In this document: positions 1 to 64,000 of the stretch, piece by piece | How the letters are laid out: every line of letters begins with the position of its first letter | How positions within the stretch are numbered: the first letter of the stretch is position 1 | NCBI RefSeq assembly: GCF_013376415.1 | Contig: NZ_WYET01000004.1 | Span: forward strand, 496,001-560,000 | DNA length: 64,000 nucleotides | From: Flagellimonas chongwuensis | GTDB lineage: Bacteria; Bacteroidota; Bacteroidia; Flavobacteriales; Flavobacteriaceae | Direction of reading: 5' to 3' | The notes under the pieces: generated by a model | What the model was told of the DNA's origin: nothing | Seen by the model: only the letters and a program-made list of their open reading frames with translations | The model's database searches: none | Made by a program: the position numbers and the translations under genes

Positions 1-915
1 TCCACGCTGTTGGGAGAAACTCCTGAAATTGCTTCTTGGGAATACATCATCTGGGATTATCGGGTACCGAAGGCATTTACCTCCATATTGGTCGGAGCTG
101 GACTTTCACTGAGCGGACTTTTAATGCAAACCTTGTTCCGAAACCCTTTAGCAGGTCCTTTTGTACTCGGCATCAGTTCGGGGGCAAGTTTGGGTGCCGC
201 AATTATTTTGATGGGCACCTCCATCTTTGCAGGGTATGCCTCTCTTTCATTTTTGGGCGACATCACCCTTTCCATCGCTGCAAGCGTAGGTAGTTTTTTG
301 GTGCTCTTGACGGTTATGATTGTGGCCCAACGAGTAAAAGACACGATGGCCCTGCTTATTATTGGGTTGATGTTCGGAAGTATTACCTCAGCAATGGTAA
401 GTGTTCTGGCCTATTTTTCCAGCGCAGAGGATTTGCAACGGTTTAATTTTTGGTCCTTCGGAAGCGTGGGCAATCTATCCATAAACCAACTGCTTTTGTT
501 GGGAAGCATCGTCACCCTTGGAGTCCTGTTAAGTATTGCCTCCATAAAATCGCTGAACGCCTTCCTTTTGGGCGAAAACTATGCACGAAGTTTGGGGATC
601 TCCTTGAAAAAATCTAGAATGACCATTATCATCGCAACAGGGTTATTGGCTGGCGGAATCACGGCATTTGCTGGACCCATTGCTTTTGTAGGTTTGGCCG
701 TACCCCATTTGACCAGACAGATTTTTGATACCATGGAACATAAAGTATTGATTCCTGCCGTAATACTCTACGGGGCCATTTTGATGTTATTGTGCGATAC
801 CTTGGCGCAACTGCCCAACTCTGCCAGTGTTTTGCCCATAAATGCCATTACCTCCTTGGTAGGGGCGCCAGTGGTGATATGGCTTTTGGTCCGTAAACGT
901 AAAATGATGTTCTAA
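1..915 (+). CDS. FecCD-family iron/siderophore ABC transporter permease (5' part cut off)
   Basis: Membrane permease of a binding-protein-dependent importer for Fe(III)-siderophore, haem or cobalamin. The frame is open from base 1, so the TTG at 10 is not a convincing start and the true start lies outside the window. About 304 residues are visible against a usual 330-350. The sequence is a series of hydrophobic helices with the family's G-I-S-S-G-A-S-L-G-A block near the N-terminal side and the typical G-P-I-A-F-V-G-L-A-V-P-H stretch near residue 225, which lies close to the coupling region. The stop overlaps the next ATG (TAATG), so it is translationally coupled to the ATPase gene. The substrate cannot be told; the binding protein is not in the window. 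Confidence 0.93.
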   Translation, partial: STLLGETPEIASWEYIIWDYRVPKAFTSILVGAGLSLSGLLMQTLFRNPLAGPFVLGISSGASLGAAIILMGTSIFAGYASLSFLGDITLSIAASVGSFLVLLTVMIVAQRVKDTMALLIIGLMFGSITSAMVSVLAYFSSAEDLQRFNFWSFGSVGNLSINQLLLLGSIVTLGVLLSIASIKSLNAFLLGENYARSLGISLKKSRMTIIIATGLLAGGITAFAGPIAFVGLAVPHLTRQIFDTMEHKVLIPAVILYGAILMLLCDTLAQLPNSASVLPINAITSLVGAPVVIWLLVRKRKMMF

Positions 916-1694
916 TGGCTAAAACAGAAAAAAACATATTGTCCATTAGCGATGTATCCATTGGTTACGGTACTAAAACTGTTGCAAAAAACATCAATTT
1001 TGATTTGGAGGCTGGAATGCTCTGCGGTGTTGTTGGGGTTAACGGTATCGGGAAATCGACCTTGCTCCGGACATTGGGCGGATTCCAAACCAAACTTTCA
1101 GGAGATATAATCTTAAATGACAAACCACTGGAAAAATATACCTCGGCAACCTTATCCAAAGAACTCAGTGTGGTTTTGACAGAACCCCCTGCTTCCAAAA
1201 ATCTCACGGTGCAAGAATTGATCGCCTTGGGTCGTCAGCCTTATACCAATTGGTTGGGTACCCTGAACAGAGAGGACAAAAAACAAATTCAGGCGAGCTT
1301 GGATGCCTTTTTGTTGGATGAACTCCGAAACAACAAATGCCACGAACTTAGTGATGGACAGTTACAACGGGTTTTGGTGGCACGAGCCATGGCACAGGAC
1401 ACTTCATTGATTCTGTTGGATGAGCCAACCACGCATTTGGACCTTTATCACAAAGTGCAGATTTTAAAAATGCTTCAGGAACTGGCGCACCACAAACAAA
1501 AAACCATTCTGTTCACCACGCACGAAATTGAATTGGCCATTCAATTATGTGACCGCATATTGATTTTGGACGGAAAGGACCATCCCTTCGGAGACCCTTG
1601 TCAACTTATTGAACAAAAACACTTTGATACGTTATTTCCTTCGGAAATGGTACAATTTGATAATAAAACAGGAACTTTTAAAGTGAATAAGTAA
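915..1694 (+). CDS. FecE/BtuD-like ABC transporter ATP-binding protein
   Basis: Cytoplasmic ATPase that powers the upstream FecCD permease; 259 aa, normal for the family. Walker A G-V-N-G-I-G-K-S-T lies at residues 41-49, the signature is L-S-D-G-Q (the usual second G replaced by D) near 145, Walker B I-L-L-D-E-P near 165, and the H-loop T-T-H-E near 200. The ATG overlaps the permease stop. The following gene is separated by 61 bp and is functionally unrelated, so this probably ends the transport operon. Confidence 0.93.
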   Translation: MAKTEKNILSISDVSIGYGTKTVAKNINFDLEAGMLCGVVGVNGIGKSTLLRTLGGFQTKLSGDIILNDKPLEKYTSATLSKELSVVLTEPPASKNLTVQELIALGRQPYTNWLGTLNREDKKQIQASLDAFLLDELRNNKCHELSDGQLQRVLVARAMAQDTSLILLDEPTTHLDLYHKVQILKMLQELAHHKQKTILFTTHEIELAIQLCDRILILDGKDHPFGDPCQLIEQKHFDTLFPSEMVQFDNKTGTFKVNK

Positions 1695-1755
1695 GTACAC
1701 TTTCCATTTCGGCATCAATCGGAATCCGTTATCTTTATCCTTCAGAAAATTTTTC

Positions 1756-3066
1756 ATGAGCACGGAACTTATCTATGTAATTGTATTCATTATCGCATTG
1801 GCCATTGGCCTCTTTGCAGGGATGTACATTCAAAAACTGAAGACCAAGTCTACCGAGAGTGTTTGGCAAGACAGGGAAATCAAATCCAAAGAAGTGGAAT
1901 TTTCATTGAAGGAGGAGTTAAGAGAGGTTCAAGCTAAAAAATCAGAGCTGGAAGTTGCCCTTGCCCGTGAAGAATCCAAATCTGACAATCTGGAAGAAAA
2001 ACTGCTGGAACAAAAACAAGAACTGGAAAAACTTCAGGAAAAGTTCACCAAAGAATTTGAGAACCTAGCGAATAAGATTCTTGACGAGAAGAGTGAAAAG
2101 TTCACCAAAAGCAACAAAGAAAACATTGACAACATACTGGACCCCCTCAATAAAAAAATTAAAGAGTTTGAGGAAAAAGTGGTGAAATCCCAACAGGAAA
2201 ACTTTGGTCTGCACGCTGCCTTAAAACAACAATTACTTGATTTACGCAGCCAGAACCTTAAAATTACCCAAGAGGCCGAAAACCTGACCAAGGCCTTAAA
2301 AGGAGACTCAAAAATGCAGGGGAATTGGGGCGAAGTAATCTTGACCCGCATTTTAGAGAAATCCGGACTCACCAAAGATAGAGAATACACGCTACAGGAC
2401 AGTTTTAAGGACGAGGATGGAAAACGATACCAAACCGATGTGCTGATTCATTTACCGGATGGTAAGAAAATGATCGTGGATAGCAAGGTGTCCATTGTTC
2501 ATTTTGAAAGATATGTGTCGGAAGAAGACGAGAAGCAACGGGAAATCTACTTGAAGCAACATATCGATTCCATAAAAAGGCACGTGGAAGAGTTGAGCAA
2601 GAAAAACTATCAGCTTTTGATAGACGAAAGCCCGGATACCGTTTTTATGTTCATTCCAACAGAGCCTGCATTTGCGATTGCTTCGGCATTTGAACCCAAT
2701 CTGTACGAGGATGCCTTTGTGAAGGATGTGATCATCGTGACTCCATCCACACTGTTGGCGGCCTTAAAGTTGGTGGACAACCTTTGGAAAAACGACAAAC
2801 AAAAGCGATTTGCCATTGAAATTGCCACCGAAGCTGGCAAATTGTACGATTCTTTTACCAATTTGACCGATGAACTTTTAAAGATCGGTAATCAAATCGG
2901 AACGGTACAAAACACCTACCAGAGCACAATGAAAAAGCTAACAGGGCGTGGCAACCTCATCAAACGGGTGGAAAAATTAAAATCCTTGGGAGCCAAGGCC
3001 AGTAAGAGTATAGACGATAAACTGCTCAAGCGCGCATTGGATGATGACCTTGAGGAACTTAACTAA
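1756..3066 (+). CDS. rmuC: DNA recombination protein RmuC
   Basis: 436 aa. One N-terminal membrane helix (about residues 4-24) is followed by a long charged coiled coil (about 30-170) and then the RmuC nuclease-like domain, with the characteristic G-N-W-G-E-V-I-L block near residue 190 and M-I-V-D-S-K-V near 240. RmuC is a PD-(D/E)xK-fold family protein thought to limit inversions and rearrangements at short inverted repeats. That is notable because this window carries many short inverted repeats. Two small genes follow closely on the same strand. Confidence 0.93.
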   Translation: MSTELIYVIVFIIALAIGLFAGMYIQKLKTKSTESVWQDREIKSKEVEFSLKEELREVQAKKSELEVALAREESKSDNLEEKLLEQKQELEKLQEKFTKEFENLANKILDEKSEKFTKSNKENIDNILDPLNKKIKEFEEKVVKSQQENFGLHAALKQQLLDLRSQNLKITQEAENLTKALKGDSKMQGNWGEVILTRILEKSGLTKDREYTLQDSFKDEDGKRYQTDVLIHLPDGKKMIVDSKVSIVHFERYVSEEDEKQREIYLKQHIDSIKRHVEELSKKNYQLLIDESPDTVFMFIPTEPAFAIASAFEPNLYEDAFVKDVIIVTPSTLLAALKLVDNLWKNDKQKRFAIEIATEAGKLYDSFTNLTDELLKIGNQIGTVQNTYQSTMKKLTGRGNLIKRVEKLKSLGAKASKSIDDKLLKRALDDDLEELN

Positions 3067-3076
3067 AAACGCTACC

Positions 3077-3442
3077 ATGAAAAAATTCCTGACCATTTTT
3101 ATAGTTGCCGTAGTTGTTGGCATTGTGGGGTATTTTGCCTTTATCTATTATGTGCCCTATAGCGAAGGTTACCGTTCCGGGGAACTTATTAAGTTCAGTC
3201 GAAAAGGCGTAATAGTAAAAACGTGGGAAGGACAAATCAGTCAGGGATTATCGGGTACCAATGTATTTTCATTCTCCGTAGAAGATGGTGAGCAGGAAAT
3301 CATAGAAAAAATGAAAGAGTTCCAAGGGCAGTACATCAAAGTGACCTATAAAGAACGCTACTCTACCTTTTTTTGGTTGGGCGACACCAAATATTTTATC
3401 ACAGAAGTAAAATCAGAGAAATCACCGATTTTTAGGAATTAA
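3077..3442 (+). CDS. Small membrane-anchored protein of unknown function
   Basis: 121 aa from the ATG at 3077 (M-K-K-F-L-T). A longer reading from 3041 would overlap rmuC and has no better support. One N-terminal hydrophobic helix (about residues 4-26) is followed by a roughly 95-residue, mostly beta-predicted domain. It begins with Y-S-E-G-Y-R-S-G-E-L and contains T-W-E-G-Q-I-S-Q-G. Only 10 bp follow rmuC and 1 bp precedes the thioesterase, so it is part of the same transcript. I do not recognise a characterised family. Confidence 0.85.
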   Translation: MKKFLTIFIVAVVVGIVGYFAFIYYVPYSEGYRSGELIKFSRKGVIVKTWEGQISQGLSGTNVFSFSVEDGEQEIIEKMKEFQGQYIKVTYKERYSTFFWLGDTKYFITEVKSEKSPIFRN

Positions 3443-3443
3443 T

Positions 3444-3989
3444 ATGAAAAAATTTAAATCATCCAGAGAAAGTAGGGTTGCCATCACCGAACTAATGCTC
3501 CCCTCCCATTCCAATTTTGGTGGTAAGGTGCACGGCGGCCATATTCTCAATCTTATGGACCAAATAGCCTTTGCGTGCGCCTCTAAACATTCCCAAAGCT
3601 ATTGTGTGACAGCTTCGGTAAATCGGGTTGATTTTCTAAATCCTATTGAGGTGGGCGAATTGGCCACACTAAAGGCCAGCATCAATTACACGGGGAAAAC
3701 TTCCATGGTGGTTGGTGTTCGGGTGGAATCCGAAAATGTGACCACTGGAGAAGTAAAACATTGCAACTCTTCCTATTTCACTATGGTTGCTAAGGGAAAA
3801 GACGGAAAAAACAAAAAAATTCCCGGGCTTGTCTTAAAGACCAAGCAGGACATCCGTAGGTTTGCCCGCAGCAAAGAACGCAAACAATCTGCGTTTAAAA
3901 GGGACAGCAAATATGAATCTAATAACTTTAAGGTAAACGAATACCTAGAGTTTTTACAAGGTGAAAACGTTAAGATGGATTTTGATTAA
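3444..3989 (+). CDS. Hotdog-fold acyl-CoA thioesterase
   Basis: 181 aa, one hotdog domain. The G-K-V-H-G-G-H-I-L-N-L-M-D block (about residues 27-39) is the typical catalytic helix of YciA/BACH-type acyl-CoA thioesterases. V-N-R-V-D-F-L-N-P-I (about 68-77) is the matching beta-strand segment. The last 40 residues are basic and lie beyond the hotdog core. The gene begins 1 bp after the previous stop and its 3' end overlaps the convergent pgl by 20 bp. Confidence 0.9.
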   Translation: MKKFKSSRESRVAITELMLPSHSNFGGKVHGGHILNLMDQIAFACASKHSQSYCVTASVNRVDFLNPIEVGELATLKASINYTGKTSMVVGVRVESENVTTGEVKHCNSSYFTMVAKGKDGKNKKIPGLVLKTKQDIRRFARSKERKQSAFKRDSKYESNNFKVNEYLEFLQGENVKMDFD

Positions 3990-4695
3990 GCTTCGCTGCA
4001 GCCTCCTCATCCAAGAACCAAACGAGATTTCCTGAATCGGGATTCACCAAAGATGCCGGGTACGCGTCAGAACCTTCGGTTTTATCCACAATAGCTTCTA
4101 CCTTTTCGGCTTTGGATGCGCCGGTGACCAAAAAAACTACTTCTTTAGCCGTGTTGATGACTTTACCATTTATGGATACCCTTTTTTGACCAGAGTCCGG
4201 ATGAGTGGCCACCACACAATGGTCCTTGGCATCCCACAAATCGATTTCGTGTGGAAATATGGAGGCCGTATGTCCATCGTCCCCCATGCCCAATATCACC
4301 AAATCAAATTGGGGCACTCCTTCTATCCTATCTAAATTTATTTCCAATAGGTTCGCATATCGCATCGCTTCGTTCGCTGGGTCCTTTTCTCCCAAAATGC
4401 GGTGTATGTTTTCCTCGGGAACGTCAATTTTGGAAAACAAGTGCTCCACCGTCATCTTATAGTTACTTTCATCATCGGAGGGAGGAACGCAACGTTCGTC
4501 CCCCCAATAAAAATGCACTTTGCTCCAATCCACCTTGCCTGCAAAATTATCGGCCAGCACATCAAACACAATTTTTGGGGTGCTTCCTCCGGATAAGGCC
4601 ACGTGGAATGTTTCTTTATCTTTTAGCTGGTCTACCAAATAATTGGAAAATTGCTCGGCGACCTCTTGTTTATCCTTATATATTTTTAAATCCAT
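3970..4695 (-). CDS. pgl: 6-phosphogluconolactonase
   Basis: 241 aa. Hydrolyses 6-phosphoglucono-1,5-lactone in the oxidative pentose phosphate pathway. The A-L-S-G-G-S-T-P motif (about residues 33-40), W-G-D-E-R-C-V-P-P (about 64-72) and L-G-M-G-D-D-G-H-T-A-S-I-F-P (about 135-148) are the standard signature. It lies downstream of zwf on the same strand with a 64-bp gap that contains one REP-like repeat. Its end overlaps the thioesterase gene in convergent orientation. Confidence 0.96.
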   Translation of the reverse strand: MDLKIYKDKQEVAEQFSNYLVDQLKDKETFHVALSGGSTPKIVFDVLADNFAGKVDWSKVHFYWGDERCVPPSDDESNYKMTVEHLFSKIDVPEENIHRILGEKDPANEAMRYANLLEINLDRIEGVPQFDLVILGMGDDGHTASIFPHEIDLWDAKDHCVVATHPDSGQKRVSINGKVINTAKEVVFLVTGASKAEKVEAIVDKTEGSDAYPASLVNPDSGNLVWFLDEEAAAKLNQNPS

Positions 4696-4710
4696 TCTGA
4701 ATTAATTAGT

Positions 4711-4736
4711 TGTTCTCGACTGCGCTCGAACTGACA
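4711..4736. repeat. REP-like palindromic repeat, single copy
   Basis: TGTTCTCGACTGCGCTCGAA followed by CTGACA. TCGA lies on both sides of a CTGCGC centre. The same element occurs at 33345, 35235 and, with changes, at 31866 and 56915. This copy sits inside the zwf-pgl intergenic space, so it would be carried in the transcript of that operon. Confidence 0.8.
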
Positions 4737-4759
4737 TATTTTTTCCTAACTCCTAAAAA

Positions 4760-6292
4760 CTAGCAAATCACACAATACCCTGGATCATCCGCCAAGTTCT
4801 CCGAAGGATTTCTCCAATAGCCCTCTTCTTCGATTAAGTCGTCTGCATTTTCGGGTCCCCATGCACCTGCGGCATAACCGTACATTCTAACGTCCTTACC
4901 TTTTTCCCAATAGTTAAGGATGGGGTCTACAAATTCCCAGGCCGCTTCTACCTCATCGGCACGTGCATACAACGTTGCATCGCCTTGCATGGCGTCCAAC
5001 AACAAACGTTCGTAGGCTTCCATCACGTAGGTTTCGGCTAAACTCGAGTAATAAAAGTCCAGATTGGCACGCTCCACCTTGAAGCCCTGCCCGGGTACTT
5101 TTACCCCAAACTTAATCAGGATTCCCTCATCAGGTTGGATACGGATAATCAATTTATTATCCATTTCCTGCATTTCTGAACCCTTAAAAATTTGATGGTG
5201 CGGTTTTTTAAAGTGAATCACAATTTCGGTCACTTTGGTAGGCATACGCTTAGCAGTTCGCACATAAAATGGGACCCCGTGCCAGCGCCAGTTGTCTACA
5301 AAAAACTTGATGGCTGCGTAAGTTTCTGTAGTGGAATTAGGGTCCACCCCATCTTCCTCGCGATATCCTTTCACATCTTTTCCATCCACTTTGGATGCCA
5401 CATATTGTGCACGAATCGTGTTATCAAAAAGTTCCTTTTCATCAGTCATGATTCGAAGGGACTTCAAAGCCTTTACCTTTTCGTTTCGGATTTCTTCTGC
5501 ATCTGCTCCGATTGGTGGTTCCATTACTACCAACGAAACCAGCTGAAGCAAATGGTTTTGGAACATATCGCGTAGCGCGCCGGATTTATCGTAATAGCCG
5601 CCACGTTTTTCAACACCAACACTTTCGGCATTGGTGATCTCTACATGCTGAATATAGTTTCGGTTCCATAACGGTTCAAAAATACTATTGGAAAAACGGG
5701 TCACCAATAGGTTCTGTACCGTTTCTTTTCCCAAGTAATGATCGATTCGATAGATTTGATGTTCTTTAAAATATTTATGGAGACCTTTGTTCAATTCCTG
5801 GGCAGTTTCCAAACTATATCCGAATGGTTTTTCAACAATCAATCGTTTCCAACCATTGTTTTGGGTATTCATGCCGACATCGCTCAAGCATTGCGATACC
5901 GTCTCGTACAATGTAGGCGGTGTGGACAAATAATAGATAATGTTCCCAGAGGTGTTGTGCTTTTCCTTTAGAGCTTCAACACGCTTCCTAAGCGGACCAT
6001 AATCGGTCTCGTAACTATCCCCAAGGTCCTCATAATACAGCTTTTCGGCGAATCCTTTTACCTTATCTTCGCCCAGGTCCTTTATCTTTTTGGTTAAATA
6101 TTCGCTCTCGTACACCACCCTGTCCCTAAATGTCTCATCGGACATATCGCTACGACTTACACCAAGCACCGCAAAGTTTTCTGGCAATTGATTGGCCAAG
6201 TATAGGTTAAACAATGAAGGAATTAATTTTCTAGCAGTCAAATCACCCGACGCCCCAAAAATCACGAGCATTTGATTATCGGTCTTTTTCAT
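4760..6292 (-). CDS. zwf: Glucose-6-phosphate 1-dehydrogenase
   Basis: 510 aa, full length for the family. Oxidises glucose 6-phosphate to 6-phosphogluconolactone with NADP+. The N-terminal nucleotide-binding motif G-A-S-G-D-L-T-A-R-K-L is at about residues 13-23 and the active-site R-I-D-H-Y-L-G-K-E at about 182-190. It is first in a zwf-pgl unit and divergent from gnd over 165 bp, so all three oxidative-branch genes share one locus. Confidence 0.97.
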   Translation of the reverse strand: MKKTDNQMLVIFGASGDLTARKLIPSLFNLYLANQLPENFAVLGVSRSDMSDETFRDRVVYESEYLTKKIKDLGEDKVKGFAEKLYYEDLGDSYETDYGPLRKRVEALKEKHNTSGNIIYYLSTPPTLYETVSQCLSDVGMNTQNNGWKRLIVEKPFGYSLETAQELNKGLHKYFKEHQIYRIDHYLGKETVQNLLVTRFSNSIFEPLWNRNYIQHVEITNAESVGVEKRGGYYDKSGALRDMFQNHLLQLVSLVVMEPPIGADAEEIRNEKVKALKSLRIMTDEKELFDNTIRAQYVASKVDGKDVKGYREEDGVDPNSTTETYAAIKFFVDNWRWHGVPFYVRTAKRMPTKVTEIVIHFKKPHHQIFKGSEMQEMDNKLIIRIQPDEGILIKFGVKVPGQGFKVERANLDFYYSSLAETYVMEAYERLLLDAMQGDATLYARADEVEAAWEFVDPILNYWEKGKDVRMYGYAAGAWGPENADDLIEEEGYWRNPSENLADDPGYCVIC

Positions 6293-6355
6293 AGTATTTT
6301 TTCTTTTCTGGCAAGTTTTGTTCTCGTTGACAAATTCACTTTAATATGATGTCAA

Positions 6356-6363
6356 TATTTTTG
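6356..6363 (+). promoter_or_regulatory. Possible -7 element upstream of gnd
   Basis: TATTTTTG matches the Bacteroidota -7 consensus TAnnTTTG, in the zwf/gnd divergent spacer about 95 bp before the gnd start. No TTG sits at the ideal 19-bp distance, so support is weak. Confidence 0.3.
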
Positions 6364-6457
6364 AGCATGACGAATATAAGGTTTATTTTAGGTTCCTAAT
6401 TCAATAAACATCAACCTTAGTGATGTCTTAACACCTAAGAAGAAGAAAAAATATAGA

Positions 6458-7867
6458 ATGGCAGACACGTATGATTTTGGCCTTGTGGGCCTTGGAGTAA
6501 TGGGACGTAATTTTATTTTGAATGTAGCCGATAATGGATTTTCTGCATTCGGAAACGATTTGGATGAAGAAAAAGTGGACGCTTTAATCAAAGAAGGTGG
6601 CAATACCGACAAAGTAAATGCCTCTTCCGATGTTAAAACCTTTGTTCAGTCGTTAACAACTCCCCGAAAAATAATGCTGTTGGTACCTGCGGGCAAAATT
6701 GTGGACAGCGTCATCGAAGGCTTATTACCGCATTTGGATAAGGGGGATATCATCATCGATGGTGGAAATTCATTTTACACCGATACGGACCGTCGTGAAG
6801 CTTATTTAAAGGAAAAAGGCATCAACTTTTTTGGAGCCGGTGTATCAGGTGGTGCCGAGGGGGCTAGAAAAGGACCAAGTATCATGCCGGGTGGCTCAAA
6901 AGAGGCCTATCAGCATGTGAAGCCTATATTCGAAGCGGTATCCGCAAAATATAAAGGAGAACCTTGTGTGGCCTATTTAGGACCGAAATCTGCCGGAAAT
7001 TACGTAAAAATGGTGCACAATGGCATCGAATACGGTTTGATGCAGTTGACTTCCGAGATTTACGACATCCTGAAAAAAGCTGGTGGACTTACCAATGGTG
7101 AGCTCCATAAAACATTTTCCAACTGGAATGAAGGTCGATTGCAATCCTTTTTGGTGGAAATCACCTCCGAAATCTTTGAACAAAAAGATGACCTTACCGA
7201 TGGCTACCTCGTGGATATGATTTTGGACAAGGCCAAACAAAAGGGAACCGGAAAATGGACCTCCCAAAATGCGATGGATTTGGGGATTCCTGTACCTACC
7301 ATTGACATAGCTGTGAGTATGCGGGAAATATCGGCCCTGAAAGATGAACGAATCAAAGCGGATGAATTGTACGACCGTCCTTCTCCAAAAGCGGTGGACA
7401 AGAATGATTTTACATCGAAGACAGAGCAAGCGCTCTATTTTGCATTTATCATCACCTACGCACAAGGTATGCACCAATTGGCCGATGCCTCAAAAGAGTA
7501 CGGTTATGAACTGAAACTGGGCGAAATAGCCAAAATATGGCGTGCAGGCTGTATTATCCGTGCAGCGATGTTGGCCGATATTACCGAAGCCTACCAAACC
7601 GATGAGAATTTACAAAACCTGCTGCTGTCCCCTTCTTTCGTTGAAAAAGTGAAAAGCACGGTGAATGCCGCCAGGGAATTGGTCAGTTATGGAGCCGCTA
7701 ACGGTATTCCATTGCCCGGTCTCTCCAATGCACTCACTTATTTTGATGCATACACCAGTAGCCGCTTGCCTCTCAACTTGATTCAGGCGCAACGCGATTA
7801 CTTTGGGTCTCACACCTACGAGCGTCTGGACCGCGAAGGTATTTTCCATACGGAGTGGGAGAAATAA
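6458..7867 (+). CDS. gnd: 6-phosphogluconate dehydrogenase, decarboxylating
   Basis: 469 aa. Converts 6-phosphogluconate to ribulose 5-phosphate and CO2. Rossmann motif G-L-G-V-M-G-R-N is at about residues 11-18; the substrate motif G-G-A-E-G-A-R-K-G-P-S-I-M-P-G-G at about 130-145; the catalytic K-M-V-H-N-G-I-E-Y-G at about 184-193. The ATG at 6458 is preceded by an A-rich stretch (AAGAAGAAGAAAAAATATAGA). It is divergent from zwf-pgl. Confidence 0.97.
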   Translation: MADTYDFGLVGLGVMGRNFILNVADNGFSAFGNDLDEEKVDALIKEGGNTDKVNASSDVKTFVQSLTTPRKIMLLVPAGKIVDSVIEGLLPHLDKGDIIIDGGNSFYTDTDRREAYLKEKGINFFGAGVSGGAEGARKGPSIMPGGSKEAYQHVKPIFEAVSAKYKGEPCVAYLGPKSAGNYVKMVHNGIEYGLMQLTSEIYDILKKAGGLTNGELHKTFSNWNEGRLQSFLVEITSEIFEQKDDLTDGYLVDMILDKAKQKGTGKWTSQNAMDLGIPVPTIDIAVSMREISALKDERIKADELYDRPSPKAVDKNDFTSKTEQALYFAFIITYAQGMHQLADASKEYGYELKLGEIAKIWRAGCIIRAAMLADITEAYQTDENLQNLLLSPSFVEKVKSTVNAARELVSYGAANGIPLPGLSNALTYFDAYTSSRLPLNLIQAQRDYFGSHTYERLDREGIFHTEWEK

Positions 7868-7892
7868 TTCAACCCTAAAACATAATATATCC

Positions 7893-8402
7893 ATGAAAGG
7901 TTGGGTGTTTCTACTAGTAATCGGCGTTTTTATCTCCTGTGCTCAAAATAAGAATGATGAAAACATCAGGGAACTCTTGTTGTCCCAGTTGAAAAACACC
8001 CACAATACCCAAGAATGGTTTGCGCCAACGGAAACTGCACTTAAGGGGTTAACTTATGAACAAGCCATTTGGCAAGATAGTACGGCTAATCATTCCATCG
8101 CAGAACTGGCAACCCACATAGTGTTTTGGAACGAGATGAACCTAAAATCTTTCAATGATCTTGAAATTTCTGATAAAGCAGTGAAGAATGACGAAACTTT
8201 CCAGGTACCAAAGAAAGATGAATGGTCAATAACTGTGAAGCGACTGGATAGCATTCAAACGGAATGGAAAACTGCCGTAAAGCACGCCGACCTTGTCAAA
8301 ATTCAAGACCGGGCAGAAGAAATCGCCAATATGAGCGCCCATACAGGTTATCATACAGGTCAAATTGTGTATATCAGAAAACAAAACGGATGGTGGAAAT
8401 GA
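7893..8402 (+). CDS. DinB-like (DfsB/YfiT superfamily) lipoprotein
   Basis: 169 aa from the ATG at 7893; an upstream in-frame start would overlap gnd. The signal peptide ends in a lipobox with Cys16 (V-F-I-S-C). The mature part looks like a DinB four-helix protein: W-x-x-x-E near the start, H-S-I-A-E-L-A-T-H-I (first metal-ligand helix) and a C-terminal H-T-G-Y-H-T-G-Q-I-V-Y-I. That H-x3-H pattern is the usual metal site, normally of cytoplasmic thiol-transferase-like enzymes, so export as a lipoprotein is a detail to note. The stop overlaps the next ATG (ATGA). Confidence 0.82.
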   Translation: MKGWVFLLVIGVFISCAQNKNDENIRELLLSQLKNTHNTQEWFAPTETALKGLTYEQAIWQDSTANHSIAELATHIVFWNEMNLKSFNDLEISDKAVKNDETFQVPKKDEWSITVKRLDSIQTEWKTAVKHADLVKIQDRAEEIANMSAHTGYHTGQIVYIRKQNGWWK

Positions 8403-9253
8403 AAAAAACTCTCCTCATTTTAGCCTTTATCCTTAACCTTTTTACCATAACGGCTCAAAAAGAACCCTACGTGATTTACAACGCCAAAGGCAAGAAGGTC
8501 TCGTACAAAAAAATGCTCAAGACCTTAGAGAAAAAGGATATGGTACTCTTCGGGGAGTTGCACAACAACCCCATCGCCCATTGGTTGCAATATGAGCTTA
8601 CGGCTGATTTCCACGATAAGAGGCGGCTTATCCTTGGAGCCGAAATGATTGAGGCGGATAACCAAAAGGAACTTAACGATTATCTTACTGGCAAAATAGA
8701 TTACAAGGCATTGGATTCCACTGCACGACTTTGGAACAATCACAAAACCGATTATGCCCCGTTGGTCGATTTCGCCAAGGACAATAATTTGGTTTTCGTG
8801 GCTACCAATGTCCCCAGACGTTATGCAAGCCTGGTGTACAAGGGCGGTGGTTTTAACGCGTTGGATACTATCTCCGATTCAGAAAAGGCTTGGATTGCCC
8901 CGCTACCCATTGCGTATGACGCAGAACTGCCAGGGTACAAAAAAATGCTGGAAATGATGGGCGCACACGCCACTCCGTCTCTAGTTATGGCCCAAGCGCT
9001 TAAAGATGCCACAATGGCCCATTTTATCCTTCAAAATTATAAAGAGGGAACTCTATTCCTTCATTTCAACGGCGCTTACCATTCCAACGATTATGAAGGC
9101 ATTCTTTGGTATTTACAATTGCAACGGCCCCAATTGAATTACGGAACCATCTCAACGGTTATGCAAGAAAATGTGCAAAGGCTGCAAGAAGAGAATCATC
9201 ATATTGCTGACTTCATCATTTGTGTAGATCAGAACATGACCGCCACCTATTGA
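8399..9253 (+). CDS. ChaN-like haem-binding/EreA-fold protein, secreted
   Basis: 284 aa from the ATG at 8399, which overlaps the DinB-like stop. A signal peptide ends after about residue 20 (T-I-T-A-Q). The core motif V-L-F-G-E-L-H-N-N-P-I-A-H is typical of the ChaN/DUF399 family, whose studied members bind haem and are linked to iron uptake. H-F-N-G-A-Y-H-S-N-D-Y-E-G near the C-terminus is the second conserved block. No lipobox cysteine is visible, so it is probably periplasmic. Coupling to the DinB-like gene suggests joint expression. Confidence 0.85.
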   Translation: MKKTLLILAFILNLFTITAQKEPYVIYNAKGKKVSYKKMLKTLEKKDMVLFGELHNNPIAHWLQYELTADFHDKRRLILGAEMIEADNQKELNDYLTGKIDYKALDSTARLWNNHKTDYAPLVDFAKDNNLVFVATNVPRRYASLVYKGGGFNALDTISDSEKAWIAPLPIAYDAELPGYKKMLEMMGAHATPSLVMAQALKDATMAHFILQNYKEGTLFLHFNGAYHSNDYEGILWYLQLQRPQLNYGTISTVMQENVQRLQEENHHIADFIICVDQNMTATY

Positions 9254-9329
9254 ATCTTACTACTTTTTGAGGGTTATGTTTCAACTAGGGATAATTTGCT
9301 TATTTTTAAGGAACTAATTAACCAACTTC

Positions 9330-11360
9330 ATGAAAAAATTACTCGCCACCATACTTTTGTTTGTGGCCATAAACCCATTAGGGTTTGGTCAAGTGCAATC
9401 CAAACTGGAACTATTGGATATTTTCAATATGGAATACGTTTCCGACCCGCAGATTTCTCCGGATGGGTCCAAAATCATCTATGTTAGAAACTTTAAGGAT
9501 GTGATGACAGACCGCAATCTGTCCAACCTCTGGATCATTAATTTTGATGGCTCCAACAATCGGCCGTTAACCACAGGGAACCACAACGATTTTTCGCCAA
9601 AATGGTCCCATGATGGCAAAAAGATTGTTTTCAAATCCAACATGGCGGACGATAAAATGAAGCTCTACCTCATGTGGTTGGATACAAAGGAAACTATGGC
9701 GCTCACCAATACACCACAGTCACCTGGCTCCGTCTCATGGTCGCACGATGATAAATTCTTGGCCTTTAACATGTTTGTGCCCGAAGCGAATAAATCCATC
9801 ATAAAAATGCCGGGCAAACCGGAAGGCGCCAAGTGGAACGACCCACCAAAGTATATCGACAAAATGAACTACCGCGGAGATGGCGCGGGCTATTACAAAG
9901 GAGGTAATTCCCAATTATTTACCCTGCCCATAAGCGGAGGAACTCCAAAACAGCTCACTTTCTCTGAGTTTGACCACGGCGGGCCTATTTGGGCAAAAGA
10001 TGGCAACCATTTGTTTTTTAGTGCCAACTTCCATAAAGATGAAGAATTTGAGCCTGCTGATAGTGAAATCTACTCGATTAACGTAAATACAGGGGAAACC
10101 ACTCCGCTCACAGACCGTTACGGTCCTGACGGGAGTCCGGTTTTATCCCCCGATGGTTCCAAAATCGCATATCTCGGCTATGACGACCGTCTGCAAGGCT
10201 ACCAAGTTACCCGTTTGTATGTTATGAATACCGATGGCTCGGATTCTCAACTTATATCTGGTAATTTTGACCGCGATGTAGAAGACATGGCCTGGAACTC
10301 CAAAGGCAATGGGCTTTATTTTAGCTATACCGACCAAGGTATGGGCAAGTTGGGTACCATGTCCCTATCAGGAAAAGTAGATGAAATTACCGATGGATTA
10401 GGAGGACTTTCGTTAGGAAGACCCTATAACGGCGCTAGCTTTTCAGCTTCGACCAATAACAAATTTGCCTATACCATCGGCGATACCAGCCATCCTTCCG
10501 ATTTGGCAGCGGCCGATACAAAATCATCAAAAAGACTGACCAACGTCAACGAAGACCTTTTCTCTTTCAAAAAATTGGGCAATGTGGAAGAAATGTGGTG
10601 GGAATCATCATACGACCAACGGAAAATTCAAGGCTGGGTCGTAACTCCACCCGATTTCGACCCATCAAAAAAATATCCAATGATTCTTGAAATCCACGGT
10701 GGACCATTCACCAGCTACGGTGCGGTCTATTCGGCCGAAATACAGGCATACGCTGCCGAGGGTTACGTGGTACTCTACACCAATCCTCGTGGCAGTACCA
10801 GTTATGGCGAGGAATTTGGAAATCTCATCCATCATGATTACCCCAACCACGATTATGAAGATTTAATGTCCGGTGTAGACGCCCTTTTGGAAAAAGGCTA
10901 CGTGGATGAAAAGAACTTGTTCGTTACCGGTGGTTCCGGTGGCGGTGTGCTTACTGCATGGATTGTGGGCAAAACAGACCGATTTAAGGCGGCTGTCGTA
11001 GCCAAACCCGTAATTAACTGGACGAGCTTTGTACTCTATGCTGATGGAGTTCAGTTTTTCTCCAAATATTGGTTCGGCAAAAAGCCATGGGAAGACCCAG
11101 AAAACTACATGAGACGCTCTCCCCTTACCTATGTTGGCAATGTGACCACTCCCACCATGCTTTTAACGGGAGAAGAAGATTACAGAACCCCAATAGCGGA
11201 ATCCGAACAGTTTTACGCAGCCCTAAAGTTGGAAAATGTGGAAACGGCCATGGTCCGAATCCCTGGTGCCGGACACGGTATTGCCAATAAACCCAGTAAC
11301 TTGATTGCAAAAATTGCAGCTGTATTGGCTTGGTTTGATAAATATAAAGAGGACGAGTAA
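9330..11360 (+). CDS. Secreted S9-family prolyl oligopeptidase-like peptidase
   Basis: 676 aa with a signal peptide (cleavage near residue 20, G-F-G-Q). The N-terminal half is a TolB/DPP-type beta-propeller with repeated S-P-D-G-S-K-I-x-Y blades. The C-terminal half is an alpha/beta-hydrolase with the nucleophile in T-G-G-S-G-G-G (Ser536), Asp617 in G-E-E-D-Y-R-T-P and His649 in G-A-G-H-G, all in the order expected for S9C peptidases. It probably cleaves peptides in the periplasm or outside. It is monocistronic as far as spacing shows. Confidence 0.95.
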   Translation: MKKLLATILLFVAINPLGFGQVQSKLELLDIFNMEYVSDPQISPDGSKIIYVRNFKDVMTDRNLSNLWIINFDGSNNRPLTTGNHNDFSPKWSHDGKKIVFKSNMADDKMKLYLMWLDTKETMALTNTPQSPGSVSWSHDDKFLAFNMFVPEANKSIIKMPGKPEGAKWNDPPKYIDKMNYRGDGAGYYKGGNSQLFTLPISGGTPKQLTFSEFDHGGPIWAKDGNHLFFSANFHKDEEFEPADSEIYSINVNTGETTPLTDRYGPDGSPVLSPDGSKIAYLGYDDRLQGYQVTRLYVMNTDGSDSQLISGNFDRDVEDMAWNSKGNGLYFSYTDQGMGKLGTMSLSGKVDEITDGLGGLSLGRPYNGASFSASTNNKFAYTIGDTSHPSDLAAADTKSSKRLTNVNEDLFSFKKLGNVEEMWWESSYDQRKIQGWVVTPPDFDPSKKYPMILEIHGGPFTSYGAVYSAEIQAYAAEGYVVLYTNPRGSTSYGEEFGNLIHHDYPNHDYEDLMSGVDALLEKGYVDEKNLFVTGGSGGGVLTAWIVGKTDRFKAAVVAKPVINWTSFVLYADGVQFFSKYWFGKKPWEDPENYMRRSPLTYVGNVTTPTMLLTGEEDYRTPIAESEQFYAALKLENVETAMVRIPGAGHGIANKPSNLIAKIAAVLAWFDKYKEDE

Positions 11361-11429
11361 ATTTTAAGAAGTATTTGATATAGTTCCCCCGCACATAAAA
11401 ATGCGTAATAACCCATCAACTATATCATT

Positions 11430-11960
11430 ATGAAAAATCAATTTGTACGTAGTATCATAGCAGTACTGACCATTGTTTTTGCAGCAAGTTGTGAGCAACC
11501 TGCTCCTGAGGCCAAATCAGGTAAAGAGTATTCAGCACAAATTCAAAAAATCATTGAGGAGAAAAATGAAAAAATCCAAGAGTACTATGCTTCTGGAATG
11601 ATTGACTCCGCTGCTGCGCATTTTGCCGATAACAGCATTCAGTTTATGCCCAATCAGCCAGCCGTTGTCGGAGTTGAAAACTACAAGGCCGCTTGGAAGC
11701 AAAATATTCAATTTGGAAAATGGGAATTCGACCTCAATACCCAAGAGGTAAAGGCCAGCGGTGACTTAGCCACCGAATACGGGAAATACACCATGACATT
11801 TACCCCAAAAGAGACCTCTCCCATACCCGCAATGGAGGACAAGGGCAACTATATGGTGCTCTGGGAAAAAGTGGAAGGAGAATGGAAAGTGGTCTGGGAT
11901 GCCCCGGTAACCGAGCTTCCGATGCCAAGTCAGGCTCCAGGCTCAACCATTGTTGAGTAA
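11430..11960 (+). CDS. SnoaL/DUF4440-like lipoprotein
   Basis: 176 aa with a lipoprotein signal (Cys21 in V-F-A-A-S-C). The mature domain begins with a helix ending in M-I-D-S-A-A-A-H-F-A-D-N-S-I-Q-F-M-P, followed by a C-terminal beta-sheet with M-V-L-W-E-K-V-E-G-E-W-K-V-V-W-D. This is the usual SnoaL-like/DUF4440 cone fold, often a ketosteroid-isomerase-like ligand binder. Its activity cannot be told. It is 13 bp upstream of the AraC gene and may be co-transcribed with it. Confidence 0.85.
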   Translation: MKNQFVRSIIAVLTIVFAASCEQPAPEAKSGKEYSAQIQKIIEEKNEKIQEYYASGMIDSAAAHFADNSIQFMPNQPAVVGVENYKAAWKQNIQFGKWEFDLNTQEVKASGDLATEYGKYTMTFTPKETSPIPAMEDKGNYMVLWEKVEGEWKVVWDAPVTELPMPSQAPGSTIVE

Positions 11961-11973
11961 AACACGCTCCTAA

Positions 11974-12822
11974 ATGATCCAACGGTTACACATACCCAAA
12001 AACCCAGCACTTTCGCAAGTAGTACAGTTTATGACCTATGTGAAGTTGACCCGAGAAGACATATTGGAAGGTAGAACCGCTATATTTCCAAACGCCACTA
12101 CCAATATGCTATTCTCTTTGGACGAGGACATACTCGTTAACCGAACATCATCTTCCAATTCTATTTATACCTCCTGCAGTACCACGGTATTTTTTAAACC
12201 TTATGTTGGGATGAAGTTCATGACGGTTCAGTTTAGCAGTTTCGGACTTTCCTATCTTAAAAAAATACCCGCTTTCGAGCTATTGGACACCTTAAGCAAT
12301 CTCGACATTATATTCACAACAAGTGATATCGAACGTATCTCCTCCCAGTTGAAGGAATGTGAAACCATTGGAGAAAAGTTTGTTGTTTTGGAGAGGTTTG
12401 TTAGCCGAAAAATAGGACTGCCGGAAGTAGACCCCCGACTCCCCTACGCATTACAACTTTTGAATTCCGAACACTCCATTTCCATTGATGCTTTGAGTCA
12501 ATCCCTTTGCATTTCAAATAGAGGTCTCCAAAAGTTGTTCAAAAAGCATATTGGGATGAGTCCAGTTTATTACCGAAAAATTATTCGCTTTAATAAGGCG
12601 GCCCAGTTACTCCTGAACGATTACGAAAATTCTTTAACAGAGATCTCATATACCTGTGGTTACTTTGACCAGGCCCACTTTATCAAGGATTTTAAAGAAT
12701 TCGGGGGCATCTCCCCTTCTGAGTTTTTACGTTTAAAATCAGACAGTTCGGATTTTTACAATTATAGGATTTCAGAACCCCATACCTTGGACGGCATCAA
12801 ACAACAGGAAATCAATATATGA
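11974..12822 (+). CDS. AraC-family transcriptional regulator
   Basis: 282 aa. The N-terminal ~150 residues are a sensor-like domain (DUF6597-type, inference). The C-terminal double helix-turn-helix runs from about residue 165 to 255, with I-S-N-R-G-L-Q-K-L-F-K-K-H-I-G-M-S-P and the second helix ending in Y-F-D-Q-A-H-F-I-K-D-F-K-E-F. The stop region overlaps the next start (ATGA at 12819), so this regulator and the serine hydrolase are coupled and the hydrolase is a likely target. Confidence 0.93.
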   Translation: MIQRLHIPKNPALSQVVQFMTYVKLTREDILEGRTAIFPNATTNMLFSLDEDILVNRTSSSNSIYTSCSTTVFFKPYVGMKFMTVQFSSFGLSYLKKIPAFELLDTLSNLDIIFTTSDIERISSQLKECETIGEKFVVLERFVSRKIGLPEVDPRLPYALQLLNSEHSISIDALSQSLCISNRGLQKLFKKHIGMSPVYYRKIIRFNKAAQLLLNDYENSLTEISYTCGYFDQAHFIKDFKEFGGISPSEFLRLKSDSSDFYNYRISEPHTLDGIKQQEINI

Positions 12823-13916
12823 AAACCAAAACATCAATAATTCTCTTTTTGAACTTTGCGATAATTTGCATTCAGTATTCGATAGGTCAACAAAAAGACA
12901 AAGTAGAGGGACTCTCCAACCTCATTGGAAAGTTATATGTCAATGGCACCCTGCATGGAGGGGTTCTAGTGGCGGAAGGTCAAGATATCCTTTATCGAGA
13001 TGCTTGGGGACTGGCCAATATAGACCAGCACACCGCTTTGACCGTTGACGAGAAGTTTACCATCAACAGTATGGGTAAAATGTTTACATCGATACTTATT
13101 TTACAGCTTGTAGAAGAGGGAAAACTAGACTTTGAGGATAAACTAAGTGATATGCTCCCTGAATTTCAGCACAAGAGAGTCAAAGACATTACGCTGCACC
13201 ATCTTTTGGCACACCGCTCAGGAATACGGGATTATGGATTATTACAAATGGCAGGGCAACTTCCCTATAATTTGACACGAGATCAAATGTTAGCGGAAAT
13301 TGGCAAAATGGATTTAAAGTTTGAACCCGGTTCCAAATTCAACTACAGTAATTCAGGCTATATGCTTTTAGGTGCAATCATAGAAAATAACCGTGGGAAA
13401 TCGCTGCAAGAAGTTATGCAAGAGCGAATTTTTGAACCACTTGGAATGCGGAACACTTCCATGATTTATACATATGATCTTGATGAATTGCCACAGTACT
13501 TTTTACAAGATGGCACTATTTATCAAGAAGACGATGTGGTCATCTACGGAGGTGACGGTGCAGAGGTTTCCACCATGGACGATATGTATACTTTTATGAT
13601 GGCCCTTGGTTCTGATACATTGTTGTCCAAAGCTATGTGGGAGTTAGCATTTACCCCGCACTCCTTTCCGAATGAAGTTCCTGAAGATGCTTGGCCTCCG
13701 CCACATCAAGATCCTTATGGATATGGTTTTAGTATAATGGAATTACCTTTTGATGGCGAAACAACCGCTAGAGCAGTGGGACATGGTGGAGCAGGTTTGG
13801 GAAGTAATTATGCACTCCGCTTTTTAGATAGTAAACGCATCATCGTCAACTGGAACAATATTTTCAAGAACCCGATACTTTTTGATGTCATAACCTATTT
13901 GGCAACCAGTAATTAA
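12819..13916 (+). CDS. Secreted serine hydrolase (class C beta-lactamase-like)
   Basis: 365 aa with an N-terminal signal peptide (cleavage near residue 24, Y-S-I-G-Q). The S-x-x-K nucleophile is Ser84-M-G-Lys87. The second motif Y-x-N appears as F-N-Y-S-N-S-G-Y, and G-H-G-G-A-G-L-G near the C-terminus corresponds to the third motif region. Such proteins include esterases, D-aminopeptidases and beta-lactamases, and the substrate cannot be read from the sequence. Translationally coupled to the AraC regulator. Confidence 0.92.
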   Translation: MKTKTSIILFLNFAIICIQYSIGQQKDKVEGLSNLIGKLYVNGTLHGGVLVAEGQDILYRDAWGLANIDQHTALTVDEKFTINSMGKMFTSILILQLVEEGKLDFEDKLSDMLPEFQHKRVKDITLHHLLAHRSGIRDYGLLQMAGQLPYNLTRDQMLAEIGKMDLKFEPGSKFNYSNSGYMLLGAIIENNRGKSLQEVMQERIFEPLGMRNTSMIYTYDLDELPQYFLQDGTIYQEDDVVIYGGDGAEVSTMDDMYTFMMALGSDTLLSKAMWELAFTPHSFPNEVPEDAWPPPHQDPYGYGFSIMELPFDGETTARAVGHGGAGLGSNYALRFLDSKRIIVNWNNIFKNPILFDVITYLATSN

Positions 13917-13936
13917 ACACCTTCGTTTAAAAATCA

Positions 13937-13973
13937 GAAGCCCGGTTCACAAATGTAAACCGGGCTTCATTTT
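13937..13973. terminator. Bidirectional terminator between convergent genes
   Basis: GAAGCCCGGTT and AACCGGGCTTC form an 11-bp stem around a short loop, with ATTTT on one side. It lies between the serine hydrolase (+) and the outer-membrane factor gene (-). Confidence 0.85.
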
Positions 13974-14020
13974 GGGTAAATCAATAGCCAAGGCTGTAGG
14001 TAAAACTATCAATTTGGGAC

Positions 14021-15448
14021 TTAATTCCAGCCACCGCCCAAGGCGCGGTACATATTTACCTGGGCCAACAACTGGTCTTTTTTGGTCTCTACCAGTTCCA
14101 TTCGGGATTCCAAGGCCTCCCGCTGCGCCAAAAGCACTTCGATATACTCTACCCTTGCAGATTGGAACAAACGTGTGGAAAGGTCAATGGATTCCGTTAG
14201 GGCCTGTACTTGACCATCCTTTAATTCATAACTCTTTTTCAAGTTATCAATATTGGACAACTGATTGGCCACCTCGATATAGGCATTCAAAATGGCTTTT
14301 TCATATTCAAAAACCGCTTGCAACTGTTTGTCAGTAGCATTTTTATACTGCGCTTTGAGAGCATTTCTGTTTATTAAGGGAGCTACCATATCACCAATGG
14401 CCGAATACAATACGGATTCCGGTGTAGTGGTCAGGTACTTGGTATCAAAAGCTTCCAATCCTAAGCCTGCCTTTATGGTAAACTGCGGATAGAAATTGGC
14501 TTTGGCTGCTTTTGTATCCAATTTTGCTGCAGCAAGTTCAAACTCTGCGCTACGCACATCGGGCCTGTTCTGCAACAACTGTGAAGGTATGCCGGCATAT
14601 ATGGTATCAATCGGCGTATCAATAAAGTTGTCGGATGGCCTTTGAATATGTTGTGGCGTGCGTCCCAACAAAAAGTTCAATCGGTTTTCCGCCTCCACAA
14701 TTTCCTGCTGTATCTCATACTTATGGCTTTGGTTTTTCATGACTTCAGCCTGAAAACGCTTAACCGCCAATTCGGTAGCACGGGCAGCCTGCTTTTGCAG
14801 TTTTACCATGCGTAATGCGTTCTGTTGAATCTCCAAGTTCTGGTCTATGATGGACATTTGGTTGTCCAAAGCCATCAATTCATAATAAGAATCGGCAATT
14901 TCCGCAACCAGATTGGTTACCATAAAGTTTTTACCTTCTATGCTGGACAAGTAGTCATACACCGCGGCTTTTTTCTCGTTGCGAAGTTTCTTCCAAACAT
15001 CGAGTTCCCAAGTGGCGAAGGCCCCGACCATATAATTGGTCAGGGGTTCGGGGAACTCTTCGCCTTCCTTCACCTCAAGGTTTTTTTCTACCGCACCATT
15101 TCGAGTGTACTCTCCCACTTTCTCAACTTCGGCACCAGCCTGAAGGTTGACAAATGGCAAATACTCACCTTTCTTGGCCTGAATCCTATTTTTGGCCATG
15201 TCAACCCCTTGCAACATAATATTCAACTCTTGGTTCTTCACCAAAGCCGAATCTATCAAGGCAATAAGGTTTGGGTCTTTAAAGAAAGACCTCCATTCCA
15301 TCAAACCGGTATTCGTAGTATCGGAGGATTGATTTTGATAGGCCTCTGGAACCGCTACGTTCTCGTCCCTTATCTCACGAGTGGGTACACAGGAATAAAC
15401 AGCAATCAGCGTTATAACTCCCATTAAAAGTGATTTACTAAACTTCAT
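14021..15448 (-). CDS. RND efflux outer-membrane factor lipoprotein (TolC/NodT family)
   Basis: 475 aa from the ATG at 15448 (M-K-F-S-K-S); a start ten codons earlier is less likely. The lipobox Cys20 (I-A-V-Y-S-C) marks an acylated outer-membrane factor like OprM. Long coiled-coil helices with two internal repeats fit the tunnel domain; L-L-Q-N-R-P-D-V-R-S-A-E is the NodT-family signature. It forms the outer-membrane channel of the pump coded just upstream; the start overlaps the pump gene end by 11 bp. Confidence 0.94.
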   Translation of the reverse strand: MKFSKSLLMGVITLIAVYSCVPTREIRDENVAVPEAYQNQSSDTTNTGLMEWRSFFKDPNLIALIDSALVKNQELNIMLQGVDMAKNRIQAKKGEYLPFVNLQAGAEVEKVGEYTRNGAVEKNLEVKEGEEFPEPLTNYMVGAFATWELDVWKKLRNEKKAAVYDYLSSIEGKNFMVTNLVAEIADSYYELMALDNQMSIIDQNLEIQQNALRMVKLQKQAARATELAVKRFQAEVMKNQSHKYEIQQEIVEAENRLNFLLGRTPQHIQRPSDNFIDTPIDTIYAGIPSQLLQNRPDVRSAEFELAAAKLDTKAAKANFYPQFTIKAGLGLEAFDTKYLTTTPESVLYSAIGDMVAPLINRNALKAQYKNATDKQLQAVFEYEKAILNAYIEVANQLSNIDNLKKSYELKDGQVQALTESIDLSTRLFQSARVEYIEVLLAQREALESRMELVETKKDQLLAQVNMYRALGGGWN

Positions 15449-18400
15449 CTTGGTTGCCTTTTTTGTTTTTATTTCCATTTTTTTGGGTCGTCATTTTTTT
15501 CAAACGTTGATTCATCAAGCGCAGACGGGCCTTCAATTTAAAAACTGTGTCGTTTCGATGAAAAAACTCTTCCGACATTGGTTCATCATGCTGATCTTTG
15601 ATCAAACTCTTGCCATCCGCCATTTTTGCAAATATGAAGTATAGGCCGGGAATCAATAACACCCCAAATAACGTTCCTACAATCATACCCCCCATTGCCG
15701 AACCACCAATGGTCTTATTCCCTATGGCACCTGCTCCTGTTGCAATTACCAAGGGGATCAACCCGGCAATAAATGCAAAGGATGTCATTAAAATAGGTCG
15801 GAAACGCTGTCTGGCACCTTCAATGGCGGCATCGAGTATGGTAGAACCTTCGCGACGTTTTTGTACGGCAAATTCCACAATCAACACAGCATTTTTACCG
15901 AGAAGCCCCACCAGCATTATAATACCTATCTGTGCATAGACATCATTGGCCAGTCCCATTGCCTTCAAAAGGAAAAAGGAACCGAAAATACCAACGGGAA
16001 GCGACAGGATAACCGCCAGGGGCAGTAAAAAGCTTTCGTATTGGGCCGCTAATACCAAATACACAAAAATGAGTACAACTATAAAAATATAGAGCGATTC
16101 ATTTCCTCGCTGGGCCTCATCATAGCTCAATCCTTCCCATGCAATATCATAACCCCTTGGCAAGGTTTGCTCTGCAACCTCTTCAATGGCCTTGATAGCG
16201 TCCCCGCTCGTAAAGCCCGATGCGGGCAAACCACGTATGGCCGCTGAGTTATACAAATTGTAACGTGTAATCTCATTGGGGCCCAACTTCTTTTCCATGG
16301 TCATAAACGCTGAGTAAGGAACCATCTCCCCTTCTTCACTTTTTACAAAGAGTTTTTCCAGGTCTGATGGCATACCCCGATATTCGGGAGCAGCTTGAGT
16401 GTAGACCTTGAAGAACCTTCCAAATCGGATAAAGCCCTGTTCATAAGTACTACCGATCAAAATGTTCAGGTTTTCCATTGCTTTGCCAATGGACACCCCC
16501 TTCTGCATAGCTGCCTTATTATTGATTTTCAACTCATACTGTGGATAGTTTGCCGCATAGAAAGTGAAAAGGCCCGCCAATTCATCACGTTCACGAAGGG
16601 CATCCATAAATTCGTTGTTGATACGTTCGAACTCATGATAATCGGTACCGTTTGTTTTATCCAATAAGCGCATGGAAAATCCACCGGAGGAACCAAAACC
16701 CGGTACCGCTGGTGGCTCAAAATATTCGATAACCGCGCCCAAGTCCTTTGTCTCTTCCTCCAATTCTTCCATGATCTCGTGAACAAAATGTTCTCTTTGC
16801 GACCATGGTTTAAGGTTGATCAAACAAGTACCGGCATTGGAACCCCGGCCTTCGGTCATGATTTCATAACCTGCCAAAGAAGAAACGGATTCCACACCTT
16901 CTGTTTCTTCGCAAATGGCCTGAAGTTTTCTTGCAACTTCATTGGTTCTCTCCAAAGTAGCTCCTGGGGGTGTCTGGATGATAGCATAGATCATTCCTTG
17001 GTCCTCATTGGGAATAAATCCGCCCGGAAGTACTTGATTTGTGAAGAAAATACCGGCACAAAAAGCAATCAAAACACCAAAAGTGACCACTCTACGGTTA
17101 ACGATTTTGCTCAATATCCCGATATACCTCCCTGTTAGTTTCTCGAACCTTCGGTTAAACCAATCTATAAATCTATTTATGGGAGATTTTCTTCTGGGTT
17201 TTCCGTGATTGTTCTTCAACATCATAGCGCAAAGCACGGGAGTCAATGTAAGTGCTACCAAAGCCGAAATTATAATAGATCCCGCCATGGTTATGGAAAA
17301 CTGCCTGTAGAACACCCCTACCGGGCCCGTCATAAAGGAAATGGGTATAAATACGGACACCATCACCATTGTAATGGCAATAATGGCCCCTCCTATTTCT
17401 CCCAATACTTCATAAGCGGCCTTATAAGGTGTCAGGTTCTCTTTTTCCATCTTCATATGGACTGCCTCCACCACCACAATGGCATCATCTACCACAATAC
17501 CGATGGCCAAAACCAGGGCAAATAGTGTGATGAGGTTAATGGACAATCCAAAAAGCTGCATCACAAAGAATGCACCGATGAGGGATACGGGCACTGCGAT
17601 AATCGGAATCAATGTGGACCGCCAATCCCCCAAAAAGAGGAATACCACTACTGCGACCAGAATGAAAGCATCTCTTAACGTATGCAAAACCTGTTCTATG
17701 GAGGCATCTAAAAAGTTGGACACATCATAACTGATTTTATAATCAATTCCAGGGGGCATTTCTGCTTCAAGCTCAGTCAGTTTTTCCTTAACAGATTTAA
17801 TGACGTCACTACCATTACTGCCAAATGTTTGTTTCAAAACAATAGAGGCGGATGGTTTTCCATCAAGATTGGAATAAATATCAAAAAATTCGCTTCCTAG
17901 TTCCACATCAGCTAAATCGCCAAGCTTCAACATCTCCCCCTCTTCATTGGCTTTTATGATGATGTCCTTATACTGATCTGGTTCGTTGTACCTGTCCTGA
18001 TAGACCAAAACGTACTCCAATGATTGTGCTCGCTTTCCCGAACTTCGTCCCAGACGGCCAGGTCTTGCCAGGATACTCTGTTCCTCCATAGCCTTCAGGA
18101 TTTCCTCGGCCGACACATTGTAAGCTCGCATACGGTCTGGTTTTAACCAAACCCGCATCGCAAACTTTCGGCTACCAAGGATTTGGGCACTGGCTATCCC
18201 ATTGATACGCTGTATTTCTGGAATCATTTTGGTATATGCGTAATTGTACAGGAACTTTTCGTCGTTGTTTTTGGCATCGCTGTACAGGTTGACATACATC
18301 AGCATACTGGGTTGCACGGGGGTAATGATCACTCCTTCACGTTGCACCAGTTCTGGCAGCAACGGCATTACTTGATCTACCCTTGTCTTTACCCGAACCA

Positions 18401-18710
18401 CGGCTTGGTTGGGGTCGGTACCCGGTTCAAAAATCACTCTTAAGGTTCCCTCACCCGCACTGGTGGCATCGGAAGCGATATAGCGCATGCCCTGTACCCC
18501 ATTTATTGAGGTTTCCAAAGGAATAAGGGTTGATTTCACCAACACATCGGCACTTGAACCAGGGTAAGCAATAAAAATATTGACCGTGGTAGGGGCGATT
18601 TGTGGGAACTGCGAAATGGGCAGTTGTTTTATGGCCAACAGTCCTGTAAATACAATTATGACAGAGATCACAATCGCCAATACAGGTCTGTGTATAAATC
18701 TTTTAAACAT
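15438..18710 (-). CDS. RND multidrug efflux pump, HAE1/AcrB family
   Basis: 1090 aa, the inner-membrane proton-driven pump. The first transmembrane helix (about residues 10-28), the large periplasmic loops and the helix-4 pair of acidic residues in A-I-G-I-V-V-D-D-A-I-V-V-V-E are visible, the last being the proton relay. It is about 40-50 residues longer than AcrB at the C-terminus, with a lysine/asparagine-rich cytoplasmic tail. It is second in the adaptor-pump-channel operon. Confidence 0.96.
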   Translation of the reverse strand: MFKRFIHRPVLAIVISVIIVFTGLLAIKQLPISQFPQIAPTTVNIFIAYPGSSADVLVKSTLIPLETSINGVQGMRYIASDATSAGEGTLRVIFEPGTDPNQAVVRVKTRVDQVMPLLPELVQREGVIITPVQPSMLMYVNLYSDAKNNDEKFLYNYAYTKMIPEIQRINGIASAQILGSRKFAMRVWLKPDRMRAYNVSAEEILKAMEEQSILARPGRLGRSSGKRAQSLEYVLVYQDRYNEPDQYKDIIIKANEEGEMLKLGDLADVELGSEFFDIYSNLDGKPSASIVLKQTFGSNGSDVIKSVKEKLTELEAEMPPGIDYKISYDVSNFLDASIEQVLHTLRDAFILVAVVVFLFLGDWRSTLIPIIAVPVSLIGAFFVMQLFGLSINLITLFALVLAIGIVVDDAIVVVEAVHMKMEKENLTPYKAAYEVLGEIGGAIIAITMVMVSVFIPISFMTGPVGVFYRQFSITMAGSIIISALVALTLTPVLCAMMLKNNHGKPRRKSPINRFIDWFNRRFEKLTGRYIGILSKIVNRRVVTFGVLIAFCAGIFFTNQVLPGGFIPNEDQGMIYAIIQTPPGATLERTNEVARKLQAICEETEGVESVSSLAGYEIMTEGRGSNAGTCLINLKPWSQREHFVHEIMEELEEETKDLGAVIEYFEPPAVPGFGSSGGFSMRLLDKTNGTDYHEFERINNEFMDALRERDELAGLFTFYAANYPQYELKINNKAAMQKGVSIGKAMENLNILIGSTYEQGFIRFGRFFKVYTQAAPEYRGMPSDLEKLFVKSEEGEMVPYSAFMTMEKKLGPNEITRYNLYNSAAIRGLPASGFTSGDAIKAIEEVAEQTLPRGYDIAWEGLSYDEAQRGNESLYIFIVVLIFVYLVLAAQYESFLLPLAVILSLPVGIFGSFFLLKAMGLANDVYAQIGIIMLVGLLGKNAVLIVEFAVQKRREGSTILDAAIEGARQRFRPILMTSFAFIAGLIPLVIATGAGAIGNKTIGGSAMGGMIVGTLFGVLLIPGLYFIFAKMADGKSLIKDQHDEPMSEEFFHRNDTVFKLKARLRLMNQRLKKMTTQKNGNKNKKGNQDEV

Positions 18711-18730
18711 GTTTAAAATTTATGGGATTG

Positions 18731-19813
18731 TTACTCAGAATAAAGGTCTAGATGAGAAAGTATGGATTCCGGCTTTTCGAACTCGTAATGGATTTTTTCT
18801 CCGTTTCTAACCATACGGATGCCCTCCAAGAGCACCTTGTCTTTCAACGAAAGTCCTTTTTCTACCACAAAAAGATGTGGCAATTCGGCACCAACTATAA
18901 TTTCACGTTGCTGTACGGCATCGTTCTCATCAAGAACAAAAACAAACTTTTTGTCCAGAACTTCAAAAGTTGCTTTTTGGGGGATCAACATAGCGTTTGC
19001 CAATGGCACCCTCATTAAGATACTTCCTGTTTCGCCATGTCTTAAAATCCCATCAGGATTGGCAAACGTTGCCCTAAAGGCTATGTTTCCTGTTTCGTTG
19101 TTGAACTCGCCCTCAATGGTTTCGACCACTCCGGGTTGGTTGAACTTTTTGTTGTTGGCCATTAAAAGTTCCACCTGTTGTTTCTCGTTCTTCTTAGCAC
19201 TGGTAATGTAATCCAGGTACTCGGCTTCGGGCACATTGAAATATACCCACATTTTGGAATTATCGGACAGTTTGGTCAATAATTCCCCTTCATCCAAAAG
19301 ACTACCTTCCCTAACTTCCAGATGGTCCATTATACCGTCAAATGGAGCGCGGATATCCGTAAATCCCAAATGGGTCTCGGCCAAACTCACTTCGGCCTTC
19401 GCCCTATCAAACTCTGCTTTGGACATTGCCAATTCGTTAGTGGATACTACGTCGCCATCGGCCAACAACTTGGTGTTCTTGTATTCTATTTCGGCCACTT
19501 CTGCTTCGGCCTTGGCTTTCTGTAAATCGGCCTGATATACATTTGGCATAATATGGAACATTCGTTGCCCCTTTTTTACATGTTGTCCCTCATCCACATA
19601 AATGTGCTGTAGGTACCCTTTTTCCAAGGCCCTAAGCTCTATATGCCTAGTGGAATGGATTTGACATACATAATCTTTGGTGATGGATGTGTCCATTTGT
19701 ATTGGACTGGACACGAGATATTTGGTTTCTTCCTTGTTTTCGTGTTGTTTGGATTCGCAGCTCACATAGCACATCGCTATAAGCAAGCCGATGAAGATAG
19801 AAAATCTCCTCAT
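18731..19813 (-). CDS. RND efflux periplasmic adaptor lipoprotein (AcrA family)
   Basis: 360 aa with lipobox Cys19 (C-Y-V-S-C). The half-lipoyl segment Y-V-D-E-G-Q-H-V-K-K-G-Q, the hairpin with K-A-E-A-E-V-A-E-I-E-Y and the second lipoyl half G-I-M-D-H-L-E-V-R-E-G-S-L are in the usual order, followed by a beta-barrel domain. It bridges pump and channel. A 20-bp gap separates it from the pump gene. Confidence 0.95.
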   Translation of the reverse strand: MRRFSIFIGLLIAMCYVSCESKQHENKEETKYLVSSPIQMDTSITKDYVCQIHSTRHIELRALEKGYLQHIYVDEGQHVKKGQRMFHIMPNVYQADLQKAKAEAEVAEIEYKNTKLLADGDVVSTNELAMSKAEFDRAKAEVSLAETHLGFTDIRAPFDGIMDHLEVREGSLLDEGELLTKLSDNSKMWVYFNVPEAEYLDYITSAKKNEKQQVELLMANNKKFNQPGVVETIEGEFNNETGNIAFRATFANPDGILRHGETGSILMRVPLANAMLIPQKATFEVLDKKFVFVLDENDAVQQREIIVGAELPHLFVVEKGLSLKDKVLLEGIRMVRNGEKIHYEFEKPESILSHLDLYSE

Positions 19814-19961
19814 AGTTTTACTGGTTTAAAAAATGTTTAGAAATGGTCAAGGGAAGTCCGAATCCACTTAAAGGGACCTACCCTTGGTTATTGATTGATA
19901 CCCAAAGGGATGCTGAAGATTACAAAAGAACACAAGGCTCTTTATGCAAAAAAGTGGAAGT

Positions 19962-20363
19962 CTAAATTCGGAAAACTTGAAATCTAACGTGCTTCTTTAT
20001 GGATGAAGAGGATTTGGGATGTTCGAGCCCAAAACTTGTGTTAGATTCCAAAAACAATTGCCCCCAAGAGGCGCAAAATAAATTGGCAGTAAAAATACTG
20101 CCATACTCAAAAGAAAAACTATGTGATGATACTTCTTCCTCACGTTCGTCCTTTTCTTCTATATCTATTTCAGCACAGTGTCTTTTTTCGTGCCCTAGCT
20201 GCAATAGGTTAAAGGTAGCTGAGGAATGGTGATTCTCTAAGTTTTGAAGATAGCAGACATTGTCCGCAACTGAAGATTGTTGCGAATCGGCATATAAATT
20301 TATGAATCCCCCCAACAATAGGAGAAAGAGTGGAAACAAATATTTTGCGAATGCCTTTTTCAT
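19962..20363 (-). CDS. Small secreted His/Cys-containing protein ahead of the RND operon
   Basis: 133 aa from the ATG at 20363; the further-upstream TTG is less likely. The signal peptide spans residues 1-26 (L-L-L-L-G-G-F-I-N-L-Y-A). The mature part has a C-Y-L-Q-N-L-E-N-H-H segment, then G-H-E-K-R-H-C-A-E-I-D-I-E-E-K-D with an acidic run, and ends in F-Q-V-F-R-I. Three cysteines and several histidines might bind metal, but this is inference. It is 148 bp upstream of the adaptor gene on the same strand and probably leads the efflux operon. No family with known function recognised. Confidence 0.7.
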   Translation of the reverse strand: MKKAFAKYLFPLFLLLLGGFINLYADSQQSSVADNVCYLQNLENHHSSATFNLLQLGHEKRHCAEIDIEEKDEREEEVSSHSFSFEYGSIFTANLFCASWGQLFLESNTSFGLEHPKSSSSIKKHVRFQVFRI

Positions 20364-20490
20364 TTCGGGGAACAAAGCTATGTTACCCAGACTTCTCGAG
20401 CAAATAGTAGTTGTTAATTATGGTTAAAATCGATTAGTGGGCTATTTTTCTTGATGAAAATTTTGTAAACGATGGCAAAAAATCAGAATT

Positions 20491-20516
20491 AGGTAAATTG
20501 TATTTTTAAATTACCT
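20491..20516. promoter_or_regulatory. Possible operator in the RND / Crp-like divergent spacer
   Basis: AGGTAA (20491-20496) and TTACCT (20511-20516) form an interrupted palindrome with a 14-bp, T-rich centre containing TATTTTTA. It lies between the efflux operon and the divergent Crp/Fnr-like gene. Confidence 0.35.
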
Positions 20517-20609
20517 CACGGTGACAACTTTATTATTGATGATTTGAATGAAAAATCACTCAGATTGAATCTTTTCCATTAATTTACATTTAAAAGTTAC
20601 CATTCCATT

Positions 20610-21194
20610 TTGAAAGCTACCGAACACCCTTTTTACCACCATCTAAAAAAATATGTTTCTTTCGAGGATGCCGATTTTTCAAAAATGCTTTCCTATTTTG
20701 AAACACTTACTTTGGGTAAAAAGGAAATAGCAATGCAAGCTGGCAATCCTTGCAACCATAATTACTTTGTGATGAAGGGTTGCTTACACATGTATTTTAC
20801 TACAGAAAAAGGTACGGAACGTACTGTTCAGTTTGCCTTGGAGGGTTGGTGGCTGACCGATTTTTTGGCTTTCCAAAACCGTAGCAGTACGGATTTCAAC
20901 ATACAAGCCGTGGAAAAAAGTCAGGTTTTATCCATTTCCAGCGAACAACAAGAGCTATTACTTGAGGAGTTTCCAATGCTAGAGCACTATTTTAGAATTA
21001 TTTATCAAATTGCTTATGGAGCATCATTGATCAAGGTCAAATATCTCTATGATTTGTCCAAAGAGGAAATTTACCTTCATTTCACCGAGCATTTTCCAGA
21101 TTTTGCCCAACGTGTACCACAATATCTTATCGCTTCTTTTTTAGGATTGACACCGGAATATGTAAGCGAGATACGGGCCAAGAACCGTTCTTAA
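20610..21194 (+). CDS. Crp/Fnr-family transcriptional regulator, TTG start
   Basis: 194 aa. The N-terminal cyclic-nucleotide-binding-like beta-roll (about 25-115) includes N-Y-F-V-M-K-G-C-L-H-M-Y-F, and a short C-terminal helix-turn-helix ends in L-I-A-S-F-L-G-L-T-P-E-Y-V-S-E-I-R. No ATG lies between the in-frame stop at 20580 and the TTG at 20610, so TTG is the only fitting start. The charged residues that bind cAMP in Crp are not conserved. It is divergent from the efflux operon and followed by an AhpD-like gene, both possible targets. Confidence 0.88.
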   Translation: MKATEHPFYHHLKKYVSFEDADFSKMLSYFETLTLGKKEIAMQAGNPCNHNYFVMKGCLHMYFTTEKGTERTVQFALEGWWLTDFLAFQNRSSTDFNIQAVEKSQVLSISSEQQELLLEEFPMLEHYFRIIYQIAYGASLIKVKYLYDLSKEEIYLHFTEHFPDFAQRVPQYLIASFLGLTPEYVSEIRAKNRS

Positions 21195-21259
21195 ACCCGT
21201 TTAAGTTTTCTGCCTTTCAACTGGAATACCTTAGCATCATCATTCTAAAAGATATTATT

Positions 21260-21700
21260 ATGGAAAAAAGAATTCAAATTGATGCGGTGGAACCTTTGGC
21301 CTTTAAAGCGATGTTCGGGCTTGAAAAATATCTACAACAGAGTCCACTCGACAAAATTCATTATGAATTGATAAAAATCAGGGCTTCGCAACTCAACGGA
21401 TGTGCCTTTTGTTTGGATATGCACACTAAAGATGCCCTAAAGTTGGGCGAAGACCCTACACGGATATTTTTGCTGGATGCATGGTGGGAAACCGATCTGT
21501 TTTCTGAAGAAGAGCAGGTAATCCTAAAAGCTACAGAGGAAATTACCCTAGTGCATAAAAATGGGCTCAGTACCGAAACCTATCAAAAAGCTACCAAGCT
21601 GTTCAATGAAAATTACATTTCACAAATTATAATGGCCATTGTTACCATAAATGCATGGAACCGTATTGCGATAAGCACCCATAAACCTATACAGAAATAA
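21260..21700 (+). CDS. AhpD-like carboxymuconolactone decarboxylase family protein
   Basis: 146 aa. L-N-G-C-A-F-C-L-D-M-H (about residues 49-59) is the C-x-x-C-x3-H active site of the alkylhydroperoxidase D-like group, which reduces peroxides or acts as a thiol antioxidant. It is 65 bp behind the Crp/Fnr-like regulator, a pair often seen in Flavobacteriia and Sphingobacteriia, and ends at a terminator. Confidence 0.93.
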   Translation: MEKRIQIDAVEPLAFKAMFGLEKYLQQSPLDKIHYELIKIRASQLNGCAFCLDMHTKDALKLGEDPTRIFLLDAWWETDLFSEEEQVILKATEEITLVHKNGLSTETYQKATKLFNENYISQIIMAIVTINAWNRIAISTHKPIQK

Positions 21701-21724
21701 GTATTCTCGGCAAATAATCTTGAG

Positions 21725-21752
21725 GAGGCCCCATTGTGGGCCTCTGTTTGTT
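21725..21752 (+). terminator. Rho-independent terminator after the AhpD-like gene
   Basis: GAGGCCC and GGGCCTC form a 7-bp GC-rich stem with a 6-nt loop, followed by TGTTTGTTT. Confidence 0.75.
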
Positions 21753-21814
21753 TAGCACATATCAAACAAATATATCCTATATTAGTGTGTCCTAAATACC
21801 TCTAAAACTATTAC

Positions 21815-22402
21815 ATGAGAACCAAATTTGCTTCCATATTTGTTTTGTCGATACTTTTCTGTTCAGCATGCAAAAACTTCAAGGCAAAAGAAAACGATTC
21901 CGAACCAAAAGATGAAAATTTCAATACCATTGGGGTCAATAACGAGTATCAAATAGAAATTCCTCGTTTTATGAATGGCACTACGGGTTTGAACGAAGAA
22001 GCATCTTTGCAGTATCAAAGCTTGCGCCATGAGGCTTACCTGCTTATAATTGATGAACCTAAATTAGGTTTTGAACAGGTATACCGTGATTTGGAGCAAT
22101 ATGACGATAAGCTCTCCGTATTACAAAACTATAGGGATGCCCGTATTCAAATACTTTCCAGAACAACGAAAATCATTAATAAATTCAATTCAAAACCCTT
22201 TAAAATAAATGGACTAGATGCAGAATTTTTGGAACTCGAGGCCAAAGTGAATGGTGTGGACGATGAAATTTTCTATTTTCTAACCTTTGTTGATGGAGGT
22301 GAAAAGGTTTATATGATAATGGCTTGGACACTTAAAAACAGAAAAGAGGAGCATAAAAAAACCTTTAAAGCAATTGCCGAATCTTTTGAACTTATTAATT
22401 AG
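21815..22402 (+). CDS. Putative lipoprotein of unknown function
   Basis: 195 aa with a lipoprotein signal; Cys19 in F-C-S-A-C is the likely modified residue. The mature part contains N-E-Y-Q-I-E-I-P-R-F-M and A-W-T-L-K-N-R-K-E-E-H-K-K-T-F-K-A-I-A-E-S-F near the end. This arrangement resembles PsbP-like or DUF1795-type single-domain proteins, though I cannot assign it with confidence. Convergent with carB. Confidence 0.8.
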   Translation: MRTKFASIFVLSILFCSACKNFKAKENDSEPKDENFNTIGVNNEYQIEIPRFMNGTTGLNEEASLQYQSLRHEAYLLIIDEPKLGFEQVYRDLEQYDDKLSVLQNYRDARIQILSRTTKIINKFNSKPFKINGLDAEFLELEAKVNGVDDEIFYFLTFVDGGEKVYMIMAWTLKNRKEEHKKTFKAIAESFELIN

Positions 22403-22443
22403 GAAATCGCTTTAAAGGCTTATACTGTAGTTGATACAATCTA

Positions 22444-25296
22444 TTACTTGCTCAAATACATCTTTCTTCTTGCATACAAGTTATAGAACTCATCATCTTT
22501 TAGGCTATCAATAAAAAGTATGCTCTCTCCGGTACTCTTCATCTCTGGCCCCAAGTTTTTGTTCACATTAGGGAATTTATTGAAAGAGAACACGGGCTGT
22601 TTGATGGCATATCCATCCAAATGTGGCTTAAAGTCAAAATCCTTGACTTTTTTCTCGCCCAACATTACTTTGGTGGCATAGTTTACATAAGGTTCTTTGT
22701 ATGCCTTAGCTATAAAAGGAACCGTACGCGATGCCCTTGGGTTGGCCTCGATAATGTATACGATATCATCTTTAACCGCAAACTGAATATTGATCAAGCC
22801 TACCGTATTAAGTGCCAAAGCAATTTTTTTGGTATGGTCTTTTATCTGTTGCAACACAAATTCACCCAAGTTAAATGGTGGCAATGTGGCGTTGGAGTCT
22901 CCCGAGTGGATTCCACAAGGCTCGATGTGCTCCATGATTCCGATAATGTACACATCCTCCCCGTCGCAAATGGCATCGGCCTCTGCTTCGATAGCTCCGT
23001 CCAAATAATGATCCAACAGCAACTTGTTGTTCGGTATTTTGCGCAACAAATCCACAACATGGGCTTCCAGCTCCTCTTTGTTGATTACAATTTTCATACC
23101 CTGACCTCCTAAAACATAGGATGGTCTTACCAACAATGGGAACTTTAGCTCATCAGCCAAATCCAAGGCTTCGTCCGCTGTTTCCGCGACTCCAAATCTT
23201 GGGTAAGGAATATCATTGTTCTTTAACAAAGTGGAGAAACTACCCCTATCCTCTGCCAAATCCAACGATTGGAAACTGGTTCCGATGATGTTGATGCCGT
23301 ATTTATCCAGTTTTTCGGCAAGCTTCAATGCGGTTTGCCCTCCCAACTGTACAATTACACCTTCCGGCTTTTCGTGTAGGATGATGTCGTATATGTGTTC
23401 CCAGAATACGGGCTCAAAGTAAAGCTTGTCCGCAGTATCAAAATCAGTAGAAACGGTCTCTGGGTTACAGTTGATCATGATGGTCTCGTAACCGCATTCA
23501 GCAGCGGCCAAAACCCCGTGTACACAACAGTAATCGAACTCGATTCCCTGCCCGATTCGGTTAGGCCCTGAACCCAAAACCACTACTTTTTTCTTGTCAG
23601 TGACCACACTATCGTTGGCCACGTAGCGCTCACCAGTTGGTGTTTCTATCTCTTCCTCAAAAGTGGAATAGTAATACGGAGTAACAGCTTGGAACTCTGC
23701 AGCACAGGTGTCCACCAACTTATACACTCTGTTGATGTTCAAATCCATACGCTTGGTATGCACTTCGCTCTCCCAACAATCCAACATGTGAGCGATTTGT
23801 CTGTCCGCAAAACCTTTTTGTTTAGCTTCCAACAACAGGGCTTTTGGCAAGCTTTCTATGGTATATTTTGATATTTCTTGCTCCAGATAGTGCAATTCCT
23901 CATATTGTTTAAGGAACCACATATCTATCTTGGTGATTTCGTGGATACGCTTTAATGGAATCCCAAGTTGGATGGCATCGTAGATCACAAACACCCTATC
24001 CCAGCTCGGCACTCTTAATTTCTCGATAATAGTTTCGTAGTCCTTATAACCCTTACCATCGGCACCTAATCCATTTCGCTTGATTTCCAAGGACTGTGTG
24101 GCTTTGTGTAAGGCTTCTTGGAACGAACGCCCGATTCCCATCACCTCTCCTACGGATTTCATCTGTAGACCAAGGGTTCTGTCAGAACCTTCAAATTTAT
24201 CGAAGTTCCAACGTGGTATTTTTACGATTACGTAGTCCAAAGTCGGCTCAAACAAAGCAGATGTGGATTTGGTAATCTGGTTGTCCAACTCGTCCAAGGT
24301 ATAACCGATGGCCAGTTTAGCGGCAATTTTTGCAATCGGGTATCCAGTGGCTTTGGACGCCAATGCAGACGAACGGGAAACCCTTGGGTTGATCTCGATG
24401 GCTATAATATCCTCTTTTTCATCCGGACTAACGGCAAATTGTACATTACATCCACCGGCGAAGTCCCCTATACTGCGCATCATATGGATGGCCATATCCC
24501 TCATACGTTGGAAAGTACTGTCCGAAAGGGTCATAGCCGGTGCAACGGTGATGGAATCCCCTGTATGAATGCCCATTGGGTCCATATTTTCAATGGTACA
24601 AATGATCACTACGTTGTCGTTTTTGTCACGCAGCAGCTCCAACTCGTATTCTTTCCAGCCCATTAAGGCCTTATCAATCATTACTTCGTGGATGGGAGAA
24701 ACTTCCAATCCATGGCTCAACATATCATCAAAATGTTCCGGATCGTAAACGATACCTGCTCCTGCCCCACCAAGGGTAAACGAAGCTCGAATTACCAAGG
24801 GGAAACCAAATTCCTGGGCGATTTCCTTTCCTTTTAAGAATGAGGTAGCGGAAGCCTGTGGTGGCATCCCCACCCCTATTTTAAGCATGAGTTCCCTAAA
24901 TTTCTCACGATCTTCGGTAATGTTGATGGCATCGATATCCACACCTATGATCTCCACGCCAAAATCTTCCCAGATACCCTTTTCATCAGCTTCGATACAT
25001 AGGTTCAATGCGGTTTGCCCCCCCATAGTTGGCAATACAGCATCAATATTTGGGTGCTTTTGAAGTATTTCTATGATCGATTTGGTTGTCAACGGTTTTA
25101 GATAAACATGGTCCGCCATAGTGGGGTCCGTCATAATTGTAGCGGGATTACTGTTTATCAAAATCGTCTCGATACCATCTTCCCGAAGGGAACGAAGTGC
25201 TTGGGAACCAGAATAATCGAACTCACATGCCTGGCCGATAATGATCGGACCAGAACCAATAATCAAAATGGAATTTAAATCTTTTCTTTTTGGCAT
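22444..25296 (-). CDS. carB: Carbamoyl-phosphate synthase large chain, without allosteric domain
   Basis: 950 aa. Two homologous ATP-grasp halves are present: the N-terminal half with G-S-G-P-I-I-I-G-Q-A-C-E-F-D-Y and the C-terminal half with G-S-G-P-N-R-I-G-Q-G-I-E-F-D-Y. The protein ends soon after G-P-E-M-K-S-T-G-E, which in the ~1070-residue E. coli enzyme comes just before the C-terminal MGS-like domain that binds UMP and ornithine. That domain is therefore missing. It makes carbamoyl phosphate for pyrimidine and arginine synthesis together with CarA, which is not in the window. Confidence 0.97.
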   Translation of the reverse strand: MPKRKDLNSILIIGSGPIIIGQACEFDYSGSQALRSLREDGIETILINSNPATIMTDPTMADHVYLKPLTTKSIIEILQKHPNIDAVLPTMGGQTALNLCIEADEKGIWEDFGVEIIGVDIDAINITEDREKFRELMLKIGVGMPPQASATSFLKGKEIAQEFGFPLVIRASFTLGGAGAGIVYDPEHFDDMLSHGLEVSPIHEVMIDKALMGWKEYELELLRDKNDNVVIICTIENMDPMGIHTGDSITVAPAMTLSDSTFQRMRDMAIHMMRSIGDFAGGCNVQFAVSPDEKEDIIAIEINPRVSRSSALASKATGYPIAKIAAKLAIGYTLDELDNQITKSTSALFEPTLDYVIVKIPRWNFDKFEGSDRTLGLQMKSVGEVMGIGRSFQEALHKATQSLEIKRNGLGADGKGYKDYETIIEKLRVPSWDRVFVIYDAIQLGIPLKRIHEITKIDMWFLKQYEELHYLEQEISKYTIESLPKALLLEAKQKGFADRQIAHMLDCWESEVHTKRMDLNINRVYKLVDTCAAEFQAVTPYYYSTFEEEIETPTGERYVANDSVVTDKKKVVVLGSGPNRIGQGIEFDYCCVHGVLAAAECGYETIMINCNPETVSTDFDTADKLYFEPVFWEHIYDIILHEKPEGVIVQLGGQTALKLAEKLDKYGINIIGTSFQSLDLAEDRGSFSTLLKNNDIPYPRFGVAETADEALDLADELKFPLLVRPSYVLGGQGMKIVINKEELEAHVVDLLRKIPNNKLLLDHYLDGAIEAEADAICDGEDVYIIGIMEHIEPCGIHSGDSNATLPPFNLGEFVLQQIKDHTKKIALALNTVGLINIQFAVKDDIVYIIEANPRASRTVPFIAKAYKEPYVNYATKVMLGEKKVKDFDFKPHLDGYAIKQPVFSFNKFPNVNKNLGPEMKSTGESILFIDSLKDDEFYNLYARRKMYLSK

Positions 25297-25337
25297 TTTC
25301 TTTAGGGGTTTCTCGTTATTTGCTTATATGTCAAAAA

Positions 25338-25367
25338 AAAGGTGTTACCTAGAAAAGTAACACCTTT
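25338..25367 (-). terminator. Terminator of rpmH
   Basis: AAAGGTGTTAC and GTAACACCTTT form an 11-bp stem with an 8-nt loop. Read on the minus strand it is followed by a run of T, as expected for a terminator of rpmH ahead of carB. Confidence 0.88.
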
Positions 25368-25390
25368 AATTTAAATAATAGATACTATCA

Positions 25391-25549
25391 TTATTTTTTA
25401 TGTCTTGGCTCAGAGGAAACAGTTAATCTTTTTCTTCCCTTGGCTCTTCTTCTCGCAAGAACTTTTCTACCATTGGCAGTCGCCATGCGCTCCCTAAAAC
25501 CATGCTTGTTTCTTCTCTTCCTTTTGGATGGTTGATACGTTCTTTTCAT
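25391..25549 (-). CDS. rpmH: 50S ribosomal protein L34
   Basis: 52 aa, beginning [14 protein letters not shown] and containing [13 protein letters not shown] and [13 protein letters not shown], the universal L34 pattern, with a short C-terminal tail ([10 protein letters not shown]). Very basic. A clear promoter lies upstream and a terminator downstream, so it is transcribed on its own. dnaA and rnpA, frequent neighbours in other phyla, are absent here. Confidence 0.97.
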
Positions 25550-25610
25550 TTCCGAACTGTTTTATGGATTTTGTTGATGGGAATTCTGTTTCCCTAAAAA
25601 ATTCTGGGCG

Positions 25611-25640
25611 CAAATATACAAAGACTTTTTACTTTGGCAA
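25611..25640 (-). promoter_or_regulatory. rpmH promoter, flavobacterial consensus
   Basis: On the minus strand, TTG (complement of 25638-25640), 19 bp, then TATATTTG (complement of 25611-25618) followed by C: an exact match to TTG-N19-TAnnTTTG of Bacteroidota. The start codon is about 62 bp downstream. Confidence 0.75.
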
Positions 25641-25673
25641 GCCCAAACTTAAAATATTTAATTAAGTTTTTAG

Positions 25674-25681
25674 TACTTTTG
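25674..25681 (+). promoter_or_regulatory. -7 element for the TPR membrane protein gene
   Basis: TACTTTTG followed by C, matching TAnnTTTG, 36 bp before the ATG at 25718. No TTG at the ideal upstream distance was found. Confidence 0.5.
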
Positions 25682-25717
25682 CCAGCGCTAAACCAAAGGT
25701 AAAAATTACTAGACGAT

Positions 25718-26233
25718 ATGTTCAATAAAAATATTAAGCTTGTTATTGCCGTTCTTATCATTGCTTATGCCGTTTACCAGTTTGTGGAAGGCAACATTGG
25801 CAATGGAATCGCACTAATTTTGCTCTCCCTTGTTTTCATCTTCCTTTACTTTAGAAATGAATTTATTCTTTTGGCCTTTCTTAAAATGAGAAAGCAAGAT
25901 CTGGACGGAGTGCAAAACTGGCTTGATAAAATTAAGAACCCTGAGTCTGCCCTTATTAAAAAACAAGTAGGTTATTACAATTACCTGCACGGGATTATCT
26001 ACTCACAAAAAAACCTGACCCAAGCAGAAAAGTACTTTAAAAAGGCCCTCAAGTTTGGTCTCACCATGGATTACGACGTGGCCATGGCCAAATTGAGCCT
26101 GGCAGGTATTGCTATGCAAAAGCGAAGAAAGCGTGAAGCAACCCAGTTGTTGAACGAGGCCAAGAAGTTGGACAAGAACAACATGCTTACCGACCAGATC
26201 AAGATGATGCAGCAACAGATGAAGAAGATTTAA
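25718..26233 (+). CDS. Membrane protein with C-terminal TPR-like helices
   Basis: 171 aa. Two adjacent transmembrane helices (about residues 6-24 and 28-50) precede a cytoplasmic, lysine-rich helical part. That part contains a TPR-like unit around Y-L-H-G-I-I-Y-S-Q-K-N-L-T-Q-A-E-K-Y-F-K-K-A and a second around Q-L-L-N-E-A-K-K-L-D. It probably acts as a membrane-tethered scaffold; no defined function. Divergent from rpmH. Confidence 0.85.
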   Translation: MFNKNIKLVIAVLIIAYAVYQFVEGNIGNGIALILLSLVFIFLYFRNEFILLAFLKMRKQDLDGVQNWLDKIKNPESALIKKQVGYYNYLHGIIYSQKNLTQAEKYFKKALKFGLTMDYDVAMAKLSLAGIAMQKRRKREATQLLNEAKKLDKNNMLTDQIKMMQQQMKKI

Positions 26234-26348
26234 GAGGTTTTCTTTTTCACTCTCACTCTCCTATTTCTTTTCTTTTATATTGATGGGTGTATTACAATAG
26301 TAGTATAAGTGCTTGATTTGCCCACAACAACCCTTTATAAAATATTTT

Positions 26349-26363
26349 AACTACAATGTAGTT
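26349..26363. promoter_or_regulatory. Candidate operator upstream of the PadR gene
   Basis: AACTACAATGTAGTT is a perfect palindrome (7+1+7), 43 bp before the PadR start. A further half-site AACTACA is at 26378-26384. The location suits autoregulation of the PadR/membrane-protein pair; the binding itself is inference. Confidence 0.6.
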
Positions 26364-26405
26364 TATTAAAAACTATTAACTACATTTACGGTAAATATAT
26401 TTGAA

Positions 26406-26735
26406 ATGAACAAATCAACTCTTGGAGAATTTGAGGAGATTGTCTTACTGATTGTCGCCATTTTGAGCGGTGATGCCTACAGCGTAACCATTATTTCAGA
26501 AATTGAAGAGCGATTAGACCGAAATGTCAGTTTGGGAGCCGTACAGACCGTTTTAAAAAGGTTGGAGAAAAAAGGTTTACTGACATCTGATTTGGGAGAT
26601 GCCACAAACGAGAGAGGCGGAAAACGCAAGCGACTCTACGAGATTACCGCGGAAGGGCAAGAATTACTGGACCTCAACAAAGCCCAAAGAAATTCCCTTT
26701 GGAATGCCATACCCAAGCTATCATTCAATTTTTAA
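26406..26735 (+). CDS. PadR-family transcriptional regulator
   Basis: 109 aa. A winged helix with L-G-E-F-E-E-I-V-L-L-I-V-A-I-L at the start and L-G-A-V-Q-T-V-L-K-R-L-E-K-K-G-L-L as the recognition part, then K-R-K-R-L-Y-E-I-T-A-E-G. This is the short PadR subtype that in Bacteroidota accompanies ABC permeases with a 'prefix' domain. It is 3 bp upstream of the next gene, which carries such a prefix domain. A perfect palindrome in its promoter region suggests autoregulation. Confidence 0.93.
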   Translation: MNKSTLGEFEEIVLLIVAILSGDAYSVTIISEIEERLDRNVSLGAVQTVLKRLEKKGLLTSDLGDATNERGGKRKRLYEITAEGQELLDLNKAQRNSLWNAIPKLSFNF

Positions 26736-26738
26736 GCA

Positions 26739-27263
26739 ATGAACCCAAAAGAACATAAGCCGCTACGAATTGCATTGGCATTCTTTAACTGGTACTGCCA
26801 TCCCGATTTTCGAGAAGAAATTGAGGGGGATTTAATGGAGCGCTTCAATAGGTATTGCTTAAAATATGGGTACGCCAAAGCAAACAGACTCTTTGTAAAG
26901 GATGTCCTTTTTCTATTTCGCCCAGCCATCATTGGAAATATTTATCACTTAACACATACAGATACTATGGAACTTACACATCAAAACAAACGACTTATCA
27001 CTATTTTGGCCATTGCCTTGTCCATTCTTCTTATCCCGTTCATCGCTATGGGTTTTACCAACGAAGTTAACTGGTCAGTTTTCGACTTTCTCTTGATAGG
27101 TGTTCTATTGTTTGGCGCAGGACTGGTGCTTGAACTTATTTTGAGAAAGGTCAAAACCTTACGTTATCGCATTATCTTGGGCATTGCATTGTTCGCGGTC
27201 TTACTTTTGGTTTGGGTAGAACTTGCCGTTGGCATTTTTGGAACACCATTGGCCGGTAGCTAA
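26739..27263 (+). CDS. Small membrane protein with an ABC-permease 'prefix' domain
   Basis: 174 aa. Residues 1-70 (F-F-N-W-Y-C-H-P-D-F-R-E-E-I-E-G-D-L and M-E-R-F) match the cytoplasmic 'permease prefix domain 2' that normally precedes a full FtsX/MacB-type ABC permease of about 780-880 aa. Here it is followed only by M-E-L-T-H-Q-N-K-R and three hydrophobic helices (about 85-105, 112-130 and 140-165), with no extracytoplasmic or FtsX domain and no ATPase nearby. It is therefore a stand-alone or reduced version, co-transcribed with PadR. Confidence 0.78.
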   Translation: MNPKEHKPLRIALAFFNWYCHPDFREEIEGDLMERFNRYCLKYGYAKANRLFVKDVLFLFRPAIIGNIYHLTHTDTMELTHQNKRLITILAIALSILLIPFIAMGFTNEVNWSVFDFLLIGVLLFGAGLVLELILRKVKTLRYRIILGIALFAVLLLVWVELAVGIFGTPLAGS

Positions 27264-27328
27264 AAAAATAAATTACAGAGCCCTTCACTTTAACTATTTC
27301 GTCTGCACGTTGATGCTATTTTTCAATT

Positions 27329-27919
27329 ATGTACTATCCAATCTGCCTTAATGGCGTTAACATCTACCCCCTATTTGGTGATTTCTTGATAGGTGCGCCT
27401 TACATCTTTGATTTTTCTTCCAAAAACCCAAAAACACTGGAATACAACCTTTTTGATTTTAAGGAATTCAACGAAGTTATTTTTGATGAATTGGAGACCA
27501 CTTCGCATCATTGGGGCATTGGCAGATATTTGGAAGAACGCAAAACCCTCCTACGCGCCTACCCCAACATTATAGAGGAAAAACGGTATTACCACCTTGG
27601 GTTGGATATAATAGTGCCATACGACACGGCAATGTATGCGCCTTTGAATGCCGTGGTTTATGAAACAGGCAAAGAAACCGCCATTGGTAATTATGGGGGC
27701 TACATTATCCTAAAACATGATATTGTTGGTGCCGTTTTTTATTCACTGTACGGACACTTAAAAACGCCCCACTTGGTCAATGTTGGTGACACAATCGGAA
27801 CTGGGCAAAAGTTTGCGCACATCGGCAAAGAAAGTGACAGCGGCGGTTGGTTTTGCCATGTGCACCTGCAAATTCTCACCCAAGCAGCAATTGACCAGGG
27901 TTATTCGGACTGGGGATAA
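27329..27919 (+). CDS. M23-family metallopeptidase, frameshifted at the C-terminus
   Basis: 196 aa as read. The LytM/M23 zinc site is intact: His89 and Asp93 (Y-H-L-G-L-D), then H177-V-H179. It has no signal peptide, as in the cytoplasmic-type members of this subfamily. The frame ends at TAA 27917 just after S-D-W-G, but the -1 frame from 27919 to 27987 reads I-S-P-E-L-L-P-K-V-E-T-Y-F-P-S-P-Y-F-L-F-K-Y. That looks like the natural C-terminal tail, so one base appears to be missing near 27918. The catalytic core may still fold. Confidence 0.82.
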   Translation: MYYPICLNGVNIYPLFGDFLIGAPYIFDFSSKNPKTLEYNLFDFKEFNEVIFDELETTSHHWGIGRYLEERKTLLRAYPNIIEEKRYYHLGLDIIVPYDTAMYAPLNAVVYETGKETAIGNYGGYIILKHDIVGAVFYSLYGHLKTPHLVNVGDTIGTGQKFAHIGKESDSGGWFCHVHLQILTQAAIDQGYSDWG

Positions 27920-28005
27920 TTTCGCCCGAATTACTGCCAAAAGTGGAAACGTATTTCCCTTCGCCTTATTTTTTGTTTAAATACTAGAAAGTGTGAATCA
28001 AGAAC

Positions 28006-28974
28006 TTACTTCCCCGTACTTCCCACTCGGTAATACCCTTTGTTCGGAATTTCAATAGTGTACTTCTTTTTTGAAGCATTGTTCAAATGCGGTTCGCGTA
28101 ACCATGGATTGTGTCGCTTCAAAACTTTATAATTTATTTCGTAAAGCTCAGCAAAATCCGCCCAATTTGCCACGGCCGTATCTACCTCAACAGTAAAGGT
28201 TGGTACTTTTTCGTACATATCTTCCTCTTCCAATTGAAAACCATATTTGTCACGATTGGAAATAATCTCTTTGATGGCCAAAATACGGAACACATAGCGT
28301 CCTGTCTCCTGCCCCAATAGCAAGTCGTAATAATCATCCACCTGCTGAATGCCCATATATTTTTGAATTCCCGCAGGTCCGGCATTGTAAGCAGCCGCGG
28401 TCAAAGTCCAGCTTCCAAAGCGATCTTTCCACTTGTTCAAGTAATCACAGGCCACTTGGGTAGCTTTCTCTACATGATAGCGCTCATCCACATTATCGTT
28501 CACCTCAAGGCCATACTCCCTTCCGGTACCTTTCATAATTTGCCAAAAACCTGTGGCACCGGCAGGCGAAACCACATTTTCCAATCCGCTCTCGGCGACG
28601 GCCAAATATTTAAAGTCATCAGGGATTCCATTCTTTTTAAGAATGGGTTCAATTATCGGAAAATATTTGTTGGCCCGCTTCATCAACAAAAGGGCATTTG
28701 ACTGCCAATAGGTGTTTACCAAAAACTCGCGATCGACCCGTTCCATAATCTCCGGATCTTCTTGAGGTACGGCTTCACCTGCAAAATTCAAATCTTTGGG
28801 AATCTCAATGGCGCTAATTTGATAGGTATCAGCCACATTTTTGTCCGTAACCTGCGGCTCTACCACTTTTGTTTCAGGCTTCTCCTCTACTCCATCAGAC
28901 TGCACAGCAAAAATTAAAGTGCTCACTACAGCTATTAATCCAATAAATGCCAATATATTTTTCAAGTATTTCAT
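28006..28974 (-). CDS. Lytic transglycosylase (SLT domain, MltD-like)
   Basis: 322 aa with an N-terminal membrane or signal helix (residues 6-24). The SLT domain carries the catalytic Glu in A-V-A-E-S-G-L, followed by S-P-A-G-A-T-G-F-W-Q-I-M and A-A-A-Y-N-A-G-P-A-G-I. It cleaves the MurNAc-GlcNAc link of peptidoglycan. No LysM motif is clear at the C-terminus, although N-Y-K-V-L-K-R-H-N-P-W-L is LysM-like. It is convergent with the M23 peptidase, so two cell-wall hydrolases are side by side. Confidence 0.93.
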   Translation of the reverse strand: MKYLKNILAFIGLIAVVSTLIFAVQSDGVEEKPETKVVEPQVTDKNVADTYQISAIEIPKDLNFAGEAVPQEDPEIMERVDREFLVNTYWQSNALLLMKRANKYFPIIEPILKKNGIPDDFKYLAVAESGLENVVSPAGATGFWQIMKGTGREYGLEVNDNVDERYHVEKATQVACDYLNKWKDRFGSWTLTAAAYNAGPAGIQKYMGIQQVDDYYDLLLGQETGRYVFRILAIKEIISNRDKYGFQLEEEDMYEKVPTFTVEVDTAVANWADFAELYEINYKVLKRHNPWLREPHLNNASKKKYTIEIPNKGYYRVGSTGK

Positions 28975-29022
28975 GTCGTCGCAATTTTTATTAAGTGTAA
29001 AGATACTATTATAAAGACGAAA

Positions 29023-29685
29023 TTATTCCAAAATAATTGTGGGGAGATGCTCATTAAACCATCTAGCTCGATGGATTATCATCGTATGTGTACCATTTTT
29101 TACCACGGTACACTTCTTTATATTGACCATAGGAAAAACAGCATCACGCTCCCCTTGGATATGTACTACATTTGGAGGAGGGACTTCTTGCTGCCAATTC
29201 ACAATTTGATCTATGCACCAATCAATATAAGATTTGTCGCGAATGGATAGATATTTCTCGTACAAATGAAGCCGTTTGGTCACCGTTTCGCCAAAGGCAT
29301 ATTTGGCCAATAATTCCACATTGTTGACCAAACTGGTGGGCAAAAGTTTGTGAACTTTGGTGTATTTGGCAAAAATCATTCTTTTGGGCAGTTCATGCCT
29401 GCTTTTTACAGACGACACCACGATTACTTTTTTAACCGGGATGATTTTGGCCATTTCCTGCACCAACATACCGCCAAACGAAACCCCCAACAACACAGGG
29501 TTGGGCTCATTGATCTCTTCGCACATCTTTTGGGCATAGTCCATCAGGCTCATTCCCTTTTCGGGAACAAACCATTCCAGTTTATGTACACTAAATTGAT
29601 TTTCCGGTAGCTTGATCTCATCAAAGATGGAAACGTTGGCAGCCATTCCTGGCATAAGGTACACATGGGTTTTATTATCGGACAT
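29023..29685 (-). CDS. Alpha/beta-hydrolase
   Basis: 220 aa from the ATG at 29685 (M-S-D-N-K-T-H-V-Y-L-M-P-G-M); an upstream in-frame ATG at 29775 would add 30 residues without family character. The nucleophile elbow is G-V-S-F-G-G and the C-terminal His is in N-G-T-H-T-M-I. H-I-Q-G-E-R-D-A-V-F-P carries the acid. The substrate is unknown. Confidence 0.85.
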   Translation of the reverse strand: MSDNKTHVYLMPGMAANVSIFDEIKLPENQFSVHKLEWFVPEKGMSLMDYAQKMCEEINEPNPVLLGVSFGGMLVQEMAKIIPVKKVIVVSSVKSRHELPKRMIFAKYTKVHKLLPTSLVNNVELLAKYAFGETVTKRLHLYEKYLSIRDKSYIDWCIDQIVNWQQEVPPPNVVHIQGERDAVFPMVNIKKCTVVKNGTHTMIIHRARWFNEHLPTIILE

Positions 29686-29852
29686 ATGACACCAAATATC
29701 GCTAAGCACTAGGAAATTAGCAATATTTTGACTAATTTTGTATCCCTTTTGCAGCCAACCCCGCTTAACGAGCATATTTTTTTTAATTAGGGGAATTTAG
29801 AAATGCCCGCCTTGGGTTTTTTCTACAAGTCATTTAAAAAAACAAGTACTAT

Positions 29853-30146
29853 ATGACAACATTGGAAATCACTGACAATAGTTTCTTGCGTCAATTTGAA
29901 ACTACGGTCAATGGGCATTTAGCCAAAATTGAGTACTCTTCACAGGAGCGCAAAGTATTTTTGACAAAACTGGTTATTCCAGAGGAAATTACTAAAGAGG
30001 GTTTTAAGGAAGATTTCATCAAAGCGGTATTGAACGAAATCCAAGAAAGCAACCTTAGAGTTGTGCCCACAAGCCCACAGATTGCAGGTTTTCTTAGAAA
30101 AAACAGGCAATACAAAGAAATGTTACCAGTAGGTATCCGAATTTGA
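29853..30146 (+). CDS. Small GNAT-like acetyltransferase (YjdJ/Acetyltransf_CG type)
   Basis: 97 aa, the size of single-domain members of this subgroup. I-E-Y-S, the beta-strand K-V-F-L-T-K-L-V-I-P-E-E-I and a C-terminal F-L-R-K-N-R-Q-Y-K match it, although the acetyl-CoA loop (G-x-G-x-A) is replaced by E-G-F-K-E-D-F. Its activity is therefore uncertain. Followed by a strong terminator. Confidence 0.8.
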   Translation: MTTLEITDNSFLRQFETTVNGHLAKIEYSSQERKVFLTKLVIPEEITKEGFKEDFIKAVLNEIQESNLRVVPTSPQIAGFLRKNRQYKEMLPVGIRI

Positions 30147-30172
30147 TCTAACCAATCATCAGAAAAGCATGT

Positions 30173-30199
30173 AAACCTCCTCGACCGGGAGGTTTTTTT
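30173..30199 (+). terminator. Terminator after the GNAT-like gene
   Basis: AAACCTCC and GGGAGGTTT form a stem of about 8 bp around TCGACC, followed by seven T. It just overlaps the 3' end of the convergent mtaB. Confidence 0.88.
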
Positions 30200-31526
30200 A
30201 TGCAGTTACCTCATTGGATACAAACTCGAACCGTACCAGACCATCGGCATCAATATCGGTAAGCTCCACTTTATGTAAGGTATTCACCAAATTAGGGTCC
30301 CAAGGTGCTTTTACCTTTACGTAGTTTTCAGTAAATCCGTGGATGTAGCCCTTTTTGTTTTCGCCTTCGAACAAAACGGTCCGGACAGTGCCCAATTGAC
30401 TCTCGTAGAACGCCCTGCGTTTTTTGGCGGATAAGCCCCTCAGCATTTTACTGCGTTTACTACGCACTTTTTGGGGCACCACATCCCCCATTTCAGCTGC
30501 TACGGTATTATCCCTTTCAGAATAAGTGAACACATGTAAATAGGAAATATCCAAATCGTTCAGGAAATGATAGGTCTCCAAAAAATGCTCGTCCGTTTCA
30601 CCTGGGAAACCAACAATCACATCTACCCCAATACATGCATGGGGCATCGCATTTTTGATGCGATTTACCCTATCCACATACAAATTGGACAAATAACGAC
30701 GACGCATCTTTTTTAAAATATCATCGCTACCGCTCTGTAACGGTACATGAAAATGAGGCACAAAAGAATTGCTCTGGGCCACAAAATCTATGGTCTCGTT
30801 CTTTAACAAGTTGGGCTCAATGGAAGAAATACGAAGTCGGTGGATTCCTTGAATGGTATCCAAGGCCTTCACCAAATCCAAAAAAGTATGTTCGTGCTTC
30901 TTGTTCCCGAACTCTCCTTTTCCATAATCACCAATATTGACGCCCGTCAACACAATCTCCTTGATATCCTGCGATGCAATTTCCCGAGCATTGTTCAACA
31001 CATTCTCCAACGTATCGCTGCGAGAAATACCACGTGCCAGCGGAATGGTGCAATAGGTGCACTTATAGTCACAGCCATCCTGAACCTTTAAAAATGCACG
31101 GGTACGGTCGCCAATGGCATAACTGCCCACGTAAAAATCGGCATCTTCGATTTCGCAGGAATGTACTTCACCTTTATCATTTTTGGTAAGATCGTTCAGG
31201 TAATCGGTTATTTTGAACTTTTCAGTAGCTCCGAGTACCAAATCCACACCATCCACTTCTGCCAGTTCCTCCGGTTTTAATTGCGCATAACAACCAACTG
31301 CGGCCACAAAAGCATCAGGATTTGCCTTTTGAGCCTGTTTTACGATGGTCTTAAATCGCTTATCGGCATTCTCCGTAACCGAACAGGTATTGATCACATA
31401 CACATCCGCCTCTTCCGAAAAGTCCACACGCTCAAACTCCTCCTTTTCAAAACCTCTGGCAATCGTAGAAGTTTCGGAGAAATTGAGTTTACAACCCAGC
31501 GTGTAAAATGCGACTTTTTTGCTCAT
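30198..31526 (-). CDS. mtaB: tRNA (t6A37) methylthiotransferase MtaB
   Basis: 442 aa, radical-SAM methylthiotransferase that makes ms2t6A at tRNA position 37. The N-terminal UPF0004 domain has T-L-G-C-K-L-N and C-S-V-T, plus V-G-C-Y-A-Q. The radical-SAM C-x3-C-x2-C motif is in G-C-D-Y-K-C-T-Y-C-T-I-P. A C-terminal TRAM-like domain is present. T-L-G-C-K-L-N-F-S-E is the MtaB rather than the MiaB type. Confidence 0.95.
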   Translation of the reverse strand: MSKKVAFYTLGCKLNFSETSTIARGFEKEEFERVDFSEEADVYVINTCSVTENADKRFKTIVKQAQKANPDAFVAAVGCYAQLKPEELAEVDGVDLVLGATEKFKITDYLNDLTKNDKGEVHSCEIEDADFYVGSYAIGDRTRAFLKVQDGCDYKCTYCTIPLARGISRSDTLENVLNNAREIASQDIKEIVLTGVNIGDYGKGEFGNKKHEHTFLDLVKALDTIQGIHRLRISSIEPNLLKNETIDFVAQSNSFVPHFHVPLQSGSDDILKKMRRRYLSNLYVDRVNRIKNAMPHACIGVDVIVGFPGETDEHFLETYHFLNDLDISYLHVFTYSERDNTVAAEMGDVVPQKVRSKRSKMLRGLSAKKRRAFYESQLGTVRTVLFEGENKKGYIHGFTENYVKVKAPWDPNLVNTLHKVELTDIDADGLVRFEFVSNEVTA

Positions 31527-31751
31527 ATAACTGCCTTGTTATTAAGGGGCGCAAAGATAGTGATTTGTTGGGAGTTATCGTAGAGGGGTTATTGATTATT
31601 GATTATTGATTATTGGATTGTTGGATGCTTCGATTTTTTGGAGTTTGGGGTTGTTCGGTTTTTTGTTGAAGGTTGAAGGTGGAAAGGAAAAAGGTCAAAG
31701 ATGAAGGATCAAGGAATCATAGGATTATTCAGGCTGTCATTCGGAACCAAT

Positions 31752-31772
31752 CCCTGAGTGAAGTCGAAGGGC
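31752..31772. repeat. REP-like element, form a
   Basis: CCCTGAGTGAAGTCGAAGGG, the inverted relative of the downstream element at 31866. It matches 33261 and 35183 with small changes. Confidence 0.75.
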
Positions 31773-31865
31773 AGTGAAAAATCCATCTTCCTTGGTCACT
31801 TTGCCCCCCAAATGACAAGCACTACTTTAAATGGGCCTGAAGATGACCGAGTAGCAAAAAACAAA

Positions 31866-31893
31866 GCGTTCTCGACTCCCCTCGAACTGACAA
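31866..31893. repeat. REP-like element, form b
   Basis: GCGTTCTCGACTCCCCTCGA followed by ACTGACAA, with the centre changed from CTGCGC to CTCCCC. Confidence 0.8.
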
Positions 31894-32004
31894 TAAGTAT
31901 ATGTTAACTCATTACCACTTAATAGCTACTGATTTTTGGTTGTTTGTTGTTCAAGTATTGGCTATTTCCCACCGCTTACTTCCATCCTTGATTTTTCCGC
32001 TTCC

Positions 32005-33006
32005 TTAATCGCAGGCTTTCTTATCAACCCCTTTAATAGTCCAATTGTTAGGTGATTTTTTAAGGGTGGAGTACGCAGCAATACCATCATTGTCATTGAG
32101 ACATAGATGTAGTCCTTGCGCACCGAGCTTTACCTTGGGCTGAACCTTTTGTGACGCCCAGCCAATGAGGGTTTTGGAAAAGTTAATGGCAGACATTCCG
32201 CAGTCATCCAACATATGCATCATTCCATCTGTTCTTATTGGGTCGATACTGCTGATGTCCCAACTGCCCAAGTTTTGATCAAAAGAACTGGCCGAAGAGA
32301 ACATAAAATCCATTTCTGCTACAGACGAAGTATCCCAACCGCCAATTTTACCGTTAAAAGAGATAGCTCCGTCAAACATATAAGCCATACGCGTTACAGA
32401 CGAAGTGTCCCAACCACTAATGTCCTTGTTAAAGGCTCCCGCCCTAAGGAACATACCGGTCATATTGGTTACATTGGAAGTGTCCCATCCGCCAATTTCC
32501 CCGTTAAATGTAAAGGCATATGAGAACATATAGGCCATATTGGTTATGGTGGAAGTGTCCCAACCACTGAGGTCGCCCCTTATGAGCCACGCACCATGAA
32601 AGGTTTTTTCCAAACTGGTCACATTGGTAAGGTCCGGGGCATCTGTAGCGGTGTACAACATTTTGGTGCACCATATAAATGCATAGGATAAATCCTGCCA
32701 TACTATATTGCCCCATTGTTCCATACCTACCAATTTCTTCGGTTCATCATCTGAAAACTCAAAAACGGGGTTCATATTAAATGCTGGGAACCTCCCTTGT
32801 ATTACAACCCGGTAGGTGCCCGGAGCCGAATAAGTGTGCTCAAACATATTGGTATCAGGCACCTGATCAATACACTCTACGGTACCATCGCCCCAATCTA
32901 TGGTGAAGTCATAGTCATAATCGGAATTGGCCCCAATATAAATGGGCTCCTCGGGAGCGGTGGTCTCCCATTTGGTTATAAATGAAGTGGTGTCCTTTTC
33001 TTCCAT
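32005..33006 (-). CDS. BspA-like repeat protein lacking a signal peptide (5'-reduced paralogue)
   Basis: About 333 aa from the ATG at 33006; a TTG at 33030 would add L-K-K-A-I-I-V in front. It starts directly with the segment S-F-I-T-K-W-E-T-T, continues with a PKD-like block T-I-D-W-G-D-G-T-V-E and H-T-Y-S-A-P-G-T-Y-R-V, then five or six repeats of the F-N-x-x-I-G-G-W-D-T-S-x-V-T-x-M type (DUF285), and a C-terminal module with T-L-I-G-W-A-S-Q and two cysteines. The neighbour at 33517 shares this order but has a lipoprotein signal and two cadherin-like domains in front. Those are absent here, so this copy is probably reduced and its export is doubtful. Confidence 0.82.
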   Translation of the reverse strand: MEEKDTTSFITKWETTAPEEPIYIGANSDYDYDFTIDWGDGTVECIDQVPDTNMFEHTYSAPGTYRVVIQGRFPAFNMNPVFEFSDDEPKKLVGMEQWGNIVWQDLSYAFIWCTKMLYTATDAPDLTNVTSLEKTFHGAWLIRGDLSGWDTSTITNMAYMFSYAFTFNGEIGGWDTSNVTNMTGMFLRAGAFNKDISGWDTSSVTRMAYMFDGAISFNGKIGGWDTSSVAEMDFMFSSASSFDQNLGSWDISSIDPIRTDGMMHMLDDCGMSAINFSKTLIGWASQKVQPKVKLGAQGLHLCLNDNDGIAAYSTLKKSPNNWTIKGVDKKACD

Positions 33007-33128
33007 TACAATGATTGCCTTTTTTAACAATTAAAGCAAATTCAGGAATTATATCGAAATCTTGACTGCTAATTGACCAATGCCCTATTTGAGTTGACGG
33101 ATGATACGTTTGGATTGACGAAGAATTC

Positions 33129-33170
33129 GGGTTAAGGGTTAAGGGTTAAGGGTTAAGGGTTAAGGGTTAA
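33129..33170. repeat. Tandem 7-mer array GGGTTAA x 6
   Basis: Six exact copies of GGGTTAA without interruption, inside spacer 2. The 7-bp period is the same as in the arrays at 31589 and 33416. Confidence 0.95.
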
Positions 33171-33260
33171 GCGAAAGTAATGGTTCGATTATTGAATGGT
33201 TCGATGGTCAGTTGCCTTCTTGACACGAATTCCACGAATTTTCACCAATGGAGCGCCGGG

Positions 33261-33284
33261 CCCTGAGCGGAGTCGAAGGGGCAT
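33261..33284. repeat. REP-like element, form a
   Basis: CCCTGAGCGGAGTCGAAGGG then GCAT, opposite in orientation to the element at 33345. Confidence 0.8.
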
Positions 33285-33344
33285 GGTTGTTCGATTGCTC
33301 GATTTTTGGATTATTGGATGGTTCGATGGTTGGTCTTTAGGAAA

Positions 33345-33372
33345 GCGTTCTCGACTGCGCTCGAACTGACAA
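33345..33372. repeat. REP-like element, form b
   Basis: GCGTTCTCGACTGCGCTCGA then ACTGACAA, identical to 35235-35262 and to the core at 4711. Confidence 0.85.
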
Positions 33373-33415
33373 GCAACGTTTGTTCATTGTTCACTGTTAA
33401 TTGTTCATTGCCAAC

Positions 33416-33450
33416 TGACTTCTGACTTCTGACTTCTGACTTCTGACTTC
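33416..33450. repeat. Tandem 7-mer array TGACTTC x 5
   Basis: Five exact copies of TGACTTC. A degraded relative (CTGACTCCTGAATTCTGAC) is in spacer 3 near 35361. Confidence 0.95.
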
Positions 33451-33493
33451 TAAAAAAACAAAAACCGGAAAAGCACTTGGCCCTCCCGGTCTT
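33451..33493 (-). terminator. Probable terminator of the BspA-like/cadherin gene
   Basis: On the minus strand ACCGG pairs with CCGGT across a GC-containing loop and is followed by TTTTTGTTTTTTT. The stem is short. Confidence 0.5.
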
Positions 33494-33516
33494 TGCATTA
33501 TAAATATCTTTTTGTG

Positions 33517-34938
33517 TTAATTACAGTTTTTTAAACCATCCCATTCGAATTCCCAATTGTTTGGCTCACTTGATAAAGTAGTAAAAGCTGCAAGTCCACT
33601 GGCATCGTTAAAGCATACATGCAAACCTTCAGCACCTAAAGTTACATTGGGTTGTACCTCTTGGCCCGCCCAGCCAATAAGCGTGTTGGAAAAATTAAGT
33701 GCGGACATTCCATTAGCATCGAACATATCGGACATAAATTCTACACTACTAATATCCCAATCGCCCAAGTCTTGGTCAAACAATGTGGCTCCCTCGAACA
33801 TATATGACATATTGGTAATATTGGAAGTGTCCCAACCACTAAGATCTCCATTGAATGATGTTGCATTGATAAACATTTCCGACATATCTTCTACATTGGA
33901 AAGATCTGGGGCATCTGAGGCATTATAGATCATGTTTTCACAATCAGAGAAAGCACCAAATAACGATTTCCAAGAAATGGCACCCCATTGCTCTATGCTC
34001 ATCAGTTTGTTTCTACTATTAACTTCAATACTAATCGATGGTAACTCACCTTGAATGGACACGGAGTAAGTCCCTGCCGTATCATATGTATGTGGTAGTA
34101 ATTCACCATCCGGTACAACATCGATATGTTCAACAGTACCGTCTCCCCAATTTATAATGAAATTATTCGTGTGTTCATTCCATAGGTACAATGAAATTTC
34201 TTCCCCATCCACTTCTGTTTTCCATGTGGTCACAAAAGCGGCTTTATCGTTGGGGTCAGCCTCGGCCACATCTTCAACGGTAATGGTTATAGTGGCCTCT
34301 ACAGTTTCCTCGCTATCGGTAACACTTACGGTAATGCTGTGGGAGGTCGCGGTCTCGTAATCCAGCGTTTTGCCCTCTGCCAAGGTAAGTACACCGCTTT
34401 CAGAAACGGCGAACAGGTCGTTGTCGTTTTCTTTCATTGTAAACGTCAAGGCATCGCCATCCGCATCGGTGGCCTCAATAGCCCCCATACTTTCACCAGC
34501 AACATGGTTCTCCAATATGGAAAAGTTTTGATCTGTCATTTCGGGGGCTTGGTTGGTGGGAGCAATGCTTGTTACCTTAATGGTAATCGTGGCACTGGCC
34601 GAATCTTCGCCATCGTCCACCTTCACCGTAATGGCGTGCTGTTCCTTGGTGGCTGCATCCAATGTTTTACCACTTGCGAGGCTCAGGTCGCCCGCTGCGG
34701 TGATCTCAAACAGGGCATCGGAGTTGGTGGCAATAGTGAAAGTCAATGTATCGTCATCGGCATCTGTTGCCGTTACCTTACCGATAACCTCTGTATCGGA
34801 AATGGTCTCCGCAACCGTAAAGGTCTTTGAGGCTATTACCGGGACGCTGTTCTCGTCCACCGATGGGGTCGGACCATCGTCCTTTCCGCAGGACCAGAAC
34901 ATGGCCACGGCCAATATTGAAAAAAGTAGCTTTTTCAT
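33517..34938 (-). CDS. Surface lipoprotein with cadherin-like, PKD-like and BspA-like repeats
   Basis: 473 aa. Lipoprotein signal with Cys17 (M-F-W-S-C), then G-K-D-D-G. Two cadherin-like domains follow (about residues 30-125 and 130-225), each with A-T-D-A-D-x-D-x-L-T-F-T, a calcium-binding type of motif. A PKD-like block has I-I-N-W-G-D-G-T-V-E and H-T-Y-D-T-A-G-T-Y-S-V. BspA-like repeats of the S-G-W-D-T-S-N-I-T-N-M type come next, and a C-terminal module has T-L-I-G-W-A-G-Q and two cysteines. It probably acts as a surface adhesin or glycan-binding protein. Its paralogue is at 32005. Confidence 0.9.
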   Translation of the reverse strand: MKKLLFSILAVAMFWSCGKDDGPTPSVDENSVPVIASKTFTVAETISDTEVIGKVTATDADDDTLTFTIATNSDALFEITAAGDLSLASGKTLDAATKEQHAITVKVDDGEDSASATITIKVTSIAPTNQAPEMTDQNFSILENHVAGESMGAIEATDADGDALTFTMKENDNDLFAVSESGVLTLAEGKTLDYETATSHSITVSVTDSEETVEATITITVEDVAEADPNDKAAFVTTWKTEVDGEEISLYLWNEHTNNFIINWGDGTVEHIDVVPDGELLPHTYDTAGTYSVSIQGELPSISIEVNSRNKLMSIEQWGAISWKSLFGAFSDCENMIYNASDAPDLSNVEDMSEMFINATSFNGDLSGWDTSNITNMSYMFEGATLFDQDLGDWDISSVEFMSDMFDANGMSALNFSNTLIGWAGQEVQPNVTLGAEGLHVCFNDASGLAAFTTLSSEPNNWEFEWDGLKNCN

Positions 34939-35182
34939 AATTTTTTTGTTTTATGGATTATATATTCTTGCCAAATTCGGGAGTTTCCACAAGGTTTTGG
35001 GCCACCAATTGACGGATGCCCCATTTGAGTTGACGGATGAGGGGTTTGGATTGATGGAGGTTTGGGTGAAAGGGTAAAAGGTGGAGGGTGAAGGGTTGTT
35101 GGATGGTTGGATGGTTGGATGGTTGGATTGTTAGTTACCATCTTGACACGAATTCCACGAATTCTCACTAACTGAATGCCGG

Positions 35183-35207
35183 ACCCTGAGCCGGGTCGAA
35201 GGGACAT
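35183..35207. repeat. REP-like element, form a
   Basis: ACCCTGAGCCGGGTCGAAGG then GACA, an altered copy of form a. Confidence 0.7.
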
Positions 35208-35234
35208 GGTTATTGGTTTTTGGTAAAAGGCAAA

Positions 35235-35262
35235 GCGTTCTCGACTGCGCTCGAACTGACAA
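35235..35262. repeat. REP-like element, form b
   Basis: Identical over 28 bp to 33345-33372. Confidence 0.85.
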
Positions 35263-35425
35263 GTGATGATTATTGACTGCCTTCTGATTAACAGCCACCG
35301 TTAATTGCATGTTCCTCATTGATAACTGTTAATTGTCTATTGTTCATTGTAAACTGCCAACTGACTCCTGAATTCTGACATCTTTTAAGTACCTTGTTCG
35401 TTCATACCAACCGTAAAACAACACA

Positions 35426-36724
35426 ATGAAAAAAATCGCATTCCTCATCTTGTTTGTTCTAATCGCCAATCTATCTGTTGCGCAAGAATACCAGCCCACC
35501 AAAGAAAATCTTGAAAATAGGGAATGGTACCAAGATGCCAAATTCGGTATGTTCATCCATTGGGGCGTGTATTCCGTTTTGGGCCAACACGAATGGGTGA
35601 TGGAAACTGAATCAATTGACGTAAAAACCTATGAGAAACTGCCCGCATTCTTCAACCCGACCGAATTCGATGCCGAAGAATGGGTGTTACTGGCCAAATC
35701 AGCGGGTATGAAGTACATCACGATTACTTCCAAGCACCATGATGGCTTTGCCATGTTCGACAGTAAATTATCGGATTGGGACATTATGGACCGTACCGTT
35801 TACCAACAAGATGTCATCAAACAAATGGCCGAGGCCTGTAAAAAGCACGATATAAAGTTATTTCTGTACTACTCGCAACTGGACTGGCACCATAACGATT
35901 ATTATCCAAGGGGTGACACAGGAAAAAAAGCGGGACGGCCAGACCAGGGAAATTGGGAAAGCTATTTGGATTACATGAACGGTCAGCTCACAGAACTATT
36001 GACCAATTATGGTGAAATAGGCGGTATTTGGTTTGATGGCTGGTGGGACAAAAAAGAGGCTGATTGGCAGCTCAGAAAAACCTACGACCTTATCCACCAG
36101 CTACAACCGCAGGCCATGATCGGGAGCAACCACCACCAAGCACCCAACCCTGGGGAGGATTTTCAAATGTTTGAAAAAGACCTGCCCGGAGAAAACAAAG
36201 GTGGTTATAGTGCCGAAGCAACCGTTGGAAAGCTCCCCCTTGAAACCGCAGAGACCATGGCGCACCGTTGGGGTTTTTCTTTACAGGACAAAGCATATAA
36301 GTCATCCAAAGAACTGATTCAGTATTTGGTGAAAGCAGCAGGATACAATTCCAACTTTTTGCTCAATGTAGGCCCAATGCCAAACGGTAAGATTCAGCCT
36401 GAGTTTGTAAAGACCTTAAAAGTTATAGGAGATTGGACAGATACCTACGGTGAAACCATTTACGGGACACGAGGCGGCCCTATTTCGCCACAGAGTTGGG
36501 GGGTATCTACCCAAAAAGATGATAAAATCTACGTTCACATTATGGATTGGAAAACGGATAGTTTCCTTTTCCCAACAATTCAAGGTGAGCTAAAATCTGT
36601 TTTTGATTTTCAAACAAAGAAGAAATTGAAATTTGAGACCAATTCTTACGGAACGCTGGTACAGCTTCCTGAAGGACGGGATTATGGCCAAGCAGATTTT
36701 GTGTTGGAAGTGACTATCAAATAA
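35426..36724 (+). CDS. GH29 alpha-L-fucosidase, secreted
   Basis: 432 aa with a signal peptide (cleavage after about residue 18, L-S-V-A-Q). The N-terminal part has W-Y-Q-D-A-K-F-G-M-F-I-H-W-G and T-S-K-H-H-D-G-F-A-M-F, both GH29 hallmarks. The catalytic nucleophile is Asp204 in G-G-I-W-F-D-G-W-W. It is a retaining hydrolase that removes fucose from glycans such as algal polysaccharides or glycoproteins. It is followed at 8 bp by an ABM-domain lipoprotein gene. No SusC/SusD pair is nearby, so this is not a full polysaccharide utilisation locus. Confidence 0.95.
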   Translation: MKKIAFLILFVLIANLSVAQEYQPTKENLENREWYQDAKFGMFIHWGVYSVLGQHEWVMETESIDVKTYEKLPAFFNPTEFDAEEWVLLAKSAGMKYITITSKHHDGFAMFDSKLSDWDIMDRTVYQQDVIKQMAEACKKHDIKLFLYYSQLDWHHNDYYPRGDTGKKAGRPDQGNWESYLDYMNGQLTELLTNYGEIGGIWFDGWWDKKEADWQLRKTYDLIHQLQPQAMIGSNHHQAPNPGEDFQMFEKDLPGENKGGYSAEATVGKLPLETAETMAHRWGFSLQDKAYKSSKELIQYLVKAAGYNSNFLLNVGPMPNGKIQPEFVKTLKVIGDWTDTYGETIYGTRGGPISPQSWGVSTQKDDKIYVHIMDWKTDSFLFPTIQGELKSVFDFQTKKKLKFETNSYGTLVQLPEGRDYGQADFVLEVTIK

Positions 36725-36732
36725 TAGCTACC

Positions 36733-37149
36733 ATGAAGAAGTTATGTGTTATATCGGCCCTCATCATAACCCTTGTTTCGTGTGAGAACAAAGAGAAGGC
36801 AGATACAACCATGGAATACAACGAAATGATTGTTAGGATTGCGGAGCTGGAAATTGTGGAAGAGCAGCTTAAAAATTACCTTACCGAACTCAACATAGAA
36901 GCTAGGGCATCCATGGAAAAGGAAAGTGGCGTTATTTCCATTTTCCCGATGTCCCATAAAGAAACTCCCTCAAAAATTACAATAGTTGAGATATATGCGG
37001 ACAAGAACGCTTATGAAGCCCATTTGGAAACACCACATTTTAAAAAGTATAAAACCACTACAGCTGAAATGGTAAAATCTTTAAAATTGATTGACATGGG
37101 CGCTGTTGATTTGGAGAGCATGCCCTTGATTTTCGAAAAATTAAAATAG
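36733..37149 (+). CDS. ABM-domain (quinol monooxygenase-like) lipoprotein
   Basis: 138 aa with lipobox Cys17 (T-L-V-S-C). The mature part is one antibiotic-biosynthesis-monooxygenase domain: R-I-A-E-L-E-I, A-R-A-S-M-E-K-E-S-G-V-I-S-I-F-P and the classic A-Y-E-A-H-L-E-T-P-H-F-K-K-Y near the end. It sits 8 bp behind the fucosidase gene and is probably co-transcribed; the enzymatic role is unknown. Confidence 0.85.
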   Translation: MKKLCVISALIITLVSCENKEKADTTMEYNEMIVRIAELEIVEEQLKNYLTELNIEARASMEKESGVISIFPMSHKETPSKITIVEIYADKNAYEAHLETPHFKKYKTTTAEMVKSLKLIDMGAVDLESMPLIFEKLK

Positions 37150-37252
37150 TGTCTACCCAAAAAGACATGTATCCCTTTTAACCAACACAAACATTCAACT
37201 TTTTAACTTTTAAGACATTACATCGAATTTAGCTAAAAACACCACTCCGAAT

Positions 37253-37294
37253 CACTAAATTCCCTAATTTAGTGGCCGTTGATAATTTTCAACG
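37253..37294. other. Two consecutive hairpins in a 259-bp spacer
   Basis: CACTAAATT-CCCT-AATTTAGTG (37253-37274, perfect 9-bp stem) is followed after 2 bp by CGTTGA-TAATTT-TCAACG (37277-37294, perfect 6-bp stem). They lie between the ABM lipoprotein gene and the retropepsin-like gene. There is no T-run of terminator type; a leader structure or operator is possible. Confidence 0.6.
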
Positions 37295-37408
37295 ATTCTG
37301 CGCAAATGTAACCCCATTACATTTTAACCCATTTTGGGTGTATACGTCACGGCATATAACCGATTGACGGGTTTACTATATATTTTAATTTTTAGAAACT
37401 TATTTAAA

Positions 37409-38527
37409 ATGAAAAGGGGCATCAAATTAATTCTAATCACCCTAGGTTTTCTAGTGTTGATCATCGTTATACAATTTCTGGTGGTTAAAAAATTGGATGG
37501 CAAAATCATGGAAGCAACTCATTTTGCCGAAATCTCAGAGAATCAAGGTATTCCCAAAAAACTACCTTCAGTTTTTCTGGACAGTTCCAGATTTTTCCTC
37601 AAAATTCCTTTGATATCCAAAGACTCTATATTAGCCTATTGCGATACCGGAGGAGGGTTTACCATGGTCCTGCCACGAATCACCGAGCAAGAAGACATAG
37701 AACCACATGTAAAAACAGGCCTTTTAAAAGGGGTGATGCCCTTTGATTATGTCCTATTCAATGATATCGTGGATAACCCAGACCTGCCTCGCCCCTATCC
37801 TATGCGGAATTTTGTTATTCGAACACCTTTTAACGCTGTTAAAGAACCCTTTCTAGTAATTCCTCCAATGGATGGTGAACTAAAAATGGTATCGGAAAAA
37901 CTGCCTCAAATGGATGCCTTTCTTGGACAGGGCTTTTTTATGGGCAAGTCCTGGACCCTAGATTATCCAAATCAGGAGATATGGACCAACACACCATTAA
38001 GCGCAAAGGATATATCAAATCCGAATGTGCAAAAAATAGGATTAAAAAAGAACGAACAAGGTTCGGTAGTTTTTGGACACCCTAGCATGGAAATTCTGGT
38101 GGCCGGGGAACCGATTGACGTATTATTTGATACCGGAGCCAGTTTTGTGCTCTCCGATCAAGGTAAAAAACAGTTTAACACTCAGTCGGAAACCATGAGC
38201 GGTTCTTTTATTGCCGCCTCTATTTTTGACCAATGGAAACAACAACATCCCGATTGGAAAATCTATCCTGCATCGGATTTGGACAGGGATATCATCGAAG
38301 TGCCCGAGGTAAAAGTGGGAACCCATATAGTAGGTCCAGTGCTCTTTGCCAGAAGAAAAGATGAAATTTGGTCGGAAAGTATGGTACATTCCATGGACAA
38401 AATTGTAAAAGGAGCCATAGGAGGTTCCATGTTAAAACACTTCAAAGTAACCATTGATTATAATTCACAATTGATCAAGTTTGACCATACCCCAAAAATC
38501 ACTACATCAACTACCGATATCGAATAA
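37409..38527 (+). CDS. Membrane-anchored protein with two retropepsin-like lobes
   Basis: 372 aa from the ATG at 37409. One N-terminal transmembrane helix (about 6-25) leaves the rest outside. Two aspartic-protease triads are present: Asp79-Thr-Gly in I-L-A-Y-C-D-T-G-G-G-F, and Asp241-Thr-Gly-Ala in V-L-F-D-T-G-A-S-F. Each is followed by the second retropepsin hallmark: F-L-G-Q-G-F-F-M-G-K-S-W-T-L-D-Y (171-186) and I-G-G-S-M-L-K-H-F-K-V-T-I-D-Y (337-351). The chain therefore looks like a tandem of two retropepsin folds, a pepsin-like bilobed layout. The substrate is unknown. Confidence 0.82.
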   Translation: MKRGIKLILITLGFLVLIIVIQFLVVKKLDGKIMEATHFAEISENQGIPKKLPSVFLDSSRFFLKIPLISKDSILAYCDTGGGFTMVLPRITEQEDIEPHVKTGLLKGVMPFDYVLFNDIVDNPDLPRPYPMRNFVIRTPFNAVKEPFLVIPPMDGELKMVSEKLPQMDAFLGQGFFMGKSWTLDYPNQEIWTNTPLSAKDISNPNVQKIGLKKNEQGSVVFGHPSMEILVAGEPIDVLFDTGASFVLSDQGKKQFNTQSETMSGSFIAASIFDQWKQQHPDWKIYPASDLDRDIIEVPEVKVGTHIVGPVLFARRKDEIWSESMVHSMDKIVKGAIGGSMLKHFKVTIDYNSQLIKFDHTPKITTSTTDIE

Positions 38528-38604
38528 ATTAAGCCAAGATTGTTTCATTTTGATGTAACTTCGTTAGATGCTATTTTCTTTATCGAAGATAAATTAATTC
38601 AACC

Positions 38605-39429
38605 TTGGACCAACTGTTCAAAATATTTAGATACACTACCGAAGATGCCAAAGCTTTAGAGAACAAGCAAGTAGAAACGCATGTCCACGATTTTGAAGAG
38701 TTGATCATTGGAGCCAAGGGCAAGATTTCGCATTTTATTGATTTTGAGGACGAAACGGTCTATGCTCCGTTTGTTAGTTTTGTTACCAAAGGAAAGCCTC
38801 ACCAGTTGCTCCCGCAAACACATCAAGGGGAGTGTGACCTTTGGGTTATCCGTTTCCGAAGTGAGTTTATGTCCGAGGTGATTTTTAAGATGTACGGCTA
38901 TTTTCACAACCGTGCCAACGTCACGCTTCCCGGAGACCAATGTTTTGACAGGCTTATGGCATTGTGCCAAATGATGTTTGATGAAACTCAGCGTCCCAAC
39001 CCCGGTCTTATAGTTATCAAGCAATTATTTATGACGCTGCTTACCATCATCAACCATGAAAGGCCCACGAATATTAAATCCGATTCTGCAAATTCCGCCT
39101 CAGAGACCTATACTCATTTTCTGCATATTTTGGAAGATAACTTCCGACGGAACGTTAAAATTTCATTCTATGCTGAAAAGCTTTTTATGAGCGAGCGTAA
39201 CCTCAATATTGTATGCCAAGAAGTAATGCAACAAAGTGCAGGCGAAATTATTGAGACCCGCAAGTTGAACGAGGCAAAAAACCTTTTGGTGAACAGTAAT
39301 AAAACAATTGCCGAAATCGGATTTGAGATCGGATACAACGAAAAAGCCTATTTTTCCAAGGTCTTCAAACGAAAAACAGGTTACACACCAACCGTTTTCC
39401 GAAAAGAAATGAAACAGCTCATTTCTTAA
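38605..39429 (+). CDS. AraC-family transcriptional regulator, TTG start
   Basis: 274 aa. The N-terminal cupin-like sensor has V-E-T-H-V-H-D-F-E-E-L-I; the C-terminal AraC domain has L-F-M-S-E-R-N-L-N-I-V-C-Q-E-V and I-G-F-E-I-G-Y-N-E-K-A-Y-F-S-K-V-F-K-R-K-T-G. TAA at 38590 limits the frame and no ATG follows before residue 90, so TTG at 38605 is the only fitting start. It may control the dioxygenase gene downstream. Confidence 0.92.
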   Translation: MDQLFKIFRYTTEDAKALENKQVETHVHDFEELIIGAKGKISHFIDFEDETVYAPFVSFVTKGKPHQLLPQTHQGECDLWVIRFRSEFMSEVIFKMYGYFHNRANVTLPGDQCFDRLMALCQMMFDETQRPNPGLIVIKQLFMTLLTIINHERPTNIKSDSANSASETYTHFLHILEDNFRRNVKISFYAEKLFMSERNLNIVCQEVMQQSAGEIIETRKLNEAKNLLVNSNKTIAEIGFEIGYNEKAYFSKVFKRKTGYTPTVFRKEMKQLIS

Positions 39430-39532
39430 AAGTACAACGTTTCTTCCCAAACGTATTACCCACTACCTCTAAATATATCCAACCTTTGTGACAGAAACAT
39501 ACCATATAAACAGGGTATGCAGGTATACTCCA

Positions 39533-40360
39533 ATGACAGATTTAGAAACTTTACGCTCTCTTAACCAGAGTCTGCCTTTTACGCAGAAAATGCCTGTTTT
39601 GTTTTTGGGGCATGGGAGCCCAATGAATGCCATTGAGGAGAATGAGTTTGTTGCAAGTTTCAGACAATTGGGAAAGGAAGTAATCAAGCCCAAAATAATT
39701 CTTTGTATTTCAGCACATTGGGAAACCAAGGGTACCAAGGTAACTGCCATGCAGAATCCTCCAACAATCCACGATTTTGGTGGTTTTCCGCAAGCACTCT
39801 TCGATGTGCAATATCCTGCACCTGGAAGTCCGGAATTGGCAAGAGTTACCAAACAAATCATTACCAAGACAGATGTGGAGCTAGATACACACTGGGGTTT
39901 GGATCATGGTGCATGGAGCGTCATCAAGCATATGTATCCAAATGCAGATGTACCTGTAATTCAGCTAAGCTTAGATTACACAAAGCCTCCCAGATATCAT
40001 TACGAATTGGCGCAACAACTGGAAACCTTGAGACATAAAGGAGTTCTAATTGTGGGAAGTGGTAACATAGTACATAACCTTCGCAAGGTAAAATGGGATA
40101 AATTGAACGATACCTATGCTTGGGATTGGGCCGAAGAAACCAATGAAAAAATAAAATCCTTCATAGTCGACGGAAATCATCAAGCACTAATAGACTATGG
40201 AAAACAAGGCACCAGTTTTGCCTTGTCCATTCCAACGCCGGAACACTATTTACCCTTGATCTATATATTGGGACTGAAAGATAAAAAAGAGTCAATAGAC
40301 CTGTTCAACGATAAAACCGTCGGAGGTTCCATTGGGATGCTTTCGCTTAAAGTTGAATAA
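39533..40360 (+). CDS. ygiD: Extradiol dioxygenase of the DODA/YgiD type
   Basis: 275 aa from the ATG at 39533; a GTG 45 bp upstream is less likely. G-H-G-S-P-M-N-A-I (about 23-31), C-I-S-A-H-W-E-T and G-L-D-H-G-A-W-S-V carry the metal-binding histidines of LigB-like class III extradiol dioxygenases. E. coli YgiD opens L-DOPA (4,5-cleavage); the natural substrate here is not known. Located behind an AraC regulator. Confidence 0.92.
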   Translation: MTDLETLRSLNQSLPFTQKMPVLFLGHGSPMNAIEENEFVASFRQLGKEVIKPKIILCISAHWETKGTKVTAMQNPPTIHDFGGFPQALFDVQYPAPGSPELARVTKQIITKTDVELDTHWGLDHGAWSVIKHMYPNADVPVIQLSLDYTKPPRYHYELAQQLETLRHKGVLIVGSGNIVHNLRKVKWDKLNDTYAWDWAEETNEKIKSFIVDGNHQALIDYGKQGTSFALSIPTPEHYLPLIYILGLKDKKESIDLFNDKTVGGSIGMLSLKVE

Positions 40361-40435
40361 TGATTTAATAATAGAGTCCATCATATGATATAAGCTCTTA
40401 AAAGTATTTGCCTCTTTACTTTGATTGATGATGGG

Positions 40436-40475
40436 GCCCCCAGTTAGCCAACGTACCAGTGGCGCTGGGGGTTTT
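40436..40475 (+). terminator. Terminator after the dioxygenase gene
   Basis: CCCCCAG and CTGGGGG form a GC-rich 7-bp stem, followed by TTTT; the loop is about 22 nt. Confidence 0.75.
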
Positions 40476-40555
40476 CTGTTTTTAAATACCAAGAACTTCT
40501 CAATAAATAAACCATCAAAATTCGTTAACTTCAACGTCTAACTTAAACCAACCCA

Positions 40556-42601
40556 ATGAAACTACGATTAATTCTTGCTGGCCTTATAATTTTGGCCGGC
40601 TATTCCTGTAAAACAGAACCAACCTCTTCCTTGGCCGATTATCAAGGGGAAGAAAACTATTCCGTGATCATGGGCGAGGCCAAAGTGGGCTATTTAAAAG
40701 CCGAAACTTCTGGTGACACCATCAACATCGATTACGATTACAAAAACAATGGCCGTGGTCCAACCATGAAAGAAACCATTGTGCTCAACGCCGAAGGCTA
40801 CCCGATAAGCTGGGAAGTAACCGGTAACACCACTTTTGGAAATGCGATAAACGAGCAATTTTCCCTTGAAGGAAATGAAGCCTCTTGGACGGACGCCACC
40901 GGCTCTGGAAATGCTTCCGTGGATGCCGCGCAGCTTTACGTAAACCAATTTGGCAGTCCCTACTCAGCTGTGCTAGCTGCCCGTTTATTGATGGATGCCC
41001 CGGACAACACGCTGCCAGTGCTTCCGGCTGGCAACCTTACATTGACCAAAATGGAAGACCTTACCGTGCCGAGTTCAACTGGGGAGGGCGAATTGGCCTT
41101 GACCACCTATGCACTTTCTGGTGCCGAAATGAATCCATCTTACTTTATTATGGATGACAGCGACCGCTTCTTTGCCTATATCTCACCACGCTACATTGTG
41201 GTGCGCGACGGCTACGAAGCCGAGGAAAAAGACTTGCGCCAATTGGCGGAGAACTATTCTGCGGAGCGCTACGAGAAACTTCAAAAAGAATACGCCAACA
41301 ACTACGATAAAAAAGTCCGTATCAAAAATGTAAAAGTGTTCGACCCGAAGAACCTATCCCTTACCGAAGCTGTATCCGTAGTTGTGGAGGGTGAAAAAAT
41401 TACGGCCATTGAAGCTGCCGATGCCACCGGAGAAGACGAAGTCATTATCGAGGGCAATGGCGGAACCTTGGTGCCCGGCCTATACGAAATGCACGCACAT
41501 ACCGGCGACAACGGTGCCCTATTGAATATTTTGGCAGGTGTTACCTCGTTCCGCGATATGGGGAACAACAATGAAGTACTCTCCAAATTGATTGAAAAAA
41601 TTGAAAGCGGAGTTCTTGCCGGCCCCCGTGTGACCCGAATGGGCTTTATTGAGGGGAAAAGTGAATACAATGCCAATAACGGTATTTTGGTCGCTTCCGA
41701 AGAAGAAGCTCTGGCAGCTGTGGACAAGTATGACAGCTTAGGTTTTTACGGCGTAAAACTCTACAACAGTATGAACGGGGATTGGGCGCCGGCCATCGTA
41801 AAAAAGGCGCACGACCAAGGCCTGTTCGTGGCAGGCCACGTACCTGCATTCTCCAATGCAAATGCCATGCTACGCGCCGGGTTTGACGAAATGACCCACA
41901 TTAACCAGACCATGTTGGGCTGGGTATTGGAACCAGACGAAGATACCCGTACCCTTTTGCGCTTAACGGCCATGAAACGTTTCCCAGGGCTGGATTTGAA
42001 CAGCGATAAGGTACAAGAGACTATGGATTTGTTCGTGGCAAACGAAACTGCCATGGACCCTACCTTGGCCATTCATGAGCGTTTGATGCTCTCCCGAAAC
42101 GGTAAGGTCACCCTTGGTGCCTTGGATTATGTGGACAACATGCCGCCCAACGAACAACGTAGCCTAAAGGTTGCTTTGGCCCAGATTGCGAATGACGAAG
42201 AGGACAAAGCATACCGTGAAGCCTATGACAAAATCGTTGAAACCTTAAAAATGATGAAGGACAAAGGCATCTTAATTGTACCCGGAACCGATTTGGGCGG
42301 AGCCTTTAACCTGCACCGCGAACTGGAATTGTATACTGAACAATTGGGCTACACTCCTGCCGAAGTATTAAAATTGGCCAGCTACGATATGGCCGAGTAC
42401 TTGGGGCACGATAGTTTGGGAAGCATTGAAGAAGGCAAATTGGCCGATTTCTTCCTGGTACCAGGGAATCCTGTGGAAGATATTAAGGCCATAAAAACCA
42501 TTTCCATGGTTTCACGTGGTGGAACGTTCTATTTCCCATCCGAAGTGTATCCGGCATTCGGTATAACCCCATTTACCGAAAAGCCAGAAGTAAAAGAATA
42601 A
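40556..42601 (+). CDS. Amidohydrolase-superfamily lipoprotein
   Basis: 681 aa with lipobox Cys18 (L-A-G-Y-S-C). About 240 residues of a beta-rich N-terminal part precede the amidohydrolase barrel. The barrel begins K-N-V-K-V-F-D-P-K-N and has G-L-Y-E-M-H-A-H-T-G-D (H-x-H metal pair), G-H-V-P-A-F (third His), D-E-M-T-H-I-N-Q and P-G-T-D-L-G-G (Asp). It ends with the usual G-S-I-E-E-G-K-L-A-D-F-F-L-V. Imidazolonepropionase- or prolidase-like members fit; the substrate is unknown. Confidence 0.9.
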   Translation: MKLRLILAGLIILAGYSCKTEPTSSLADYQGEENYSVIMGEAKVGYLKAETSGDTINIDYDYKNNGRGPTMKETIVLNAEGYPISWEVTGNTTFGNAINEQFSLEGNEASWTDATGSGNASVDAAQLYVNQFGSPYSAVLAARLLMDAPDNTLPVLPAGNLTLTKMEDLTVPSSTGEGELALTTYALSGAEMNPSYFIMDDSDRFFAYISPRYIVVRDGYEAEEKDLRQLAENYSAERYEKLQKEYANNYDKKVRIKNVKVFDPKNLSLTEAVSVVVEGEKITAIEAADATGEDEVIIEGNGGTLVPGLYEMHAHTGDNGALLNILAGVTSFRDMGNNNEVLSKLIEKIESGVLAGPRVTRMGFIEGKSEYNANNGILVASEEEALAAVDKYDSLGFYGVKLYNSMNGDWAPAIVKKAHDQGLFVAGHVPAFSNANAMLRAGFDEMTHINQTMLGWVLEPDEDTRTLLRLTAMKRFPGLDLNSDKVQETMDLFVANETAMDPTLAIHERLMLSRNGKVTLGALDYVDNMPPNEQRSLKVALAQIANDEEDKAYREAYDKIVETLKMMKDKGILIVPGTDLGGAFNLHRELELYTEQLGYTPAEVLKLASYDMAEYLGHDSLGSIEEGKLADFFLVPGNPVEDIKAIKTISMVSRGGTFYFPSEVYPAFGITPFTEKPEVKE

Positions 42602-42623
42602 AAGCCTTCCCAAATAATTCACA

Positions 42624-42656
42624 AATGGTCAACGCAAATGCGTTGACCATTTTTTA
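42624..42656 (+). terminator. Strong terminator after the amidohydrolase gene
   Basis: AATGGTCAACGCA pairs with TGCGTTGACCATT over 13 bp (the innermost pairs open to form the loop), followed by TTTT. Confidence 0.9.
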
Positions 42657-42707
42657 TTCCCTAATTACATAAAAATCATATCTTTAGAGAAACCAACCTC
42701 TCTTGTC

Positions 42708-43457
42708 TTGTTTAGATTTTTCCGTACCATACGATTACGCTTGCTAGGCGAAAATAAAATCAGTAAATACCTGCTGTATGCGCTAGGGGAAATCATTTTG
42801 GTGGTGATAGGGATATTGATTGCCCTTCGCATCAACAACTGGAACGAAAACAGGAAGCTGTACCAAGAAGAAAAAGCCACCATTGCCAGCCTTAAGCTCG
42901 AGTTCGAAAAAAATCTTGGCACTCTTAATGGGGATATTACCGCTTTACAAGGCATTATCGAGGCTTGTAATAGCTTACTGGAACACACAGGCCCGGATTA
43001 CGAGTATGGTGCCCTGCCAGCGGTGGACAGTCTGGTAAGTGTGACCTCCCGAATGTCCGTTTGGGACCCGAGTCTTTATACTTTGGGCAATATTAAAAAC
43101 ACCGGGAAGCTGTCCAACCTATCCAATGAGGAACTGAAAGTATTATTGATAGAATGGGAAACCTTTTACGCCAATCTATTGGACTGGGGCGACTTTTATG
43201 TGAATAGGGGCAACACATATTTTGATTATCTGTTGCACAACTCCCTGAATCGAAACCTGTTTGCCGGGGCCCCATTTCAACTCAGCCCCTCCAAATTTGA
43301 ACGGAACAACGAGGAGCTGTTGCTAAAACCGGAGTTCGAAAATTACATTACCAACCGTGTTTTTATCAATGGATTTATGTTAGGTTTTTACCAAGAAGCC
43401 AAAGCACGCTTAACGGCCATTATTGAACAGTGTGAGATGTATGAGAATGTACAATAA
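42708..43457 (+). CDS. DUF6090-like single-helix membrane protein, TTG start
   Basis: 249 aa. The N-terminus F-R-F-F-R-T-I-R-L-R-L-L-G-E-N-K-I-S-K-Y followed by a transmembrane helix E-I-I-L-V-V-I-G-I-L-I-A-L and N-N-W-N-E is the typical start of this flavobacterial family, which fixes the start at the TTG at 42708. The rest is a helical, extracytoplasmic domain with L-E-F-E-K-N-L. Function unknown. Confidence 0.85.
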   Translation: MFRFFRTIRLRLLGENKISKYLLYALGEIILVVIGILIALRINNWNENRKLYQEEKATIASLKLEFEKNLGTLNGDITALQGIIEACNSLLEHTGPDYEYGALPAVDSLVSVTSRMSVWDPSLYTLGNIKNTGKLSNLSNEELKVLLIEWETFYANLLDWGDFYVNRGNTYFDYLLHNSLNRNLFAGAPFQLSPSKFERNNEELLLKPEFENYITNRVFINGFMLGFYQEAKARLTAIIEQCEMYENVQ

Positions 43458-43576
43458 GATTTAATAAATCAAATAACCCAGCAGCTCTTTCTCTACTACT
43501 TTAAGAACCTCCGCCCCCTCCGACCAAAGCAGCATAAATAAAAGAACAAACAGAAGATGTTATTTCAGTTACAACT

Positions 43577-44755
43577 TTAAAAATTCCGCCACTTTTGGGT
43601 GACCTCAAAAACATGTTCCAAAATTTGGGCCTCGGTTTCGTTGAATTCCATGTTGCGGCGCTTCATCATAGCCTCCGCAACCTCAAATGCCTTATTAGTT
43701 CTAAAAGTGGTATAGGTGCCCGTTGCACCGCCCCAACTAAAACTAGGGATAAAGTTTCTGGGGAATCCACTTCCAAAAATATTGGCGCTAACACCAACCA
43801 CCGTACCTGTATTGAACATGACATTAATACCACATTTACTGTGATCTCCCATCATCAGCCCACAAAATTGAAGTCCTGTTTTGGCAAAACCCTCAGTTTT
43901 GTAGTTCCAAAGTCGAACTTCGGCGTAGTTGTTTTTTAAATTAGAGGTATTGGTGTCCGCCCCAATATTGCACCACTCCCCTAACACGGAGTTGCCCAAG
44001 AAACCATCGTGACCTTTATTGGAGTTGGCGAAGAGCACAGCATTGTTTACCTCACCTCCGAGCTTGCACCCTGGTCCTGCAGTAACCGCTCCGTATATTT
44101 TGGCACCCATTTTTAAAATAGCGCCTTCACAAAGGGCCAATCCACCACGAACCATACAACCTTCCATCATCAAGGCATTTTTACCTATGTAAATGGGACC
44201 CGTAGAGGCATTTAAAATGCAAAATTCCACTGTGGCTCCTTCCTCTATAAAAATGTTTTCAGGGCTCTTTACTTGATTCGTATCGGGTATGGGTTGACTT
44301 TTTCTCCCTTTGGTAATCAAATCAAAATCAGCTTGAAGTGCCGCTGCATTATTGGAAAAGATATCCCATGTATTTTTTATGGTCAGTACTTCATCATCAA
44401 AAGGAATAGCGGTGTATGCCGATTCTTCAAAACCTGTTTCCAGATTTTCAGTTACATATGCGATATAACCCTCTTCTCCTATCAAAGCTTCACCCATCTC
44501 TAAATCCTTGATGGCCTCTACCAAACTTTTATTGGGCAGATAACTACCGTTGACCACAGTGTTTTCAGCAGTAGCCGTCAAAGGGTACTTTTTCGAAAGA
44601 TATTCTTCCGTTTGATGGCTCATAGATGCATTCAACCATTTTTCCCATTTCTCGGTAATTGTCAAGATACCTACTCGAATCTCGGACACGGGGCGGGTAA
44701 ATGTAAATGGGAACAGGTCTTCACGGTGATTGCCGTCGGAAAGGATATAGTTCAT
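43577..44755 (-). CDS. GlmU-like sugar nucleotidyltransferase (NTP_transf_4 type)
   Basis: 392 aa. The N-terminus M-N-Y-I-L-S-D-G-N-H-R-E-D-L-F-P-F-T-F-T with the following R-P-V-S-E-I-R-V-G-I is the Bacteroidota variant, without the usual G-x-G-T-R motif of nucleotidyltransferases. The C-terminal half is a left-handed beta-helix with hexapeptide repeats (I-Y-I-G-K-N-A, C-E-G-A-I-L-K-M-G). It is often named glucose-1-phosphate thymidylyltransferase; whether it really transfers nucleotides is uncertain. It lies downstream of rpmE2. Confidence 0.88.
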   Translation of the reverse strand: MNYILSDGNHREDLFPFTFTRPVSEIRVGILTITEKWEKWLNASMSHQTEEYLSKKYPLTATAENTVVNGSYLPNKSLVEAIKDLEMGEALIGEEGYIAYVTENLETGFEESAYTAIPFDDEVLTIKNTWDIFSNNAAALQADFDLITKGRKSQPIPDTNQVKSPENIFIEEGATVEFCILNASTGPIYIGKNALMMEGCMVRGGLALCEGAILKMGAKIYGAVTAGPGCKLGGEVNNAVLFANSNKGHDGFLGNSVLGEWCNIGADTNTSNLKNNYAEVRLWNYKTEGFAKTGLQFCGLMMGDHSKCGINVMFNTGTVVGVSANIFGSGFPRNFIPSFSWGGATGTYTTFRTNKAFEVAEAMMKRRNMEFNETEAQILEHVFEVTQKWRNF

Positions 44756-44780
44756 AGCTCTGCTTTGAGTACCAAAAATA

Positions 44781-44812
44781 AAAAACGCCCTCGAAAAGCA
44801 TCGAGAGCGTCC
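44781..44812 (-). terminator. Terminator of rpmE2
   Basis: ACGCCCTCGA and TCGAGAGCGT form a 10-bp stem with one mismatch; on the minus strand GTTTTTTATTTTT follows. Confidence 0.85.
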
Positions 44813-44836
44813 ATATATTTCGTTAAAAAGTACGAC

Positions 44837-45109
44837 CTACTCGGCCTCCTTCGTATCTTCTTTCTTGAACTTCTTGTATTTGTTCTTGAATTTGTCAATT
44901 CTACCAGCAGTATCGACCAATTTAGTCTTACCGGTATAGTAAGGGTGAGAAGTTCTTGAAATTTCCAATTTTACCAAAGGGTATTCAACACCATCAACCT
45001 CGATGGTCTCTTTTGCTTCGGCAGTGGACTTGGTAAGGAACACATCATCGTTGGACATGTCTTTAAAAGCAACCAATCTATAGTTTTCTGGGTGTATATC
45101 TTTTCTCAT
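44837..45109 (-). CDS. rpmE2: 50S ribosomal protein L31, type B
   Basis: 90 aa: [11 protein letters not shown] at the start, [11 protein letters not shown] and a lysine-rich end. There is no cysteine, so the zinc-binding C-x-x-C of type A L31 is absent. The acidic/lysine tail (K-K-E-D-T-K-E-A-E) is longer than usual. Its own promoter and terminator are clear. Confidence 0.96.
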
Positions 45110-45144
45110 CGTCTTAAATGCTTAATCTCAGAATTTTCAGGGTG

Positions 45145-45174
45145 CAAATTTAATGATTTCTTTGAGACCTCCAA
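45145..45174 (-). promoter_or_regulatory. rpmE2 promoter, flavobacterial consensus
   Basis: On the minus strand TTG (complement of 45172-45174), 19 bp, then TAAATTTG (complement of 45145-45152) followed by C: an exact TTG-N19-TAnnTTTG. The start codon is about 36 bp downstream. Confidence 0.75.
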
Positions 45175-45269
45175 CTTAAAATCACTAAAAAAATAAAGTT
45201 AAATTTATATGTAACAAAAATAAGCAATCTATAACTAACCTTCTATAAGCAACACTAATTTTAAAAATC

Positions 45270-45791
45270 ATGGAAGAACAACAACCAAAAACTGGAAAAT
45301 TTGCACTGAACTATGGACTATTGTTAGGTCTAATTTCCGTCGTGTTCGGCGTAATGCTCTACACTCAAAAAATGCACTACGAGACAAATGCGGCGGTAGT
45401 AGTCATCTCTATTGTCATCTTAGCCGCTATTATTTTTGTCGCCGTCAATGCCTTTAAAAAAGCAAATGGTGGGTATTTGACAATTTCGGAAGCTTTAAAA
45501 GTGGGCGTGGGAGTTGCCCTGGTTGGCGCCATAATTACTTTGCTCTATCAATTTGTGCTCACCAACTTTATAGAGCCCGACTTTATGGACAAGGCCATGG
45601 AACTTGCCAAACCAAAAGCTATGGCGCAAAACCCGAATATGACCGAAGAGCAATGGGAACAAGGCGTGGAAATGCAAAAAGGTTTTGCTTGGATCCAATA
45701 TCCAGTTATTTTGATAATGAACACGGTACTAGGTCTGATTTTAGGTTTGATTACCGGTTTGATCTTGAAAAAGTCCAAAGCGGAATACTAA
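45270..45791 (+). CDS. DUF4199-like four-helix membrane protein
   Basis: 173 aa with four hydrophobic helices (about 10-30, 35-56, 72-95 and 142-165) and a loop between helices 3 and 4 with E-P-D-F-M-D-K-A-M-E-L-A and M-T-E-E-Q-W-E-Q. This is the common DUF4199 organisation, function unknown. It is 42 bp upstream of a GT2 gene. Confidence 0.88.
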   Translation: MEEQQPKTGKFALNYGLLLGLISVVFGVMLYTQKMHYETNAAVVVISIVILAAIIFVAVNAFKKANGGYLTISEALKVGVGVALVGAIITLLYQFVLTNFIEPDFMDKAMELAKPKAMAQNPNMTEEQWEQGVEMQKGFAWIQYPVILIMNTVLGLILGLITGLILKKSKAEY

Positions 45792-45833
45792 AACAAAAAA
45801 TGCTACTTTTGGAGGGAATTCCAGAATCGAACA

Positions 45834-46781
45834 ATGCAGATTTCCATTGTAATTCCTTTACTCAACGAGCAAGAATCGCTTAAAGAACTACATGATTGGA
45901 TTGTACAAGTAATGCAATCCAATCATTTTTCTTACGAGGTTATTTTTATTGATGATGGTAGTACCGACACATCTTGGGAAACCATTTTGGAGCTATCCAA
46001 TATCAACAAAAACGTAAAAGCTATCCGTTTCCTCAAGAACTATGGAAAATCGCAAGCGCTCCACGCCGGCTTTAAAAGTGCCGAAGGTGAGGTAGTAATT
46101 ACTATGGATGCCGATCTACAGGACAATCCCGAAGAGATTCCCGAACTGTATCGAATGATCGCACAAGAAAGGCACCATGTAGTATCAGGCTGGAAAAAGA
46201 AACGCTACGATTCCGTCATCACCAAAAATATACCGTCAAAGCTATTCAATTGGGCTGCTCGGAAAACATCCGGGGTAAAATTGCACGACTTTAATTGCGG
46301 TCTAAAAGCTTTTGACAACAAAGTAGTAAAGACCATCGAGGTTTCGGGTGAAATGCACCGATACATTCCCGTTTTGGCCAAAAATGCAGGTTTCTCCAAT
46401 ATTTCTGAAAAAGTGGTACAGCACCAAGCCAGAAAGTATGGCTCCACCAAATTCGGAGCAGAGCGTTTCATCAACGGATTTTTGGACCTGATCACCATTT
46501 GGTTTGTATCCAAATTCGGCCGAAGGCCCATGCACCTCTTTGGCGCTTGGGGTGTTCTTATGTTTATGGTAGGGTTCGGATTCGCCCTTTATTTAGGTAT
46601 AGACAAGCTCTTTTTAAACCCTTTGGGTCGCTTGATAACCCAACGTCCCCAATTCTATATTTCATTGACCGCTATGATTATCGGAACCCAATTGTTCTTG
46701 GCGGGTTTTCTTGGAGAAATCATGGTACGTTCCCGAAAAAATGACACCCGATACAATATCTCCGACAAAATTAATCTTTAA
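45834..46781 (+). CDS. Family 2 glycosyltransferase (polyprenol-phosphate type)
   Basis: 315 aa. The GT-A domain has F-I-D-D-G-S-T-D, M-D-A-D-L-Q-D-N-P (D-x-D metal site) and Q-A-R-K-Y-G-S-T-K-F-G near residue 200. Two transmembrane helices follow at the C-terminus (about 230-255 and 275-300). This is the layout of GtrB/ArnC-like enzymes that transfer a sugar to a polyprenol phosphate. It is probably co-transcribed with the DUF4199-like gene. Confidence 0.93.
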   Translation: MQISIVIPLLNEQESLKELHDWIVQVMQSNHFSYEVIFIDDGSTDTSWETILELSNINKNVKAIRFLKNYGKSQALHAGFKSAEGEVVITMDADLQDNPEEIPELYRMIAQERHHVVSGWKKKRYDSVITKNIPSKLFNWAARKTSGVKLHDFNCGLKAFDNKVVKTIEVSGEMHRYIPVLAKNAGFSNISEKVVQHQARKYGSTKFGAERFINGFLDLITIWFVSKFGRRPMHLFGAWGVLMFMVGFGFALYLGIDKLFLNPLGRLITQRPQFYISLTAMIIGTQLFLAGFLGEIMVRSRKNDTRYNISDKINL

Positions 46782-46838
46782 GCACCAACAAACCTTTTAA
46801 AGTTTGTATTTTTAAGCATCTAAACAACGATAAGCACT

Positions 46839-48545
46839 ATGGATTCCATTACCAAAACAGCGCAATCTTGGTTGACTGATTTTTTTGATGAAGACACCAA
46901 AAAGGAAATCAAGCATTTGATAGACAATGACACCGAAGAACTTAAAGAACGTTTTTATAAGGATTTGGAGTTCGGTACCGGTGGCATGCGCGGTGTTATG
47001 GGCGTTGGAACCAATAGGATCAATAAATACACCTTGGGAAAGAACACTCAAGGACTCAGTAATTACCTTAAAAAATCGTACACCGACGACGATATCAGGG
47101 TTGTCATTGCCTATGATTGCAGACATAACTCCAAAACCTTGGCAAAAACGGTGGCAGAAGTATTCTCCGCCAATGGAATTCGAGTTTATTTGTTTTCGGA
47201 TTTAAGAACTACGCCAGAACTTTCTTTTGCCGTAAAGCATATTGGATGCCACGCAGGAATCGTATTGACGGCATCCCATAATCCCCCAGAATACAATGGT
47301 TACAAAGTATACTGGGCCGATGGCGGCCAGATTGTGCCTCCGCAGGATGGTGAGATTATTGCCGAAATCAACTCCCTTTCTTTTGAGGACATCAAATTTG
47401 ATAAAAATGAAAGTCTCATCCACTCAATTGATAGGGATGTGGACGATGCCTTTTTTGAAGCTTCGGTAAAGAACGGTAGTTTTGATGCCAAGGGGAAAGA
47501 CGATTTTAAAATCGTTTTCACCTCCTTGCACGGGACCTCTATCACTGCAATTCCAGAAGTATTGAAGAGGGCCGGCTATAAAAATGTTACCATTATAGAG
47601 GAGCAGGCCAAGCCAAACGGAGACTTCCCAACTGTGGAATCACCCAATCCCGAAGAGCCAGAAGCCTTGTCCATGGCCATTGCCAAAGCGGAGGAAATTG
47701 GTGCCGATATGGTAGTGGGCACCGACCCTGATAGCGACCGTTTGGGCATTGCTGTTCGTAACCTCGAGGGCAAAATGGAGCTTTTGAACGGGAATCAGAC
47801 CATGGTACTTATGACGAAGTTCTTGTTGGATCAATACAAGGAAAAAGGATTTAAGGGTAACGAATTTATTGCCACAACCATTGTTTCTACTCCCATGATG
47901 CAGCAAATGGCAAAATCCTACGGGGTTGAGTTCAAAACAGCATTGACCGGGTTTAAATGGATCGGTAAAATGATCAAGGACTTCCCTAACTCTACCTTTA
48001 TTGGAGGTGGAGAAGAAAGTTTTGGATATATGGTCGGGGATTTTGTGCGCGACAAAGACGCAGTGACCTCTACCCTATTGGCCTGTGAAATCGCCGCAAA
48101 CGCAAAGGCAAACGGTAGTTCTTTCTACAAAGATTTGATTGATGCTTATGTGGATTTCGGTTTCTACAAAGAAAAGTTGATATCCCTCACCAAAAAAGGA
48201 ATGAGCGGTGCGGAGGAAATCAAACAGATGTTGAAGGACTTCAAAGAAAACCCCGTGGATACCGTTCAAGGCTCAAAACTATTGTACATTGAAGATTACA
48301 ATACTTCCATTGTTAAAAATGTACAGACCGGTGAAGAGTTCACACTTCATTTACCTAAATCGAACGTTTTGATCTACGAAACAGAAGATGGGACCCGAAT
48401 TGCAGCTAGACCCAGCGGAACAGAACCAAAGGTGAAGTTCTATATCAGTACAAATGCAAAATTGGACAAGGCAGCGGATTATAAATCCGTAAATTCGCAG
48501 TTGGAAACCAAAATAGAAGGTATCCTATCTGAGCTGAATTTATAG
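46839..48545 (+). CDS. Phosphohexomutase (phosphoglucomutase/phosphomannomutase)
   Basis: 568 aa. The active-site serine is in T-A-S-H-N-P-P-E-Y-N-G-Y-K, the metal loop is T-D-P-D-S-D-R-L-G-I, the sugar-binding loop G-G-E-E-S-F-G and the phosphate-binding end R-P-S-G-T-E-P-K. All four domains of the alpha-D-phosphohexomutase family are present. The length and N-terminus fit the long PGM2/YhxB type. It is 3 bp before an ABC exporter. Confidence 0.95.
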   Translation: MDSITKTAQSWLTDFFDEDTKKEIKHLIDNDTEELKERFYKDLEFGTGGMRGVMGVGTNRINKYTLGKNTQGLSNYLKKSYTDDDIRVVIAYDCRHNSKTLAKTVAEVFSANGIRVYLFSDLRTTPELSFAVKHIGCHAGIVLTASHNPPEYNGYKVYWADGGQIVPPQDGEIIAEINSLSFEDIKFDKNESLIHSIDRDVDDAFFEASVKNGSFDAKGKDDFKIVFTSLHGTSITAIPEVLKRAGYKNVTIIEEQAKPNGDFPTVESPNPEEPEALSMAIAKAEEIGADMVVGTDPDSDRLGIAVRNLEGKMELLNGNQTMVLMTKFLLDQYKEKGFKGNEFIATTIVSTPMMQQMAKSYGVEFKTALTGFKWIGKMIKDFPNSTFIGGGEESFGYMVGDFVRDKDAVTSTLLACEIAANAKANGSSFYKDLIDAYVDFGFYKEKLISLTKKGMSGAEEIKQMLKDFKENPVDTVQGSKLLYIEDYNTSIVKNVQTGEEFTLHLPKSNVLIYETEDGTRIAARPSGTEPKVKFYISTNAKLDKAADYKSVNSQLETKIEGILSELNL

Positions 48546-48548
48546 TGA

Positions 48549-50375
48549 ATGAACTACTTTAAAAAGATTCTCCTGTTTGCGAAACCATATCGCAGATACG
48601 GTATTCTGAATATTTTCTTTAATATTCTATATGCATTGTTCAGTGCGTTGTCCTATGCTGCACTTATTCCAATGCTCAATGTTCTTTTTGATAAGACCAA
48701 GCAAGTAAATCAACCTCCAACGTACGAAGGCATTGGCAAGCTAAAGGATTATTTTGAAGGATACATGAACTATCAAGTGACTCAACTTTCAGGTGAAGAC
48801 CCCATGAAGGGGCTTTTGCTGGCGGTGGGATTGATACTTTTTTTGTTTCTCTTTAAGAATATCTTCAATTATATGGCGATGTACTTTATCACCTTTTTAC
48901 GCAATGGTGTGCTCAAGGATATCCGCAACAAGATGTACCAAAAAATCGTAGACCTTCCTATCTCCTATTTTTCAGAGAAAAAGAAAGGAGACGTAATTGC
49001 AAGGATCACCTCGGATGTTCTGGAAATACAGCACTCCTTCCTCTCTATTCTAGAGTTGATCGTGCGTGAGCCCCTGACTATTCTTTTTACAATTATAGTG
49101 ATGTTCATCATCAGTGTGAAACTCACCATTTTTGTGTTCATTTTTATTCCAATTGCAGGAATGATCATTTCACGTATCGGAAAATCACTGAAGAAAAAAT
49201 CGGATAGGGTACAAAAAGAGCAAGGCGAATTTCTATCCATAGTCGAAGAAACTTTGGGCGGACTTCGCGTCATCAAGGCATTTAATGCGGAATCCAAGTT
49301 CTACGGTACTTTTAAGAATTCCACATCTCGGTTTTTTAGGTTCTCAAATTCTTTATTGAACCGCCAGAACCTATCATCGCCAACAAGTGAATTCCTTGGA
49401 ATTGTGGTCTTTGGAGTCCTTCTCTGGTTTGGAGGGCGAATGGTACTTTTAGAAGGAAGCTTGGATGCTGCATCATTTATTTCCTATATGGGATTAGCAT
49501 TCAATATCTTGACTCCTGCAAAAGCCATCAGCAAGGCATCTTATGCCGTTAAAAAAGGGAATTCAGCCGCCGAAAGGGTTCTTGAGATACTTGAATCTGA
49601 AAATCCTATCAAGGATATTGATGGAGCCAATGAAAAAATGGATTTCAACTCTGGCGTAGAACTCAAAAACATATCCTTCAAATACGAAAATGATTATGTC
49701 CTGAAAGACTTCAACCTAAAGGTTGACAAGGGCAAAACTATCGCCTTGGTAGGCCAGTCCGGTAGTGGTAAAAGTACCGTGGCCAATTTGGTGACTCGTT
49801 TCTACGACGTCAACAAAGGGGAAATCCTGATTGATGGCACCAACATCAAAAACATCACGAAGAAATCACTACGTGGACTCATGGGATTGGTCACCCAAGA
49901 CTCCATTCTTTTTAACGACACCGTAAAGAACAACATAGCTCTAGGCAAGGAAAACACCTCGATGGACGAAATTATGGAGGCCGCCAAAGTAGCCAATGCA
50001 CACGATTTTATCATGGATTTGCCCAATGGCTACGAAACCAATATTGGTGACAGCGGAAACAAATTGAGTGGCGGACAAAAACAACGCCTTTCCATCGCTA
50101 GGGCGGTACTCAAAAATCCACCCATTATGATTTTGGACGAGGCCACTTCTGCCCTTGACACCGAAAGCGAACGATTGGTACAAGATGCGTTGGAAAATAT
50201 GATGAAGAACAGAACCTCCATTGTTATAGCTCACCGTTTGTCCACTATCCAAAATGCCGATACCATTGTAGTAATGAACAAGGGTGAAATTGTAGAACAG
50301 GGCACTCACGACGAATTGATGAAGTCAGCCAAAAACTATAAAAAATTGGTGGAGATGCAGTCCTTTTCTTCATAA
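48549..50375 (+). CDS. MsbA-like ABC exporter (lipid A/multidrug type)
   Basis: 608 aa, a half-transporter with fused membrane and ATPase domains. Six hydrophobic helices lie in the first ~320 residues. The ATPase domain has Walker A G-Q-S-G-S-G-K-S-T, signature L-S-G-G-Q-K-Q-R, Walker B I-M-I-L-D-E-A-T-S-A-L-D and H-loop I-A-H-R-L-S. It probably flips lipid A core or another lipid. The start is 3 bp behind the phosphohexomutase. Confidence 0.93.
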   Translation: MNYFKKILLFAKPYRRYGILNIFFNILYALFSALSYAALIPMLNVLFDKTKQVNQPPTYEGIGKLKDYFEGYMNYQVTQLSGEDPMKGLLLAVGLILFLFLFKNIFNYMAMYFITFLRNGVLKDIRNKMYQKIVDLPISYFSEKKKGDVIARITSDVLEIQHSFLSILELIVREPLTILFTIIVMFIISVKLTIFVFIFIPIAGMIISRIGKSLKKKSDRVQKEQGEFLSIVEETLGGLRVIKAFNAESKFYGTFKNSTSRFFRFSNSLLNRQNLSSPTSEFLGIVVFGVLLWFGGRMVLLEGSLDAASFISYMGLAFNILTPAKAISKASYAVKKGNSAAERVLEILESENPIKDIDGANEKMDFNSGVELKNISFKYENDYVLKDFNLKVDKGKTIALVGQSGSGKSTVANLVTRFYDVNKGEILIDGTNIKNITKKSLRGLMGLVTQDSILFNDTVKNNIALGKENTSMDEIMEAAKVANAHDFIMDLPNGYETNIGDSGNKLSGGQKQRLSIARAVLKNPPIMILDEATSALDTESERLVQDALENMMKNRTSIVIAHRLSTIQNADTIVVMNKGEIVEQGTHDELMKSAKNYKKLVEMQSFSS

Positions 50376-50449
50376 AGTGCAGGCTTACTGCTTACTGAAA
50401 ATTAAACCTTTTCACCTTACCTTAGTCTAAGCATCAAACAACAAGAACA

Positions 50450-50992
50450 TTGATTGCTGAGGAAACCTTAGTCCAAGAACTACAAAAAGAAGAAAGTCGA
50501 GCAAAGGCATTTGAAGTGTTGGTGAATACTTACAAAGAACGCTTGTATTGGCATATTCGAAGGATAGTGCTAGACCACGACGATACGGACGATGTACTTC
50601 AAAATACCTTTATAAAAGTTTACAGAAACATCGACAAATTTAAAGGCGACAGCAAACTCTATTCTTGGATGTACCGGATTGCCACCAACGAATCTTTGAC
50701 ATTTTTGAAACAGAAATCGAAAAAATTGGGGTTGAGCGACCAAGAACTAAAAGAGCGGATGGTAGAAAACCTTCAGGCCGATGTATATTTTGAAGGTGAC
50801 GAGATTCAACTCAAATTACAAAAGGCGCTGGCAACGCTTCCGGACAAACAAAAGTTAGTATTCACCATGAAGTATTTTCAGGAAATGAAGTACAAGGATA
50901 TTGCGGTAGCCCTGGATACCTCCGAAGGTGCCTTAAAAGCGTCTTACCACTTGGCAGTAAAAAAAATAGAAACGTACCTCAAAGAAAATTAA
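50450..50992 (+). CDS. ECF-type RNA polymerase sigma factor, TTG start
   Basis: 180 aa. Region 2 includes D-D-T-D-D-V-L-Q-N-T-F-I-K-V-Y and Y-S-W-M-Y-R-I-A-T-N-E; region 4 includes L-P-D-K-Q-K-L-V-F-T-M-K-Y-F and A-V-A-L-D-T-S-E-G-A-L-K-A-S-Y. No ATG exists between the in-frame TAG at 50423 and region 2, so TTG at 50450 is the only fitting start. The next two genes form a probable anti-sigma/sensor unit. Confidence 0.93.
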   Translation: MIAEETLVQELQKEESRAKAFEVLVNTYKERLYWHIRRIVLDHDDTDDVLQNTFIKVYRNIDKFKGDSKLYSWMYRIATNESLTFLKQKSKKLGLSDQELKERMVENLQADVYFEGDEIQLKLQKALATLPDKQKLVFTMKYFQEMKYKDIAVALDTSEGALKASYHLAVKKIETYLKEN

Positions 50993-51025
50993 ACCTTTGG
51001 CTAAATTAGAAGTCATACCACAGTA

Positions 51026-51559
51026 ATGAAAAAGGATAAAAAAAATAGTTTTAACACTCCGGAAGGCTACTTTGAGAGCTTTAATGACCGTCTGATGGAC
51101 AAAATCAAAGCGGAAGAAGCTCATGAAAATGGTGGCATTATCCCAAAGACTGATGGTTTTGCAGTTCCCGATGGCTATTTTGACCAAGTTGAATCTAGTA
51201 TCCTTTCCAAAACTTCCCGAAAAGAAGTCAAGGTTATTCCGCTTATATCAAATAGAAACTTTTATTATTCTGTTGCCGCCATAGCTGCCATTTTTATATT
51301 GATTTTTAATATCACTGGAAACCCGACCTCCGAACCCATCACGTTTGATGATTTGGCCAATGCCGAGATAGAAGCTTATTTGGAAAATACTGAATTTGAA
51401 ATGACCTCTTACGAAATTGCCGCAGTTGTTTCTTTGGAAGAAGTTGAACTGAACGATATTTTGGTCGATGACTTGGAAGATGACATTATTCTGGAATATT
51501 TGGATGAGTATGTGGATGACATTGAAGAATTAAATTTAGAATACCCTGATTATGAATAA
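51026..51559 (+). CDS. Probable anti-sigma membrane protein with a duplicated P-x-G-Y-F motif
   Basis: 177 aa. Cytoplasmic residues 1-78 hold two related motifs, N-T-P-E-G-Y-F (10-16) and A-V-P-D-G-Y-F (46-52), each followed by a similar helix ending in lysine. One transmembrane helix is at about 79-96. The outer tail, residues 106-177, has 27 Asp/Glu and no Lys or Arg. This layout (N-terminal motif, one helix, periplasmic domain) fits an anti-sigma factor for the ECF sigma just upstream; it lacks the Zn-finger type N-terminus. The inference is based on position and topology. Confidence 0.8.
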   Translation: MKKDKKNSFNTPEGYFESFNDRLMDKIKAEEAHENGGIIPKTDGFAVPDGYFDQVESSILSKTSRKEVKVIPLISNRNFYYSVAAIAAIFILIFNITGNPTSEPITFDDLANAEIEAYLENTEFEMTSYEIAAVVSLEEVELNDILVDDLEDDIILEYLDEYVDDIEELNLEYPDYE

Positions 51560-51992
51560 GAAAGCACTTGCACTTTATATTTTATTGTTCGGTACCTTTT
51601 TGGCTCATGCACAAGGACCAGTTCGAGACCGCATTAAGACCCTTAAAGTGGCATTTATTACGGAGCACGTAGGTTTAACCTCGAAGGAAGCCCAAGAATT
51701 TTGGCCCATCTATAACGATCATGAAGAAATCATGGAGGATATCCGTAGAAAAGAGCGTGCAGAGTTGCGTAACAATATTGCCAATGCACAAGAACTCTCC
51801 ACTAACGAATCTGAACAATTATTGGACAACCTTATCGCCCTACAATTCAATAAACAAAAGGCGGAACAAGAGTTTTTATCCAAACTACGAACAGTAATCC
51901 CCGCCAAAAAAGTACTTTTATTGGTCAAGGCCGAGGAAGACTTTAAAAGACAGATGATTCAACAGTTCCGCAAACGGCGCGGAAGAGATTGA
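51552..51992 (+). CDS. Spy/CpxP-like periplasmic sensor partner
   Basis: 146 aa with a signal peptide (cleavage near residue 20, L-A-H-A-Q). The mature part is helical and basic: G-L-T-S-K-E-A-Q-E-F-W-P-I-Y, a basic middle with R-R-K-E-R, and a C-terminal run K-R-Q-M-I-Q-Q-F-R-K-R-R-G-R-D. The L-T-x-x-x-A-x-x-F-W-P-x-Y motif is shared with proteins called sensors of ECF-type sigma factors in Bacteroidota. The start overlaps the anti-sigma end by 8 bp, so the three genes form one operon. Confidence 0.85.
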   Translation: MNKKALALYILLFGTFLAHAQGPVRDRIKTLKVAFITEHVGLTSKEAQEFWPIYNDHEEIMEDIRRKERAELRNNIANAQELSTNESEQLLDNLIALQFNKQKAEQEFLSKLRTVIPAKKVLLLVKAEEDFKRQMIQQFRKRRGRD

Positions 51993-52021
51993 TTAATTAC
52001 ATGAATAAGTATAAAATATAG

Positions 52022-52043
52022 GAAGCCTTCGGGCTTCTTTTTT
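52022..52043 (+). terminator. Terminator of the ECF sigma operon
   Basis: GAAGCC-TTCG-GGCTTC, a UUCG-type tetraloop, followed by eight T. Confidence 0.93.
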
Positions 52044-52104
52044 TTGATTAAACCTTTTTAATTGGGTGTGGTCTTATTACTAGAAACCATCAAAATCCAA
52101 TGTT

Positions 52105-52458
52105 ATGAAACAAATGAAAACATTTTTGGTTATCGCTGCCTTCTTGGGAACTGTACTTGGCGCCCAATCGCAGACAAGAACTGTAGTAAGGGTGTATCCA
52201 AAACAGGGTACCGTGGTTAGAACGGTTTCTAACCCAAGAGTTATTGTTCACAAGAAAACCAGCTTTTACTACGCCGATGGTGTTTGGTACAAGGCCCGTG
52301 GAAAAAGATATGTAGTTACGGCCGCTCCACTTGGGATTAGAGTAAAAACCTTGCCACGAGGTAGTAAAATAGTATATAGAAATGGAAGAAGGTTGTACCA
52401 ATACCAAGGTACTTGGTACAAGAGAAGCGGCAACCACTACATAGTGGTAAGCGTATAG
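52105..52458 (+). CDS. Small secreted protein, DUF6515-like
   Basis: 117 aa with a signal peptide (cleavage near residue 23, G-A-Q-S-Q). The mature part is basic and aromatic with two related segments: F-Y-Y-A-D-G-V-W-Y-K-A-R-G-K-R-Y-V-V and Y-Q-Y-Q-G-T-W-Y-K-R-S-G-N-H-Y-I-V-V. This Y-x-x-G-x-W-Y-x duplication resembles DUF6515-type surface or cell-wall proteins. Function unknown. Confidence 0.83.
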   Translation: MKQMKTFLVIAAFLGTVLGAQSQTRTVVRVYPKQGTVVRTVSNPRVIVHKKTSFYYADGVWYKARGKRYVVTAAPLGIRVKTLPRGSKIVYRNGRRLYQYQGTWYKRSGNHYIVVSV

Positions 52459-52488
52459 TTTTTGATTGATTTGTTTTTAGTTAGTTTG

Positions 52489-52520
52489 AAAGCGGTGAGT
52501 GCATCACCGCTTTTTTATTT
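52489..52520. terminator. Bidirectional terminator between convergent genes
   Basis: AAAGCGGTGA and TCACCGCTTT form a 10-bp stem with a 5-nt loop and TTTT on one side. It overlaps the end of the beta-propeller gene. Confidence 0.88.
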
Positions 52521-53546
52521 AAAATCCAATTTGGCTATCCGTTTACTTCCCGCTGCAAACGCCGTGGAATCGTTTAAAAAGCGAATGCTAAAGAAAGGTT
52601 CCTCGCTCATTTGCTTCCAGGTCTCACCTCCATCTGAAGAATATGAGATTCCGGTAAAACCAATCGCGACCAACGCTTCCCCGTTTGAATTGGGCACATA
52701 TTGCACACAACTTTTATAGCCCGGTTCTTGACCATCTGCAACCAATTTCCATGTTTTACCACCATCCGTTGTTTTTATCTTGTTGCCCTTATTAGATTCT
52801 GGCGCTGTATAATCGCCTCCTATGGCAAAACCAGTATTCTCATCAAAAAAGGCCATGGAATAAATGCCTTGGGTAGGTTCGCCCGAAATTATCGGGGTCT
52901 CCTGTATTTCCCAAGTCGTGCCCTTATCGCTAGAAAAATAAATTCTACCTTCCGTAGTACCAATCCAAACCTTATCCCCTTGTATAGCTATGTTACTATT
53001 ACTGGCAGCAAAAGCACCTTCTCCTTCAATACCTTCCGGTAAATCGGAACATGCCAATTTGGTCCAAGTAACGCCCCCATCTCTTGTAATTATGATAGAA
53101 AGACAACCATCTACCGTATCGCCCACGGCAATACCTTCGGTATCGTTCCAAAAGGCAAGACTGTCATAAAAAACACCTTCCCCCTCTTCTGTATAAACCA
53201 ATTCCATTTGTCCATTGTCACCGGTCTTGTACAATAATGCAGGGCTTTCAACGGAAAGCATAAAAAAATCTTCAGAAGTTCCACCTACAGCCCTAAAACT
53301 TGGTGCAATGGAATCGTGATATTTAGTGCTGGTTCTAACTTGTCCAGAATTCACATCTACCGTTCCATACACTCCATTACTACCTGCAAAGGCCAATGTT
53401 CTACCATCTAAAAATGTGATGGCACGTACACTTACGGAATCTTTATAAACGGGGGTCACGTCTACAGATTGAAAAACTTGTTTTTTAGGCTCTTGGGAGC
53501 AAGACGCCAGAATCAAAATGGTTAAAAGGGCAAGAATCGACCTCAT
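52515..53546 (-). CDS. Beta-propeller lipoprotein (YCF48/BNR type)
   Basis: 343 aa from the ATG at 53546; a start 15 codons upstream is less likely. Lipobox Cys16 (I-L-A-S-C). At least four blades with the T-x-D-G-G-x-T-W motif are visible (I-T-R-D-G-G-V-T-W, S-S-D-K-G-T-T-W, K-T-T-D-G-G-K-T-W, S-S-D-G-G-E-T-W), which are BNR/sialidase-type and YCF48-like repeats. Sialidase activity is not implied, as the catalytic residues are not evident. Confidence 0.88.
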   Translation of the reverse strand: MRSILALLTILILASCSQEPKKQVFQSVDVTPVYKDSVSVRAITFLDGRTLAFAGSNGVYGTVDVNSGQVRTSTKYHDSIAPSFRAVGGTSEDFFMLSVESPALLYKTGDNGQMELVYTEEGEGVFYDSLAFWNDTEGIAVGDTVDGCLSIIITRDGGVTWTKLACSDLPEGIEGEGAFAASNSNIAIQGDKVWIGTTEGRIYFSSDKGTTWEIQETPIISGEPTQGIYSMAFFDENTGFAIGGDYTAPESNKGNKIKTTDGGKTWKLVADGQEPGYKSCVQYVPNSNGEALVAIGFTGISYSSDGGETWKQMSEEPFFSIRFLNDSTAFAAGSKRIAKLDFK

Positions 53547-53580
53547 CGTATTTATTTTCTTCAAAAGTACGGAGAAATCA

Positions 53581-53588
53581 TACCTTTG
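53581..53588 (+). promoter_or_regulatory. -7 element before the RNA methyltransferase gene
   Basis: TACCTTTG followed by CA, matching TAnnTTTG, only 15 bp before the ATG, so the transcript leader would be very short. No good TTG at 19 bp upstream. Confidence 0.5.
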
Positions 53589-53602
53589 CAACCTTATTTT
53601 AT

Positions 53603-54817
53603 ATGATGCGTTTACACAGGAACTTGGTATTTGCCGTAATTGATGCCCTTCACATGATTTTTAACGAAGGGGAATATGCCGATAAGGTGATAGAAAAAGT
53701 ATTGCGCTACGATAAGCGTTGGGGCTCTCGAGACCGTGGCTTTATCGCCGAGACCACATACGATATTGTTCGATGGAAACGCCTCTATTCAGAAATCACT
53801 GAGGTTCACGAACCGTATAGCAGGGAACATTTATTCCGACTCTTTGGTGTTTGGTGCGTTCTTAGAGGTATTCGCATTCCAGATTGGAAACAATTGGAAG
53901 GCACACCAGAACGCCGCATTAAAGGTAGATTCGATGAACTTTCTAAAATTCGAAAAATAAGGGAATCCGTGCCGGATTGGATGGATGAACTCGGTGAAAA
54001 ATCGTTGGGTGCCGAACTTTGGACCAAAGAGCTTGCCGCCCAAAATCAACAGGCCGATGTAATTTTACGCACCAATACATTAAAGGTCCCAAAACCCCAA
54101 TTAAAATCCTTTTTGGCCAAGGAGGAAATTGCCACAGAATTTATTGAAGGCTACCCCGATGCCCTAAAACTAGTGGAACGCCAGAATGTTTTCGTAACAG
54201 AAGCGTTCAAAGATGGGCTGTTTGAAGTACAAGATGCCTCTTCGCAATTGGTAGCGCCTTTTTTAGAAGTGGAACCTGGACAACGTGTGGTGGATGCCTG
54301 TGCCGGTGCGGGAGGAAAATCCCTTCACTTAGCGTCACAAATGCAGAACAAAGGGCAGTTGATTGCTTTGGATATTTATGAAAGTAAATTGAAAAAACTT
54401 AAGAAGCGAGCCAGAAGAAACGGCGTGCATAATGTGGAAACCCGGGTAATCGACTCCAACAAAGTCATCAAAAAACTCCATAACAGTGCCGATAGGGTTT
54501 TATTGGATGCCCCCTGCTCCGGTTTGGGCGTCATCAAAAGAAACCCCGATTCCAAATGGAAACTGGAACCTGAGTTTGTGGACCGAATTATGGGTGTACA
54601 GCAAGATATCCTTCAGAACTACAGTAAAATGGTCAAAAAAGGGGGGCAAATGGTCTACGCCACCTGCTCCATTCTTCCACAAGAAAATTCAGAACAGGTC
54701 AAAACATTTTTGTCATCAGAGAATGGCAAAGAGTTTGAATTTGTCAGGGAAAGAAACGTTTTTGCTTCGGAAACTGGTTTTGATGGCTTCTATATGGCAC
54801 TCTTAAAGAGGAAGTAA
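53603..54817 (+). CDS. RsmB/NOP2-family RNA m5C methyltransferase
   Basis: 404 aa. The Rossmann domain has V-V-D-A-C-A-G-A-G-G-K-S-L-H-L-A (SAM-binding), A-L-D-I-Y-E-S-K, L-D-A-P-C-S-G-L-G-V-I-K-R-N-P and Y-A-T-C-S-I-L-P-Q-E-N; the last two hold the two catalytic cysteines of m5C RNA methyltransferases. The N-terminal 150 residues are a NusB-like/RsmB region. The target (16S rRNA or tRNA) cannot be told. Confidence 0.93.
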   Translation: MMRLHRNLVFAVIDALHMIFNEGEYADKVIEKVLRYDKRWGSRDRGFIAETTYDIVRWKRLYSEITEVHEPYSREHLFRLFGVWCVLRGIRIPDWKQLEGTPERRIKGRFDELSKIRKIRESVPDWMDELGEKSLGAELWTKELAAQNQQADVILRTNTLKVPKPQLKSFLAKEEIATEFIEGYPDALKLVERQNVFVTEAFKDGLFEVQDASSQLVAPFLEVEPGQRVVDACAGAGGKSLHLASQMQNKGQLIALDIYESKLKKLKKRARRNGVHNVETRVIDSNKVIKKLHNSADRVLLDAPCSGLGVIKRNPDSKWKLEPEFVDRIMGVQQDILQNYSKMVKKGGQMVYATCSILPQENSEQVKTFLSSENGKEFEFVRERNVFASETGFDGFYMALLKRK

Positions 54818-54842
54818 AAGTGTACTTTTTAAACCCCAACCA

Positions 54843-54876
54843 GATTTAGGCTACAACAATCATAGATTAGGCTACA
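54843..54876 (+). promoter_or_regulatory. Direct repeat upstream of the SDR gene, possible AraC site
   Basis: GATTTAGGCTACA (54843-54855) and GATTAGGCTACA (54865-54876) are repeated at a spacing of about two helical turns, 64 bp before the SDR start. AraC-type proteins often bind such tandem sites, and an AraC gene follows the SDR. Confidence 0.45.
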
Positions 54877-54939
54877 TAACTTCCCTCTACTAAGGGCAAC
54901 TTTGCCGTGTCAATTCATAACAACAAAAATTCTAAGAAA

Positions 54940-55782
54940 ATGGACACAAAAAAAGTATGGTTGGTCACTGGTGCATCAAAAGGGCTAGGGCTTGTTTTGG
55001 TGAAAACCTTATTACATCAAGGTTATTCGGTTGCAGCTACCTCTAGAAGTTTAGCAAATCTTAGCGAAGCTGTCGGTAGTTCGAAAAGATTCCTACCTAT
55101 CCAAATGGACCTTATGAACGAGGAAAGTGTGGAAGATGGTATTTCCAAAGCAATTGAAACTTTTGGCCAGCTTGATGTTATTGTAAACAATGCAGGCTAC
55201 GGACAGAATGGTACACTGGAAGAAATTTCAGACGAGGAAGCACGACAGAATTTCGATGTGAATGTGTTTGGTCTTTTAAATGTTATCCGTAAATCCATGC
55301 CACAACTTAGGTCGCAAGGATCGGGGCATATTTTCAATATTGCATCCGTCGCAGGAATCGTAGGAAGTTTTCCCGGTTTTGGTATCTATTGCGCGACCAA
55401 ATTTGCAGTTGTAGGTCTTACGGAGGCTTTATCGGTGGAGGCAAGCCCGTTCGGAATCAAAACAACTTTGGTGTATCCCGGTTATTTTAGAACTGAATTT
55501 CTTTCTGACGATTCATTAAAACTGGCACGTAACCGTATGGACGTTTATGCCCAAGCTCGTGAATCTGAGCGTATGCACAAAGAAGAGATTGCCGGAAACC
55601 AGTTGGGAGATCCTGAAAAGGCTGCTGAAGCACTAATAACCATGGCAGAAAGTGAAGAACCAGCTTTACACTTGTTTTTGGGGAGCGATGCTTATGGCAT
55701 GGCAAATGAAAAGTTGAAAACCTTGGCAGACGCACTGGAAGCCAATAAAGAGTTGAGCTATTCTACCGATTTTAAAAACTAG
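54940..55782 (+). CDS. Short-chain dehydrogenase/reductase
   Basis: 280 aa from the ATG at 54940; the GTG at 54907 is less likely. The cofactor motif is T-G-A-S-K-G-L-G (T-G-x3-G-x-G), N-N-A-G-Y-G is the structural motif, and the catalytic tyrosine and lysine are in Y-C-A-T-K. Probably an NADPH-dependent oxidoreductase; substrate unknown. A direct repeat sits upstream and an AraC regulator downstream. Confidence 0.94.
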   Translation: MDTKKVWLVTGASKGLGLVLVKTLLHQGYSVAATSRSLANLSEAVGSSKRFLPIQMDLMNEESVEDGISKAIETFGQLDVIVNNAGYGQNGTLEEISDEEARQNFDVNVFGLLNVIRKSMPQLRSQGSGHIFNIASVAGIVGSFPGFGIYCATKFAVVGLTEALSVEASPFGIKTTLVYPGYFRTEFLSDDSLKLARNRMDVYAQARESERMHKEEIAGNQLGDPEKAAEALITMAESEEPALHLFLGSDAYGMANEKLKTLADALEANKELSYSTDFKN

Positions 55783-55797
55783 TTTGTAATTTAAAAC

Positions 55798-55822
55798 GGG
55801 CAAGGTCCTGCCTTGCCCTTAA
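55798..55822 (+). terminator. Terminator between the SDR and AraC genes
   Basis: GGGCAAGG and CCTTGCCC form an 8-bp stem around TCCTG, followed by TT and AAA; the T-run is short, so termination may be partial. Confidence 0.6.
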
Positions 55823-55835
55823 ATTAGCATTGAAG

Positions 55836-56738
55836 ATGAATACATTTCAAACCTTGAGCGAGTTCCATAAGTTTTGTGCACTTCCAAATCCAGAACATCC
55901 TCTGATTAGCCTAATAGACTATGGGCAGGTTAATTATCAAACCATAGAAAGTCAAATTACATGGATGCAAAGCTTTTACAGCATTGGTTTAAAACGTGAT
56001 ATACAGGCCAAAGTGAGATACGGCCAGCAGGAGTTTGATTTTGATGAGGGACTGCTATCCTTTATAGCTCCAAGGCAGGTTCTTCAGTTTGAAATGTTAC
56101 CGACGGAGAAAAAGCCTTCAGGTTGGCTATTGTTGGTTCATCCCGATTTTTTGTGGAACACCCCCTTGGCCAAGACCATTAAGAACTATGAGTTTTTTGG
56201 ATATGCCATAAACGAAGCCTTATTTCTTTCGGACAAAGAAGAACGTACCATAACCGACATTTTACTAAATATTCAACATGAGTATAGGTCCAATATCGAC
56301 AAGTTCAGTCAAAATATCATCATAGCACAAATAGAACTATTGCTCAATTATGCCGAACGATACTATCAAAGACAATTTCTTACCAGAAAAATCAATAACC
56401 ACGAGATTTTGGTTCGGTTGGAGCATCTTCTCGACAGCTATTTCAACGGAGAAGAAGCCATCAACAAAGGAATTCCGTCCGTCCAATTTATAGCCGACAG
56501 CCTACATGTTTCTTCAAGTTACCTAAGTAGCTTACTAAAAGTGCTAACAGGCCTGAGTACCCAACAACACATACACGAAAAACTTATTGAGATAGCTAAA
56601 GAGAAATTATCTACCACACAACTTTCTATAGGTGAGATAGCCTATACTTTAGGATTTGAGCATTCACAATCCTTCAGCAAACTTTTCAAGACAAAGACCA
56701 ACCTATCCCCAATGGCTTTCAGGGCTTCGTTCAATTAA
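55836..56738 (+). CDS. AraC-family transcriptional regulator
   Basis: 300 aa from the ATG at 55836; the TTG at 55830 is an alternative. The N-terminal sensor part (about 190 residues) has F-D-F-D-E-G-L-L-S-F and P-S-G-W-L-L-L-V-H-P-D-F-L-W. The C-terminal AraC domain contains S-S-S-Y-L-S-S-L-L-K-V-L-T-G-L-S and I-A-Y-T-L-G-F-E-H-S-Q-S-F-S-K-L-F-K. It is a likely regulator of the adjacent SDR. Confidence 0.93.
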   Translation: MNTFQTLSEFHKFCALPNPEHPLISLIDYGQVNYQTIESQITWMQSFYSIGLKRDIQAKVRYGQQEFDFDEGLLSFIAPRQVLQFEMLPTEKKPSGWLLLVHPDFLWNTPLAKTIKNYEFFGYAINEALFLSDKEERTITDILLNIQHEYRSNIDKFSQNIIIAQIELLLNYAERYYQRQFLTRKINNHEILVRLEHLLDSYFNGEEAINKGIPSVQFIADSLHVSSSYLSSLLKVLTGLSTQQHIHEKLIEIAKEKLSTTQLSIGEIAYTLGFEHSQSFSKLFKTKTNLSPMAFRASFN

Positions 56739-56885
56739 TTGCCCCAAAATGGATGCTGTTCGAGAAATTTGTACAATTTGTATTGAACTCCTTTCGCAGG
56801 AATGACATCAATTAATGGCTCTAAACTGTCATTATAAAGAAGTGCAAAGACTGAAGATTGTATTTTGTCCCATTTGCCGGATTTG

Positions 56886-56908
56886 TCACATCGAGCGCAG
56901 TCGAGATG
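56886..56908. repeat. REP-like element, inverted member of a close pair
   Basis: TCACATCGAGCGCAGTCGAG followed by ATG. The inverted partner begins 7 bp later at 56915. Confidence 0.75.
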
Positions 56909-56914
56909 TTTTTA

Positions 56915-56940
56915 GGTTCTCGACTCCGCTCGAACTAACA
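56915..56940. repeat. REP-like element, form b
   Basis: GGTTCTCGACTCCGCTCGAA then CTAACA; together with 56886 it forms one large potential hairpin between convergent genes. Confidence 0.75.
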
Positions 56941-56949
56941 AAGAATTAA

Positions 56950-58542
56950 TTATTCTTTCACCATAGGATATTCTACCCCCAACTGCTCCAAATAGCTATC
57001 GTATTTCGTTTCATCGTAGTAGAACTCCTCCAAAGCGGGTCGGAACATATCTTGCTTGTCCTTGTTTAAGAAGGTCGGGGGCATATCATCCGCAGAAATC
57101 ATAGGCTCATATTTGGTTTCCTTGGTCTGCTCATTGTTGAAATAATCCCATGCTTGGGTCAACAGCTCTGGCTTCAGCAAGAAATCCATAATGGTCATAG
57201 CCTCTGCTTTGGCTCCTGCAGTTGCCCCTTTATGAGCAATCGGCGTTGCCATGGCAATGGCATTGGCCCAGTGATGTCCAGGCAGTCCAGGGATGTTGGA
57301 CGGGAAGCGCATGGTTACCGTAGGTACTTTCCAAGAAATATCACCGATATCGTCGGACCCACCGCTAACAGGTTCTGTAACAGGTAACCCAATTTCAGAA
57401 AGCTCCGTGGGCAGTCCTTCTATTTCACGTGATTTCACTTCGGTTTGTACGGCTTTCGCAAGTTCTTGGTCAGCTTCGGTCCAAGTAGGCAACCCTACGC
57501 TTTTGATATTTTCGTACATGGTCTCGGCTATAACTTTGTTATAGTGCCTTGGCCATGCCGTACCCAATACTCTTGATGTCATCGTAGTACCCGTCATCAT
57601 GGCCGCGCCTTTGGCAATATCGTTCGCCTCGGCATACATCTCCATAATCCCTTCGTAGGAAACATCTCTAAAATAATACCAGATTCCAGCTTTGGAAGGG
57701 ACTACATTGGGCTGGTCTCCAGCGTCCGTGAAGATAGAATGCGAACGCTTCAACGGATGTAAATGCTCCCTTTTATAGTTCCATCCCACATTCATAAGCT
57801 CTGCAGCATCCAATGCGCTACGACCTCGCCAAGGAGCTCCTGCGGAATGTGCGGCTTCACCTTCGAACATATATTCTACGGAAATCAGTCCAGTCCCTCG
57901 GGTGGGTCCCCAGGATACACTCAAATTACTGCTCACGTGGGTAAAAATGCACATATCTATTTTGTCAAAAAGTCCGTCGCGTACATACCATGCTTTCGCG
58001 GCTACCAATTCTTCGGCAATGCCAGGCCATAAAATCAAAGTGCCTCCGATTCCCTCTTTCTCCATCACCTCTTTTACGGCCAATGCCGAGGTAATGTTTA
58101 AGGGAATACCTGCATTATGTCCCTCGCCATGTCCAGGTGCGCCCTCAACCAAGGGTTTATGGTAGGCTACCCCAGGGGTTTGCGATGCTTTCGGTATACA
58201 GTCCACATCACTGCCCAAAGCTATAACAGGACCATCCCCATTGCTCCACGTGGCAAACCAAGCTGTGGGAATATTGGAAATGGAATGTTCGATGGTAAAA
58301 CCATTTTCTTCCAGAATTCCAGTGAGGTATTTTGAGCTTTCCTCTTCTTGAAATCCCAGTTCGGCAAAACTAAAGATTTTATCCACCATTACCTGCGTTT
58401 GCTTTTTATTGGCTTCCACTAGGGCTTCAACTTCTGCCTTAAATTTTTTGATTTGACTTTTGGAGTACTTTTTCTGTGCTGATGATGTGAATACACCCGC
58501 GAACAGCATCATCCCGAAGAACAGGATTTTGATTGTTTTCAT
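56950..58542 (-). CDS. Secreted M20-family amidohydrolase (AbgB-like)
   Basis: 530 aa with a signal peptide (cleavage near residue 22, S-S-A-Q). It has the M20 layout: G-S-D-V-D-C-I-P-K-A in place of the usual H-x-D pair, E-G-H-N-A-G-I-P and G-I-A-E-E-L-V-A-A-K near residue 165, then the dimerisation insert and P-V-S-G-G-S-D-D-I-G-D-I. It is close to AbgB, which hydrolyses p-aminobenzoyl-glutamate with AbgA; no AbgA partner is seen, so the substrate is uncertain. Confidence 0.9.
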   Translation of the reverse strand: MKTIKILFFGMMLFAGVFTSSAQKKYSKSQIKKFKAEVEALVEANKKQTQVMVDKIFSFAELGFQEEESSKYLTGILEENGFTIEHSISNIPTAWFATWSNGDGPVIALGSDVDCIPKASQTPGVAYHKPLVEGAPGHGEGHNAGIPLNITSALAVKEVMEKEGIGGTLILWPGIAEELVAAKAWYVRDGLFDKIDMCIFTHVSSNLSVSWGPTRGTGLISVEYMFEGEAAHSAGAPWRGRSALDAAELMNVGWNYKREHLHPLKRSHSIFTDAGDQPNVVPSKAGIWYYFRDVSYEGIMEMYAEANDIAKGAAMMTGTTMTSRVLGTAWPRHYNKVIAETMYENIKSVGLPTWTEADQELAKAVQTEVKSREIEGLPTELSEIGLPVTEPVSGGSDDIGDISWKVPTVTMRFPSNIPGLPGHHWANAIAMATPIAHKGATAGAKAEAMTIMDFLLKPELLTQAWDYFNNEQTKETKYEPMISADDMPPTFLNKDKQDMFRPALEEFYYDETKYDSYLEQLGVEYPMVKE

Positions 58543-58739
58543 AAGGTTGGTTTTGAGTTAGCTATTATTCTTCTAATATAAGGAAAACTACCTCAATGAG
58601 TTTAGTGTAAAAGACGCTATAGTCACACTTTTGGGGATTTGATAAAAATATACTTCCGATTTTTTCAACCAAATAAGCTATCAACATAGGTTAGTTAACA
58701 AAACAGCTCTGCAGTAGGATGAATTACGGCACAAAATCG

Positions 58740-58747
58740 TATTTTTG
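58740..58747 (+). promoter_or_regulatory. -7 element of purL
   Basis: TATTTTTG followed by CAC, matching TAnnTTTG, about 33 bp before the ATG. The -33 TTG is not evident. The 237-bp spacer to the M20 gene otherwise shows nothing recognised; no PurR-like or purine-riboswitch fold was found. Confidence 0.5.
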
Positions 58748-58779
58748 CACTTTCTTAAACCGTTCAACTCAAAGATTGT

Positions 58780-61700
58780 ATGATCCATTTTTTTGGGGAC
58801 AAGGCTACCAAGGTTTTTGCCGTCCAAACCGCTCAGGAAATCACTCAGGAAGACACTAATAAACTGACTTGGTTGTTTGGCAACCAGCCTAAGATTGAAG
58901 CGGCGTCCCTAGACGCCTTTTTTGTTGGGCCACGGGCTGCAATGGTTACTCCTTGGAGTACGAACGCCACTGAAATTACCCAGAATATGGGGGTTGAAGG
59001 AATTGTTCGGATTGAAGAGTTTCATGCGGTTGAAAAAGATTATACCGACTTTGACCCCATGCTTTCCCAGAAATATACATCACTCGGACAGGATATTTTC
59101 ACCATTGACATTGTTCCAGAATCCATTAAAGAAATCGATGATATTGGTTCTTATAATGAAAAAGAAGGATTGGCATTGAGTAAAGAAGAGGTTGCTTATC
59201 TCGAAGGACTTGCCACCAAATTGGGGCGCAAGTTGACGGATTCCGAAGTCTTCGGGTTCAGTCAGGTAAATTCTGAGCACTGCAGGCACAAAATTTTCAA
59301 TGGAACTTTTGTGATTGATGGAGAAGAAAAGCCCTCTTCCCTATTCAAATTGATCAAAAAAACCTCCGAAGCGCATCCAAACGATATTGTTTCGGCTTAT
59401 AAAGATAATGTGGCCTTCATCAAAGGTCCAAAAGCAATACAGTTTGCACCCAAAAGTGCGGACAAACCTGATTTCTACGAAGAAAAAGAATTTGATTCTG
59501 TGCTATCCTTAAAAGCGGAAACCCATAACTTCCCAACAACTGTGGAACCTTTCAATGGAGCTGCCACTGGTTCAGGAGGAGAGATTCGTGATCGTTTAGC
59601 AGGAGGAAAAGGGTCCCTGCCTTTGGCAGGAACTGCGGTTTACATGACTTCCTACTCCCGTTTGGAGGAAAATCGTCCATGGGAAAAGGGAATGAAAGAA
59701 AGGGATTGGTTGTACCAAACCCCAATGGACATTCTCATTAAAGCATCCAATGGCGCATCCGACTTCGGGAACAAATTCGGACAACCCTTGATCGCTGGTT
59801 CTGTTTTGACGTTTGAGCATCAAGAAGAAGCACGTAAATTAGGATTCGATAAAGTAATCATGATGGCCGGGGGTATCGGGTATGGTAAAACTGACCAGGC
59901 ACTAAAGGATACGCCGAGCAAGGGGGACAGAATAGTTGTTCTTGGTGGTGATAACTACCGTATTGGTATGGGAGGAGCTGCTGTATCCAGTGCGGATACT
60001 GGGGAGTTTAGCTCTGCCATTGAGTTGAATGCGGTGCAACGTTCCAACCCCGAAATGCAAAAAAGAGCTTCAAATGCCGTTCGTGGATTGTTTGAAAGTC
60101 ATGATAACCCTATTGTTTCCATTCACGATCACGGTGCTGGTGGACACTTGAACTGTCTGTCGGAATTGGTAGAAGAAACAGGAGGAACCATCGATACAGA
60201 TAAATTGCCCGTTGGTGACCCAACACTGTCAAAAAAAGAATTGATTGGGAACGAATCCCAGGAACGAATGGGACTGGTAATCGGTGAAAAAGATTTGAAC
60301 CTATTGGACCGAATCTCGGCCCGTGAGCGTGCGCCTATGTACAATGTGGGCGAGGTGACCGGTGACCATACTTTTAAATTCACTTCAGGTAAAACCGGTG
60401 AAACTCCGATGAACTTGGAACTTTCCGATATGTTCGGAAGCTCCCCAAAAACCATAATGGCCGATAAAACGGCACAGCAAAAATATCCGGCACTCTCCTA
60501 TTCTTTGGAACACTTCCACGATTATTTGGAGCAAGTACTTCAGTTAGAGGCCGTAGCCAGCAAAGATTGGTTGACCAACAAAGTGGACCGTTGTGTGGGA
60601 GGGCGCGTAGCCAAGCAACAATGTGCAGGACCACTGCAGTTACCTTTAAACAACTGTGGTGTGATGGCCCTCGACTTTAAAGGCAAGGAAGGTCTAGCCA
60701 CCAGTATAGGGCACTCCCCTGTCTCAGCTTTGATTGACCCTGTCGCAGGAAGCCGAAATAGTGTTGCAGAATCTTTGACCAATATTGTTTGGGCACCTTT
60801 GAAAGACGGATTAAAGTCTGTTTCCCTATCAGCGAACTGGATGTGGCCCTGTAGAAACGAAGGGGAAGATGCCCGTTTGTACTCGGCAGTTGAGTCTTTA
60901 TCGGAGTTTGTAATTGATTTGGGCATTAATGTGCCTACCGGAAAGGATTCACTTTCCATGAAACAAAAATATAAGGACGGTGATGTATTATCTCCCGGCA
61001 CGGTGATTATTTCTGCCGCGGGTAATTGTAGCGACATCAACCAAGTAGTTGAGCCTGTTTTACAGAAAGGTGGTGGGGATATCTATTACATCAACTTATC
61101 TAAAGACAATCACAAATTGGGAGGCTCTTCCTTTGCACAGATATTAAACGGTATTGGTGATGAAGCTCCTTCTGTATTGGATGCAGGTTATTTAAAGACT
61201 GCTTTCAATACTTTACAGAATTTAATCAAGGATGGTCAAATTTTAGCTGGTCACGATGTAGCTTCAGGAGGTTTGATTACTACACTCTTGGAGCTTTGCT
61301 TTGCTGATAATGATTTGGGTGCCAATTTGGATTTGTCCGACATCGGCGAACAGGATATCATCAAACTATTGTTCTCTGAAAATATAGGTGTTGTTTTCCA
61401 AGCCAAAGATGATTCAGTGGAAAATGAATTGAAATCTGCGGGTGTTGAATTTGCTAAAATCGGTATTCCATCATCAGAAAGCACATTGAAAATCAAAAAT
61501 AAAGGCATTGAAATAGGCTTGAATATTGCCACATTGCGAGACACTTGGTTCAAAACGTCTTATTTGTTGGACAACAAACAGACCGCCAATGGTTTGGCCA
61601 AGGACCGTTACGATAATTATAAAGAGCAGCCGTTAGAATACAGTTTTCCATCAGAATTCAGTGGTGCTCTGCCAGAAACCCCAAAAGTAAACAGACCCAA

Positions 61701-62439
61701 AGCGGCCATCCTACGGGAGAAAGGAAGCAACTCGGAACGTGAAATGGCAAATGCTATGTACCTAGCCGGCTTTGATGTGAAGGACGTTCACATGACAGAC
61801 CTCATCTCAGGAAGAGAAACCTTGGAAGATATCCAATTTATCGGTGCCGTTGGTGGATTCTCCAACTCCGATGTTTTGGGAAGTGCCAAAGGTTGGGCCG
61901 GCGCCTTTAAATACAACGAAAAGGCCAATAAGGCCCTAAAAGATTTCTTTGCCAGACCTGATACGTTATCCGTAGGTATTTGTAACGGTTGCCAGTTGTT
62001 CATGGAATTGGACCTTATTAACCCGGAACACGGAACACATGGCAGAATGACCTATAACGACTCGCATAAACACGAAAGTAATTTTACCTCGGTTAAAGTT
62101 CAAGAAAACAACTCGGTAATGCTTTCTAATCTAGCAGGCAGCACATTGGGTGTTTGGATCAGTCATGGTGAAGGAAAGTTCAGTTTGCCTCACGCTGAGA
62201 ATCAATACGACATCGTGGCCAAATACGGCTACGAAGGCTATCCTGCAAATCCAAACGGAAGTGATTACAATACAGCTATGCTCTGCGACAAAACGGGAAG
62301 GCATTTGGTGACCATGCCGCACATTGAGCGCTCTACATTCCCTTGGAACTGGGCACACTATCCAAAGGATAGAACAGATGCGGTATCACCTTGGTTGCAA
62401 GCCTTTGTGAACGCAAGAGTTTGGTTGGAAAACAAATAA
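58780..62439 (+). CDS. purL: Phosphoribosylformylglycinamidine synthase (single-chain)
   Basis: 1219 aa, the large single-chain form of Gram-negatives. It converts FGAR, ATP and glutamine to FGAM in purine synthesis. The N-terminal PurS-like part, the two AIRS-type halves (first with S-E-H-C-R-H-K and K-A-E-T-H-N-F-P-T, second with P-T-G-K-D-S-L-S-M) and the C-terminal glutaminase domain with nucleophile Cys in S-V-G-I-C-N-G-C-Q-L-F are all present. It is followed after 1 bp by a GNAT gene. Confidence 0.97.
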   Translation: MIHFFGDKATKVFAVQTAQEITQEDTNKLTWLFGNQPKIEAASLDAFFVGPRAAMVTPWSTNATEITQNMGVEGIVRIEEFHAVEKDYTDFDPMLSQKYTSLGQDIFTIDIVPESIKEIDDIGSYNEKEGLALSKEEVAYLEGLATKLGRKLTDSEVFGFSQVNSEHCRHKIFNGTFVIDGEEKPSSLFKLIKKTSEAHPNDIVSAYKDNVAFIKGPKAIQFAPKSADKPDFYEEKEFDSVLSLKAETHNFPTTVEPFNGAATGSGGEIRDRLAGGKGSLPLAGTAVYMTSYSRLEENRPWEKGMKERDWLYQTPMDILIKASNGASDFGNKFGQPLIAGSVLTFEHQEEARKLGFDKVIMMAGGIGYGKTDQALKDTPSKGDRIVVLGGDNYRIGMGGAAVSSADTGEFSSAIELNAVQRSNPEMQKRASNAVRGLFESHDNPIVSIHDHGAGGHLNCLSELVEETGGTIDTDKLPVGDPTLSKKELIGNESQERMGLVIGEKDLNLLDRISARERAPMYNVGEVTGDHTFKFTSGKTGETPMNLELSDMFGSSPKTIMADKTAQQKYPALSYSLEHFHDYLEQVLQLEAVASKDWLTNKVDRCVGGRVAKQQCAGPLQLPLNNCGVMALDFKGKEGLATSIGHSPVSALIDPVAGSRNSVAESLTNIVWAPLKDGLKSVSLSANWMWPCRNEGEDARLYSAVESLSEFVIDLGINVPTGKDSLSMKQKYKDGDVLSPGTVIISAAGNCSDINQVVEPVLQKGGGDIYYINLSKDNHKLGGSSFAQILNGIGDEAPSVLDAGYLKTAFNTLQNLIKDGQILAGHDVASGGLITTLLELCFADNDLGANLDLSDIGEQDIIKLLFSENIGVVFQAKDDSVENELKSAGVEFAKIGIPSSESTLKIKNKGIEIGLNIATLRDTWFKTSYLLDNKQTANGLAKDRYDNYKEQPLEYSFPSEFSGALPETPKVNRPKAAILREKGSNSEREMANAMYLAGFDVKDVHMTDLISGRETLEDIQFIGAVGGFSNSDVLGSAKGWAGAFKYNEKANKALKDFFARPDTLSVGICNGCQLFMELDLINPEHGTHGRMTYNDSHKHESNFTSVKVQENNSVMLSNLAGSTLGVWISHGEGKFSLPHAENQYDIVAKYGYEGYPANPNGSDYNTAMLCDKTGRHLVTMPHIERSTFPWNWAHYPKDRTDAVSPWLQAFVNARVWLENK

Positions 62440-62440
62440 T

Positions 62441-62893
62441 ATGATCATAAGGCAAGCTAAAATAGAAGATGTACCTCTTATCGTGGAAATGCTTGCCAAT
62501 GATGAATTGGGCAAACTTCGGGAAGATTTTCAAAATCCGCTTCCGGAAAAATACTACGATGCATTTGATAATATTGAAGGGGACCCAAATCAAGAACTGG
62601 TGGTTATGGAGGATACCGGACTTGTAATCGGAACACTTCAACTTAGTTTTATTCAATATCTCACCTATCAAGGCGGTATTCGCGCTCAAATTGAAGCTGT
62701 ACGGGTTCATGAAGATTATCGGGGCGAAGGCATTGGAAAAGAGTTGTTCCTGTGGGCCATAGAACGTTCAAAAGAAAAAGGTGCGCATGTGGTACAATTG
62801 ACCACCGACAAAAAAAGACCTGATGCCCTCAAGTTTTACAAAGCACTAGGTTTTCAAGATTCACACGAGGGTATGAAATTGCATATTCAATAA
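62441..62893 (+). CDS. GNAT-family N-acetyltransferase
   Basis: 150 aa, one GNAT domain: M-I-I-R-Q-A at the start, I-E-A-V-R-V-H-E-D-Y-R-G-E-G-I-G-K-E-L (acetyl-CoA loop R-G-x-G-I-G) and D-A-L-K-F-Y-K-A-L-G-F near the end. It is 1 bp behind purL and probably co-transcribed; acceptor unknown. Confidence 0.93.
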   Translation: MIIRQAKIEDVPLIVEMLANDELGKLREDFQNPLPEKYYDAFDNIEGDPNQELVVMEDTGLVIGTLQLSFIQYLTYQGGIRAQIEAVRVHEDYRGEGIGKELFLWAIERSKEKGAHVVQLTTDKKRPDALKFYKALGFQDSHEGMKLHIQ

Positions 62894-62985
62894 AATTACC
62901 AAAGAATTATGCTTTTTTTTGAATAACTCGTTTTAAAATACGGTTCTCTTTCCCTAATTTGCATTCGCTATACACATAACTTACT

Positions 62986-64000
62986 ATGCAAACTGTTACC
63001 CGATTATTTGATTTCCCATACTATCAACTTGAAAAATACCCCTTAGAAAAATCATTGGTCACCAAAAGTGACGGTACTTGGATTGCCACATCTACCCAAG
63101 AGTATATTGACAAAGCCAATGCTATAAGTAGAGCATTGCTTCGGATGGGTGTGAAGCCAAATGACAAAATTGCGGTAATCTCTATGACGAATCGCACCGA
63201 ATGGAACGTAGTTGATATAGGAATTCTACAGGTCGGAGCCCAGAATGTACCCATTTATCCGACCATTGCGGAAGAAGACTATGAATATATTCTGAACCAC
63301 TCCGAGGCAAAACTATGTTTTGTTTCCTGTGATGAAGTTCTGGAGAAAGTCCAGGCAATACAATCAAAAGTGGAAAACCTGAAAGATGTCTACTCTTTTG
63401 ACCAGCTCAACAACTGTAAAAACTGGTCGGAAATATTAGAATTGGGTGCTGATGCGTCCAACCAAGATCAGGTCGAAGAAATTAAAAAAAGTGTAAAACC
63501 GGATGACCTAGCTACCTTGATTTACACTTCGGGTACTACTGGTCGTCCCAAAGGAGTTATGCTCTCCCATAACAACATTGTTTCCAACGTGGTATCCAGT
63601 AAAGTAAGGGTTCCCTTTGATACAGATGGAGTAGCATTGAGCTTTTTGCCCGTCTGCCATATTTTTGAACGCATGATATTGTATTTGTACCAATATTGCG
63701 GCGTTCAAATCCATTTTGCGGAAGGGTTGGACAAGATAAGCGACAACGTGAAAGAAGTGAAACCTACGGTAATGACCGTGGTTCCACGACTGTTAGAAAA
63801 GGTATACGATGCCATTATTGCCAAAGGAGCATTGCTTTCCGGTATTAAAAAGAAATTGTTTTTCTGGGCCGTGGAAGTAGGACTCAAATTTGAACCTTAC
63901 GGGGCCAACGGCTGGTGGTACGAGACCAAACTTGGCATAGCCAGAAAATTGATTTTCAGTAAATGGAGAGAAGGATTGGGCGGAAACCTGTCCGTAATGG
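62986..64000 (+). CDS. Long-chain acyl-CoA synthetase (AMP-binding), 3' part cut off
   Basis: 338 codons are visible from the ATG at 62986 to the window end; no stop is reached, and the family is usually about 590-600 aa. The P-loop-like motif T-L-I-Y-T-S-G-T-T-G-R-P-K-G-V is at about residues 176-190, followed by H-I-F-E-R (about 225) and V-P-R-L-L-E-K-V-Y. It activates long-chain fatty acids to acyl-CoA (FadD-like, 'FAA1' type). Confidence 0.95.
   Translation, partial: MQTVTRLFDFPYYQLEKYPLEKSLVTKSDGTWIATSTQEYIDKANAISRALLRMGVKPNDKIAVISMTNRTEWNVVDIGILQVGAQNVPIYPTIAEEDYEYILNHSEAKLCFVSCDEVLEKVQAIQSKVENLKDVYSFDQLNNCKNWSEILELGADASNQDQVEEIKKSVKPDDLATLIYTSGTTGRPKGVMLSHNNIVSNVVSSKVRVPFDTDGVALSFLPVCHIFERMILYLYQYCGVQIHFAEGLDKISDNVKEVKPTVMTVVPRLLEKVYDAIIAKGALLSGIKKKLFFWAVEVGLKFEPYGANGWWYETKLGIARKLIFSKWREGLGGNLSVM

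What the first reader, a model, noticed from the sequence alone, without database searches (positions are those of the whole stretch)
31752..35262. Inverted pairs of a REP-like palindrome repeated in three successive spacers
Seen directly: form a (CCCTGAGCGGAGTCGAAGGG type) at 31752, 33261 and 35183, each followed 50-115 bp later by form b (GCGTTCTCGACTGCGCTCGA then ACTGACA) at 31866, 33345 and 35235. The reverse complement of form b shares the GAGCG-AGTCGA core with form a, so each spacer holds an inverted pair, like a bacterial interspersed mosaic element. Copies outside the region are at 4711 (alone) and 56886/56915 (pair). REP families are known to be moved by RAYT (TnpA_REP) enzymes; none is in the window. 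Whether these copies act as terminators, mRNA stabilisers or binding sites is inference.
Basis: partly seen in the sequence, partly recalled or inferred. Interest (0 to 1): 0.6.

Follow-up and report, generated by a model that had tools for sequence, protein, structure and literature searches.

The report
Palindromes paired with a GIY-YIG nuclease
The inverted palindrome pairs are copies of a widespread family of short DNA repeats, and the likely enzyme behind them is not the transposase usually linked to such repeats but a small nuclease of another family, whose gene sits between two inverted copies of the same palindrome elsewhere in this genome.

Summary
Forms a and b are at the stated places, far above chance. 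Form b has 41-46 copies in this 3.77-Mb genome against 0 for the reversed pattern; 17 of 23 close pairs are head-to-head; stem positions covary. The three spacers are not independent: all ten head-to-head a-b pairs in the stretches examined lie beside DUF285 paralogues, in partly homologous spacers.
The RAYT reading fails: the genome has no Y1_Tnp match.
The genome's one small GIY-YIG gene, 218 kb outside the window, lies exactly between two inverted form-b copies. Of 114 small GIY-YIG genes 35 have strong flanking inverted repeats, against 0 of 398 control ORFs. Nuclease clades track palindrome type: 11 changes, 44 shuffled. In 11 of 14 named records the gene is flanked on both sides by CGTC-type palindromes, reported to lack a dedicated transposase (PMC3733652). 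Genomes keeping the gene hold more copies than their sisters.
Best reading: non-autonomous repeats spread in trans by a dedicated GIY-YIG nuclease. The linkage is shown; the chemistry is inferred.

The parts
31752..31771 (-). form a, spacer 1 (core on the - strand), left half of an inverted pair
   Evidence: 2 mismatches to the form-a string
31866..31892 (+). form b, spacer 1, ends in TGACA; two changes in the loop
33261..33280 (-). form a, spacer 2
   Evidence: exact
33345..33371 (+). form b, spacer 2
   Evidence: exact over the 22-mer
35184..35203 (-). form a, spacer 3
   Evidence: 2 mismatches
35235..35261 (+). form b, spacer 3
   Evidence: exact over the 22-mer
4711..4736 (+). single form b between two genes on the - strand; the same gap holds intact, altered, nested or no element in the other genomes of the genus compared
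56884..56940 (.). form b / form b dimer, tags outward, 57 bp; similar dimers elsewhere in this genome and in congeners
33071..33291 (.). part of spacer 2 (with form a) that aligns to 35007-35214 at 75%: duplicated spacer
35007..35214 (.). part of spacer 3 homologous to spacer 2
32005..33030 (-). DUF285 protein gene, one of the duplicated paralogues beside the pairs
   Evidence: PF03382, 2.8e-47
33517..34938 (-). DUF285 protein gene with cadherin-like domains, paralogue of the former
   Evidence: PF03382, 1.3e-25

Best explanation
The palindromes are non-autonomous mobile repeats of the CGTC/TGTC-tagged REP kind. Form b can be drawn, on its tag-first strand, as TGTC-A-xy-TCGA-GCGNAG-TCGA-GA-y'x'-T: an outer tag, a stem whose xy/y'x' positions vary but stay complementary, a 2-base bulge and a nearly fixed loop. 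Each family is served in trans by its own small GIY-YIG nuclease, encoded in a cassette between two copies of that palindrome. In this genome the form-b cassette is at C1:777811-778190. The a-b pairs of the window reached a DUF285 spacer and were then multiplied by gene-plus-spacer duplication. Shown: copy number, inverted pairing, stem covariation, cassette structure, matching of palindrome to nuclease clade, presence/absence at orthologous sites, and higher copy number where the nuclease gene is kept. Inferred: that the nuclease binds the hairpin or its tag, cuts there (perhaps when it is extruded or single-stranded at the fork), and that copying or joining is completed by host repair, since GIY-YIG enzymes hydrolyse DNA and are not known to join strands (recalled).
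For: Copies: 41 form-b 22-mers against 0; 34 of 36 genus genomes have at least one match at up to 1 mismatch, reversed control 0 in all 59 genomes searched. Structure: in 149 distinct copies from the genome collection the two variable stem positions are Watson-Crick in 146 and 132, against 51.1 and 46.3 expected if independent; in this genome 30 of 30 and 28 of 30. Cassette: the PF01541 match C1:777854-778072 lies between inverted copies at 777820(-) and 778170(+), with a 25-bp inverted repeat TGTCAGGTCGAGCGCAGTCGAGACC. Association: the form-a/b core flanks the gene on both sides head-to-head in 17 of 114 small GIY-YIG genes against 0 of 521 control ORFs; flanking inverted repeat score 16 or more in 35 of 114 against 0 of 398 control ORFs, with 15 of 124 ORFs in Y1_Tnp loci as positive control. 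Two genes were counted twice (L357=L410, L342=L325); without them 16 of 112 and 33 of 112. Matching: 69 labelled genes need 11 changes of palindrome type on the nuclease tree against 44.0 shuffled (least 38); the 35 labelled on both flanks need 6 against 20.8 (least 17). The residues Y15, Y25, G27, H39, E73 (numbering) are in 112 of 112 rows and R35 in 111; that these are the catalytic set is recalled. Named set: 11 of 14 records have CGTC- or CCTC-type palindromes on both sides. Copies with the nuclease: median 51.5 (10 genomes) against 19.5 (26), p = 8e-5; on a tree of 30 genomes presence changes 9 times, and independent pairs go the expected way in 5 or 6, the other way in 0 (cut at 30 or 35 copies, sign test p 0.03-0.06). 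Presence/absence: A. lipoferum has gene plus palindromes between sufB and sufC where three relatives have none.
Against: 79 of 114 small GIY-YIG genes have no strong flanking inverted repeat. By eye, of the 35 that do, 15 show the [CT]GTC tag in the repeat, 7 are form-a-like, 5 are related palindromes and 8 are unrelated. On one side only the contrast is weaker: core within 200 bp on either side in 32 of 114 against 79 of 521 controls, whose loci were partly fetched around elements. G001 (52 copies) and G022 (51) have many copies and no close relative of the nuclease. Two Clostridia-titled bins with 106 and 131 copies show only one GIY-YIG match each, of UvrC size. With the cut at 25 copies the independent pairs are weak: 2.6 the expected way on average, 0 the other way, median p 0.25. 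Nine of the ten close nuclease genes share a neighbouring gene, so the cassette itself rarely moves. Form-b palindromes also flank nucleases outside the form-b clade (L341, L347, L348, L364). Single palindromes fold weakly as single-stranded DNA, z between -0.55 and 0.52. Form a in this window has no TGTC tag, and this genome has no nuclease of the form-a clade. No cleavage or transposition was observed.
Confidence: 0.63

Rival explanations
1. Ordinary REP/BIME elements moved by a RAYT (TnpA_REP) transposase, now lost from this genome.
For: Head-to-head pairs like REPINs. Y1_Tnp genes exist in 5 of 36 genus genomes, and inverted repeats flank ORFs in Y1 loci (15 of 124), as expected for RAYTs.
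Against: No PF01797 match in this genome. None of 20 Y1 loci of relatives has the core beside the gene. High-copy genomes without any Y1 match. The tag is TGTC, not GTAG. Another gene is flanked by the palindrome instead.
Confidence: 0.05
2. The GIY-YIG gene is a passenger or a dependent: the palindromes are spread by another, unseen enzyme or by replication errors, and the nuclease gene was captured between them, or acts as a structure-specific nuclease that keeps palindromes in check.
For: GIY-YIG domains have no known strand-joining step (recalled). Some high-copy genomes lack the close nuclease. The cassette is mostly at one shared locus.
Against: Clade-by-clade matching of nuclease and palindrome type, conserved residues, and more copies where the gene is kept point to a direct role in upkeep or spread.
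Confidence: 0.22
3. The palindromes are transcription terminators or mRNA stabilisers kept by selection for that function, with no mobility.
For: Preference for convergent gaps (21 of 83 gaps with an element against 39 of 347 without, p = 0.002) and avoidance of divergent ones (6 of 83 against 67 of 347, p = 0.009) in the 119 loci; complementarity kept.
Against: No terminator-like site at the three pairs; no Rfam match in the window; weak folds; 36 of 151 copies fall inside ORFs of 100 aa or more by a crude ORF caller; orthologous gaps lose, replace or nest the elements. A host function acquired later is not excluded.
Confidence: 0.08
4. The three pairs are only by-products of duplication of DUF285 genes with their spacers, and say nothing about the palindromes themselves.
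For: Spacers 2 and 3 are homologous, and all ten head-to-head a-b pairs examined lie beside DUF285 genes.
Against: It explains the local repetition but not the form-b copies outside these arrays, nor those in other genomes. It is a component of the best explanation.
Confidence: 0.02

Closest known systems
CGTC-tagged palindromic repeats (Di Nocera et al. 2013, PMC3733652; passages, section 6, and parts of sections 4 and 17 read)
   Same: TGTC variant of the terminal tag, complementary stem changes between sub-families, head-to-head dimers predominating, presence in several phyla including Bacteroidetes, mostly intergenic
   Different: Form b has a 6-base loop and a 2-base bulge, where the paper gives 4-5-base loops and 8-9-bp stems; form a lacks the tag here; the paper reports no association with a transposase gene, whereas a GIY-YIG gene is found here between such palindromes, also in A. 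lipoferum, S. meliloti, Novosphingobium aromaticivorans and Neisseria, which the paper names as carriers
REP / REPIN with RAYT (TnpA_REP) (PMC3116915, search listing; PMC6006769, passages)
   Same: Short palindromes in inverted pairs, many copies, enzyme gene flanked by its own palindromes, enzyme clade matched to palindrome family (the last three recalled in part)
   Different: Enzyme is a GIY-YIG nuclease, not a HUH/tyrosine transposase; tag TGTC/CGTC instead of GTAG
UPF0213 small GIY-YIG proteins (PDB 1zg2, 1ywl)
   Same: Single GIY-YIG domain of about 100 aa
   Different: No link of this family to repeats came up in the searches made here
GIY-YIG homing endonucleases and Penelope elements (PMC1564403, passages)
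   Same: GIY-YIG domain in selfish elements
   Different: No intron and no reverse transcriptase here; the element is a pair of palindromes around a single-domain gene

Membership tests
CGTC-tagged REP superfamily | terminal CGTC/TGTC tag outside the stem | tested here: met
   Met for form b: TGACA/TGTCA next to the stem. Form a of this window lacks it
CGTC-tagged REP superfamily | 8-9 bp stem, 4-5 base loop | tested here: not met
   form b: bulged stem with a 6-base loop by inspection; so at most a new family beside the four described
CGTC-tagged REP superfamily | head-to-head dimers predominate | tested here: met
   17 of 23 pairs
CGTC-tagged REP superfamily | stem changes are complementary | tested here: met
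   146 and 132 of 149
REP/RAYT (GTAG) system | GTAG tag | tested here: not met
   tag is TGTC
REP/RAYT (GTAG) system | RAYT (Y1_Tnp) gene flanked by the palindrome | tested here: not met
   0 PF01797 matches in this genome; 0 of 20 Y1 loci of relatives with the core beside the gene
BIME | REPs in alternating orientation at regular short spacing | tested here: inconclusive
   orientation alternates and spacing is short (26-116 bp) but not regular
GIY-YIG nuclease family (PF01541, UPF0213-like) | domain above the curated cut-off | tested here: met
   59.1 bits, cut-off 22.6, 5.6e-16
GIY-YIG nuclease family (PF01541, UPF0213-like) | Y, Y, R, H, E pattern (catalytic role recalled) | tested here: met
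   112, 112, 111, 112, 112 of 112 rows
GIY-YIG nuclease family (PF01541, UPF0213-like) | nuclease activity | not testable with these tools
   needs biochemistry

The most novel reading that the evidence does not exclude
CGTC/TGTC palindromes and small GIY-YIG nucleases together form a general class of bacterial mobile system, parallel to REP-RAYT but with an unrelated enzyme, seen here in Bacteroidota and Pseudomonadota and, in single metagenome bins, in Verrucomicrobiota, Planctomycetota and Clostridia. The nuclease recognises its own family's hairpin and tag and drives copying in trans without a transposase, with insertion into loops of existing palindromes as one route (nested copies in L197, L437).
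Probability: 0.5. Interest if true: 0.9.

Novelty: new variant of a known kind. Interest (0 to 1): 0.8.

Why it matters
CGTC-tagged palindromes were described in five phyla, and the paper that defined them concludes that they apparently lack a dedicated transposase (PMC3733652). A candidate enzyme, a small GIY-YIG nuclease whose flanking palindrome changes with its clade, makes that open question directly testable. It would also give a role to a widespread family of small proteins annotated only as 'GIY-YIG nuclease family protein'. If a hydrolytic nuclease without a joining step spreads repeats, the mechanism would be new for REP-like elements.

Tried and rejected
RAYT: rejected. Known RNA element: no Rfam match in the window at gathering threshold. 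Intrinsic terminators at the three pairs: none. Strong single-strand hairpin: not supported by folding six single copies. A phage carrier: tblastn of one CGTC-type GIY-YIG protein against 50,697 phage records found nothing. A named NCBIfam model for the nuclease: none for the two proteins tried. Single-base insertion ends were not obtained: in Azospirillum the gap differs outside the element too, and in Sphingobium the relative TomTYG74 keeps one palindrome in the same place without the gene, while TomTYG72 has neither. Structure prediction was not run.

Literature for a link of GIY-YIG with palindromic repeats: 1 of 1 paper listed; 20 of 96; 15 of 33; 1 of 1; 12 of 288; 40 of 99; 17 of 17; the palindrome strings themselves, (20 of 52); REPs in flavobacteria, (20 of 22); RAYT, (20 of 196). 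The library is open-access PMC without bioRxiv. I saw titles and abstract starts only; in these no paper making the link was seen, and unlisted papers were not checked. Passages were read of PMC1564403, PMC1839093 (three COG2827 genes in Caulobacter, one with an SOS box), PMC6006769 and PMC12306157; of PMC3733652 passages, section 6, and the first parts of sections 4 and 17.

Selection in the counts. The 114 small GIY-YIG genes come from 60 loci that the searches returned and 60 stretches I chose from the listed matches, leaving out some listed matches, among them ones near contig ends and ones low in the list; the list itself was cut off. Two genes are present twice (L357=L410, L342=L325). 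14 of the 31 plasmid-collection records were fetched: near-duplicates were left out, among them seven of the eight Rhizobium records (H12-H19) with the same match, whose one representative (K1/93) has no such palindromes, so by record the negative share could be larger. Three of the 14 are Shinella. In 8 of the 11 both-sided records the nearest palindromes have the tag outward (Novosphingobium judged from its inverted repeat alone); in Neisseria, Azospirillum and Sinorhizobium the nearest ones face inward or belong to dimers. Palindrome labels for the tree were set by patterns of my own in 130-bp flanks: 35 rows on both flanks, 34 on one, 43 of 112 unlabelled. Labels B, A, C1, D, E, F and G are my own names. 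In the copy-number comparison, fragments of the close nuclease in G012 and G027 were counted as absent, and six of the 36 genus genomes are not in the 30-genome tree. At the 56884 site only 6 of 24 loci could be read across the gap; at C4:107729, 28 of 30.


Full report
OBSERVATION. Form b occurs 41 times in the 3.77-Mb genome at up to 2 mismatches in 22 bases, against 0 for the reversed pattern, or 46 times in degenerate form. In 170 kb of fetched sequence around copies, a pattern count gave 51 form-b and 26 form-a elements. Of 23 neighbouring pairs within 120 bp, 17 are head-to-head, 4 tail-to-tail and 2 tandem.

WHY THREE SPACERS IN A ROW. Spacers 2 and 3 align over 221 bp at 75%. The two genes between the pairs are DUF285 paralogues. 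All ten head-to-head a-b pairs in the stretches examined lie in the spacers of DUF285 arrays at C1:299-301 kb, C1:403-407 kb, C1:528-531 kb (this window) and C5:58-60 kb, and those spacers share stretches of homology with spacers 2 and 3. The repetition is therefore largely gene-plus-spacer duplication; spacer 1 shares only the form-b surroundings.

ANATOMY. Read with the tag first, form b is TGTC-A-xy-TCGA-GCGNAG-TCGA-GA-y'x'. The xy positions differ between copies (GT/AC, GG/CC, CA/TG, CC/GG, TC/GA and others, read on the other strand) but stay complementary: 30 of 30 and 28 of 30 distinct copies in this genome, 146 and 132 of 149 in the genome collection, where 51 and 46 would be expected if the sides were independent. 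Those copies were picked by an exact match of loop, bulge and tag, so the constancy of these parts is not tested by that count. Form a shares bulge and loop (CTTCGACTCCGCTCAG) with other outer stem pairs and has no TGTC tag here. Twelve such non-Bacteroidota genomes or bins were counted and hold 1 to 131 copies each, with 0 in the reversed control; bins can be contaminated.

BEHAVIOUR AT ORTHOLOGOUS SITES. The gap that holds the single copy at 4715 was read in 30 genomes of the genus, this one included. Some have an exact element, some a decayed one, some a different tagged palindrome, some nothing. At C4:107729 (28 of 30 loci readable) some congeners have no palindrome and others have several other CGTC-type palindromes; in L197 one palindrome sits inside the loop of another, and L437 shows another such nesting, both by eye. 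The 57-bp dimer of 56884-56940 is absent at the same place in L252, L255 and L266, and present in changed form in L251 and L262; the other 18 loci could not be read across.

NOT RAYT. PF01797 has no match in this genome and matches in 5 of 36 genomes of the genus. None of the 20 Y1 loci then fetched has the core beside the gene. Five high-copy genomes have no Y1 match.

THE GIY-YIG GENE. An all-against-all comparison of genes next to copies in 119 loci gave as its widest recurrent family five small proteins, 8-63 bp from a copy. They look like GIY-YIG proteins, and the two tested match PF01541. In this genome the only small GIY-YIG gene (106 aa; PF01541 5.6e-16; nearest solved structures 1zg2 and 1ywl, UPF0213) has its domain at C1:777854-778072 and lies exactly between inverted form-b copies at 777820(-) and 778170(+): 25-bp inverted repeat, start codon 9 bp after one palindrome, stop codon abutting the other. 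The other three PF01541 matches of this genome are in frames of 440-611 aa. The gene is 218 kb beyond the window's end.

HOW GENERAL IT IS. For 114 small GIY-YIG genes of relatives and distant genomes, the form-a/b core flanks the gene head-to-head in 17, against 0 of 521 other ORFs; a core on either side alone is less telling, 32 of 114 against 79 of 521. A motif-free measure of inverted repeats between the two flanks reaches 16 in 35 of 114, 0 of 398 control ORFs, and 15 of 124 ORFs in Y1_Tnp loci, where REP-flanked RAYTs are expected; at 14 the numbers are 47, 3 and 15. Two of the 114 rows are duplicates of others (16 of 112 and 33 of 112 without them), and by eye 8 of the 35 repeats are unrelated palindromes. 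The nuclease tree (112 rows, few columns, many unresolved forks) sorts by palindrome type: form b, form a-like GGTGGCTGAGCGNAGTCGAAGCCAC, CGTCACTTCGAGTG, CTGAACTTGTTTCAG, TTTCGA...GAGAAA and TTCC.GCG..GCGGGAA types fall largely in their own clades, 11 changes against a shuffled mean of 44.0. Exceptions include L341, L347, L348 and L364, which have form-b palindromes but lie outside the form-b clade. The active-site residues are kept in all or all but one row.

NAMED CASES. tblastn of part of a GIY-YIG protein of the CGTC-1-like type (L344, itself flanked by such palindromes) against the plasmid collection found 31 records, mostly Rhizobiales and Sphingomonadales and two Neisseria. I fetched 14. 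In 11 the gene is flanked on both sides by CGTC- or CCTC-type palindromes: Azospirillum lipoferum 4B, Sinorhizobium meliloti, Novosphingobium aromaticivorans, Sphingobium, Neorhizobium, Rhizobium CIAT894, three Shinella, Aeromonas caviae and Neisseria gonorrhoeae. Photobacterium has one on one side only; Rhizobium K1/93 (which stands for eight similar records) and Planktothrix have none of this kind. [quoted passage not shown]). In A. lipoferum the cassette lies between sufB and sufC, where A. ramasamyi, A. oryzae and Azospirillum sp. B510 have none.

DOES THE NUCLEASE MATTER FOR COPY NUMBER? Ten of 36 genus genomes have a close relative (64% identity or more over most of the length) of the own protein. 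They hold a median of 51.5 form-b copies against 19.5 in the other 26 (p = 8e-5). Presence changes 9 times on a tree of 30 genomes. Five neighbour pairs on the tree go the same way: G000 46 with, G010 25 without; G008 61, G035 28; G005 58, G001 52; G013 57, G022 51; G002 39, G019 25. The tool's independent pairs give 5 or 6 in the expected direction and 0 against with the cut at 30 or 35 copies (p 0.03-0.06), but only 2.6 on average and 0 against with the cut at 25 (median p 0.25). Nine of the ten share a neighbouring gene, so repeated loss followed by decay of copies is the simplest story. G015 (16 copies, gene present) and G001 and G022 (over 50 copies, gene absent) show that the link is loose.

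MECHANISM. Best supported: a trans-acting nuclease, dedicated to one palindrome family, that maintains and spreads non-autonomous copies, as RAYTs are thought to do for REPINs. Steps not shown: binding, cutting, copying. A passenger or policing role for the nuclease stays possible (0.22). Host roles such as termination may be added later: the elements prefer convergent gaps, but no terminator-like site coincides with the pairs.

NOVELTY. The palindromes fit a known superfamily as a new bulged family. The nuclease partner was not seen in the listings, several of which were cut short, in an open-access library. I file it as a new variant of a known kind (repeat plus dedicated enzyme) and keep the stronger claim, a new class of mobile system, as the novel case.

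Noticed in passing
window around 33071-33123 and 35000-35060; C2:297526-311059 (L053, L054): A motif of about 53 bp (TTGAGTTGACGGATG...GGTTTGGATTGA) in the spacers beside the 5' ends of the DUF285 genes recurs at 83-89% beside other loci on C2; possibly a shared regulatory region.
   Followed up: partly
window about 33129-33171, 33413-33452, 31591-31615: Short simple-repeat runs (GGGTTAA, CTGACTT, ATTGATT) in the same spacers; pieces of them recur in the paralogous spacers.
   Followed up: no
L053 and L054 (C2:294-314 kb): Form-a-like copies with nearly identical 40-bp context, three on the - strand and then two or three on the + strand, about 2-2.6 kb apart, as if an array were inverted around its middle.
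   Followed up: no
L197, L213, L223, L230, L437: Palindromes that seem nested in the loop of another palindrome, hinting at insertion into hairpin loops (by eye).
   Followed up: partly
L439 (G005): The close nuclease gene of G005 shares no flanking gene with the nine others compared, so it lies at another locus.
   Followed up: partly
L347 (Clostridia-titled bin G068, contig C25): GIY-YIG gene with tandem form-b copies about 45 bp apart on both sides, all in one orientation.
   Followed up: no
L480 (Sphingobium sp. TomTYG73) and L477 (TomTYG74): The cassette of TomTYG73 carries a frame-shifted nuclease gene, and TomTYG74 keeps a single palindrome without the gene at the same site.
   Followed up: partly
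G031 and G074 (L086): GIY-YIG match coordinates of the unnamed congener G031 equal those of the genome behind L086, Flagellimonas alvinocaridis, so the window's genus is probably Flagellimonas.
   Followed up: no
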